Shown piece after piece: positions 1 through 64,000 of a stretch of DNA of 64,000 nucleotides. The first letter of the stretch is position 1; every line of letters starts with the position of its first letter. The position numbers and the translations under genes were made by a program. This DNA comes from Balamuthia mandrillaris. Lineage: Eukaryota > Discosea > Longamoebia > Balamuthiidae. The stretch is taken from positions 1-64,000 of the forward strand of contig JAVKOQ010000063.1 in the NCBI GenBank assembly GCA_031835245.1. The letters are read 5' to 3'. The notes below the pieces were generated by a model. It saw only the letters and a program-made list of their open reading frames with translations, did not search any database and was not told the DNA's origin.

Positions 1-681
1 CGTGAAAGGCTTTTTACCCCAGTTGCAACCTGCAGCCAAGGCGAGGAGAGTCACGTTGTGATGCTGTTGCACGCCATAACATTGAACGAGAGGGTCGTAG
101 AGTCGGGAGAGCGAAGGTTCGTAGTCGTTGTGGTGGCAGTGCTGGCGCTGAGGGTTTTTAGGAAAGAGAGAGACGGAGCGACAGAAGACAGTTTGTTTGT
201 AGTAATCCTGACATGAGGCTGTTGTGGGGCCGAAGAGATGAACGCTATTGCCTTCTATCCAGCTGTTTACTCCAATGGGAGGGAGTTTCTTTTTAGGATG
301 AAACGAAACGTAAGCCATATGAAGAACCAAGAAAGGGGAGAGACAACGAAGAATGAAGAACGGAGAAATTGGAATGAAGAAAAGAGATACCAAATAATTG
401 ATAGGTTTCTTTTGTTTGGTGGAGACTTGGGCTTTGAAAGATGGATATATCTTTCCTTCTCTTGAAAACTTTCGAAGAATGTACTTTGCTCGGATCCATT
501 TTTCTTTTCGTTGACTGCATGGAATCATGTTAGTTTCAAAAGGAGGAATATAACAGCATATACGGAACTAAGTATCGTCAGGGGATGGGCGCTTGGTCCG
601 CCATGAGGGAGGTATGTCTTCTTCCCAAACTTTTCGGTGAGCAGCATTTCCTTTCGTCACCAATTCCTACAACACAAAACA

Positions 682-719
<38 letters not shown>

Positions 720-2625
720 GGAGAGAAGAGAAAAGAGAGAGAAAGAGAGGAGAAGAAGAAGAAGAAGAAGAAGAAAAAGAAGAAGAAAAAGAAGAAGAAC
801 AAGAAGAAAACAAGAACAAGAACAAGAACAAGAACAAGAAGAAGAAGAAGAAGAAGAAAAAGAAGAAGAAAAAGAAGAAGAACAAGAAGAAGCAACCTTG
901 ACGGATTCTTCAGTCCACATATCCAGGTCAAGCGACCGTATCTTGGAGATGTGAACACCAAGAGAGCGATGAATGCCAGAACATACCAAACATAAGAATA
1001 CTCCTAAGTTTATGGACACCCATCTTGGCTCTGTTTGTTCAGTATCTTATCGTAAGCTTGCCATTGAAGAAAAAGAAAAAGAAGAGCGAGAACAAGAAGA
1101 ACCTGAATCACCACATTCAACACAAACGTGGTTTTCTGGGAGAGCAGCAAACTGAGAAAGGCTTTCAGGAATAGCTCCGTCTCCGTTTACACAGTCCCTG
1201 CTGCTGTGTCTTCTTATCTTGAACATGGAGCCACGACTGGCGGCTCTTTTCCTCATCGCTTCTGTTCTTTGCTCCAATATGAGATTCGCCAACTCGTCAC
1301 TCTTATCTTTTCCTTTCGCATTCTCGTCCTTCTTTTTATCCTCCTCTCTGTCTTTCTCCCTTTCGCTCCCTCTCTCCTTTGCTTTCTTTTCCAAAGCGCT
1401 CTTGTTCTTGCTGGACGTGGTCGAAACCGTTGCAGCAGCTTTCCTTTGCTTCACCCGTGGACTCTCCTCTGATGATGTTGTCGGTAATGTGGATGATGAC
1501 TTTGATGTCGGCATCCTTGCAGAATAAGCTAGGTCGGTGGGCTCGGGAGAGACTTGATGTTTGATTTTGTTGGGTGTAACGGTGTGTCTGTCCTCTCTGG
1601 TGCGTCTCAGAGTTGGAGTTGTCAACAGCCCTTCGCTCAACTTTTGCATTCTGTTCACCCATTCGTTTTGTTGTTCCGCTTTGTAGATAAAGAAAAGGAG
1701 TCAGCAAGAAGGAAGAAAAAGAGAAAAGAGTAAAGCGAAAAGAAGCAGTGCACCGTTTTCGGCTTGAAAGTGATGAACGAGGTTGGGAGTGGCGATGTCA
1801 AAGCCGTTGTTCTTCGTCACTTTGATGGAACAGAGAAACATGCTTATTTTTCCTGCTGGCTCCAAATCCTGTTTTGTTCATTGTTTGTTGTTCAGCTCCT
1901 TTGTTGTTGGTCTTCTTCTTTTCCTTTCACTTTTCTCATAACAACAAAAAAACAAAAACAAAAAACAAAAAAATAACAAAAAATAACAAAAAATAACAAA
2001 AAATAACAAAAATAACAAAAAATAACAAACAAACAAACAAACAAACAAACAAACAAACAAACAAAAAAAAACAAAAAAAACAAAAAACTAAGAAAATAAA
2101 AAAACAGAAAAGAGAAAAAAAAAGAAAAGAAAAGAAAAACAAAAATAACTTCAAAATAAAAATAAATAAATAAATATAACAAAAAACCAAACAAACCTTT
2201 TTGTTCTTATAGTACAACAACTCGTCCCTCTCGAGCACGCACCAGTGCTTGCGCCACCCTTTTATCAGGTTGGAGCTGAGCTTCAGCAAAAAGCCGGACA
2301 GCACCACGTCGTTCAGCCTGGCCTTCATGGTGGAGGTGCGCGCCCGCGCCGCCGTCTCCTGCATTTCCTTCATGTAGATGGACATCTCTTCCGGCAGGGG
2401 GCTTTCCTCGGGCAACACTCCAGACTCGGCGGCCTCTTCTCCTCCATTTTCAGCAAGAGAAGAAGAAGAGGAAGGGGGTTGTTGATGCGGTGAAGAAGAA
2501 TAAACGGTTGAATGGAGCGTTTCGGCGCGTTGCTTATCTTTTTTGTTGAAGATCTTTCCGATGGAGGAGCCGATGCGAAAGGTGGCCGTTTTTTCCTTCT
2601 CCTCTTTCTCTTTGCTCTTGCTCAT
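1..2625 (-). CDS. PH domain-ArfGAP protein (3' partial)
   Basis: GTPase-activating protein for Arf GTPases, expected on phosphoinositide-rich membranes. Inferred exons on the minus strand are 2625-2197, 1868-1754, 1678-1103, 1030-897, 666-569, 514-391 and 288-1; the phases close across all joins. A PH domain lies near residues 105-180 ([21 protein letters not shown]). A charged Ser/Lys-rich linker of about 160 residues follows. The ArfGAP domain has the zinc motif CVEC...CLVC, the invariant [16 protein letters not shown] segment with its arginine finger, and the distal WIRAKY helix. The last exon stays open for 96 codons to the window edge, so the C-terminus is missing; this is where ACAP-type proteins carry ankyrin repeats, but none is certain here. 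Intron 1 is A/C-rich on the plus strand and another holds a (GAA)n tract. The start is the first ATG before the PH domain. Confidence 0.85.
742..890. repeat. (GAA)n/(CAAGAA)n intronic microsatellite in ArfGAP gene
   Basis: GAA triplets with CAAGAA units, preceded by (GA)n at about 683-714. It lies in the intron between the SVK and ELVTKGN exons of the ArfGAP domain. Confidence 0.9.
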
Positions 2626-3074
2626 TTCGTTCTTGTTGTTGTTGCGGTGGAGGCTTGTGGGCCGGTTGCTCTTCGTTGTTTTTATTCTTTTGCCACCATA
2701 ACAATAATGAAAGCAAAAAAAAGTAACTTTCGTGTTTGGAATTTGCTGAGGTCAATGAATTGTCTTGATCAACCCGCAACCCCTTCTCCCATAATCCGCT
2801 AGACATGATTTTGGGGAAATTCGCTTGGGCCGTTTCTGTTCTCTGTGTAATGTTATTAATAATGTTATTTTTGCAGACATATTACACTAATATTAATATA
2901 CTGCTATATATTACGTTGGTCCATCCAAGTGGTAATAATATTAGGGTCGATTAACCTAATATATCTATTATTCATAATAATATGTGAGTAAATAAACGGC
3001 TATTAGGCGATGATTTCTATGAAGTCTATTAGGTTGAACATATATCTCTATATCAACTATAAAAGAAAAGCAAA
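2626..3074. promoter_or_regulatory. AT-rich divergent promoter with TATTAGG repeats
   Basis: Intergenic DNA between the divergent ArfGAP and F-box-PEX5 genes. The stretch from about 2840 to 3060 is much more AT-rich than its surroundings. It holds an inverted repeat, TATTAGG at 2939-2945 and CCTAATA at 2955-2961, flanking a GTCGATTAA core. Two more TATTAGG copies lie at 3001-3007 and 3027-3033. A TATAAAAG sequence lies about 17 bases before the F-box ATG at 3075; it is either a TATA element with a very short leader or lies inside the 5'UTR. Binding of any factor is inference. Confidence 0.4.
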
Positions 3075-4422
3075 ATGCAAGAGGAGGAAGAAACGATGCT
3101 CACCGCAGAGACCTTCTTTCTGCCCGACGAGATCTTTTTGCAGGTGTTGGAGGGGATCCCTGCAAAGGACCTCCTGGCCTCCGTGTTTCTCGTGTGCAAA
3201 CGGTGGAAGCGTAAAGCGTCCGATGACTCTTTGGTTTGTGTGTTTTTTTTTTTTGTGAGATTTTATTTTTGTTTGTAACCAGAAATTGTTTTTTTTTAAG
3301 TGGAAGTCCAAATGTGCTTTGAGGTGGGGCTCTGATGCGGCCCATGAGGCACAGCACTGTGGCGTCACTGATTGGCTGGCTTACTTTTCTGAAAAGTACT
3401 TTTTTGTTGTTCTCCTCGTTTGCTTTGCTTTGCAGCTTGCTCTCTCTCTCTTCCTCCCTCTCCCTCTCCCTCTCCCTCTCTCCCTCCTCCTCTTTTCTAA
3501 CTTTTCTCTTCTCTTCGTTCGTGTGCTCTCTTTGGTTCATTCTCTTGCCGTCTTGCTGTCTTGCTCTGCTCTCCCTGCTCTCCCTGCTCTCTCTCGGCTC
3601 TCTCTGCTCTCTGCTCTCTTGTTCAAAACATAGAGTTCGATTCGAGGCTTTGCCGCTGTTGCCAGTTACTTACCGCAGCTCCATGAAAGGACCTTACCAG
3701 CCCTATTACTCCAACACTGCTTCCACAGAAGACCTCCTTTCCATCAGGAACTTCTTTGAGGTCGGAGCTTTCTGTTTTCAAGAGGGGCAGCTCGCTGAGG
3801 CAATTCGAGCTTTGGAGGTGGAGGTTGTGCGACATCCTATGAACCATCGAGCTTGGGCCTTGCTTGCCAAAGCTCATATGGAAAACGATTGCGACACACC
3901 GTTCGTTCCTTCTTGTTCTTCTTCTTGTTGTTCTTCTTGTCATAACTTTATGGGTGTTCTTTGTTATCTGCTGCTTTCTACTTTACAATAACGGTTGCTA
4001 ATACCTTTGTTGAACTAGGTCGATTTACTGTGCCTGCACAGCGCTTAGAATAGAACCAAGCAACAGAGACGTTTTGTTGGATTTAGCAGTCAGCTTCATT
4101 AACGAAGTTGAAAGTGGCCATGTTTGTTCTCTCTCACACTCTCCCCCTCCCTCACTACTTTCACTATTAATACTGACGACAACGGAAAAAAACAAAACAC
4201 AAAGGCCAGTTACTTTTTGTCGCAATGGCTGTTATATTCTCCTTACAAAGCCAAGTTGGAGGGCTTTACACAATCCAACGTTTCGATGTTTTCTGAAAAC
4301 GAGTTCGCATCAGCAGGCAATTCACTCTCCGCGTTGAAAAAAGTGTTTTCAGAGATTATCGAGGAGCATCCTGATGACGTTGAAGTTAGAATCACTTTAG
4401 GTTTGGCTTCTCTGCTATTCAT

Positions 4423-4463
<41 letters not shown>

Positions 4464-7023
4464 TTCTCTCTCTTCTCTCTCTCTCTCTCTCGGTTTTCTG
4501 TTCTATTTTCAACATTTCACTTACGGAGACTTGAAAAAAGGCGTGCTGGAAACAGCTTCGTTCGACTTTACAAAAGCAATCCAACATTATGAGCAAGCTC
4601 TTAAAGTGGACCCCACTAACTACGCCTTGTGGAATAAACTTGGTCAGTCTCCTGCATTCTCTTTTAGGTGTTTTTAAACAAGACATCATTCATTAATGCC
4701 ATATTACATTCTATATCAGGAGCAACACGAGCCAACTCTACCCTTGCCCTCCATGCCTGTATGTCCAATCTCTTTCATTTTTCATGATTACCTCTCTAAC
4801 TAATGGAGTTTTACTGAACAATAAGGCCATGCATACCAAGAGGCTCTTCGTTTACGTCCAGGATACGTTCGCTGTTTGGCCAACGTTGGCATCGCCCATC
4901 AATTAATGAACAGTCCTCGGACAGCTGTTGCTTGGTGGACCACTGCTCTCTTGTAAGACCTTTTTCCCCCTCCTTTCTTTTCTTCTTTTTTTTTTCCGTG
5001 TCCTCACTTTCGTTTGTTTACTGCAGGCGCAATCCAAATGCAAGACACATATGGGACTATCTCCGAATGCAATTCTTGGAGGATAACACGGAAACAGCTC
5101 AATTAAAAGAGGCAGTTACACGACAGGACGTTTCTTGGCTGCAAAAACACTTTATTGATGAGGAGACCGAACCTCTTTCCGTCATTCCTCCAAATCACAA
5201 CGAACAAGAAGACAGGCCACCAATATCAACGACTGAATCAACAGTGGACTCTTTTTATCAAGATTGGCTACGAAACATGAATCAAGAGTCGGGGAGTGAG
5301 GATCCTCAAGTAAAAGAAGAAGAAGAAGAAGAAGAAGAAGAAGGAGAAAAAGGAGCACCAGAAGAAATGAAGGAAGAAGAAGCAAAACCACAAGGGCGAT
5401 TGTCATTTGCTGAAGTTATGCGGATGATTCAGGAAGGAAAGACGCCAAGCGATGTTCAGCAGATCGATGATAAGCCGCCAAACCCGAATGCTCCGATTGT
5501 GAAAGGCCAAAGGGCTGCTCCTTTGAAGGTATGTATATGTTTTATTATTTCGTTTTCTCGACGACTTTTCTCTTCCACGAATAACCGAGAATTACTTTCT
5601 TAAATAATAGCCGTGGCAACGTGCTAAGAAAGAAAAAGAAACTACATCAATAGAAAAACAAGCGGTAGCAACACAGCAATTCACCAACAACACTAACAGC
5701 AGTCTTCTTAGCAGTTCAACACTAGCGTCAAACTCTGGTACCAGCAGCAACAGCACGTCAACAGTTGCTTTTAACAACTTGAACCAACAACAAACAGACA
5801 GCACAATCACTTCCAAAGGAATGCCCATATTTACAGTTGACGCTTTCACTTCCAAGGTTCTTTCTTCTTTTTTCTTCTACCCTGTGTTTATTGTTAACTG
5901 CTTATTTCATCATGGTTAGCCTTTTGCAGGAAATCCGGCAGCAGTTTGTCTTCTACCCTTTCCCTCAGCTCTTTCCGAAGCTCTCATGTCAAAGATTGCC
6001 GCCGAAATGAATCTCTCGGAAACAGCTTTCGTTTGTCCTCTTCCTCTAGATCCTCTTTCCTCCACTCCTTCGGCAACAAGTTACAAAACAGCGAAGCGTT
6101 TTGGTCTTCGGTGGTTCACGCCTACCAACGAAGTGGCTTTATGCGGACATGCAACCTTGGCCACCGCACATGTTCTCTTTCATGAAGTTAAAGTTCCGCT
6201 GAACAGCATCACGTTCAGCACTCTTAGTGGAGACCTCATCGTGGAACGCAAACGCGTTGACGAAAGGCAAAAGGAACAAGGAGACTCGGAGGAAGGAACG
6301 ATGATGAGCATGAACTTTCCCCAAGGATTTCCTGAACTGGTGGAAATGCCAGTTGAATCAGTGGTTCTTCCTTTGTTAGGCGCCATGGGTTTACACCTAT
6401 CCGATCTTCTTCCTGTTCCTGCTTCTTCGTCTTTGTCCTCTCTTTCTTCATCTGCATCCTCTCAACTGTTTTCGTTTTGTCAGAAAACGAAAAAGTTGGT
6501 ATTGCACCTCAAGTCAGTTCAGCGGCTGTTAGAAGTGAACCCGGATCAAAAAGCGTTGCTGGCTCTTCGGTTTCCCTCCAATGTTCCTGTTCGCGGTGTT
6601 ATGATTACCACTCTCGGCGGTAACTCTACTCTCTTGTCTTCTTTCCCTTGCTACGAGGGTGAGGAGGCTCTGAGACTAAGAGAAGAAAGCATTGCTGTCT
6701 TTCCAACTTGGGATCGTTACGACTTCATTTCACGGTACTTCTCTCCGTGGAACGGCATTGAAGAGGATCCTGTACTCATTTCTCTCTCACTTCTGTCGTT
6801 GCTTACTTCTGTCTTACGTTTTTTCTGATTTGAAAAGGTAACTGGATCAGCACATACAGTATTGGCTGTTTATTGGAGCGAGCTTTTGGGAAAAGACGAA
6901 CTAAGAGCGTTTCAGGCAAGCAAACGTGGTGGTGAGCTGTTCATCCGGTTGGATCGTAGTAGTGGGCGGGTTAGTTTGGAAGGCACCGCCGTCACAGTGT
7001 TTGGCGGCCGACTTCGTGTTTGA
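3075..7023 (+). CDS. F-box / PEX5 TPR / KPWE-like motif / PhzF isomerase fusion protein
   Basis: Exons 3075-3233, 3301-3395, 3634-3900, 4019-4121, 4205-4400, 4541-4642, 4720-4758, 4826-4952, 5027-5528, 5611-5856, 5920-6771 and 6838-7023 total 2874 nt, exactly 957 codons plus stop. Residues 16-60 are a clear F-box (LPDEIFLQVLEGIPAKDLL, LVCKRW). About 110-450 match the PEX5 TPR domain, the peroxisomal PTS1 receptor: YQPYYSN, WALLAKAHMEND, LLDLAVSFINE, YALWNKLGATRANS, PGYVRCLANVGIAHQ. An acidic linker leads to a SFAEVMRMIQEGKTPSDVQ ... KPWQ module around 490-533, resembling peroxin motifs ending KPWE. From residue 601 there is a PhzF fold with catalytic Glu in MNLSETAFV, the GHAT motif and DPVTGSAH. 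PEX5 normally ends after its TPRs. The KPWQ exon reads without a stop into PhzF. The PEX5-PhzF join is strong. The F-box join is slightly weaker because it crosses a (CT)-rich intron. Confidence 0.8.
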
Positions 7024-7204
7024 ATGAATTCACTTCTTTTCCTTCAACCTCTCTTCTCTCTTTTACTCAATTCCTAACAAACAGACAGTCCGAATGAACA
7101 ATTCAAGTCAACAGAGTACATCACAAAACAGAATACACAACATATTTGAAGTACGTGCACTTTTTTTGCCTTCCTCTTTCCCTTACTGCACCTTTCGTTC
7201 GTTT

Positions 7205-8999
7205 CTAGAAACTGTCTTCACTGGATCTATCGTCTTCCTCAAATGCATCATCACTATCCTTCTCCTTCTCCTTCTCTTCTCCTCCGCTGCTGCTGCCACT
7301 CGTCTTGGTTGACGACAACGAAGTCGACGAAGAGGAAGAGCTCGACGGCAGCTTCTCCACTGATTTTTTCCAAAATCTCCACCCACTGGCCTTCCTCTTG
7401 TGCCCCATAGCAGCCGGTGTCTTGGCTGCCTCCGATGCTCCTCCCCCATTCACCGGCAGCTTCAAGGCCGTCTCCTTGGGTACGGCTTCCTCCCTCTCCA
7501 CCCCCCTCCACACCATGATGACGTTGCCGGCGCTGCCACAGAGCAAGCCGTTGCTGCAGACCTTGATGACTCTAACTCCCTTCTCATTCTCATCCCTCAG
7601 CACGAACTGGGACTTGCCCTCTGCATCCCAGATGTAAACTCCTCTCGAGTCAAAATGACCGCTGCTCACCAACAAGCCTTTCCACACTTTGAGGCAAAAT
7701 ACACCGCTGCGTGGCCCCTCGATGACTCTTAGGCACTCTCCGCTCTCCCTCCACACTCGGATGGTCTTATCGCTGCTGCCGCTATAGAGCTGGTCGCCCC
7801 AGGCCAGCAGGCAGTTGACCTGGCCGGTGTGGCCAGTGAGGATCACGTCTGCGGTGCCTTCCTTCAAGTTCCAGCCACGAATGGAGAAGTCCTTGCTGCC
7901 GCTCCAGAGTTTGCGCTTCCAGCTCTTCAGGCAGAGCACGCCGTTGTCGTGCCCTTCCAAGATCTTTATACATTTGCCCTGTTGGTTCCACACGCGGATG
8001 CGCTCCATCTTTTGCCCGCTGGAGATGAGGTAAGAGCGGGACTTGCCCCGAAGAATCTTCAGGCAGTTGATGGTATCCTCGCTCCCTTCCATCACCATCG
8101 CGCAGGAGAGGTTCTCCCGCCAGCAGCGAATGGTTTTGTCCATCGACCCCGTTACCAGAAAGTTCCCCCAACCTTTGAAAGCAGAGAAACGGATGAGACG
8201 GAAGCATTGCATAAGGAAGACGAACGAGAGCGAGAGAGAGACAGACAGACGAGAGAGAGAGAGAGAGACAGAGAGAGACAGAGAGAGAGAGAGAGACAGA
8301 GAGAGAGAAAAGAAACTGTGGAACGAATAAAGAAAAGAACAGCACCTTTGAGAGCGTAGATTCCAGACTCGTGGCCCAGTAGTTTGCCCTTCTCCAAGAA
8401 ACGCAAACCCCTTGGGCCTCTATCCTCCTCCCACACGATAACGGAGGCGTCATTGCTGCCAGTCCACAGCTTGTTCTTCCAGATGGCCATGCACTTGACC
8501 ACGTTCTTGTGTCCCCTCATCACGCTCGAGTGTGCCTCCTCTCCTGGCCACGAGTCTTCCAACTGTGAAATCTGTGTGTTCGAGAAGCAGGAAGCAAGGT
8601 AGAAGAAATGAAGTGCCCAACCAGTGAACAAACAAGCATTAATGAAAGAGAGAGTCAAAAGTTTGTTACCTCCCAAGCTCGTATTGTGTCATCCCCGCTT
8701 CCACTCAACAGACAGTCTTTCCACACTTTCATGCACTCGACCCATCCGTTTCCGAAATGGCCTCTCAGAACGCCCACCTCCTCCACGTCAAAGTGAGTCA
8801 ACAGCTCTTTGTCCATGGGTTCCTCCTGGGTTGCCTTCCGCGGATGGGCTGTGGCCACGGCACCGGAGGTCAGAGGCCCGACGGAAGCTCGCAGAGGACT
8901 ACGCGCATTTGTAGGAGAGTTGAGCGGGCTTTCGTAGGTGGCCAGTACCTCATTGAAGCTTGTTTTCCGAGAGAGTGAATTTGAAGTGCCACCGTTCAT
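7205..8999 (-). CDS. WD40 repeat protein
   Basis: Exons 8999-8670, 8571-8346 and 8172-7205 give 507 residues with clean phase closure. About 100 residues of Ser/Ala-rich N-terminus are followed by seven or more WD40 repeats. They are typified by GSGDDTIRAWE, GSNDASVIVWE, GSMDKTIRCWRE, GSKDFSIRGWN and GSSDKTIRVWRE, and many repeats carry a Cys-Leu-Lys-x-Trp strand. The C-terminal tail is low complexity: basic, then Ser-rich, then acidic. It should fold as a beta-propeller scaffold; no catalytic domain is visible. The repeat style resembles propellers of E3 ligase adaptors and amoebozoan signalling proteins, but no partner can be named. An upstream in-frame ATG near 9080 would add a hydrophobic, promoter-like leader, so 8999 is preferred. 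The gene is convergent with the PEX5-PhzF gene, about 180 bases away. Confidence 0.85.
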
Positions 9000-9611
9000 T
9001 ATTATAAGGACGAAATAAAAAGAAGTTGCAGTTGTGTTCTTGGTCCAATACAAGTGGTAAAAATAGTAGATAGAAGGCACCGCTTTCTCCCCGAACTTTG
9101 TCTTTGAGAAAGAAAATACACTGCTATAGTGGCTTGAAGAGAGGACTCCGATTTCCCTCCGAAATCCCTCCGGTCCGTTTGGAACACTTCAAGGTCCTTC
9201 CCAGTCTGGCCCACCTCCTCTGCTGCCCGACCGCGCAGCTCTACAAGCAACACAGACCTCCTTCCAAAAAAGAATGGCAAATGCTTTTTTTTTTTTTTGC
9301 TTTGTTTGATAGTGTATATATGCGTGAGACTTGTGGTTTTGTTGTTTGTCCAACAGGTTTTCCCATTTTTGGGGCATTATTCCTTTTATAGATTCTAAAC
9401 GAGGAGTCATTTAAAAATAGCCCTTTAAAAGGCCCATCAGGATGTTCGTGTCGACCCGAAATATTATGTCCGCGTCGACGCGATAAAAATGAATATTCTT
9501 CGATCATGGAATGTTCAACATTCCATTTGTTCATGCGCGTAAACTGTTCATATTGCTTATCTTTGTAGAAAAAGTTTGGTGTTGTTTGTTTGTGTACAAT
9601 GAAGTCCATGG
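9000..9611. promoter_or_regulatory. Intergenic region with GTCGAC sites and a palindrome
   Basis: Lies between the WD40 gene start and the end of the first receptor gene; no convincing gene was seen. It contains CCCTTTAAAAGG near 9422, GTGTCGACCCGAAATA near 9450, CGCGTCGACGCG near 9470, and an odd palindrome TGGAATGTTCAACATTCCA at 9507-9525 with two 9-base arms around one base. The GTCGAC elements recur in other intergenic regions of the window. A promoter role for the WD40 gene is likely from position but unproved. Confidence 0.35.
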
Positions 9612-12600
9612 TTACTCAGAGGCAGGAGACATCTCCATTCCGTCCTCCTCCCCAAAGTTGACCTTGGTGCTTCTCCTGCTCCTTGCTTCTTTGTTGTATG
9701 CTGGTCACACACCACACCTGTCAGCTGCAATCAAACACACCAAAAGGAAAACAACGCAGAGACATGTCCAGCAGGAATGTTACCTTTGTTTCGTTTCCAA
9801 ATGATAAAGTATCCAACCGCGATGACAACGACCACGATGATGAATGCTGAGGGCACCAGCGCAGCTGCCAATATGGTGACCAGCTCGCTGTCTCCCCCTG
9901 AATCGTTGCCCTCTCCGTCGGTGTCCTCTCCTTCATTTAAGAGAACCGCAAAGTCGGAGAAATGGTTTGTCCGTCCAATCACCATTAGCTCTGTGAACCC
10001 ATCACCCTCCCCCAAAGTCCTGTTAGCCTCATCACTGGAAGAATTGCTGAGAGCATAAAGCTCCAGAGGATCAGGATTGCATTCCCAGCGCCCTGCATCC
10101 TCGTTGATGAAGGCCAAACAAACGTCGTCCAACGAGACACCATCCGGCAAGACAACGGCGAAGATGAGCAGTATGTCGTCTTCAAACGTGGTCACTTTGC
10201 GGAAGGACAGTTCCACCAGGGAAGAATAGACCTTGGAGAGACGAGCGCTGATACGTTCTTCACCTCGGCCCTCGTCAGATGCATCCCCTGAAAGAGGAGA
10301 GCAAGTCGGTAACATTGAAAGAGTAATTCAAAAAAAAAAAAAACAGGTTGAAAGTACGCACATCCCAAGTCACTGCTACTGTCGCCATCGCCAGAGTAGT
10401 CCTTTTCACCAGGAAAGAGGTATTGAAGAACGTCATCAAAGCTTTTGGAGTTAATGCTGAACTCTTCATCCTCAGCAAAGTTAGCTAAAACTTCTGGAGG
10501 TATCTCCACAGACAGCAAAGCATCGAAAGAGGAGTCTCCAGCATCGGTGGCTCGGCTCTCAGGCACCGTGATGACGAATTTTGTGGTTGGCTGTTCGCCG
10601 CCTCTCACGGTCAACGAGAATGATTCAGGAATCCTCAGTGCTGCTGGCTGTTTTGCTGACGATTAACGAGAAGGACGGGCCATTGGATGAGATAGAAATG
10701 TACATACCCTGTAGCAAGTAGTAAGTTGGTCAAAAGGCACACAAAGACCAGTGCCGGGGCATGGAACATGTCCTACAAAACATCTAGTGGCAGCGGTATT
10801 GCATTCTAATGGGCCCTGGGTGCACTTCCCTGTTGGACACTGTTGTAATGTTAATCAAAGGTAACTTGGCATCTCTCTGCAATGAGGTTTGACGCACCTG
10901 GAAGTAGGGACACCCTTGTAATGGTACTGCTTCGCATTCTAACGGGAACCGACACATGCCGTCGGTATTACATAGCTTTAGGCCTGGGGGACACAGTACG
11001 TCAGGAATGGTGCAATTCTCTGCTGGATTTAAGCATCTGCCGTAGCACCTGTTGATACAACAAACGAACGAATGAATAAACGAGAAGAGAAAGAAGATGA
11101 ACAAACAATAACAACAGCAGGGCGGAAGTGATGGAGAGCAAAAATGATACCGTTTCGATCTGGTGATAGGACAAGGGGGAACAGGCTTACAAAACTTAAC
11201 ATGTGAGGCACAAGCTCCATCTGGGCATGTCACAGGCTTCTCGGGTGTATCCAGCTTGCATGTGCTTCCTATCCCACATTCAAAGCTAAACCTGACACAT
11301 GTTCCGCTGCTGCAAGCGAAGCACTTGCCTTCCTTCTTGCACGGATCACTTGTTGGCCCGCAAGCAGGCAGCGTGGTACATTGTGCCAATGAGTCAGCAC
11401 AAGCGCCCGAGGGACAGCGAACAACAGCACAGAGGGGCGGAAGAGTAGGGTCTCCACCCAACTGAGCTTTGCAAGCAGTGCTGCAGAGGTTCTCTTTCAC
11501 TTCAGTCTGCTGGTTTGGTGAGACCACCTTGCAGCGAGGCGAGAGGCTCTCCACGCGGCCACATCGTTGATTCTTGTTTGTGAAAGGAGGAGCTTCATCT
11601 CCAGGTTGCAGCTCGATGGTGATGGGAACGAAACAGGCTATATCTTGAGAACAGGTGTCTCTGTCTGCTCTGTTTGCTACAGGTCGAATTCGGAAGGTTT
11701 GTCAAGTTAGCAAAGCAGAAGATGAAGTTGCACAAGAACAAGAACAAGAGATGAACAAGAACAAGGACGGAGGGAAAAGAGTACGATAGACAACGACGAA
11801 CTAACCAGAAAAGGTTGTGTCCATGATAACGACATCAGGTTCTTCGAGTGGTTCCAAGACATCAAAGTTTGCATCATTTGAGAACTGCGTGAGTCTGGCT
11901 TGTATGAAACTAGGGAAGATCTCCTTCAGCTCATCCGGGAAAGGGATAACGCCAAAAGCCCCTCCCACCCAAGCAAAGTTGTCCTCAAAGATCGAGTCCT
12001 CATTTATCCTTAACCTAGCCATGTCCCCAGACCACGCCAATGCTCCTGTTGTTGTTGTAAGTTAGGCAGAATACAGAAAGAACTGAGATGAAGCGCTCAC
12101 CTGCCAGGCCTTGTCTCGCTCTGTTGCTCTTGAACGTCGAGGAGCTCAACGACAGGGTCCCTGAGCGCCAGGACAACCAAGCCCCTCCTGCTGCCACCTC
12201 TGCCTCATTATTGTTGAACAAGAGGCCGCTCCAGGCAGCATTCAAGTTGCCCGACTCGACCCACAAGCCAGCCGCCACTTTGGCCTTATTGTTGAGAAAG
12301 TCTATATCCGCTAAGTAAACCGACTTTTCCACCTCGATGCGCGTGAGGGAGCCTGTTTCTTCTTCCTCGAACCCTTCCGCTTTTGCCTCTCGTTCCTTGG
12401 CACGTGATGGTCGTTCTTCGTTATTGGGCGGTCGGTGTGCGATGAACACTGAAGCTGCTTCTGCGAGGTTGTCTCTGAAGAGGCAGTTTTCGATGTAGAC
12501 TTGGTCGGAGTCTGGCGTAAACAAGCATATATCAGCACTTAACTTGGTATATAGGAGAGAAGAGCAGAAGAAGCAAATTACCAGTCCACAAGCCAGCGCC

Positions 12601-15228
12601 AGTGTTGCCGCTGTTTCCCACAAACTCGCCATGTTTTACTTCCAAGCGTACAGAAGTTGCTCTGAACGTGTTTTATGTACAACCAAGTTTCAGAGTAAGT
12701 GTTATGCATACCGATAACAATTCGTGTTCACAAACAGTACCTCAATGCGCCTTCCTTCTGTGCAATGTTCTTCTGGAACAAACAGTTCTGAACTGTTATT
12801 GTCAACGGAGCATTGACGAAGAAACCTGATGCAAAGACAGAATGAGAGAGAGACAGGACAAAGCAAAGAAGGAAGCAATAACAAGCGGAGGCTACAAACC
12901 AGATCCGCTTTCAGCCTCGTTGAAAGAGAGAATGGTACTGTTTCCACAGTTCATCTTGAAAGTAGTATAGGCAGGGTTAGGCGAGCCAAGCAGACACACC
13001 CCTCCTCCTGTGCAAGACGAAGAATACAAAGAAAAGGAGGAAAAGTAAGTACAAAGAGAGAACAACCAGAAGACGAACAGGAAGACTTCAATACAAATAA
13101 ACCTGGACCATACCTCGACCGCCAGGTTGGTTGTTGCCGTTGAAGCGAACGGTGGGCGGCTCGAAGTATTGCACGTCTTCCATATGAATACCCGCTCCAT
13201 CGAACACGTTTTCTCTGGCATTGTCCTTAACTTCGCTGTTCCCAAGGAATACCACTGTTGCTGCTCTACGAACTGCCACTCCACCTCCTGTGTTATTGTG
13301 GTGTGGTTTTGTTGTAAAGTTTAAACTCTGGTTAAAAGAGATATCAGAAGTATCTTACCATTTATTCTGGTTCCAGGACTCACAGCTCCATTGCGTTCAA
13401 TGGTGACGTTCTCAAAGGTAAGTTGAGTGCCTATGATGCCTTCAAAGAAAAGGCCTCCACCATGCACCGAGCGGAATCCCACTAACTTGTTTTCCGATAT
13501 GGTGGTCCTGCGAAGGTGTGCGGTTGGCGTTGGAGGATCTATTTCATTTGTACGTTTTGCCTCATCGTTTCTTCGCTCATTGTTGAGCGGAGGAGGAACG
13601 GCAGAGAGATAGATGGCACCGCCTCTGAACGTGGCGACATTCTGTTCGAATGTGCTGTCATTGATGTCCAACTGCAATACTTTGATGGAAAGAAAAATAA
13701 CCATGGAGAATGAGAAAAGAGGATATCAGCGGAGATAGCGTGACAGAAAGAGAAAAGAAAGAGAGAGAGAGAGTTTTAGAGGAAACTATACAATTGTGAA
13801 CTTCAAGAGCTCCACCATCAGCATTATCAGCAGCCACATTCTGTGCAAACGTGCACCACCGTAGATAAACACTCTCAGTTCTTGCCACTGACAGGCCTCC
13901 TCCCTTGTTACCTTCATAAGTGCAACACAAAAAGCATATGTTAAACCACACCTGATGGAGTAAAAAAAGAAGCTGTGACCAACCTGTAATGTCGCAAGAC
14001 AGCAACTCCACATTGCCGATTTTCTCAAAGACAACAGTAGGCACATGACATTTGTTCTCCTCCTCCAGCCCGCTCCCTACCGACAAAGACTCTTCGGAAC
14101 TCTCTGCGCTCTCGCTCTCGTAACCACATTCATTGAACTCAATGTAAGAATCGCTCATCTCAAAGTTTGCAACACCTTCCACGTGAAGAGCGACAGCTCC
14201 GAAGGAGTTATGTTCTTCTCCGCTGTAGCTGATCCGCTTGTTGTTTCGGAAGGTAACGCCGACGAGGCTTGCAACAGTGGAGGAAAACGGAGGGCTCGCT
14301 CTTATAGTGACGCTTTTTGTTGTTGACGGTTGGAGTTAGAAAAGTGGTCGAGAATAGAAAAGGAAAGCGAGAATGTAAGAAAGAACTAACCCAGGGGTGG
14401 TTGAACCTTCATTGCCTGCTACTAGACATTCCTCCATCTGAACGCTGGCTCCAACTGGCGACTGTCTCGTCTCTTTTAGTGGTGGCTCCAGCGGGTCCCA
14501 AGCGAAAGCTTGAAAATTGTTCTGAAAAGTCACCCCCTTCAGCGTTACAGAAGCTGGCGACTGAACAGAGATGGCCTTTGAGCTGTGCTCGTGTAGTGCC
14601 ACGTTCTCAAGGGTGATCTGGGAGGGACCGGCACCAGCTTGCACGGAGATGGCAGTGCGGCAGTTGCTTATGTTGACAGATCCACCGCCTCCACCCTTGA
14701 TCACGAGCCCGTGCCGTTTAGGTATGGAAATAAAGTCACTGTCTGTGTTGTTTTGATAGTTTGTTTAACAACCACAATTTTCTCAGAAAAGAGAAGTAGA
14801 GAATAGAACACAGATAGCTAAGATAAAGAGACAGCCAGAGAGCGAACGAGAGAGAGAGAGAGAGGAAAGATAACAGAATTGGTACCTTTGGAAGCACAAC
14901 GAATGCTAACTGTCTTCCCAGCAGCTTGGAGGGTTATGTCCCCAAGAAACTCAACGGGCGGAGCTACGGTATAGTCAAACACCATATCGTCATCGCTCAG
15001 GTGGAACTCGTAAGCGTCTGGTATCAAGCCAAAGGGGAGTATGAATTGGATGTGGTCAGAGGTGCAGTTGTAGCGCCCTTGCGGTTCCACAACCTCACAA
15101 GCAGAGGAAAACCATTGACTGACGTGCACTTCCACTTGAAGGAAACCCTCAGCGCAAGGGGTACAGAGGAACAACACCAAAGCCAAGCTCAACGGAACAA
15201 ATATGACTATGGTTGGTCCCTTCGTCAT
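9612..15228 (-). CDS. Single-pass beta-helix surface receptor A
   Basis: Large secreted/type I membrane protein of about 17 exons. The first exon (15228-14886) encodes a signal peptide (MTKGPTIVIFVPLSLALVLF) and a short N-terminal domain. Exons from about 14740 to 11808 encode many short parallel beta-helix repeats of the polymorphic-outer-membrane-protein style, for example FKSNRARQG, FNNNEAEVAAGGAWL and FEQNVATFRGGAIYL. Exons around 11690-10700 form a Cys-rich module (CPSGACADS, CKKEGKCFACSSGTC, CPDGACASH). A juxtamembrane domain follows, ending HFSDFAVLL, then one TM helix (about 9880-9800) and a WKRNK stop-transfer. The last exon encodes a short tail with STKVNFG and ends at 9612. No kinase or other catalytic domain is present, so signalling would need partners. 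It is a tandem paralogue of the next gene. Ligand unknown; interior exon boundaries are approximate. Confidence 0.85.
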
Positions 15229-15899
15229 CCCTTGTTGCCACCGCACGTTCTCCCGCGACAAAACAGAACAAACCCCAAAGTTCGTGCAACAAAAAAAAAA
15301 AAGCAACGTTGTTGGAGGTGCACTGCTGGCCCGGTCTTTCGTTTCAAATCTTTTTGCGATCAGAAAACAAAAAAGAAAGGAAAGTTTAGGGTTCTGTTTT
15401 GTGTCGACGTGTTGCCTTTTTAAGGATTTTTAGATGAAGAGACGCAATCAGGTCGACCTGGTTGGTTTTTACACTGAGAAAGAACAAGAAGAAGCAGAGG
15501 AAGAAGAAGAAGAAGAAGAAGAAGAAGAAGAAGAAGAAGAAGAAGAAAAAGAAGAAGAACAAGAACAAGAACAAGAAGAACAAGAACAAGAACAAGAAGA
15601 AGAAGAAGAAGAAGAAGAACAAGAAGTAACAATAAACTAAGAAGCAGAAGAAGAAGAACAAGAAGAAGAACAACAACAAGAAAATGAACAAGCACAAGAA
15701 TAATAAAACGAAGGACGAGATAATACAACGATGATCATTACAAAAAAGAGAACGAGTACAAAAACCTATGAAGTGCACAGGAAACTCACGCGGAGGATTT
15801 CACCTGCAGAACGTTGTAATTATTCTTCAAAACAGTTAAGAAGGCTCCATAAAATGAAATATGTACCGGGGAGAGAAGCCAAAAATAAAACCACATTCC
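15229..15899. other. Intergenic spacer between tandem receptors
   Basis: This spacer separates the start of receptor A from the end of receptor B. It contains a GTGTCGACGTG element near 15400, a CCTTTTTAAGG sequence at 15415-15425, and a long (GAA)n / (CAAGAA)n microsatellite at about 15484-15710. Long open frames here are products of the microsatellite. I saw no gene. Confidence 0.5.
15484..15710. repeat. (GAA)n and (CAAGAA)n microsatellite
   Basis: A run of GAA triplets interspersed with CAAGAA hexamers over roughly 230 bases. It lies upstream of receptor A on the same DNA strand orientation as the GAA tracts found in introns of both receptor genes. Confidence 0.9.
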
Positions 15900-18800
15900 T
15901 TACTCGCTAGAAGAGCGAGAAGACATTTCCATTCCGTCCCGGTCGTCGCCAAAGTTTACCTTTGTGCTCAACCTCTTTTTGACTTGCTTTTTGTAAGCTT
16001 TGAAGAGCAGAACAGGAGTGTTAGCAAACAATAACACATACACAAACAGAAAGCAACATGTAACATTACCTTTGTTTCGCTTGTGAATTCGGATGTAGCC
16101 CACTACAACCACCACGCAAATGATTACAATGGCAGCCGGCACCAAAGTGGCCGCCAAGATGACGATCAGGTCGTCGCTTCCTCCTCCTGAACCGTCCTCG
16201 CCGCCGTCGTTGTCTCCTTCGTTCAACAAAACAGCAAAGTCAGAAAAATGTCGCGTCTTTCCCACCACCATTATCTCCTTGAACCCATCTTCCGCCTCTT
16301 CCGATGAGTCCTCTTCACCGAGCTCTGAGTCTTCTTCTCCTGAAGAGTAGAGCTCGATGGGATCAGGGTTGCATTCCCAACGTCCAGCCTCCTCATTGAT
16401 GAACGCCAAGCAGATATCTTCCAGCGAGACTCCCTTTGGCAGGCGAACGGTGAAGATGAGCAGAATGTCGTCGTTGAACTGGGTCACCTTGCGGAAGGAC
16501 AGTTCCACCAGAGAAGAAAAGACCTTGGAGAGACGCGCGTTGATATCCTCTTGATCCACGCCCTCATCCGATGCTGAAAGAAAGAGGAGAGGATCACATC
16601 AACAACTGAAGAAGGAAGAGCTACGAAAGAAGAACTAAAACAAGAAGAGCAACAAAGCGAGAGCAGAAGGAGGAATGAAGAACGTACAACTAAAGTCACT
16701 GTTGCTGGCAATGAAATCAACTTCCTCCTCACCAGGGAACAAATATTGAAGAACGTCATCAAAGCTTTTGGAGTTAATGCTGAACTCTTCATCCTCATTT
16801 AAGCTGGCCAAGACCTCCGGTGGAATCTCAATGGATAGCAAAGCATCGAAAGCAGAGTCTCCGGCATCGGTGGCTCCGCTCTCAGGCACCGTGATGACGA
16901 ACTTTGCGGTTGGTTGCTCGCTTCCTCTCACGGTCAACGAGAACGATTCAGGAATCCTCAGTGCTGCTGGCTGTTATGTTGTTTTATTGAAGTAATGCAG
17001 GAGGAGGAGTTACGTTTCTGAATAGAATAATAAAAAGAGAAAATAAAAACGAACCCTGAAACAAGAAGCCACCTTGTCCAACGGGACACAAACATCGCTG
17101 CCAGGGCAAGGAAGTTGTCCGGAAGGACATGTGGAGCCTTCATTGCATTGCATTGCTGAATCGGTACACTTTCCCGTTGGGCACTATGTATGTTGTGAGA
17201 TTGTTAAAGAATTATAGCGGCTTATGCCCGCTCAAGTGAGAGAGAGACGTACCTGGAAGCGAGAACATCCTTGAAAGGGTACAGCACCACATTCCACAGC
17301 GGTGCGACACATGCCATCTACGTTACACGGCTTTTGGTTAGGGGGGCATTCAACGTCAGGGAGTGTACAATTCTCTGCCGGAAGTAAGCATCGGCCAAAG
17401 CATCTAGATGGGTTGCAAGAGAAATAGAAGAAGATTAGAAAGGACGACGAGCAGGAAAAACGAGGGCTCTCAAGATAGAGGAATGAAGAGAGGGAGAGAG
17501 AGAGAGAGAGAGAGGAGAAAACCTTCTCGGCTTGCTAATAGGACAAGGTGGAACAGGTTTACAGAGTCTGATATGCGACGCACATGCCCCATCGGGACAC
17601 GTCACAGGTGTCTCAGGTAAACCGGTGCATCCACTGACTGCGCCGCACTCGTAACCAAACCTGACACACGCCCCGCCCTTGCAGGTGAAGCACTTGCCTT
17701 CCTTCTTACACGAGTCTGAGAGGGGGCCACAACCAGAAAGGTCGCTGCATTGTGTCAGAGCAGCAGCACAAGCTCCCGAGGGACATCGAACAGCAGGACA
17801 GAGAGGAGGCAGCGTGGGGTCTCCGCCCAACTGAGCTCGACAGTCATTGCTGCAAGTGTTTTGCTCCGCTGCGATTTCCAAGTTTACAGTGACCACACTA
17901 CAGCGAGGGGAGACGCTCTCCACTCGGTCGCAGCGTTGGTGCTTGTTACTGAGGGTAGGGGCGCCATCTGGAGGGTTGAGGTGGATGGTGATAGGGAGGA
18001 AGCAGGCCACGTCTTGGGAGCAGCTGTCTCGGTCCGCTCTGTTGGCTATATGTAGTTTAGAGAGATTGTTATGAGTGACGTTGTTGTAATGGTGGGTGCT
18101 AACACAAGGAGAGCGTATGCGAAACAAACCAGTAAAAGGGGTGTTAAGTATGATGATTTCAGGCTCTTCCGACGGCTCTACAACATCAAAGTTGGGATCA
18201 TGGGCAAACTGGGTAAACCTTGCTTGAATGAAGCTTGGGTAGACGTCCTGCAGCTCCTCTGGATCAGGAAAAACGCCCATTGCTCCTCCCACCGATGCAA
18301 AGTTGTCCTTAAACTCCGAGTTGAGGATTCTCAGCCTTGCGTGGTCACCGGAAACCGCCAATGCGCCTTTGGTGATGTGTTTCGTGTGTTTTGGAGGTGT
18401 CATGAGGAAGGGAAGACGATGAAGAAGAAAGAAGAAACGTAAGCACAAGTAGAGCAAGAAGCAGTCCTGTAGAAAATACACCAGAAACTCTTACCTGCAA
18501 CGCCTTGTCTCGCTTGGTTATTGAAAAAGGACACGGAATCCAACCACACCATGCCAAACTCCCAATGCAACCAAGCTCCTCCTGCCGCCACCTCCGCTTC
18601 ATTGTTCTTGAAGATGAGGTCACTCCATTCCATGTCTACGTGGCCAGAGTGGACCCACAAGCCAGCTGCCACCATGGCCTTGTTTTCGATGAAAAGAAGC
18701 TCGGAGAGGTTGAGACTTCTCACGATGTCTAGGCTTTTAAAGACTACAGCTTCATTCACCTCCTCCCTCACCTCCTTTGTTGAACGTACTTTGGATGGTT

Positions 18801-21366
18801 TCACAGTTCCTCCATCCTCACTCTCAGAGCTGTGGGTGCTGGAAAAGTCAGAAGAGGAGGAAGAAGAGGACGAGTCGTTCGTATCGTTGGTGTATGGCTC
18901 CTGAATGAAGAGCGCTCCCACTCTACCTTGGTTATATTTGAATTCGCAGTTGTTTAGAGTGACTTGATGCGAGTCTGTATATCAGATACAATCAATTGAG
19001 AGAGCTGAGCAGATTTGAAGACGAAAGGAAGAGAAGGGAGAGAAATGGAACAACAGAATACCTGTATTCACGCCGCTGCCATGCCTACCAATATTCTGAA
19101 GAAAGTTGCAATGCAGGATAGTCAAAGCTCGTGAAGTTGCGCTACAGGAGCAAAACATAATATCGAGTCATCTCTTAGTGCTTACTCTTCTGTTAAAAAA
19201 AAAAAAGCAAGAGTAAAAACGCTTACGTCAAAGCGCCTGATTCTGAGGCAATGTTCTGTTTGAAGGAGCACCTCTGAATCGTCACGTCCAACAAAGCAGA
19301 GACGTAGAAACCTGAGCCATCGCTAGCTTCATTCGAAATAAGAGACGTGGTGTCATTGCAATCCATCAAGAATGAAGTGTAGGCTTGAGTCGACCCGACT
19401 CCTCCCAGATATATTCCTCCACCTTATTTGGCACAAGAAAGAAAGAGTAGAAGAAGAAGAAGAAGAAGAAGAAGAAGAAGAAGAAGAAGAAGAAGAAGAA
19501 GAAGAAGAAGAAGAAGAAGAAGAAGAAGAACAAGAACAAGAACAAGAACAAGAACAAGAACAAGAACAAGAACAAGAACAAGAACAAGAACAAGAACAAG
19601 AACAAGAACAAGAAGAGGAACAAGCAGAAGAGCGAAGACGAACAAGATGAAGGTGAGGATGAAAAGTCAAGAAGACCTGCAATAAGGGAAATACAAGCGG
19701 GAGATATAAATACCCAGGGTGTAAGCCTTGTTGTTGCCATTGAGTGTAATCTCAGGCGCTATAAGGTGCCCAACATCCTCCAGAAACATGCCTGCACCAA
19801 GAAATACGTTTCCTTTGGCGTTTTCTCTAACCTGGCTTTGCAAGAATTCCACATAGGCAGCCCTTGCTATGTAAGCACCTCCACCTTATTTTGTTTATGT
19901 TGTTGTTAGTTTGATTGCTGGTTGTTTTTGTTTTTGTGCTTTGAAGCCAGGTACCATACACCAAGGCGTTCTCGTGCAAGGCTCCATTGTGCTGGATGGT
20001 AACCTCATCAAAATACAACTCGCTGTCCACGTTGCCACGGACAAACAGCCCTGCGCCATGTGCGGACTCGAATCTCACTTTGTTGCCAGAGATGGTGGTC
20101 TCAGCAATGGTGGCAGTCAGCGGAGCGGTAGCGCTTCTTGTGCCATCATTCTCTTCACCAATAAGAGACAGCCCGCCTCCTCTGTACGGTGCGATATTGT
20201 CGGTGAATCTGCACCCCTTGATATCCGCCAACACCGCTTCACAAAGTTCAACATAAGAAGAGCGATGCAGCCAAAGGATAGGAGATAAGGTGGCGTACAT
20301 CGGTGGAATTGTAAAGCACCGCCTTCCTGAGGGTAAGCAGCTTCATTTCCAAAGAAGTCACAATCTCTCAAGAAAAGACTGTCCGCTCTTAAAACAGATA
20401 TGCCTCCTCCCTTATTGTCTTCAGCGGAGATGAATAAGACAAAGAATAGAGAACAGAAGGAGAGAAAGGGCGTGGAGATGAGCAAGCACAAAAGCAACAT
20501 ACGTTGAATAATGCACGACCGAATCTCCACGTTTGTTGTATCAGCAAAGACACTCGTTCGTGTAAAACAGTTCCTCTCATCGTCATCTGGCCCAACTGAT
20601 GATCCATCCTCGTCCTCTTCCTCTTTCCTCCACTCACAGTGATTGCTCTCGATGCGACATTCAGTCTCAGAGCGGCTCATCTCAAAGTTGGCAGCGCCTT
20701 GCACCAAAAGAGCGATGGCCCCATTGGAGTCCTCGTCATTGGGATGCTTGCGGAGCCGTCTGTTGTTGCGCAAGACGATGTCGGTGATGCTCACCACTGG
20801 GGGTAAGGACGAAGCCCTTATTGTAATGCTTTGTTTTGTGTGTTGTTTTGCAGTTATTATACAAATGAAACAAAAGAAGATAGGAAGACCAAACGAACAA
20901 GGAGGAGAAGAAGGAGAAGAACAACAAAAAGGAGACTAACCCTGGTGTCCGATATCCTTCGTTTTCCTCTACTATACATCTGTTCAGCACAATGCTGGGT
21001 ACCTGTTGTCTCTCCATTGCTCCTGCTGCTGCTGCTTCTTCGTTCTCTGAAGGTGAGGATCGTCGACTCCGGGAAGGTGACTCCCACACCATCGCCTGAC
21101 TGTTGTTCCGAAGCGTCACGTCGGACATAGAGAGCGAAGCGGGCGCTTGGATAAAGACAGCTGCCCCTTGGTGTCCCGTCATGTCCAAGTTTTCAAGCGT
21201 GACCTTGGCGTCACCGGCGTCGTTTTGCACGAACACGCCATAGCGACAGTTGGAAATGGTGAGTCGGTTAACCTCGGTGCCTTGGATAAGAAGGTCCGTT
21301 GGTTGGAACAACTCGAGAAAGTCCATCCCTGAAGAAGACATGTTAGCTTGCTTAAAGCCAAAACTC

Positions 21367-21411
<45 letters not shown>

Positions 21412-21769
21412 TACCTTGGTAAGTACATCGAAGGGTAACAGGTTCCGTTGTGAGTCGAATGGAAAGCTTGTTGCCTGTAAAGGCCACAGGCGGTACCACC
21501 GTCTCGTCTATCACCAGGTCTCCCCCGCGTTTCAACAAAAAGTGATAGGCATTGGGGAGTTGGTCGTTGATGGTGAAGAACTCAAAGAACGTGGAGTAAC
21601 AGATGTAGTAGGCGGCTGAAACCGCTTCGCAGCCTTCTTTCGTGAGGGTCTTCTCGATGTTGACTTGTACCTCAAAGCCCTTCGCCAAAGCTACGGGCAG
21701 CAGAGCCAAGCAGAAGAAGAGGAACAACAGGGTTGCTGTTAACCCACCCAATGGTTTACTTTCGTTCAT
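15900..21769 (-). CDS. Single-pass beta-helix surface receptor B (paralogue of A)
   Basis: Same architecture as its downstream neighbour. Signal peptide from the ATG at 21769 (LLFLFFCLALLPVALAKG), then beta-helix repeats such as FNNQARQGVAG, FKNNEAEVAAGGAWL and FTDNIAPYRGGGLSL over many exons. A Cys-rich module follows (CPSGACAAA, CKKEGKCFTCKGGAC, CPDGACASH) around 18040-17530, then a juxtamembrane domain (DDILLIFTVRLPKG; RHFSDFAVLLNEG), one TM helix around 16170-16080 and a KRNKG stop-transfer. The tail is AYKKQVKKRLSTKVNFG and ends at 15900. The final splice junction has the same phase and residues (K-A-Y / K-x-Y) as in receptor A. Coding stretches near 16750-16970 and 10440-10660 are nearly identical in DNA while introns differ, showing duplication with coding constraint or gene conversion. 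A non-catalytic cell-surface or adhesion receptor is the likely role. Confidence 0.85.
19446..19620. repeat. (GAA)n-(CAAGAA)n intronic microsatellite
   Basis: About 28 GAA triplets followed by a long CAAGAA array inside an intron of receptor B. On the sense (minus) strand it is a pure pyrimidine (TTC/TTCTTG) tract. Confidence 0.9.
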
Positions 21770-22225
21770 CCCTGAGGAAGGGTCGGTGCGCCTTCTCTTG
21801 TTTGTTTTGTTCTTGTTTTTTCTCCCTGTTTGCATAAAGCAGAAGCAAAAGAGCGTTAACAGCCTTTTCGGCCTTGTGCTGTATTGCACAAGAAGAAACG
21901 GTTTTATATACCTTTAAAAGGCAACTTCACGAAGAGGTTTTTTTTTTGTTGTTGTTGAGGTGAACACTCCAGGTGATACCAAAGGAATGGGCTTGTTGAT
22001 GTTATTGGGTCGTTGTGTGTCGGGGTTGGTTGGTTGTTTCGGTTGTTGCTTTCGGGAAGTGTTGTTCTTGCTATAGCGACCAATATTAATACATAAAAAA
22101 ACACAGAAGACGAGATGCAATGCAACGCAGCAGCACTCTTTCGTTGGATTGGTTCGTTCCGTTTGTTCGTTTGTTCGTTTTGTGCTGTGTTAAGTGCTTA
22201 CTCTTTTCATGGGGTGTTGTTTTTT
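21770..22225. other. Intergenic region upstream of receptor B
   Basis: This stretch lies between the receptor B start and the end of the coiled-coil gene. It contains TATATACCTTTAAAAGG near 21905-21921, similar to the CCCTTTAAAAGG element near 9422, and (GTTT)n-rich sequence. No gene was seen. Confidence 0.4.
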
Positions 22226-24436
22226 TTACAAACGTGAACCGCGGACGGTGGTGGCGGTCGTCGAAGTTCTACTGTACAAGTAAAAGTGGATGTGAAATAA
22301 GGAGAGGAGGCATAACACCACGAACAGGGAGCGGTCTTGAGAGTACACCACGATGACGGCGTAGACGAGGCAAGAAAGGACCACCAGCACCCTTTTGTGA
22401 AGAAAGCAGAAAGAAGAGAGAGAAAGAAAGAAGAAAGAGAGGAAAAAAAAAGCCCAAACGAAGGAACGAAGGGACGAAGAGAGAGGAAAACAGTTAGGCA
22501 AAACAAGAAGATAAAACCGCAAGAAAAAGCAGAAAAAATGAAGAGGCACAAGAAGAAGAAGCACGAGAACAACAGAAGAAAACGAAGCAAAACAAGAATA
22601 AGCACGTTATTAAGACGAAGAATCAGAATAAGCATAAGAGAAAAAGCAAGAGAACCATCCAGTATGAAGTCTCTCCGGAAGAACGGAGAAAGGAAGACTC
22701 AAGAACGGCCGTTGGTTGTTTCTCGCCCTAATAATACCAACCGAAGGGAGCATAGAACATCTCGCCTCTTCCCCTTCTTCGCTTCTTCTGTTTCGACGAA
22801 GTTGGTCCTTCAAGAAGTTGATCCTTTGTTGAATGCGATTCTTCTCCGTTTCGAACTCTTCGATCTCCTTTTCCAGTTCTTCTAACACTGTTTTCGCTTC
22901 TAAAGCGTTTTGTTCGGTTTGCTCTGTCTCCTTTTCTTCCCCCTTTACATGTTGACGCGATGGGCTTATATTTACACGAATCGCTTCCCCCTCCTCATCC
23001 TCTTCATATCCTTCTTCTCCTTCCTCATCGTCTTGTTGTTGAAGCAAACGCTCCTCGTTGTTCTCATCACGCGTGTCGTTCCGGAAGAATGAGGAAGAAT
23101 TTCTTCTCGTTCCTGAGGATGACGATGATGAGGTCAACAGCCAATCGTACGATGCAATTTGCATCCGAAGATCTGAAGTGAATGGAACACACAATAAGAA
23201 TAAATAACGTGAACAACAAGGGAAAGAAAGAAGAAACAGAAGACGAAAAAAAAAACGAGAAGCAGAAGAAGAACAAGAAGAAGAAGAAAGGTCGTAACCT
23301 TCCAAAGTATCAAGAAAATGAGTATCATGAGAGAGATCTGCCCGAGATGCGGCCGGTTTTGAGGTTGTCCACTTTCTTCGCTTCCGCTTCACCTTTCTGG
23401 GAGAGAATATATCCTTCCTCGCTGTCTCTTCTTCTTTCCTTTTGCCTCCATTCTCATCTCCCTCTTGCTTATCTTGTTCACCATTTCCATCTCCTTCTCT
23501 TTCTTCTCCTTCCTCTTCCTCCTCCTCCTCTTCGTCTTCTTCCACTGGTTGCAACCCGCTCATCTCCAAGGACGTCTCCATTTGTTCCTGCAACGAAACC
23601 ATTTGCGTCGTCTCCGTCTCTATCTCTTGCACCAACTCGTTGACGTAACGCTCCAAGGCTTCCTTCTCGTTTTGAAGCGAGTCGATCGTCCGGTCCTTCT
23701 CCTCGCAGCGAAAAGAGAGCTCCATGATCTCTTCGGTCAGCTTGGACTTCTCTGAGTTCAGCCTTCGATTGGTCTCTTTCTCTCTTCGCAGAGAGCCTTT
23801 GCAGCGTTCTAACTCTTGTTTGAGCTTTGTAATGGTATTTTCTTCTTCCTTTAGTTGTTTTTAAGAAATAAGAGAAAAGAATTAAAAAAAGACATCAAAA
23901 AAAAAAAGAAAAAAACAGAAAAAAAAAGAAAAAAAAAGAAAAAAAAAGAAAAAAGAAAAAAGAAAAAAGAAAAAAGAAAAAAGAAAAAGAAAAGAATTAA
24001 GAAAACGAAATTATAAAATAACATAAATTCATACCTGAGAAGAAGCAGCAACCTCCAGAGACCTTCTGGAAATATTGAAGCTTCTCCGTCGGAAGCTTCC
24101 ACCAGCAGAGCCGCTTTTCTTGGTTTTGTTATTGTGGTGACCCTCTCCTCCCCCAAACTCAAAAGAAGCTGAAGACTCGTCGTCGGAGCTAAAGCCGTTG
24201 TGCTGGGCTCGCAGGCGGTCGTAGTGCCGCAGCTTGGTGGCCCAGCTTCGTCCGTACCACTCCTGGGTGTTGTTCCATTCGCGGCTCAGCTGCTCCAACT
24301 CGCTCTCCCATTCCGCCTTTAGGGAGCTGAAACTGGACCTTCTCTCTTCTGAAGAAGAAGAGGAGGAGCCTTCGGCCGAAGGTGGCACGATGGAACTCGT
24401 TGTCATTGGTGCAGGAACCTCTTGATCGAGGCTCAT
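22226..24436 (-). CDS. Coiled-coil protein with C-terminal membrane anchor
   Basis: I do not recognise a named family. The first exon (24436 to about 24033) is Ser/Glu-rich with an amphipathic segment (WESELEQLSREWNNTQEW). The second, about 23855-23300, is a long coiled coil (LKQELERCKGSLRREKETN, RRLNSEKSKLTEEI, LQNEKEALERYVNELVQEI) followed by a run of acidic residues. The third, about 23175-22735, has a second coiled coil (VLEELEKEIEEFETEKNRI). After a CT-rich intron, the last exon (about 22393-22226) encodes two adjacent hydrophobic segments, VLVVLSCLVYAVIVVY and LFVVLCLLSLFHIHFYLY, and a short basic end. Such a layout fits a golgin-like or tail-anchored tether, but that is inference. It shares a divergent promoter with the EF-hand gene. 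Confidence 0.7.
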
Positions 24437-24566
24437 GTTTGGTTTTTAAGGTGTGTAGAAGAATGAAACAGAAAAAAAATACAAGTTCGTTCACCTGCGT
24501 AATGCTTTATGTAATGCTTTTTTTTTTATTATTTTTCGGTCTTTTCTTTTGTTTTGCTCCTAAAAA

Positions 24567-24681
24567 TTTGTCGACTTTTCATTCATTTCGCCGATATTTG
24601 TCGACATACATTTCTGAAATTCCTTCCTGTTCACGTTATTTGTCGACGAACATTTTTCGCAATTCCGGTATATTTGTCGAC
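24567..24681. promoter_or_regulatory. Cluster of four TTTGTCGAC elements
   Basis: Four copies of TTTGTCGAC (24567-24575, 24597-24605, 24639-24647, 24673-24681) occur in 115 bases. They lie between the divergently transcribed coiled-coil and EF-hand genes. The six-base GTCGAC core is palindromic and so could act in both directions. Similar clusters precede other genes in this window. Confidence 0.5.
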
Positions 24682-24785
24682 TTTCACACATTCCTGACGT
24701 TCTTTGTCCGCATAAAAATATTTGGCATTCTTTAATATACACAAAAAGAAAAGAAAAGAAAAGAAAGTAAAAAAGAAAGAAAGAG

Positions 24786-26046
24786 ATGGCGATGAAAGCC
24801 CGTTCCAAAGATCCAAAGAAACGCTTGTTCCAGCGGTCCTCTTCCGTTGCACAGGTGCGCACAACAATATATACTACAACCATTTTTTTTTTCCTCGTCT
24901 CTGTTTGTTTGGATGATGACGATGTAACAATGTTTCGATTATAAAATAAAACAAAGCCTGCTTGATTGAAGCCTAATAACCAAAACACAAAAACACAAAC
25001 AGTTTGCACAAGCATTTACGGAGGAACAGGTGGCAGTTATGAGAGAACTGTTTGATCTTTGCGACCAGGATGGCGACGGACAAGGTAATTTTTTTACAAT
25101 GAAATTCCTTTATTGTTTTTCTATTTTTTCTAATTTTTTGATTTTTTTTATTTATTTATTTATTGTTTTTTTTTTCTGTTTTACTTTTTTTTTTTTGTAT
25201 GAAAAAAAGTAACGCCAAGCGAGCTGCGATCGGTAATGAGTGAACTCAACGTGGGGACCAGCGAGGAAGAGACGGACAACCTCTTCAAGTCTCTCGACAC
25301 GAACAATGGTTTTGTTCTATTTTCTTTCTATTTTTTAAAACCTTTTCTTTTTTTCTTTTTTTTTCTTTTTTTTCTTTTTTTCTTTTTTCTTTATTTCTTT
25401 ATTTCTTTATTTCTTTATTTCTTTATTTCTTTTTTCTTATTTCTTTTTTCTTATTTCTTATTTCTTTTTTCTTTTTTTCTTTCATTTAATTATTTATTTA
25501 TTTTTTCTTTTTCATTCCTTTTTCTTTTTTCCTTTTGTTTTGTTGTTTCTTTTTGTTGTTTCTTATCCTTTCTTTCTTTTTTTTTTTTCGCTTTGGCACT
25601 TACTGAATTCACAAAAGATGGACTCCTTTCCTTTGGCGACTTCCTGAGGTATTTTTTGTTCTATCCTCTCATCTCTTCTCATCTTCTCGTCCTCAGCGAC
25701 TCTAAACAACAAATAATTCCATACAAAGTGGTTTTCGATGGATGCAAAAATCACAACGTTTGCAAGCGGCGGCCAATATAGCCGCGTTAGAGGGATCCGC
25801 TTCTTCTCCCTCCTCCACTTCTCCGACTTCGTCTCCTTCCGCCCCAAAACTTAACAAGTCAAAAAGCGTTATTGATGTACGCCTTTTTCGTTTTCTTTCT
25901 CTTTCGTTCTATTTGTTTGTCTTTCATTCTCTTCTTTTCTATTTTTGTCTAATAGTTCATTCGAGATTGTTCATTGAACGAAACGGAACTGGCCAAAATG
26001 GAGAAACTCTTTCAAGAATGTGATGAAGATAACAATGGAGGCGGTA

Positions 26047-26080
<34 letters not shown>

Positions 26081-26932
26081 CTCTGTCCCTCCGTTTTTCT
26101 TTCTTCTTTTGGTCTTTACGCAACCACAAAACTAAACAGCCAAACAATAAAAGTGAGCAAGCAAGAGTTATGGAAGTTTTTGCACAGGCAAGGCGTACGC
26201 TGTTCCAAAGAGGAGTTTATCTCTTTCTTCAACGAGCTGGATGAAGACAAAAGTGGCTCCCTTAGTTTCAGCGAGTTTGCGAAAGGCATGCGTGGTCTTC
26301 AAGCGGTATCGCTACTATCCTCACTTGCTCTAGTTTTTTTTCTTTCTTTGATCTTTTTCGTTTTGCTTCATAATATGTTTTCTTTAACTTGCTAATCTAC
26401 CAAAGGGTTTCAATATGAGCATCGGAGCAAAAGGAGGAAAGAAAATGGCTGCCAGGTTAAAGAATATTGGTGGCAGCAACAACAAAACCAGCAAAGAGGA
26501 AACCTCCTCCCCGGCTTCGTCATCCCCAAGAGAAGACAGATCCGTCCAAAGTAAACTTAAAGAGTTGGAGCAGAAGAACGCCATCTTATTTAACGTTTGT
26601 CTACATTCTTCCTCCTTCGATGTTTCTGTTATCGTAATTGTAACTCGTATTTTACAGTATTTGAAAGAGTTTGTGAGTAAAGGATTGGATTTGGCAGAAC
26701 GAGAACATGCAGCAAAACATTACAACGCAGCTGCTGCTCTCCTCCAGCTTATTGACTATCCTTTGGTACGCCATTTCTTTTTCATTTGTTACTATTGCTC
26801 ATGTTTCATGTTTTAACTTGTTCAAAGGTACAAAACATGGCAGTGTTTGTTGGGGATGACTTAACCTCCACCGAAACAGACGACCTCTACAACAAACTTC
26901 AAAAATCTCTCAAATCGCTAAACAAAAAGTAA
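24786..26932 (+). CDS. Four-EF-hand calcium-binding protein with C-terminal helical domain
   Basis: Ten exons (24786-24854, 25003-25084, 25210-25308, 25618-25648, 25729-25876, 25956-26043, 26154-26305, 26406-26594, 26658-26765, 26828-26932) total 357 codons with perfect phase closure, giving 356 residues. EF-hand loops, several split by introns, are DQDGDGQVTPSE, DTNNDGLLSFGD (Asp instead of Glu at position 12), DEDNNGGVSKQE and DEDKSGSLSFSE. A Ser/Pro-rich linker separates EF2 from EF3. The C-terminal ~120 residues are helical (LKELEQKNAIL, FVSKGLDLAEREHAAKHYN) and may pair with a target or form an MIT-like bundle. A calmodulin-like calcium sensor is likely. Introns 2 and 3 are unusually T-rich. 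Confidence 0.85.
25310..25600. repeat. T-rich intron with (TTTATTTC)n
   Basis: Most of this EF-hand gene intron is poly-T broken by C and A, with several TTTATTTC tandem units near 25385-25435. It shows the sense-strand pyrimidine bias of introns in this genome in its most extreme form. Confidence 0.7.
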
Positions 26933-27009
26933 CATCATTCAACCCTATTCGATTCGAAGCGAAGCAGAAAAGAGAGAGAGTGTGAAGATAGGCGAGATGC
27001 AGAGAAGCA

Positions 27010-27054
<45 letters not shown>

Positions 27055-27239
27055 ACAATAAAGTGAGAGACTGAGTGAGAGAGCAGAGAAGCAGAGAAGC
27101 AACCAAGCGAGAAAGAGAGGAGGGAAGTAATGAGGTAGATGAGAGATCTTAGCTGGAAAAGAACAGAGACCACGCAATTGTGGCCTCGAGGAAGGTATCG
27201 GCGAATTACCATGGCCGCCATTTCTCCGTCGGAGAAATT

Positions 27240-27431
27240 TGATCTCCGTTTAACCAATAGGGACTAATCGGTGTATTTCTCCGATACTATTAACCAATAG
27301 GGAAGTTTTCGGAGCATTCAAAATCCTCCGGGCGTTTAACGTGCCTCCCAGCATAAAAACCGCTTCTCGCTTCTTGCTTCAGTCCTCAACACTCAACAGA
27401 ACGAACATCACTCTCACCAACTACACACACA
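27240..27431 (+). promoter_or_regulatory. GST promoter with paired CCAAT boxes and CTCCG motifs
   Basis: Two copies of TTAACCAATAGGGA lie at 27250-27263 and 27290-27303, 40 bases apart. CTCCG/CGGAG motifs recur around them (near 27226-27248, 27279 and 27314-27330). CATAAAAACC near 27351 may serve as a TATA-like element roughly 80 bases before the GST ATG. The arrangement suggests a strong, regulated promoter. Function is inferred from position only. Confidence 0.5.
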
Positions 27432-28204
27432 ATGTCCGTCGCAAAGCCTACTCTCACTTACTTCAACGGCCCCGGTCGCGCTGAGGTCCCCCGCCTGCTC
27501 CTCGAGCTGGCCGGCGTGGACTACGAGTGGGTGGGCTTCGCCTACAAGGGCTCCCCCGGCCCCGACTGGGCCGAGTACAAGAGCAAGCACGGGGAGGAGC
27601 TGGCCTTTGGCCAGGTGCCCCGGTACCAGGAGCCCGAGGGTCTTGACCTCGTCCAAAGCAACGCCATCTCTCGCCACCTTGCCAACAAACACGGCTTCAA
27701 TGGTTACCTTTCTCGCTCTCTCTCTTCTCACTCTCTCTCTCATGCTATCAAGATCGACTTTGTCAAACTCATCTTCTTTTCTTCTCTTTCTTCTTCCTGT
27801 TTGTTTGTTTGTGCACAAAAGGCACCAACGAAACAGAAGCTGCTCTGATCGATCAGTTCAGCGAGGGAGTGGGGGAGTTTGCTACTGCCGGCCTCAAGGT
27901 GATTTTTGCTCCCGAGGGCGCCAACAAGGCCGAGCTCCTCGCCAAGTTCCTCTCCGAGGACCTGCCCAAGTGGCTGGGCCACTTTGACCGCGCCCTCGCC
28001 AAGAACGGCACCGGCTTCTTCGTCGGCGACAAGGTCTCCTATGCCGACGTCGGCCTCTTCGTCACCTTCAACTTTGTGTTCAAGCTGCTGGAGGGCGCCC
28101 GCGAGGTCTTTGAGGGCTTCTCCCAGGTGAAGGCCGCCTACGAGAAGGTGGCCAGCCTGCCCAAGATCAAAGCGTTCTATGACTCCAAGCCCTATGGCAA
28201 CTAA
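27432..28204 (+). CDS. Glutathione S-transferase
   Basis: Cytosolic GST that conjugates glutathione to electrophiles. Exons 27432-27702 and 27822-28204 give 217 residues, the usual family length. The N-terminal thioredoxin-like domain starts TLTYFNGPGRAEVPRLLLEL, where Tyr in TYFNGPGRAE is the expected catalytic residue of alpha/mu/pi/sigma-type enzymes. FGQVPRY supplies the cis-proline and LVQSNAISRHLA the glutathione-binding Ser. The C-terminal helical domain has the typical GDKVSYADVGLFV N-capping motif. Codons end strongly in C or G, unlike its neighbours, suggesting high expression. The single intron is CT-rich. Confidence 0.95.
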
Positions 28205-28739
28205 AACCTTTTAGACAAGAAAAAGAAAAAGAAAAATAAAAAGCTGTATAGACACCTTGCCCGTTGCTATATTGCCTTGTGGTTTGTTTTGCTTGCATTC
28301 CAAGCACAAGAAGGAAGGAAGGAAGGAAAGGAAAGTAAGAAAGGAAGGAAGGAAGGAAAGAAAGAAAGAAAGAAAGAAAGAAACGACAATAAAGAAACGA
28401 CAAGAAAGAAACGACAAGAAAGGCAAAGTGGAGAGTTATTGATGGAGCACGGGTCATCAGCCAGGACAGAGGAGGAGGAGAAGGAAAGCAAAGCCCTTCC
28501 CTCCCTTCTCCAACCCTTTGCACACTCCACCGCCTGCAGCTTCGCCTTCGAGGATTTGACCTCCTTGTCGAGGGAGTTTGGCCAGCTCACCGCTCTGAGA
28601 GGCGTTTGGTGGGAGTTGTTGTGTTGCAGCCAAAGCTGCTTCCTCCGGCCCCTTGCTTGCTAAATGCTACCTCGCAACGAAGCAGTCGTGAGAAGAGAGA
28701 GAAAGAACGAACATGCGACAAAGTCTCTATATTAAAAAA
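28205..28739. other. Convergent intergenic region, possible small ORF
   Basis: This region lies between the GST stop and the Pol epsilon stop. 28310-28400 holds GGAA/GAAA microsatellites. A 73-codon plus-strand ORF from a true ATG at 28442 to 28663, and an overlapping minus-strand open frame, look less repetitive than the surroundings. No domain is recognisable in either. They could be 3'UTR of Pol epsilon or a small gene. Confidence 0.3.
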
Positions 28740-38242
<9,503 letters not shown>

Positions 38243-38352
38243 CTTAGTTTTTCTTTCTTTCCCTTTTCTCTTCCCTTCTTTTACGTGAGCAAGAATAGGG
38301 AGGGAAAAGCCCTAATTTTTTTGCACAAGGTCGATTTTGGCGGGAAAAACAT

Positions 38353-38470
38353 GTCGACGGAAACAACAAAATGTCTACAGCAATGAACATATATCGTGTC
38401 GACATGATAACAGTATGTCTGTCGACAGTATTAGCAGTCTACAGAAATGTGTTGTAAAATTTTTGTCGAC
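38353..38470. promoter_or_regulatory. Cluster of four GTCGAC elements in a divergent promoter
   Basis: GTCGAC occurs at 38353-38358, 38398-38403, 38421-38426 and 38465-38470, with degenerate GTCTAC copies between them (near 38373 and 38438). The cluster is between the divergent Pol epsilon gene and the gene at 38615. It matches the cluster at 24567-24681. Confidence 0.5.
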
Positions 38471-38614
38471 AGAATTACCGGGAAACGGGAACACATCTCG
38501 TAGAACTGCATTGTCGGAGACACTTTGGACAATGGAGAGTGATGGATTTGCACTCGCCTACTCCTCCTGTGACTTAACCTCACCAGCAGCAGAACGGAGG
38601 AGGAAGGGAAGAAA

Positions 38615-39419
38615 ATGGTGGAGAACATCAAAGGCACCTTCGAGATCCACCTCTTTGTGGCTCCCTTGAACCCGGACCAAGAGACCGTGGACCGGTTCGT
38701 GCAGGCCTGCGAGAGGGCCACCACCGGCCCCAACCACACCGTCAAGGGCCTCTTCCTCTACCTTGACTTTGAGCACCTGGGCTATGCCGGCGTCCTCCAG
38801 AGCTCGCGCTACACCCAAGGCACCATCGAGGACGCTCGTCGCGTGGTCCAAGAGGACTGCGAGATGTTGGAAGCGGCGGGCTTTGAGGTCATTCGCAGAA
38901 AGATCGAGTGTTTGGCCTCTAACGAAGGTAAAAGGAAACAGGAAGAAAGTAACAAACAACAAGCTAACTCTTTTGTCTGTCGTGACAACAACAGGTGTGC
39001 CTAGAAACGAGCAAGAAGATAAGGAACAACTCCCGGGCCACTACTTTGAGTTTCACATCAAGTGCGTCCCCACCGCTACCACGACAGTGGAGGAGGTACA
39101 GGCGGAGCAAGCAGTGGACGTCGAGACCCTGAAGCAACTCTCCGAGAAGCTCTCCAAGGAGCTGAACGTCCGCATCCCGCTCAGCTACAACGCCCTCCGA
39201 CCCTCCCAGCGCTTCCTCAACACCAGAACCTACGGGCTCGGCAGGGATCCCTCCTTCAAGACCGTGGAGGCCATCCGGGAGAGCATCAACGCCCTGGGCC
39301 ACATCCGAGTGGAAAAGGTCATCCGGGAGTTTATCTGCCAGGACGACAACACCGCCCTGGACGCCGGCTGGTTGGAACCCCTTGCCTATCAGAACAAACC
39401 CCTGCCTTGCGCTTCATAG
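38615..39419 (+). CDS. Unrecognised 245-residue protein
   Basis: Exons 38615-38927 and 38995-39419 give 245 residues with phase-1 closure. I do not recognise a named family. It lacks a signal peptide or membrane segment. Notable stretches are GTFEIHLFVAPLNPDQETVD, a middle segment HYFEFHIKCV, and RPSQRFLNTRTYGLGRD. Two halves each begin with a beta-strand containing FEIH/FEFH, suggesting an internal duplication of an alpha/beta fold. Codons end mainly in C or G, as in the GST and ADH genes, implying high expression. A cytosolic soluble protein is likely; function unknown. The GTCGAC cluster lies just upstream. Confidence 0.75.
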
Positions 39420-39707
39420 CCCCCAACCAGATCCGCCCTCTCACGTGCGCATTTTATGTAGACTAATTCATTTTAGAATTTGCCCCCATATAGGCATATT
39501 GTCCCGGTATCTCGCTTGAAACACCCATTTATTGTTATTTTTTCATTTATTGAGTTTCTACTTCCCCGTTTTTCGGTTGCTTTTTTTTTTATTTATTTTT
39601 TTGCCAAGCAACAAAGCACATCTGTCTGGATAGAGCGGTAAGGAGAAGCTGCGAACACAGGAGAGATAGAGAGAGACCCCAAAAAAAAAATAAAATAAAC
39701 AGAGGAC

Positions 39708-40835
39708 ATGTCTGGGAGTAATGGTTGGTGGTTTTTGGTGGCGTTGTTCTTGTCAGCGGCGGTGGACGTTGGGCAAGGGAGTTGGGCGTTCCTCCGAGTG
39801 GAGAATCCGACCCCTGGCACCACCGCCTCTGCCCTCTTCCAAATGAAAATGCAAGGAGTTCATTACGGCACCTATAAATTCCAGCTAACCTCCTCATCCT
39901 TGGCGAAAGAGAACTGTAGGTGTTCCCCTTTTTCTTCTCCTCTTCCCTTTTTTTCTCAAAAAAAACTTTTCTCCTACCAAGACGGCGTCGTCAGCAGCAG
40001 CAGTCCCAACCAGGAATGGACATGCGACGACCAGCGCTGTTTTAGTGATGACGCTTGGGCGTTTTGTCATACGTTCGAGGGCGACCCAACGATCTATTGC
40101 ACTTATTCCGACCTCGTTCTCAAGGTAGACATTGCCATCCCCTCCGATGCCATCCGTGAACGAATAACCAACGGCAAGGGAGTCTTCACCAATGTCCGTT
40201 ACAGTACGCATAACACCTTCTCTCCTTGCGTTCCTCCGTCCTGCACAGCTCTTATGGCCAACAACATTTTTTTTCTGTGTTCACAGGTTACCCTGAGAAT
40301 GTCGCGCAGCAAACAACTCGGTGGGAGAGTCCATTGAGCTTCACCACCGGAGAGGCGTTGGTCTCGTTGAACTCCTCCATCCGGTCTCAACAGCCCCTTC
40401 ATGTGGCTGGAGAGCCTGCGGTGGTCGAGCTATGGGTCGGCAACGCCGGCCCATCCAACGCAAGAGACTCCGCATGTGATATCACCGTTTCGCATCCTGA
40501 CTTTGTGGTGCTCCCTTCCAATTGCCAAACTCTGGAGGGTAACCGGCTGAGATGCAACGGAACCGGGGACATCTTGCCACTGGCAGAAGGTATTTGTCTG
40601 AGCTTGGAGCAGGAGAGAGTTTGATAGATTGCAAGGTGATGGACTCATCTTGCAAATTTCTCAATAGGATCCGTCGCCGAACTGGTCATACTTCCAGCAG
40701 CGGACTATCGTGACTCCGTAACCATAGAGGCGGACAATTGTTACGTGTTTGGCACCGTTAGCTCCATGGCTTCGCAGGTACTCAGCTTTGACGTCACTCC
40801 AGTTTGGAACCTCGCCCAATCCTTTGCAGGTATTG

Positions 40836-40873
<38 letters not shown>

Positions 40874-43663
40874 CTTCTCTTGTTATTTCGTTCTTTTGTT
40901 TGTTATAGAATGAATATGAACCTCCTCCCAACACCCTTGCAGAAGATACCGAAAGCAGCCTCCAAGTCGGCTCAGTGGCTCACATCACTTCCCTCATTCA
41001 CAATGTTGGTCCCTCCTCTTCCTTGGGATCGCTTTGTACCTGGAACTTTTCCGTTGCTGCCCTTCTCTTTGAAGGCAGCGCTGCTCACGCCTCCAACTGT
41101 GAAGCAAGTTACCATCCAAATCTTAGGGTCTCTTGCGAAGTAGATGCTGCCCCAGGCGACACCACGCCCACCATTTCGGTCTCATCTTTGCCCGAACTTT
41201 CAGGCACTCCATCTTTCAATGTTTCTTTCACTTGCCTGGATGAAGCGGGCATCGAAGTGGGAGGAGAACAGCCTTCTCTGAACGTGATGTTCATTGAAGA
41301 ACTCGGTAATGTTGATGTCCGTGTTGATATCCTCTCTTGGTCCTCAGACGAGAAGGAGGAGACCAAACGGCAGCCAGAAGCCGGCCTGGATGGAGAGGAA
41401 ACCAAAGTACAAAGCAAAAGAAAGCAGGTGAGTTCTCCTCCTATGCTTGGTTCAAGTTCCATACTCACGCATATCCTCGCGATAACACCTCAATATTATT
41501 TGCAAGACGGAAGATGGGGCTATCGTCTTTAATGCAACCATTGCTGTGTTTTTAGAGGCCAACATTTCCGGTGCTGGCTTCGCCAGGGATGTGACCTGCG
41601 GAGTCTTTTTCAACGGAGTAGACGCTCCCCTGCTTTCTTCCTCCTCCGAGTCTTCCCCCTCTTGTGTGGACCATGGCGTGCAGTTCACCACCGATGGTCT
41701 TCCCTTTTGGTTGACAGAATGTACATTCGAGGAGATGAGAGCTGGGATTGCATCCAAAGCACAGGCCATCCTCTCTGTGGATCCACGAGTGAGAGAGTTG
41801 CAAGTGTCCGTGGAATGCGACAGCCCTTTCCCAAACACCATCCAAAACCCAGTCGTTCAACCGGTGAGCTTCCATTTTGTGCACGGTACGCTTCCCTTGC
41901 GTTCCTTACGTCGATCCTCGAGTAATGAACTTAGTTTTTGTTTTTTTACCCCAAACAACAGTGGATGCTATCGACGATGATTCCTCAAGTTCTTCTTCAT
42001 CATCATCATCGTCATCGTCGTCGTCTTCTTCTCCGACAGGAGAAAACAATTCAGAAGAGGGTTTCGCGGGCAAATGGATTTGGGTCACCATCGGAGCGGG
42101 AGGCGGGCTGCTCTTGATCCTTCTCATCGTTCCAACCTTGGCATGCATTGCCTATCGCCGACGCAGAGCCCTGCAAAGAAAGAGAAGAGACATGATCGAC
42201 CTGGAGTCTGCTGATGAAATGGAGGTCTACGCCACTCCCACGGCGTTTTCAAGATCGGGAGCCAGCAAACAGGCCTCAGCCTCAGGAGAGAGAGGAATCC
42301 AATGGGAAATACCATTCTCCGAACTGGAGTTCATTGAGGTGATTGGCAAAGGGTAAGTTCCATTCTCCTCACATCCTCTTTTCTTATGAAGTTGGAGCAC
42401 AAACAATACGTTGTTCCTGAAACAGAGGTTTCGGTGTGGTATGGCGAGGCAACTGGAGAGAAACACCTGTCGCCATCAAACTGGTTCGTTCATTCCTTCT
42501 TCATTTCCTCTCCGGACTTTGGATACGGAGAGACTTACCGGGTTGTTGTTTGTTCTTGATGCATAGTTCAACGAGATCATGGATTCTCCGGCCCTCAAAG
42601 AGAACTTCAAAGCTGAAATGAACATTATGAAGTACCCATCTTTGCTCTCTGACTGAGGCCCTTTTCTTTTTCTGTGCACACTCATTGGTTTCATTCTGTG
42701 TTAAACAAAAAACAGGAACCTGAGACCACACACCAATGTTGTGCAACTGTACGGGGTCTGCATGGAAGAGGACCACCCGTGGTGCTTGGTGACGGAGTAC
42801 TTGGAGAAAGGCGACCTCAAGCATTTCCTTTGCGACAACCCGCCTGAAGGTTATCGGCCCATCATCCAGATGGCCATTCAGGTGGCCAGAGGCATGCATC
42901 ACTTGCACTCGGAAGGCATCATCCATCGTGACCTTGCTGCCCGCAACATTCTCCTCACTTCAGAGCTCTCCATCAAAGTTGGAGGTTTGGTTTCTTCTGC
43001 CGTTTTCTTCTTCCTCCTCCTCCCTCTCCTTCGTTCATGGCTTACGAGCCGTGACAACAGACTTTGGTTTGTCAAGCATGGTGGATGAATCCGCTGGAGA
43101 GTCAAAGGTTCCGATAAGATGGACTGCTCCAGAAGCTTTGGACGGAAAAGGCCAAGCCACAGACAAGTCCGACGTGTGGAGTACGTTCTCTGCTCTTCAT
43201 TGCTCTCATCTCTTTCTCTTTCCTTCTCTCCTTCGTTCTTCCTTCCCTCCTGCGTTCGCCAACCATCCCATTCCTCTGTGCGCCTCTTACTCTTTTCCAA
43301 CAGGTTATGGTGTGTTGCTTTGGGAGATGGTGAATCCGGGAAAACAGCCCTACGCCGGACAGAACAACGTTCAGGTCGTTCTCTCCGTGCTGAACGGAGA
43401 GGTGCTCAGCCTGCCTCCTTCCGCTCCACAGCTGTTGCACGACTTGTTGCACGAATGCTTCCAAATAGATCCCAAGAAAAGGTACCTTCTTCCATTCTTT
43501 CGAATGTTCTCCTTCCCTCTCCTCCCCATTTGGTTGGTGCCGGCACTCTCTGACCAGGTCTTTCTCCTCATCTTCTTCATCCTCTCGTTTGTTGCTTTGC
43601 CCGGCAAAAAGGCCTTCATTCCGAGACATCATTAAGCGGTTGCAAAAGGCCAAAGAAGTTTAG
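39708..43663 (+). CDS. Receptor tyrosine-kinase-like protein
   Basis: Thirteen exons total exactly 964 codons (963 residues plus stop). Boundaries include 39708-39915, 39982-40203, 40287-40589, 40668-40829, 40943-41427, 41507-41885 and 41962-42352, then kinase exons to 43612-43663. The N-terminus is a signal peptide (WWFLVALFLSAAVDVGQG). A 600-residue Cys-containing ectodomain carries integrin-alpha-like beta sandwiches (ELWVGNAGPSNA, CDITVSHPDF). A Ser-rich stalk precedes the TM helix WVTIGAGGGLLLILLIVPTL and a basic RRRRALQRKRR stop. The kinase has GKGGFGVVWRG, VAIKL, HRDLAARN, DFGLSS and PIRWTAPEAL. HRDLAARN and PIRWTAPE are tyrosine-kinase hallmarks, while the fold group in amoebae is usually called TKL. 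All catalytic residues are present, so it should be an active receptor kinase; ligand unknown. Confidence 0.9.
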
Positions 43664-43754
43664 GGCGTGAGTTTTGTTCTGTTCCACTGTATGTATCATG
43701 ATGTAAGAAAGGGAGGTACCCTATGAAACTCAACCAGGAGGCACAGAGAAAGAC

Positions 43755-43795
<41 letters not shown>

Positions 43796-43846
43796 AAGAG
43801 AGAGAGAGAGAGAGAGTAGAGAGAAGAACAGGAGACTGGAGATTCA

Positions 43847-43900
43847 CGTCGTCATGAAAGGTTTTTCGCGTCGTCATGATGAATGGTCACGTCGTCATGA
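43847..43900 (+). promoter_or_regulatory. Triplicated CGTCGTCATGA element
   Basis: CGTCGTCATGA occurs at 43847-43857, 43869-43879 and 43890-43900, spaced 22 and 21 bases. It sits 44-97 bases before the SerC-Maf ATG. The same core in reverse (TCGTGACGACGTGA, 60801-60814) and ATGTCGTCA nearby lie upstream of CWC2. Because of this repeat, the ATG at 43944 is preferred over the in-frame ATG at 43854. Confidence 0.5.
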
Positions 43901-43943
43901 AACTTCAAACGCAAACAAAACTCTTCATCCGATCAACAAAAGA

Positions 43944-44415
43944 ATGAAAGGAGGAGGAGGGCGCGACAGAGCCAAGACGTTCAACTTTAGCGCTGGCCCA
44001 GCCACCTTGCCCACGGAGGTGCTCGAGAGGGCATCCGCGGAGCTGCTAAACTGGCGAGGCTCCGGCATGAGCGTCATGGAAATGTCCCATCGTGGCAAGG
44101 AGTTCATCTCCATTCTTCATCAGGCTGAGGCCGACCTTCGTGAATTGCTGTGAGCAAACTAACTACTTTTTTTTTTCACTTTCTTTTGTGTTGTTGTGAT
44201 CACACTGAACTTTGTTTTGTCGATTCTTGTTGGCTGATGAAAAAACAGTGATTTGCCATCCAACTACAAAGTGTTGTTCCTGCAGGGTGGTGCCACTGCC
44301 CAATTTGCGGCCATCCCGCTCAACATGTTGGCTAACAAGGACAGCGCTGACTACCTTGTCACTGGAAACTGGTCTGACAAGGCTTTTTTCGAAGTACCTT
44401 TTTTTTTTCTCTTTC

Positions 44416-44451
<36 letters not shown>

Positions 44452-46414
44452 CACTCGTGCTCTCTGTTCTCACTCTCACTTTCTTTCTCTCACTGGTTCT
44501 CACTCTGCTCTCTGCTCTCTGCCTAACCTCTTTCGGTCTCTCTCTCTCTCTCTCTCTCTATTTTTCTCTCTATCAAGGCAAAACTCTACTTTAAACCAAA
44601 CATGGTTATGTCAGACTTGCCCAAATTTACTACTGTGCCAGAGCGTGACACGTGGTTCTGCAATCCTGATGCTGCTTACTTTCACTATTGCGACAATGAA
44701 ACCGTTCATGGTGCGTACGTTTCTTTCGTTTTATCATCTATTTTCTTCTTGTTCTTCTTCTCTTCTATCATACCGCTGGTTTGTTCTTCTGGTTCTCTTT
44801 AACAATACGGTTTTCCTATCAGGCATAGAGTTTCCAGCAGACTACTTTGCACAACCAGAGAACAAAGTCTCAGTTCCTCTCGTCGCCGACATGTCCTCCA
44901 ACTTCTGCTCTCGCCCCTTTGATATCACTCCCTACTCAGTCATCTACGCCGGCGCCCAAAAGAACATCGGCATCGCCGGTTTGACCGTCGTCATCGTTCG
45001 CGAGGATGTTCTCTCCGACGAAGAAGGAGATTCAAGAAAGAGCGAGAGGCATCTTTGTCCCACCATTCTCGATTGGCAGCTTTATGCCGACAACGAAAGT
45101 TGTCTCAACACTCCTTCATGCTACGCTATCTACATGGCTGGACTTTGCTTTCGTTGGTTGTTGGACCAAGCAAAGAAAGAAGAACAAGGAGAAGGAAGCT
45201 CGTCGAGTTCAAGCAAGAAGCGATCTCCGTTGGAATGGATCGGCCGACGCAACGAACGGAAAAGCAAGCGACTCTACGATTTCTTGGACCAAAGTAAACT
45301 CTTTCGCTGTCGCGTGCAGGACAAACGTTACCGCTCACGCATGAACGTCACTTTTGGCTTTGCTCATGGAGCGGATCCGGAGCTGGAAGCCCTTCTGGTG
45401 AAGGAGGCCGAAGGGAGATTGTTGTTGGGACTGAAGGGCTATCGCACGTTGGGAGGATTTCGAGCTTCTCTCTACAACGCAATGACCGAAGAAGGAGTGG
45501 AACGGTTGGTGGCGTTCTTGAAAGAGTTTGAGCAGAAGCACGCTTTGCACAAGATGTTGCAGAAGAGGAAGATGAGAGTGGTGTTGGGATCTTCTTCAGT
45601 GTACAGGAAGGCGGTGTTGAAGGAGGAAATGGGATTTAAGGAGTTTGTGACGATGAGCCCTGACATTGACGAGAAGAGCATTCGTAAGCATTTTCCCCGC
45701 CTCTTTCCCTCCTTTCTCTTCTCTCTCTTTTTCCCTCTAAGTGCTTTCAAACGTGTTGCAGGTGATGATGATCCGAAAAAAATGGTTGTGAAGATTGCCA
45801 ATGCGAAAGCTGATGCTCTCCTTCCACTGGTACATACTTCTTTTCTCTCTCTCTTTCTCTTCTCCTTTCTCTCCACATTTGTATCCAATGCTGATTCTCT
45901 GTTTGCACAAAAAAAGTTAAAAGAAGGAGCATTGCTGATAACGTCTGATCAAGTGGTGATGTGCAACGGCGAAGTCAGAGAGAAGCCAACCAATGCTGAG
46001 CACTGTAAATCCTATCTGCGGAGCTATGCCCAACACCCCGCTCAGACCATCTGTGGTGTCGTGGTCACGAATACTTCAACTGGTTTGTTCTTCTCTTTCT
46101 CTCTTTCTTCCTTGTGCATTTGCTTTTCTTCTCTCTTTCTGCAACTTAACAATAACGAATGAACAAACAAACAAACAGGAAAACGTTATGAAGGAGTGGA
46201 TATCGCTGTGCAACACTTCAAACCCATCCCAGAAGAAGCCATCCAAAAGCTGATCGACATCGGGGATGTGATGCACTGCTGCGGCGGGTTCGTGGTCGAA
46301 CAAATGGAGGAGTGGTTGGGCGCTTTGGAAGGAGAGATAGAGTCCGTTCGAGGTCTGCCCAAAGCGCTTACCCTTCGTCTTTTGCAGCAAGCTCTCTCGG
46401 AAAGGTCATCTTAA
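43944..46414 (+). CDS. Phosphoserine aminotransferase fused to Maf nucleotide pyrophosphatase
   Basis: Exons 43944-44149, 44249-44393, 44578-44710, 44823-45683, 45762-45829, 45917-46082 and 46179-46414 total 605 codons. Residues 1-~430 are SerC/PSAT, the PLP enzyme of serine synthesis: [11 protein letters not shown] start, [15 protein letters not shown], and the Schiff-base Lys in [15 protein letters not shown] Ser/basic insert of about 30 residues lies near 45190-45280. In the same uninterrupted exon follows a Maf/HAM1-like domain starting [16 protein letters not shown]. Its Maf motifs are SSSVYRK, SPDIDE and [17 protein letters not shown]. The SDQV signature resembles YceF-type enzymes that act on m7GTP-like nucleotides rather than canonical ADTV Maf; that specificity is inference. 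The two activities are normally separate proteins. It is convergent with the next gene, with 21 bases between stop codons. Confidence 0.9.
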
Positions 46415-46435
46415 ATCCAAGGTTCTGCTTGCTAT

Positions 46436-48133
46436 TTATTCTTTTATACAAAAGAGAGAAGCGTAATGGTGGGGAGAGGGTGGAGAGGAGGAAGATGAAG
46501 TGGATGAACCCAGTTTTTTGTTGTATCCTTTACGCCCGTGCAGGAACACTTTGAACCATTCGTGTGATGCCTCGTGGCCAGGCGCCACCGCAGGGGCTGT
46601 GCATGAAGAAAGGATGGAGAACGAGACAAGTGAGAAGTGAAGACAAGCGAGAAGAGAAGAGTGCAGAGAGAAAAAGATTTTACCAACGGGATTCTTTCCT
46701 TCGGTAAAGCAGGTGTGGCAGAGATCTAACCAAGAAGAGTTGAGGAGAGGGTAAATCTCTTGGCGTGACCGAAAGAGAAGAGAAGAGAGAAAGGAAGGCA
46801 TACCAAAGTTGCATCTTTTGAAGCAACGATAACGCAAACCCGTTATCGGAATGACGTCGCCTTTTTGCCCAAGTTAGAGTTCAAGAAAATAATAGAGAAC
46901 GAAGAGAAAGAGAAATAGAAAGGGAGCTTAGAGATGACTTACATCCATCGCATTGATAGCCATTATGTCTCACTGGGTAAACAGAAAGAGGTGAGAACAA
47001 CGTTTTAAAATGGAAATGAAAACATGTATGCAAACCTCCAGTCACACGCTGTTCGAACCGGCCTCGCACTTCTTCTGCATCCGAAGCTACAAAAGAGAGT
47101 CATGAATCACAAGAGAGAAGCGTAGAGAAGACAGAGCAAAGCGATAAAGAACGACAAATAAAATAAACGTACGAGGCGGAGGAACAAGTCTGAAAAGTTG
47201 TTGCATCTCGTTCCTTGCAAGCGCTCTTCCTCCATAATACAAGACTGAGTCCAAATGACCATCCAGATGATAGGTTTCCACCTGTGAACCGGCTTGTTCT
47301 TCTTCCCGTTGCTCTTCTACCTCTTGATCTCCCTCTGATTCTTCGTCTTCCTCTGCTGGTTCTTCTTCTTCCATTGTTTGTGGCTGAATAAAAGGGAGAG
47401 GGAGCTGTACTTCAAACCCAGAAAAAAGTGAGAGCGGTCTTCGTCGCTCCGGTCCTCCTCTTCTTCTTCTACCAATCATTGCAAGCAAAGCAAGGATGTC
47501 GTCATTGGCAATATCGTCGAATCGTGATAGCAGTTCACCTCTTATTGAATCCATTTCTTCATTCTCATCTTCTTCATTGTGAGTGTCCTCTCTTTCTTTC
47601 GAAAATATGCTCTTATGAAGACGCGACGATGCAACAATGACGCCGTCAAAGTAGAGCACGAGGTGGTACGTTTCGTCATCCTTTTTGCTGTTGCTGCTTA
47701 CAGCTGCTTCTTCCTCCTCTCCTTCCATCTCTTCATATGAGTGGACTGCTTCCGTTGTTGCTGCTTCATCGCCATCTTTGTGTTCGGTTTCTTCTTCCTT
47801 CTGCGTTGAAGACTTGAAGGAAGAGGAACGACAGCACCGAAGCAGAACATGAGTCCATTCAAGAGGCGGCAAAGTCTGAGAAGATTCCATCAGCGACAAC
47901 CATTTTCTTCTTTCGTTGGCTGAAGATGTTGCTCCTCCCTCTTTCGGCTTTGGTTTTCCTTTGTTTGCACAAACGGAGAGGGCGTTCGCGGTGCGAGCCC
48001 CCATGACCACAGAGAGCGAAGCCCTCTTGCCTTCGATGTAGACTAATGGGATCGGTTCGTTCGGTTGCACCATTGCGTGGTATATCTTTTTTTCGAAGAG
48101 AGGAAGAAAAAGACAGAGCCAAACACAGAGAGA

Positions 48134-48165
<32 letters not shown>

Positions 48166-48839
48166 ATGAAGAGCAGAACAGAGCAAATGAGAAAGAAAGC
48201 GACAGATAGAGAAGAGGGAGAGAGAGAGAGAGAGAGAAGACAGAGAGGAGGGAGCAAAGAGAAGAGAGAGGACAGAGAGGAGAGAAACAAAGAGAGAGCG
48301 TACCCAAAAGGAGAGAGTGAACTCATGAAGGCGAAGTTGGGTGTCCTCCACCACCAAAGGGCCACCAGGGCGTGGTGGTTGGTGCTGCTGCCAAAAGACG
48401 ACCGGCTTGGGTGCAGCATGAGCCTCTCTGCTGGAGAGCGTGTATCTCACTTCTCCTCTCTCCACAAATCCTTTTTGCCGAAATGAGAATTAAAAATAAA
48501 GCGAGTCGAGTGCCACCAAAGGGTCTTACCTAGATGCTTGAAAAGCTCTTTCCAAGAAGAGAAGTTGTTGTGAGAAGCATCCAGAGGTCCAAACTGGTGC
48601 AAGAAGAGTTCGTTCCAGAGTTGCTTTGTTGCAAATGAATGAATGAATCAGCTGAAAGAAAAATGCAAAGATATTTTTATTTAAACCTCATCAGAAGCAA
48701 CGGCGCAGAAAGTGGAAGAGACAGAGTGAACGTTGAGTAGGTCCGACGGCGGAAGAAAACGGAAGATGTGCAGCAGCACCTCGTTGGGCAGCAGGTGGAA
48801 GAGCGAAGCCGCAGCTGGCGCTACTCCAGCGCTGTTCAT
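46436..48839 (-). CDS. F-box / LamG-like / ZZ zinc-finger protein
   Basis: Probable SCF-type ubiquitin ligase adaptor. The N-terminal F-box is in the first exon from 48839: LLPNEVLLHIFRFLPPSDLL, then FCAVASDE, spliced to LWNELFLHQFG and SSWKELFKHLG. A concanavalin/laminin-G-like domain follows: LHEFTLSFW, MVQPNEPIPLVYIEGK, WTHVLLR, YHLVLYFDGVIVASS and YHLDGHLDSVLYYGGRAL, with large acidic inserts. Small exons between about 47090 and 46560 encode a ZZ-type zinc finger: RHNGYQCDGC, GDVIPITGLRYRCFKRCNF, DLCHTCF, and GHEASHEW with the last His ligands. The stop is at 46436-46438. The order F-box, substrate-binding sandwich, ZZ finger is plausible for substrate recognition, but no substrate can be named. 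Confidence 0.8.
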
Positions 48840-49099
48840 CTTTAAAGGTATAATAACCGGGTCGACACGAAATAATAGACCAGGAATGCTGCAGCTTTTG
48901 TGGACGATTTTTGCAGGATATGATTGAAATTTGGACGAAAAAATTTGAATTTTTCGAATGAAAATTGAATGAAATTTGGATGAAAAAATTTGACTATACC
49001 ATTTTTTTTTTTGCTATTTAAAAATCATTTATGTAATAAAGCCCAACCACGACAGACAGGTTTGAACGCCAAACAACAACAACAACAGCACCAAATACT
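48840..49099. promoter_or_regulatory. Divergent promoter with 23-bp direct repeat
   Basis: GGGTCGACACGAAATA near 48859 repeats, with inverted core, the GTGTCGACCCGAAATA element near 9450. A 23-base near-identical direct repeat starting GAAATTTGGA and ending AAAAAATTTGA lies at 48926-48948 and 48971-48993, 45 bases apart, differing at one base. The region sits between the divergent F-box/ZZ and alcohol dehydrogenase genes. Confidence 0.45.
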
Positions 49100-50651
49100 A
49101 TGTCAAGCCAGAGCCTCCACACCGCCAAATCCATTCTCTCCATTCGCTCACCTTCTTTGGCCGCCTCTGCTCTTCGTCTCTCTCCTGGCCGCTGCTTCTC
49201 CTCTCACTGCTGCCCCTCTTCTTCGCCCTCCAGCCCTCCCGCCCTTCTTCTGGACCGCAGCAAGCAGAAGACGATGAAGGCGGCGGTCTTCAAGGGGGCC
49301 GACCGCATCCTCCTCGAGGAGAAGCCCATCCCCAGGCCCGGCCCCGGCGAGGCCCTCATCAAGATCACCACCACGACCATCTGCGGGACGGACGTGCACA
49401 TCCTCAAGGGCGAATACCCCGTGGAGAGAGGGCTGACCATCGGCCACGAGCCTGTGGGGGTGATCGCCGAGCTCGGCCCCGGCCTCCAGGAGAAGCAGGC
49501 CTGCGGGGGATACCAGGTGGGGCAGAGGGTGGTTGTCGGCGCCATCACGCCCTGCGGGCAGTGCTTCAGCTGCTTGTCCCACCATTCGTCGCAATGCGGA
49601 GGAAAGGTTTGCTTCCGTTTCGTTTCGTTTCGTTCGTTTCGTTCGGTGTTGTCGTTCCCGTTTCGTTCTAACCACTCGCCACCACCACAAATGAAACACA
49701 GGCCATGGGAGGATGGCGCTTTGGCAACACGATCGATGGCGCGCAGGCGGAGTACCTGCTGGTGCCGGATGCAATGGCCAACCTGGCGCCCATCCCCGCC
49801 GGCCTGTCCGACGAGCAGGTGTTGATGTGCCCTGACATTATGAGCACCGGGTTCAGCGGGGCTGAGAGCGGAAACGTGAATATCGGTAGGCAAGTTTTTT
49901 GAGAGAAAGAAGGAGAAACGGCAGAGGAGAAAGAGAGAGAACGAAGAAAGAAAAAGAAACTACAAATGAGCAAGGACACGACCGATAAGATACTCATCCA
50001 TTGTCTTTCCACACCAATGTGCGCAGGAGATAAAGTGGCCGTCTTCGCACAGGGACCCATCGGCCTCTGCGCCACTCTGGGAGCGAAGCTTCGGGGGGCT
50101 TCGATGATCATCGCTGTTGACAGCAATCCCATCCGTCTGGAGATGTCCCGCCGACTCGGTGCCACTCACACCATCAACTTCCGACAGGAGGGAGACGTGG
50201 TGAGGAAAATCCGAGAGGAGCTGACGGAGGGGCGTGGCGTGGATGTCAGCATCGAGGCTTTGGGCCTGCAGGAGACCTTGGAGAGCTGTTTGAAGGTATT
50301 GAAGCCGGGAGGCACGTTGTCCTCGTTGGGAGTCTATTCAGGAAAGTCGGTGCAGCTCCCGTTGGACGCCTTCGCCGCCGGTTTGGGTGACCACAAGGTT
50401 TGTGTTTTAACTTTGTTGCATTCTTGCTTGTCTCTCTTACGCGTCTTCTCTCTGTGTTTGAAAAGTTGGTAACAACGCTATGTCCCGGAGGCAAAGAACG
50501 AATGCGTCGCTTGATGGATGTGTTGGCCTCCGGCTCTGCTGACTTGCGTCCGTTGGTAACCCACCACTTCAAGCTGGATGATATTGAGAAGGCGTATGAC
50601 CTCTTTGCCCATCAGAGGGATGGTGTCTTGAAGGTTGCCATCAAGCCTTAA
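49100..50651 (+). CDS. Zinc-dependent alcohol dehydrogenase, probably mitochondrial
   Basis: NAD(P)-dependent medium-chain dehydrogenase. Exons 49100-49606, 49702-49885, 50027-50397 and 50466-50651 give 415 residues. The first ~57 residues are Ser/Arg/Leu-rich and lack acids (MSSQSLHTAKSILSIRSPSL), as in a mitochondrial presequence; the enzyme core begins MKAAVFKGADRILLEEKP. Catalytic zinc ligands are Cys in ICGTDVHI and the GHEPVG His-Glu. Four structural-zinc cysteines occur in CGQCFSCLSHHSSQC. The Rossmann motif is FAQGPIGLCATLGAK. The sequence pattern (LKGEYPVERGLTIGHEPVG) is closest to secondary-alcohol/isopropanol-type dehydrogenases; substrate is inferred. Strong C/G-ending codons suggest high expression. 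Confidence 0.9.
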
Positions 50652-50804
50652 TAACAGAGGAGTAAAGAGAGAGTTTTGTTAGTGGTTCTCGTTGTACTTT
50701 GAAAAAAACTAACAGAAACAAAATGTACATTCTTTATCAAGTTTTATGCACAATAAACAACCAAGAAAGAAAGAGAAGAAACAAGGAAAGGAAGAGAAAA
50801 GAGG

Positions 50805-51408
50805 TTAGAATGCTTTGGCAGTGTTCCACATGACTTCAATTTGGGTTCGGTTGGTATAGTCTATAAGATCAGCATTCCAAATGCCAACACCACGGAGAAA
50901 CTTGGCCTTGGCGAGCTTCACCTTCAGCGTCAGAGAAGCTGGATCGTCGTACCATATCTGATGCATTTGTCCTTGCGTCTGTGTAAAAAGACACATATTG
51001 AGAAAAGAGATAAGAAACTAAAAGAAAGCAAAAGAGGAAAACTAAACTGCAAAGAACACATAAAAGACAATAACAAGAAAAAAGAAAACGAAAAAGGCTA
51101 ACCGCGTTGAAATAGTTCGTGTACGGAGAGAGTGAACGCTCATCCCATTGTCGTCCATTTAACGACCCACCAGAAGCATATAACTTCTCTATCCAGTCAA
51201 AGAATCTTCCTTTTGCGTTTGCATCGCTGCAATAAGCCCCTCGAAACGGAACCGGTTCGTTTGGACAGACAGTCATGTTGGTGGGATGAATGCAGCGATA
51301 GTCACGACCGTACCAAGGTAATGCTAAGACCAGCTTGCTTTTATCGACTCCCAATTGAATGAAACGATCGATTCCCTTTGTTATTTGAAAAAGACAAACA
51401 GATAGTAA

Positions 51409-51473
<65 letters not shown>

Positions 51474-52614
51474 ACATGTCCAACACTATAGTAACCGGAA
51501 TTGGGACCAGCAATGCATGGTTGAGGCTCAAAGATTTGTGACTGCAAGTCATAGGCCATTACCACCAGAAAGTCAAGTGCTTGGCTTAGGCCTAAATAGT
51601 CGTAGCATCTGTTATCAACGCAATCGGGAGACCACGCCACCTTTTGAATTGCGAAAGAATCGGAACAGAAAGAAAAACGAGTTAAAGACAGAAGACAACG
51701 AGAACAGAGAGAAGCAAGAGAAAGAGAAAGAGAAACGACGAAAGAGAAAGAGAAAGAGAAACGGCGAAAGAGAAAGAGAAACGACGAAAGAAAATGAGAG
51801 AAAGAGAAAGAACGAATGAGAGCAAAAGAGAGAGGAGAGAATAGGGAAACAGATAAGAGAGAAAAAAGAAGAGAGTACATCGAAAGAAACTTGAGAGCCA
51901 GGAATGCGGCTATGAAACGCTGCCACGGTTTCTTGCATGAGAACGACCTGCATTTTGCGCTCCTCCACAGCGGATGCAGGGATCTGGGCCTCCATGTCAA
52001 AGTTGATGCCATCGGCATTCTTGCTGGCCACCCTCTCTATTTGTTGCTCTATCCACTCGTGTCTTTTGGTGCCAAGATAAAAAAACATTAAAGAAAATTT
52101 AGTTATAAAAATAAAAACCACAATAAAACCAAAAATAAAAACAAAACAAATAAAATAAAATACAAAACTAATACAAAGAAAAATAAAAAAATAAAAAACA
52201 AAAACAAAATAAAAACAAAACAAAACACAGGTTAATATAAACAAATAAAATCACAAATAGTAAACAAAACAAATAAAATACAAAAAATACAAAGAAATTC
52301 AAAAAACAAAACAAATAAAAATACAAAAATAAAATAAAAAACAAAAATAAAATAAAATAAAAACAAAAAAACAAAAAAAAATTACAAATAAAATTAAAAA
52401 AACAAAAAATGAAGCAAAAAAAAATACCTTTGTTGAGCATTGGAGAGGTTGGCCACAGGAAAGCTGGTAGAGAGAACCACCCTTGCTCCCACGGAATGGA
52501 CATGTTTTGGCGGCGCGGTTCTAATGATGTAATCATCATACAAATATTGTAGACACTGAGCTGACGTCAATCCCAAGAGATCATTTGGGGTTTGCCGAAC
52601 GACGCCCCATAGAT
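50805..52614 (-). CDS. Di-N-acetylchitobiase-like GH18 glycosidase (5' end unresolved)
   Basis: Lysosomal-type GH18 enzyme that splits chitobiose cores of glycoproteins and chitin fragments. The most 5' recognisable exon ends at 52428 and encodes HSVGARVVLSTSFPVANLSN; the next runs 52062-51879. The catalytic motif is DGINFDMEAQ (DxxxDxE, with the acid Glu). Further matches are SFDVAWSPDCVDNRCYDYLG, VVMAYDLQSQIF, LVLALPWYGRDYRC, VPFRGAYCSDA and QMHQIWYDDPASL, ending GVGIWNADLIDY...MWNTAKAF with the stop at 50805-50807. The expected signal peptide and the first ~100 residues of the family are not visible upstream. An open frame continues to about 52614 and then meets a (GAGAA)n repeat. Either the 5' exons are disrupted or replaced, or they were lost at the repeat. 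One intron (about 52430-52062) is extremely A/T-rich. Confidence 0.8.
51410..51472. repeat. (GA)n dinucleotide repeat
   Basis: About 29 GA units in an intron of the chitobiase-like gene. It is (CT)n on the sense strand. Confidence 0.9.
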
Positions 52615-53058
52615 TAAATTCTCTCTCTGCTCTCTTCTCTCTTCTCTCTTCTCTCTTCTCTCTTCTCTCTTCTCCCTTCTCCCTTCTCCCTTCTCTCTTC
52701 TCTCTTCTCTCTTCTCTCTTCTTCTTCTCTTCCTCTTCTCTCTTCTCTCTTTCTTCCTCTTCTCTTCTCTCTTCTCTCTTCTCTCTCTCTCTCTTCTCTC
52801 TTCTCTTCTCTTCTCTTCTCTTCTCTCTTCTCTCTTCTCTCTTCTCCCTTCTCTCTTCTCTCTTCTCTCTTCTCTCTTCTCTCTTCTCTCGGATCTCTGC
52901 TCTCTTCTGTATAACAAATAAAAAACGGTTCTCTTCTTTGCTTCTTTCAACAGTGTTTTATTTCTCTTCCCTTTCCGTTTGCTTTTTTCCTCTTCTATGT
53001 TCTTTGCTTTGTTTTTTTTTTTCTTTGTTCAAAAGTTCAAAACAATGCAGGTTTCAAC
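52615..53058. repeat. Polypyrimidine (CTCTT)n satellite and spacer
   Basis: 52618-52905 is an almost pure C/T minisatellite built from CTCTT/CTCTTCT units. The remaining spacer to the RabGGTase stop is T-rich. The strand orientation is opposite to that of the other intronic repeats relative to its flanking minus-strand genes, so it does not look like one of their introns. The charged Arg/Glu/Lys open frame on the minus strand is a translation of the repeat. Confidence 0.75.
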
Positions 53059-54642
53059 TTAGGATGAAGAGGAAGCAGCAGCCAGCCAGGAAGTTGTTGG
53101 AATCTTAACGCCTGTTCTTGACAGAGTCTCCTTCGTCAAGGCATATGCCGGATCTATCTCCTTCAACGACTCATATCCCAACAAAGATAGGCCTAGACGC
53201 ACACAAGTAGAAACGTGTGAAAACAGGTAGAAGAGAGAACAAGAAGAGAAAGAAGATACCTCCTACGCCAAAGAAAGTGTGAAAGATGTCAACCATGTCG
53301 CCAGGTCTGTCTGCAATGCCGCCCGTTTCTGCATCTTGAGAGGCAAGAATAAACTCGCGCAGCTTCTCTCTGTCGATCCAGTGTATCCTGTCCAAGATGC
53401 TCAATGCTGACATTACCCACCACGAATAACATACCTGTTTAACGAAACAATAGAGTCAACCCCATCGATAAAAAAGCAAAAAGGAGAAAGGAGAAGAGAG
53501 AAGCAATGAAGGAGGAGGAAGCGAAGAAACGAAAAAGAACAAGTGTTTTGTACATCAGCAAGTTTTTCAGGTCTGCCATTAAGTCCACCGTTTTCCAGTT
53601 GCCGCTCGCACAGCCACCACCCCAACAGATCGGCATTCAAATGGTGCAACGCCCCAGCAATGGCCAAAGCTGCTACACAACAAAACGCTGCAGCATGGAA
53701 AACAAAATGGAAAGAAGTTGTTTTTTGTTAGCCAGAGAGAAAGTAGAAAAAGAAAAGGCGAGTAAGGAAGAAGAATCGAAGGGTATACTTTGTCCAGCAT
53801 GAGACTCAGCACCAGGAGTACAGCCAAAGGCACCGTCAAAGTTTTTGCAGGACACGATGTACTCCACCGCTTTGTCCAGGTTCATGGCATCCAGCCTGCC
53901 CAACAGCGACAAGCAATTGATGGCACAGTACACAAACCTAAGCGAGAACGAGGTCAGCTCGCCGAGAAGAAACGATGACGGCGTACAAAAATAAAGAGCA
54001 CAGAGCAACAAACATAAAAACGAAAAGCAAAGAGCACATGCCTTGTATCAACTTCACCCCATTCATCACCAAAGAAAGAACCATCGGGTTGTTGCAGGCC
54101 AGCCACAAAGCCGACCACCGCTTCTTTGTCTGGCAAGCGGTCCAATGCACCCAGTATGGCCAAGACTTGCACCGCGCTCAGGGTGTAGAGCATGTGTGGG
54201 TCGTGTCCTACATTGCCTCCGAACCCGCCTTTGTGGTTTTTGTTGTTATTGTCAGTGTCACGACGAACGAAGAGAAGCAGAGAACGAGAGAAGCAGAGAA
54301 GAGAAGAGGAACGAAGATAAACCGTTAGGGTGTTGGCACTTTAACACCCATTGAATGGTGCGTTCGCGTTGTGGTTGCAGGACAGAAAGGGCGTCCAGCA
54401 TGTCCATGGCGCAGGTGCCCCAGTACACTCCGCTTACTCGAAGATGCTCTGTGGTGTAGTACTCAAAGTTGTCCTTTTTCTATGCACACAAAGAAACGAA
54501 CAGGTTACAAAGAAGCACGCATAAGGGAGAGAGACAAGAGAAGAGAGATCTGAGAAACCTGCTCCAGAGAAACAATGTACTCTTTGTGCTTGTCCCGCAG
54601 AAAAGAAAGTGGTTTCGTCTCTTGTTTCGTCGTATCTTCCAT
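53059..54642 (-). CDS. RABGGTB: Rab geranylgeranyltransferase beta subunit
   Basis: Catalytic beta subunit of GGTase II, which attaches geranylgeranyl groups to C-terminal cysteines of Rab GTPases with the alpha subunit and REP. The start ATG is at 54642 ([15 protein letters not shown]). The alpha-alpha toroid repeats are evident: [70 protein letters not shown] and [11 protein letters not shown] spliced to CYSWW. The C-terminal half contains [30 protein letters not shown] and [14 protein letters not shown]. The zinc ligands (Asp and Cys in ADVCYSWW, His in FHTFFG) are intact; the intron falls between Val and Cys of that motif. Full length, with the stop at 53059-53061. Confidence 0.95.
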
Positions 54643-54877
54643 GCCTATCAAGTGACTTGCAGTTAAGCTCAAACGTGAATGTGTGTTTTTTTTTTAAAAA
54701 AAAAAAAAGGTTCAGCAAAGCACTTGACACAAAACCCAAACACTTCTCCTTCGCTTCGTCTCTCTTTCTTCTTCGCTCCACTTCTGTTCTTTTTTGTCGA
54801 CATACCTAACATGCGTAACATTTCTGGTATCCTTTAAATTCCATGCATTCTTTAAATTGTTTTAATTTATTAGGCCG

Positions 54878-54909
54878 TAACCCTAACCCTAACCCGTGAG
54901 CCCTAACCC
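54878..54909. repeat. Interstitial telomere-type (CCCTAA)n / telobox cluster
   Basis: TAACCCTAACCCTAACCC at 54878-54895 is followed by GTGAG and a further CCCTAACCC at 54901-54909. It lies in the spacer upstream of RABGGTB and supplies the last codons and the stop (TTAG from TTAGGG) of the upstream minus-strand gene. Confidence 0.85.
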
Positions 54910-55041
54910 AGAGTTGGCTTGAGGCGTCTTGTTGGCGGAGGAGGAGCCCTTCATGCGAATGGAGTTCAAGAAGCTCAAATCGATGTAGTTGTTGGCCTTT
55001 TCTGCTCGCTTCTTCTTCTGTTGGAGGATATTGTGAAAGCA

Positions 55042-55084
<43 letters not shown>

Positions 55085-55340
55085 AGAGAAAGAGAAAGAG
55101 AAAGAGATAGAGAAAGAGAAAGAGAAAGAGAAAGAGAAAGAGAAAGAGAAAGAGAAAGAGAAAGAGAAAGAGAAAGAGAAAGAGTGAGTGAACAAAGAGT
55201 GGAAAACGAAGATGAAGAATGGAGAGGAGTGTGAAACAAAACGGCAAGCGAGCAAACAGAGTAGACATAGGGACAGGCGGAGCAGCAGCGGGAGGAGAGC
55301 AGAGGAGAGAAGAGGGAAGAGAAGTAAAAGCTAGAGAGAG

Positions 55341-55372
<32 letters not shown>

Positions 55373-55994
55373 GCAAGACCTCTTTTTCCCAACGTTTAGA
55401 CACCTCCTTCTTCTCTCTGGTTGCCCGCGCAGCGGTCTTTGGTGCTTCCGAGCGGAAGCTGTCATAGTTCACCTCCCTGCCCTCAATGTCCTCCGCATGC
55501 ACCTCTTTGTAGGCACGCAGCACCAAAGGATCTGTTATCAGTTCGCCCTGCATGCAAAAAAAAAAAAGGGATGAGAAGGGCAAAACAAAAACACAACAAA
55601 AAAAAGAGTAGCGGTGCGGTCGGCTATGTTTTCTTTTCTCGCTACTCAAAATCAAACATTCAAAAACAAAACATTAAAAAAAAACGTAGCACTACGGTAC
55701 TTGTTGTTTTTGCTTTTCTTTCACTTCTCTTGTCTCTTGAATCCTCTTTCGCACGGCCTCCATGCTGCTCACCCTCTTCTGCAGGCGCTGGTTCATCAGC
55801 GGTACGGAGGAGCGGTGATAGCCAGCAGCGCATGGGGAGGAGAAGAGGCCGCGGCCTCTGCCGGAATTCAAGCGAGAGGAGGATGATGAAGAAGAAGAAG
55901 AAGAAGAGAAGGAGGGCACAGCGGAAAGGAAGCTCCGGCAACCGCAAGCACTGCTGGCGCGAGGGAGTGCCATCATCATTCGTGGCCGCTGCAT
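54889..55994 (-). CDS. Unrecognised small basic protein, possibly mitochondrial
   Basis: No family is recognised. The first exon (start ATG at 55994, or at 55979) encodes an Ala/Arg/Ser-rich, acid-free N-terminus, MMMALPRASSACGCRSFL, like a mitochondrial targeting sequence. A Ser run, then basic helical residues (MNQRLQKRVSSMEAVRKRIQ, ETREVKEKQKQQV) follow. A middle exon (about 55549-55380) encodes GELITDPLVLRAYKEVHAED and GREVNYDSFRSEAPKTAARA. The last exon (about 55018-54889) encodes KKRAEKANNYIDLSFLNSIR and ends in NSGLGLTG with a telomere-repeat-derived stop. The introns carry (AGAGAAAG)n arrays. A splice choice around 55700-55550 is uncertain. RabGGTB starts 247 bases downstream in the same direction. 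Confidence 0.55.
55045..55185. repeat. (GA)n and (AGAGAAAG)n intronic array
   Basis: (GA)n followed by about fourteen GAGAAA-type units, polypyrimidine on the sense strand. A related array occurs in the chitobiase-like gene around 51700-51810. Confidence 0.9.
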
Positions 55995-56517
55995 AGATGA
56001 TCTTTTTTTTGTCTTAGTTGTCCTGTTCTTGTGCACAATCGCTTAACAGTTTTCGAGCAGCTTTTCCTGTCGACAATGGCCATTTCAAGGTTGCTGCTAT
56101 CCGATACTGGCAGAGCAACTTCCCAATAGTGTCCAACCCGAGGCACTACAGCTCGTGCTGATCGTTCTTCCATCGTGTCACCAGCGGTAATTTGGAACGG
56201 GTACTTTTGGTAATTGTTGTCGACAAGGAAGAGAAGAAAAAAAAAAACAAGAGCCAATATCATTTTTTTCCTCCCTATCGGGCACACGTACGTAAAGAGC
56301 TTCAGCGTTGGCACCACGGCCAACCCCACTTGTAATACTGTCTGTTGAAGTTCGTGCTTGTTCTTCTTTTTTTTTTTGATTCAAAAACCCCCAAAAAAAA
56401 AGTTTTTGATTGATTTCTTTGGAGACACGATTGACTGAACAAACATATTTTTTTTATTGAAGTTTGCATAACAGAGTTGAAGAACGCTCAAGTTGGGTGT
56501 GTAATCCATCCCCAAAG
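55995..56517. promoter_or_regulatory. Divergent intergenic region with GTCGAC sites
   Basis: This region lies between the unrecognised minus-strand gene and the MHNPRGSNN-family gene. GTCGAC occurs near 56070 and 56219. Poly-A/T runs occur near 56232, 56365 and 56395. A minus-strand open frame crosses it (ATG at 56263) but is not convincing. Confidence 0.35.
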
Positions 56518-58747
56518 ATGCCAAGTCCAGCTTTGCTAGCAGGCCTCGCCACCTTCTTGCTCGCCCTCCACCTGCTCGTCTTGCCCTCCCAGGCAGACAT
56601 CTACATGCACAACCCGCGGGGTAGCAACAACCGCCTGGTGGCCGCCTCCAACAACCGCCTCTTTGACTCCCAAAACAACAACAACGGCGGCTACCACTGG
56701 GGTCCCAAGATGCACTTCCTCACTGGCTCCCGCCTTTCCATCGAGTGGACCCACCAGCACTCCTGCGCCAACCCCAACACCCACTGCAACATCGTCATCC
56801 AGTACATGTGCCAGGACGACGGGATTGCCGACCGCTTGGGCTGGGACACCTGGCACATCCGCGACGGGGTGAGCAACGACATCATCCCCGACGACGTCAA
56901 CACTTACAACCAGCTGCAGGCCGACCCCCAGGAGTTCCAGGCCCGCGGGGACGAGCCCGCCAGGGAGTGCGTCACCGGCAGTGGCGACGGCTGCCAGGTC
57001 TACACCTACGGCATGCACGAGCCCTACGAGTACTACCAGGCCTGCAAGGTCAGGCCCAGGAACCAGGGCCTCTTTGTAGCCGACCAGAACCCTGGCAACC
57101 AGGCCACCAGGACCAGACAGAACCCTGGCGGCACCCGACGGGGCTTTGAGTGCCCCGAGGAGAGAGACTACTACCCTTATTGGTATCCCTCCCCCTGGAA
57201 GGACATTGCCGTGCTAGTGGACGACTCGGATGACTGTGACTACTTCACCACCAACAGTCAGAACAAGAGGGCCAAGGGCTATTGCTCCCTGCCGCAGTTT
57301 GCGACGGAGAAGACCTGCCTTGATGGAGGCGGTCGGTGGGACTGGTTTACTTGGGGCATTGGTGAGCCTGATTGCTTTGTCATGAGGCGCGATGACCGTG
57401 ACAACCACTTGGGTACCCTTTCCATTCTCTGCTTCTTTCTTCTTGTTTTGCTATTTCCCTCCAATTCTCTTCTTATTCTTGTTCTCGTTCTTTTGTGCTT
57501 CTTGGCCTTCTTCTGCTTCTCCCTCCTCCCGTTCCTCCTCCTCCTTCTCTCTCTCTCTCTCTCTCTCTCTCCTTCTCTCTCCCTCTCTCTCTTCCTGCTT
57601 GTTCTTCATTTTAACAAGAACAAATATTGGTTAGGCAACTCTGGAGGAGGACCCTACACCAGTATGTACAACTGGACCATCCCCGACGATGTCAACGAGC
57701 GCTGCGTGCTGCGCATCCGCTACAACATCTCCACCGGCGACTACAGCCGCAACCTCGACTACCGCCACAACGGCGCCGAGCTCTCCCCAGTCACTAACAA
57801 CCCCTCCGTCCCCCTTTTTAACGATGACCTCTACAAAGTCCGCCTGGCCGTCAACACCGCCCAGTTTGGCAGGACCTTCCAGGACCGCTCCCACGTCTTT
57901 GCCATTCGCGACCGCGGCGTGGACGACATCAAGCGCATCTTCAACATCAACGTCCGCGGCAAGCGTGGTAACATCGTGCAGGTCTACCCCGCCGTGGAAT
58001 ACGACTTTACTCCCAACAACCTGGACGTTCGCGTCGGCGACTACATCCACTTCCAATGGACCGGGGCGGACAGCAACCCCACCGGCAACGACGGCGAGGG
58101 CACCCTGGGCACCGATCGCAGCAACGTGGTCTTTGTGAACCACCTCAGCAAGAACTACCCCGCAGGCGATCAGGACTTCTTCTCCGGCAGCAGCACCGCC
58201 CGGCGCTTTGCCTATCTTGATCAGGACCCCGAGCAGTGCGCAGCGGACTATCAGGCCATGCTCGACGAGGGCCTCAACCAGGATCAGAGGGAGAGGGACC
58301 CGAGGAACTGCGAGCTCCTGAACGCGGCCTCGAGGTACTTTGATGGCGGGTTGTTGGAGATCACGGAGGACCATGCCTGGACTACCTACCATTACATCTC
58401 CACCAGGAACAACAACTTTAGCAATCGTTCTCAAAAAGGTTTGTGTTGTGCTGTGTTGTGTTGCTTTGTTTGATCGTGGTCTAATGCCTATTCTACGTTG
58501 ACAAAAGGGACAATAACGGTGGTGCCATTCTTGCCTGTTTGGGCTATTGTATTGGTGAGCCTTGGCGGTCTCTTCTGTCTTGTCTCGCTGGCTCTTTCTG
58601 GAGTGATGATGTGGGCTCGTTTTCATCCTCAATCTGGATTGGTATGATACATTGCTTACTTCTTCTTCCCTCTCATTTCCGTTACCATGTTAGTTCTAAT
58701 GCTTGTTGCTTTCTTCTATTCATTTTTCAGGCACACACTTTCTCTAA
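56518..58747 (+). CDS. Secreted/type I membrane protein of the MHNPRGSNN family
   Basis: Exons 56518-57412, 57635-58438, 58508-58642 and 58731-58747 give 616 residues. Without the last splice the frame would end at 58757. The N-terminus is a signal peptide (LLAGLATFLLALHLLVLPSQA) and the mature protein starts DIYMHNPRGSNNRL. RLFDSQNNNNGGYHWG, WTHQHSCAN, CNIVIQYMCQDD and further conserved Cys pairs follow. I recall this signature in uncharacterised proteins of many protists and simple animals; its function is not known to me. A second half (about 58010-58240) contains VEYDFTPNNLDVRVGDYIHFQWTG, resembling a cupredoxin-type beta sandwich. A TM helix (VWAIVLVSLGGLFCLVSLAL) and a very short cytoplasmic tail end it. 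The very strong C/G-ending codons suggest abundant expression. Confidence 0.85.
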
Positions 58748-58897
58748 GCTGTCTTAAGATGGCTAAGAGAGAGGGAGGGAGAACAAAAGAAGACAACGAA
58801 TCGCTTTCTTTTTCTTTTTTGTTTAGATGTTCTTTTGTTGCTTATTTTCTTTTTTGTTATTATTTTTATTTATCATTTGTTTGTGTTTTATAAAAAC

Positions 58898-60776
58898 TCA
58901 TACCAACTTTCTTCTCTTTTGCTTCTCTTGTTTTCCTCCTGCCACTTCCTCTTCTTTTTCTTTCTCTTTCTCTTCTTCTGCTTCTTCTTTATCCTCTTCT
59001 GCTTCTTCTTCCTCATTACTCTCTTTCTCCTCTTCCTCTTCCTCTTCTTCGTTCGCTTCTTCTTTTTGGTCTTCTTTTTCAGCAGCAACAACAAAGTCTT
59101 GCTCAAAGCCATCCGGAATATATCCATAGTAATAGAGGTACCACTGCCTCCACTGCTCTTTCGTGTACTGCTGCTGGGCTCCCGCTTGTTGATGCGGCCA
59201 TCCTCCTCCTCCTCCATAACCAGAAGCATTTGAGGAAGAAGCATAAGCAGCAGAAGAATCACCATATTGGGTATCGGTATTGGGATAGGCATCTCCGTTG
59301 GAGAGAGCTTGCATGTCGGGATAGAGCGGTGTGCCGTACGTTTGTTGAACGGCTTGCCGTACTTTGAGCTCCATGGCGCGTGCGTTCTCCTCCTGCGCGC
59401 GTGGGTTGGGATCCTCGTTGGCCCATCGCACGTTTAGCACCTCCTTGTAGCCGAGGGTTTGGTCGGCCATGGCCTCCTTGGCAAACTCGGCAGCAGCGCG
59501 CAGTTTGTACCTTACAAAGGCGATCGACTTGTCGTAGATGACTCTCACTGATGAGTTTTATTTTATTGCAAGTTAGTATTTGTTGTGCGAAAAGGATAGA
59601 AAAGAGAAGGAGAGATAGAGAGAAACGTACATGATTCGATGTGGCCCCATTCGATAAAGTTTTTCCGTATGAGCTCTTCTAGGTCAGCGCCTTTGACTCT
59701 ACGAAGGCCACCCACGTAGAGAGTTCTGTTGTCTCTGGAGAAGGAGCCTCTGCCACCCATATCATCACGATCCATGCTATTTTTTTGTGTCAAAGGGTGA
59801 GCAAACAAACAATAGCTTTTTTTGTCTTGGGCTTTGTCTTCTCTCTCTCTCTCTCTCTCTCTCTCCCTCCCTTGTGTCGTCTCTTCTCTCCCTTCCCTTC
59901 TCTCTCTCTCTCTCTCTCTCGTCGTTCTCTATTTTTCACCCACGCATGGAATAAGAAGGTCGTACCGATGCCGTTCTCTGCCGAAAACGTCGTAGGCAAG
60001 GTCCAATCGGGCTTCTTCTTGCTCATCTGGCAAGCGATGGTAGAAAGTGCACTCTGCTCCCTGCTCGCCCGCATCGCTAGCAGGTTAGCTCTCCATAGAG
60101 GATTGACAACACACCAGGGAGAAGAACGAAAGACGGAGAGAACACGGGAGGGTAGAGAAGAGTGGAGGTGGAAGAAAAGAACAGTAACAGAGGGAGAGGC
60201 AAAGAAGCGGACAAAGAACCTTGATGCATTTGCCTTTGGCAAAGAAGAGACAAATCCAACTGTCTGGCGCCGCTTTGGTCTCTCCCGCATCTCGTCTTGG
60301 CACACAGCGATAAGCTGCATTTTCTCTGCAGCAACATTTTTTTCAGAAACACTTAGCCACCCACCACAAATCGAAAACAGGATAAAACGAGAAGAGATTG
60401 AGAGAGAGAGAAAGAGCGAAAGAGAGAAGAGGAGGGCGAGAAGGATGACGCACTTTCCCGCGACACGAGTGCTCTGGTAGTCGCCCAGTTTTCTGTGGTA
60501 CCAAATATTGTACATGGTGGCATCTGTGTCCCACTTGTCCACCTCTGCGGCCTGTTTTCTAGCTGGTCGATTGAAGGTGCCCAGGAAGGGAGGGCCTTGC
60601 GGACTGATTGAATCAGTTGGTACCAGCGCCTGCCCCGCTTCCTCCCGGTCCGCACTGGCACTCCCGCCGCTTCGACTGGCACTTCCGCCACGCGAAGGTG
60701 GCCCGACCGGGTTCTGCTGTTGTTGCCACGCGAAGGTTGCCATGGCTTGATCGACGGCTTCTGCTCCTCTCTTCAT
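58898..60776 (-). CDS. CWC2: Pre-mRNA-splicing factor CWC2 (RBM22-like)
   Basis: Spliceosomal protein of the NineTeen complex that contacts U6 snRNA and the catalytic core. Exons about 60776-60454, 60322-60220, 60060-59966, 59776-59631 and 59547-58898 give 438 residues. The family signature KWDTDATMYNIWYHRKLGDY is present. A CCCH zinc finger is assembled across exons: RCVPRRD, ICLFFAKGKCIK and GAECTFYHRLP. The bridging FGRERHRMDRDDMGGRGSF follows, then the RRM with RNP2 LYVGGL and RNP1-like SIAFVRYK, and the FAKEAMADQTL / LNVRWANEDPNP extension. The C-terminal tail is long and Glu-rich. The start at 60776 is preferred; another in-frame ATG lies at 60827 inside promoter-like repeats. It is convergent with the preceding gene. 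Confidence 0.92.
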
Positions 60777-60982
60777 CTTTACTTTTTTCTGCACAAATTC
60801 TCGTGACGACGTGATAAAATCATTCATGTCGTCAAAAAAGGCGAAATTTCATACATTGAGATCGTTAAAGGTCTCTGATTTATGATTGGTGATTATAATT
60901 TGTCGACGTATAGATTAAGAAATAGATCATTTAAGATATCTGATTTATGATTGGCGCTTTGAAAATATAGGGAACCAAAGGA
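60777..60982. promoter_or_regulatory. Divergent promoter with paired 31-bp repeats
   Basis: Two 31-base repeats at 60859-60889 and 60924-60954 match at 27 positions, and both end CTGATTTATGATTGG, an inverted CCAAT box. They are 65 bases apart, with a TTGTCGAC element between them near 60899. TCGTGACGACGTGA at 60801-60814 and ATGTCGTCA near 60826 match the element triplicated before the SerC-Maf gene. Confidence 0.5.
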
Positions 60983-61138
60983 ATGGAAGAAGCGAGAAGC
61001 AGCTGGGTGGAGGAGGTGCTGCCCAGCGAGGTTCTTTTGGTGGCCTTTTCGTACTTGAACGAAAGAGAGCTGTGCGGCTCCTGCGCTGGTGTTTGTAATC
61101 GGTGGAAGGAGTTGGCAGAGTCTGATTATTTGTGGTTA

Positions 61139-61172
<34 letters not shown>

Positions 61173-63160
61173 ACTAAAATCATCTAGGAAAGAGCTCTAC
61201 CGAAGGAGGTGGAGAAGACAGCGCCAAAGCAAAGCAAAGCAACGCGATGAGGAAGATGAGCAGCAACTCTGTACGTCGCACCTTGCATCGGTGGAGGGGA
61301 GCAAAGGTGAACAAGTCTCGTGGAAGGAGTTTTACCTGGAGCAAGTGCGCTCGCCAGCGCAAACGCTGTTGAACAGAATACAGGCCAACCCTTTGCCCTT
61401 CGCGAAACTGGTTGGCATGATGCCGGAGGCCATTGAAGCTCGCAAACTTGCCAACCGAATGACGGTTCGCTTCTGTCTCTTCTGTCTCTCTCTCATTCTC
61501 TTCTTCTCGCTTCTTCGCTTCTTCGCTTCTTCTCGCCTCTTCTCCTCTTCTCTTTTCTCTCTTCTCTTTTCTCTCTTCTCTCTTCTCTTCTCTCTTCTCT
61601 CTTCTCTCTTCTCTCTTCTCTCTTCTCTCTTCTCTCTTCTCTCTTCTCTCCCTCTAGCTTCTCTCTCCCCTTCTCTCTTGTTCTCTTCTACTGTTGTTTC
61701 CTTTGTTAATGGACGGCAAACAGGCTGAGGATGAGCTCGTTCTTCAACTTATGAGCTTGGATCATTCCTCCGTTCTTCATCACGCTCTTTCTGCCTTTCC
61801 AACTTTGCCTAGGCAGAACTTGCTCTATGCGCGCGACGTACTCAACTCCCAAATACTTCTTTGGAGAACGATTACTTCTGCTGGTTTGTTGCTATACTAC
61901 CTCCCTACAGAAGAAGAGCAGAGAAGAGAAGGGCGAACAGAAGCGAGAGAAGAGAAGAGAGAAGAGAGATGAATTACGAGAAAAGAGAAGAGTAATGTGT
62001 TGACAACGTTTCATAGGTATATTGGTGCCAATGTTCGTGCTATCGGTTGTGTTACAAAAGGCACTACCTTCGCTCTACACAGCGCCGAGCAACTATGCAA
62101 CGGCTCCACTGCGACTAAGCCGTTTGAAAAGCTTTTGGTTGTTCTTTGCCTGTTCTGGCGCATATGCATCCCTGCAGCTTCTACTTTTAGGGTACGACAT
62201 TCGTTTCTCTCTCTCTTTTTTCCTTCTATTACTTTTCCTTATCATTTTTTCTACGAACAAACAAGCACTCTGCCAGGTTACAAAACACCAAGTACAAGTT
62301 ACAGGTCGCTAAGAATATTATGTTTCAAATTCGTTAACCAGATGAGTACTGGCATCGTGAGCGAGGTCAGCCGTTGGTTGAGTTGTGTAGTCTCCATGGC
62401 GTTTTTCTTGCTTTGGAACTTTGGTCTCAAAACAACTTTCATTTCTTCAGGTTTAACTCTTCTTTCTTTTCTTTACTCTTCTGTAATGTAATGTTCTCAC
62501 TATTGTGTGTGTTTTTCTTTTTAAAGGCGCTCTTGTGATGTACAACGCTTTAAAAAGATGGAGACGTGGCTCCCAAACCTTCTCCGAGATATTGGCCACC
62601 GCGGTGCTTGTACTGGTAGCCATCTATCAAGTCGGCAGCAAAAATATTCTCCTTTCTCTCTTCAACTGGACGGCGATGCCTTTATTTCATCTCCTCACTG
62701 CGAATGCCTACCGCTCTTTGCTTGCTCATTCTTCTACTATTCCTTCTGCCTTTGCTTTGGCTGTCCCTCTTCTGCAACAACGTTCTGGACAAGCACTTGT
62801 GGACTACCAAGGCACCAAAAACTCTCATCTCTTCGCATGTGCGATGTTCTTTGAAACTGTTGTCACTGTGCTCTTTCGCATTTATCCTCTTCATTATCGC
62901 TCCGTGCGTGCTGGAAGCAGGACCACCATCACCCTCTCGCTGCTATCTTTTAAGGAGTGGTGTAAGCACCTGTTACAAACGTATGGAAATGAGAGCCGTG
63001 CTTCCATGGAAGAGGAGGAAGCGGGAGGAGGAGAGGAGAACAATAGTATCACAAGCAGAAGAAAACTGCTGAGCAGGGCAAGAAGTTGCTTGGGCGCTGC
63101 TTTGGCGGTTTTTCATTTCGGCCTGTTGCAGTTTTACTTAACCAACGTGACAATGAGGTG

Positions 63161-63203
<43 letters not shown>

Positions 63204-63362
63204 TCTGATTTCGCTTCGTCTAACTTGATGTAAACAAACAAAAACAGATACGGACTGAAGACATCGTTGGCTGTGAGATGTCTCCACGAGTTGGAGTTGT
63301 TTGCCTTTCAACTCTGCCCAACGCTTATTAGCTTCTTTCGAAGAAGCCTCACACAAAAGTAA
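60983..63362 (+). CDS. F-box protein joined to a polytopic membrane domain
   Basis: Exons 60983-61134, 61188-61464, 61724-61883, 62017-62191, 62305-62450, 62527-63157 and 63248-63362 total 552 codons with all phases closing. The N-terminus is an F-box: VLPSEVLLVAFSYLNERELC, VCNRWKELA, spliced to LWKELYRRRW and a SWKEFYLEQV helix. After a helical linker (PFAKLVGMMPEAIEARKL) come about six hydrophobic segments: ILVPMFVLSVVL, FWLFFACSGAYASLQLLLLG, WLSCVVSMAFFLLWNFGL, ILATAVLVLVAIYQVG, LFACAMFFETVVTVLF and LGAALAVFHFGLLQFYL. I do not recognise the membrane family. If one protein, it would tether an SCF ligase to a membrane. The weak link is the intron at 61884-62016, which is GA-rich and could instead be a terminal exon of the F-box part. 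Confidence 0.65.
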
Positions 63363-63418
63363 GCCTTTTTTTCCCTTGCATTTCTTGCTTTCTTTGCACT
63401 GGTACTAGTCGTACAACA

Positions 63419-64000
63419 TCAGTTTGACGAAGAGGAAGAGGAAGAGGAAGAAGCAAGTTTGATGGCCTCTTCAAGAACATCGGAGGATGCGGTGGTCACC
63501 AACACGGCCAACGTGGCAAAGGTGCCCCAAGCTGCATGAGAGACCACCTTGCAGCAGCCCAGCTCCAGTATGTCATAGCCCAAGAGGCCGATGACCTCGT
63601 CCGTTTCCATAAAGACTGTATTCACGGGCTCTCCAAAGAACTAACGAAGCCAGCATGGGTTTTAAAGAAAGCGAAGAGTGAGAAACAGACAAAGAGAGAG
63701 AAGAGAGAAGCCAGAGAGGAAAGCATACGGGAACTCCTGAGGACGGGTCGATAAAGTCAGCCCAGTGCCCTTTCTCTTTCACATGCCGGCAAACCAGCTG
63801 AGCATGCTTGACAAACTATTGTGTTGCTTCCATGTTTAACAGGAGAATACAAAGAGAGAGAGAGAGAGAGAGAGAGAGAACCTTGGCGCTCAGTTTGTCT
63901 CTTTCTTCGGTGGTGTCGAAGGAATAGCCGCTCATGTCGTTGGCGGAGCGCTGCCAAACGGCGGCAAGCACCACCTCCGCCTCCCTGGGCAATTCCGATA
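63419..64000 (-). CDS. MMADHC: MMADHC-like cobalamin trafficking protein (5' partial)
   Basis: Homologue of the CblD protein, which works with MMACHC to direct vitamin B12 to methionine synthase or methylmalonyl-CoA mutase. Visible exons are about 64000-63883 (ELPREAEVVLAAVWQRSAND), about 63812-63730 (LVCRHVKEKGHWADFIDPSSGVP) and about 63648-63419. The last encodes FFGEPVNTVFMETDEVIGLL, LGCCKVVSHAAWGTF and a Ser run. The WADFIDPSSG and LGCCKV-x-H-x-x-WGT motifs are the family hallmark, with the adjacent Cys pair thought to take part in MMACHC interaction. The N-terminal part and start lie beyond the window edge. The 3' end is 56 bases from the stop of the convergent F-box-membrane gene. Confidence 0.9.

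Follow-up and report, generated by a model that had tools for sequence, protein, structure and literature searches.

The locus analyzed here raises the question of whether an F-box, a PEX5-type TPR domain and a PhzF isomerase are encoded by a single gene of Balamuthia mandrillaris or by neighboring genes that have been read as one, and of what a protein built in this way might do. The window, i.e., the whole stretch of DNA that was analyzed (64,000 nucleotides), corresponds to contig C62; the assembly comprises 775 contigs and totals 64.8 Mb.

Structure of the fusion gene

We are highly confident that the locus is one fused gene with four modules: an F-box, a PEX5-type TPR domain, a PEX39-type unit and a PhzF domain. 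Its features are as follows.

2750..3074, no strand: AT-rich region upstream of the fusion gene (GC 0.32), presumed to be the promoter
3075..7023, plus strand: whole fusion gene, 12 exons, 957 amino acids and TGA (from exon joining; the other haplotype is NCBI protein P0001)
3075-3233, 3301-3395, 3634-3900, 4019-4121, 4205-4400 and 4541-4642, plus strand: exons 1-6
4720-4758, 4826-4952, 5027-5528, 5611-5856, 5920-6771 and 6838-7023, plus strand: exons 7-12
3120..3315, plus strand: F-box, encoded by exon 1 and the first part of exon 2 (residues 16-58; Pfam F-box-like at 3e-10 and 40.1 bits)
3316..3395, plus strand: F-box tail with WLAYF, residues 59-84 (exon 2; aligns to the N-terminus of P0014)
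3746..5153, plus strand: PEX5-type TPR domain and C-terminal bundle, approximately residues 123-405 (exons 3-9; PDB sequence search and Foldseek)
5397..5619, plus strand: PEX39-type unit ending in KPWQ, residues 487-533, with intron 9 (5529-5610) inside it (Pfam KPWE_dom)
5620..5820, plus strand: Ser/Asn/Thr-rich linker, open to MPIF (free of stops in frame; haplotype dN/dS 0.26, small counts)
5821..7020, plus strand: PhzF isomerase domain, residues 601-957 (exons 10-12; Pfam PhzC-PhzF, 1.6e-56)

Joining the exons, with GT-AG at the introns, yielded 957 codons followed by TGA, and the frame of exon 10 stayed open in 1.1% of 20,000 single-base shuffles. These results bear out the exon plan of the first-pass annotation, which had described 12 exons, 957 codons and a KPWQ motif in the exon at 5611-5856. 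Its description of one gene with an N-terminal F-box, a PEX5-type TPR domain and an in-frame PhzF domain was likewise confirmed by the exon plan, the Pfam matches and a second haplotype. It had counted three modules, and thereby missed a fourth, residues 487-533 ending in KPWQ, which was revealed by a KPWE_dom match. The gene occupies the space between the AT-rich region at 2750-3074 and a minus-strand WD40 gene ending at 7205. The WD40 protein (window 7205-8419) is encoded convergently with the fusion gene, and upstream, on the minus strand at 657-2751, PH and ArfGAP matches fall in open frames that are probably one divergent gene.

The second haplotype, on contig C389 (94% identity over 35520-38475), was spliced by the same plan and had GT and AG intact at 11 of 11 introns. 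Its coding indels were -15, +9 and -3 bases, exon 1 was additionally 6 bases shorter, and its product of 952 amino acids exactly matched the NCBI B. mandrillaris protein P0001. Three B. mandrillaris strains were annotated in 2023 by Funannotate with RNA-seq reads, as described in PMC10471605, and we infer that P0001 derives from this annotation. Because both haplotype contigs have the same module order, an assembly error was ruled out as the source of the fusion. Exons 2-12 differed between the haplotypes at 0.8-5.7% of aligned bases and introns at 2.4-24.2%; introns 3 (3901-4018) and 4 (4122-4204) have approximately 118 and 350 additional bases, respectively, in the C389 haplotype. Based on small counts throughout (synonymous and non-synonymous changes in parentheses), haplotype dN/dS was 0.26 for the F-box exons (6 and 6), 0.10 for the TPR domain (14 and 5), 0 for the KPWE unit (3 and 0), 0.26 for the Ser/Asn linker (7 and 7) and 0.07 for PhzF (18 and 4). 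Against this trend, the acidic linker at residues 411-485 had a value of 1.47 (1 and 6, also small counts) and shows no visible constraint. Despite the small counts, the Ser/Asn linker from KPWQ to MPIF behaves like coding sequence.

Approximately 8000 candidates, those sharing most words, were scored in a search for relatives, a scope that F-box/PEX5 fusions elsewhere may escape; the order TPR-KPWE-PhzF was found in 3 of the 120 best listed of 352 relatives, namely P0001, P0014 and P0018. A second listing of 25 proteins contained the same three, and one relatives search brought up no canonical PEX5 by name. P0014 (893 amino acids) is 41% identical to P0001, and P0018 (742 amino acids, from EukProt, with a Trinity, i.e., transcriptome, name) is 42% identical. 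The start of P0014, MAVHRWGAGVEHLGVTEWRAYCRDRAAFE, aligns with RWGSDSSHEAQHCGVTDWLAYFSEKVRFE of P0001 and spans the exon 2/3 junction, and therefore supports, from another source, the predicted joining of the F-box tail to the TPR domain.

That two or three adjacent genes, with PhzF or the F-box separate, were read as one is very improbable. Separate genes would be favored by the length (238 bases), C/T-rich composition and few stops of intron 2 and by a possible start, MPIF, at 5821; the support for the fusion at this locus comes from genomic DNA and protein records. However, the same plan is present in two haplotypes and in P0001, the same order recurs in P0014 and in the Trinity-named P0018, the linker is constrained, and a composition scan found no AT-rich promoter-like gap within the gene. 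Separate genes were thus rejected on the exon plan, the haplotype, the relatives and the open linker frame.

The peroxisomal modules

Several Pfam TPR models scored above cut-off in the fusion protein. In a PDB sequence search, PEX5 chains (1.5e-30) were the best among natural TPR proteins, with 8os1 covering residues 127-405; an engineered TPR repeat, 9qhb, was at the top (4.1e-39), and the natural runner-up after PEX5 was SPINDLY (3.5e-12). Foldseek against the PDB with an AlphaFold model placed PEX5 or TRIP8b at ranks 1-21 and PhzF (4dun) at rank 22. The model (3 sequences) has a mean pLDDT of 49.6 and is usable in the TPR part alone, where pLDDT is mostly 70-87 between residues ~121 and 380 but falls at 221-250. 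Both sequence and predicted fold identify the TPR domain as PEX5-type.

N378, N489, K490 and R520 of PEX5 are described as PTS1 contacts in PMC9513677, and N561, which is N524 in the short numbering, in PMC9328179. All five are conserved in the three fusion proteins, and correspond to N202, N305, K306, R336 and N340 in that of Balamuthia. The equivalent of N531, which we take to be a further PTS1-contact residue, is Leu (L347) in Balamuthia and Ala in both P0014 and P0018, and is Asn in a canonical PEX5 on contig C28.

This canonical PEX5, a check for which had been proposed in the first-pass annotation, is present as adjoining open frames on one strand that carry MSMRDFVGSTECGEQNPV, six WxxxF/Y motifs and PEX5 TPRs. 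Its N-terminus is recycling-Cys-like, and it has a box, SSKFVELMSQLGSGELTVEG, which resembles the PEX7-binding box. Because a canonical PEX5 is present on C28, the fusion protein is a PEX5 paralogue and not the main PTS1 receptor, and the possibility that the fusion gene is the sole PEX5 was ruled out. Thus, the earlier assignment of a PEX5 domain stands for the TPR domain but not for a role as main receptor. On C28, PEX5 and PEX14 lie head to head, a few hundred bases apart (locus L025, 5919-7477; C28 approximately 133.9-135.5 kb), with the N-terminal open frame of PEX5 ending at approximately 6185 on the minus strand and the open frame of PEX14 running from 6416 on the plus strand; a shared promoter is possible.

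The fusion protein is without a PEX5-like N-terminal Cys, as had been noted, its first Cys residues being at 41 and 58, within the F-box region. The N-terminal WxxxF/Y array is also absent, and the single such motif is WLAYF at residues 78-82. This motif is unlikely to bind PEX14, because it sits in the F-box tail and its equivalent in P0014 is WRAYC. The protein therefore resembles PEX5 in its TPR domain and C-terminal bundle (the fold comparison with human PEX5 gives ~30% identity) and in keeping most PTS1 contacts, but it has an F-box in place of the WxxxF/Y array and recycling Cys, and its chain runs on into PEX39-type and PhzF modules while a separate canonical PEX5 is present. TRIP8b (4eqf, among both the sequence and the structure matches) is likewise a PEX5 paralogue with a TPR peptide reader, but to our knowledge, and unlike the fusion protein, it has no F-box, KPWE or PhzF.

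The KPWQ unit matched the Pfam profile KPWE_dom (PEX14-like KPWE domain) at 2e-11 and 44.2 bits, against a cut-off of 27. This profile had two matches in the genome, which are the two haplotypes of the fusion gene, and no further PEX39-type unit was found in the genome when the unit was used as the query at E-values up to 10, a search that gave the same two matches. The motif reads KPWQ in Balamuthia, KPWE in P0014 and KPWK in P0018, with KPWE_dom above cut-off in each. Two 2025 studies reported that yeast and human PEX7 bind (R/K)PWE, that PEX39 helps PTS2 import, and that, among single Ala changes in the motif, that of the final E was the least harmful (PMC12173945, PMC12339391). By analogy, KPWQ may therefore function in PEX7 binding. 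Glu77 of human PEX7 was described as required for PEX39 binding (PMC12339391), and the matching Glu is kept in Balamuthia PEX7, whose gene we located on C65 and C148 (~50% identical to the human protein). A 2020 survey lists PEX5, PEX7, PEX13 and PEX14 for B. mandrillaris (PMC7549135).

Outside opisthokonts, PEX39 has been published as a PEX14 fusion (PMC12339391). PEX14_N had one match in the genome, on C28, and no KPWE-type unit was found in the open frames reading as PEX14 there, the 3' end of which is approximate; the five plus-strand pattern matches at this locus, two of which are RPW strings, all lie outside the PEX14 open frames. Thus, the Balamuthia unit shares with PEX39 (C6ORF226/Yjr012c), and with the KPWE domain that ends non-opisthokont PEX14, a conserved block ending in KPW(E/Q/K), but it sits after a PEX5-type TPR domain and before PhzF, and none was seen in Balamuthia PEX14. 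PEX13, with a YG-rich region, is located around C44:29502-29897. PEX13 and PEX39 KPWE motifs are reported to co-occur; in contrast, no (K/R)PW was found on the coding strand of this 3396-base PEX13 locus, where a split exon could hide one. Matches sit at identical coordinates on C44 and C324, which suggests that one stretch is present twice in the assembly.

The F-box and PhzF domains

The F-box matched Pfam F-box-like at 3e-10 (40.1 bits, cut-off 24.3) and F-box at 2.4e-4, both exceeding cut-off. The Skp1 family has six matches in the genome, and coupling of the predicted F-box to Skp1 is plausible. A domain search of the P0014, P0018 and P0121 records found no F-box match, P0121 being the NCBI model of a second F-box/PEX5-type locus pair. 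Because the P0014 and P0018 records are without the F-box core, which was seen in Balamuthia alone, a link to Skp1 may be special to this organism. The second locus pair, on C2 (approximately 2394-4916 of locus L023) and C146 (60657-62801), ends right after the TPR bundle, has His at the position of N489, and has F-box exons upstream at 51-53% identity. Both copies have a GC donor after exon 2, this exon is out of frame in C2 relative to C146, and P0121 omits the F-box; for these reasons the pair lends weak support to the F-box of the fusion gene, and its own F-box looks decayed or mis-spliced. Like SCF F-box substrate receptors, the fusion protein has an N-terminal F-box followed by a repeat domain, but this domain is of the PEX5 type, and the PEX39-type unit and PhzF come after it.

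PhzC-PhzF scored above cut-off (1.6e-56), with residues 606-762 as the best of two stretches. E646, H689 and D895 match the catalytic residues Glu45, His74 and Asp208 of PhzF (PMC4586147) and do not vary among the three fusion proteins. PhzF is described as a homodimer in the same paper, and by analogy the domain could therefore dimerize the fusion protein. The four PhzF-family matches in the genome are two exons in each haplotype of the fusion gene, and the stand-alone PhzF gene that the first-pass annotation had proposed to look for was not found in the genome. The further suggestion that PhzF rides into peroxisomes was unsupported, with the WxxxF array missing and a C-terminus of LRV. A PTS1 on PhzF was ruled out, the proteins ending in LRV in Balamuthia and P0014 and in LRAY in P0018. 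Compared to the PhzF family (bacterial PhzF, YddE), the domain match and the catalytic Glu, His and Asp are alike, but Balamuthia PhzF is joined to peroxisomal receptor modules.

Possible roles of the fusion protein

We give about an even chance to the reading that the fusion protein is a PEX7/PTS2 cofactor in the cytosol, able in addition to read C-terminal tails and to dock on Skp1. The KPWQ unit would be Balamuthia's PEX39 and would hold PEX7 and PTS2 cargo outside the membrane, while the TPR groove, with five PTS1 contacts kept and one lost, would still read a PTS1-like C-terminus. The F-box would dock on Skp1, which would make the fusion protein a place where import and SCF ubiquitination can meet, and PhzF would be a cytosolic enzyme domain and perhaps a dimerizer. 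PEX7-PTS2 cargo and PTS1-type tails could then be passed on either for import or to SCF. Lacking both the WxxxF/Y array and the N-terminal Cys, the protein is unlikely to be a cargo receptor that enters the peroxisome. Speaking against the PEX7-cofactor reading, KPWQ differs from KPWE, P0018 has KPWK, and the N531 equivalent is lost in all three fusion proteins.

It is possible, but rather unlikely, that the protein is chiefly an SCF substrate receptor that clears unimported peroxisomal proteins. As such a dedicated E3 adaptor, it would read PTS1 via the TPR domain and PTS2 via PEX7 bound to the PEX39-type unit, and would pass unimported matrix proteins to SCF for Skp1-Cullin ubiquitination, with PhzF as a dimerizer or metabolic sensor; if true, this would be a new kind of ligase for the quality control of peroxisome cargo. 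The F-box shares its chain with two cargo-signal modules, Skp1 is present in the genome, and other Cullin ligases are known to use C-degron readers that have repeat domains. Against this role, the F-box core was seen in Balamuthia alone, and PEX39 relatives are described as promoting import and not cargo destruction (PMC12339391). We also consider it unlikely that the TPR domain is no longer peroxisomal, as in TRIP8b, and that the fusion is a scaffold for PhzF or another client. The loss of the N531 equivalent in a PEX5 paralogue, the TRIP8b matches and the His at N489 in the C2/C146 pair would fit such a scaffold, but five PTS1 contacts are kept in three divergent proteins and a PEX7-binding-type unit is in the same chain.

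The single modules are already known, and the four-module combination is unusual. In the literature searched, which covered few subscription journals and was judged mostly by title and abstract opening, neither this combination nor an F-box/PEX5 or PhzF/TPR/peroxisome link was found. The presence of domains in one chain is a strong clue to shared function, and two other proteins likewise combine three of the four modules, among them PhzF, an enzyme family whose role in eukaryotes is poorly known. Our results suggest that non-opisthokont PEX39 can occur without a fusion to PEX14. With the PEX7-cofactor reading, the fusion points to a cytosolic meeting place of both import branches and makes SCF policing of peroxisomal cargo testable. 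Altogether, the fusion could link peroxisome import to protein degradation.
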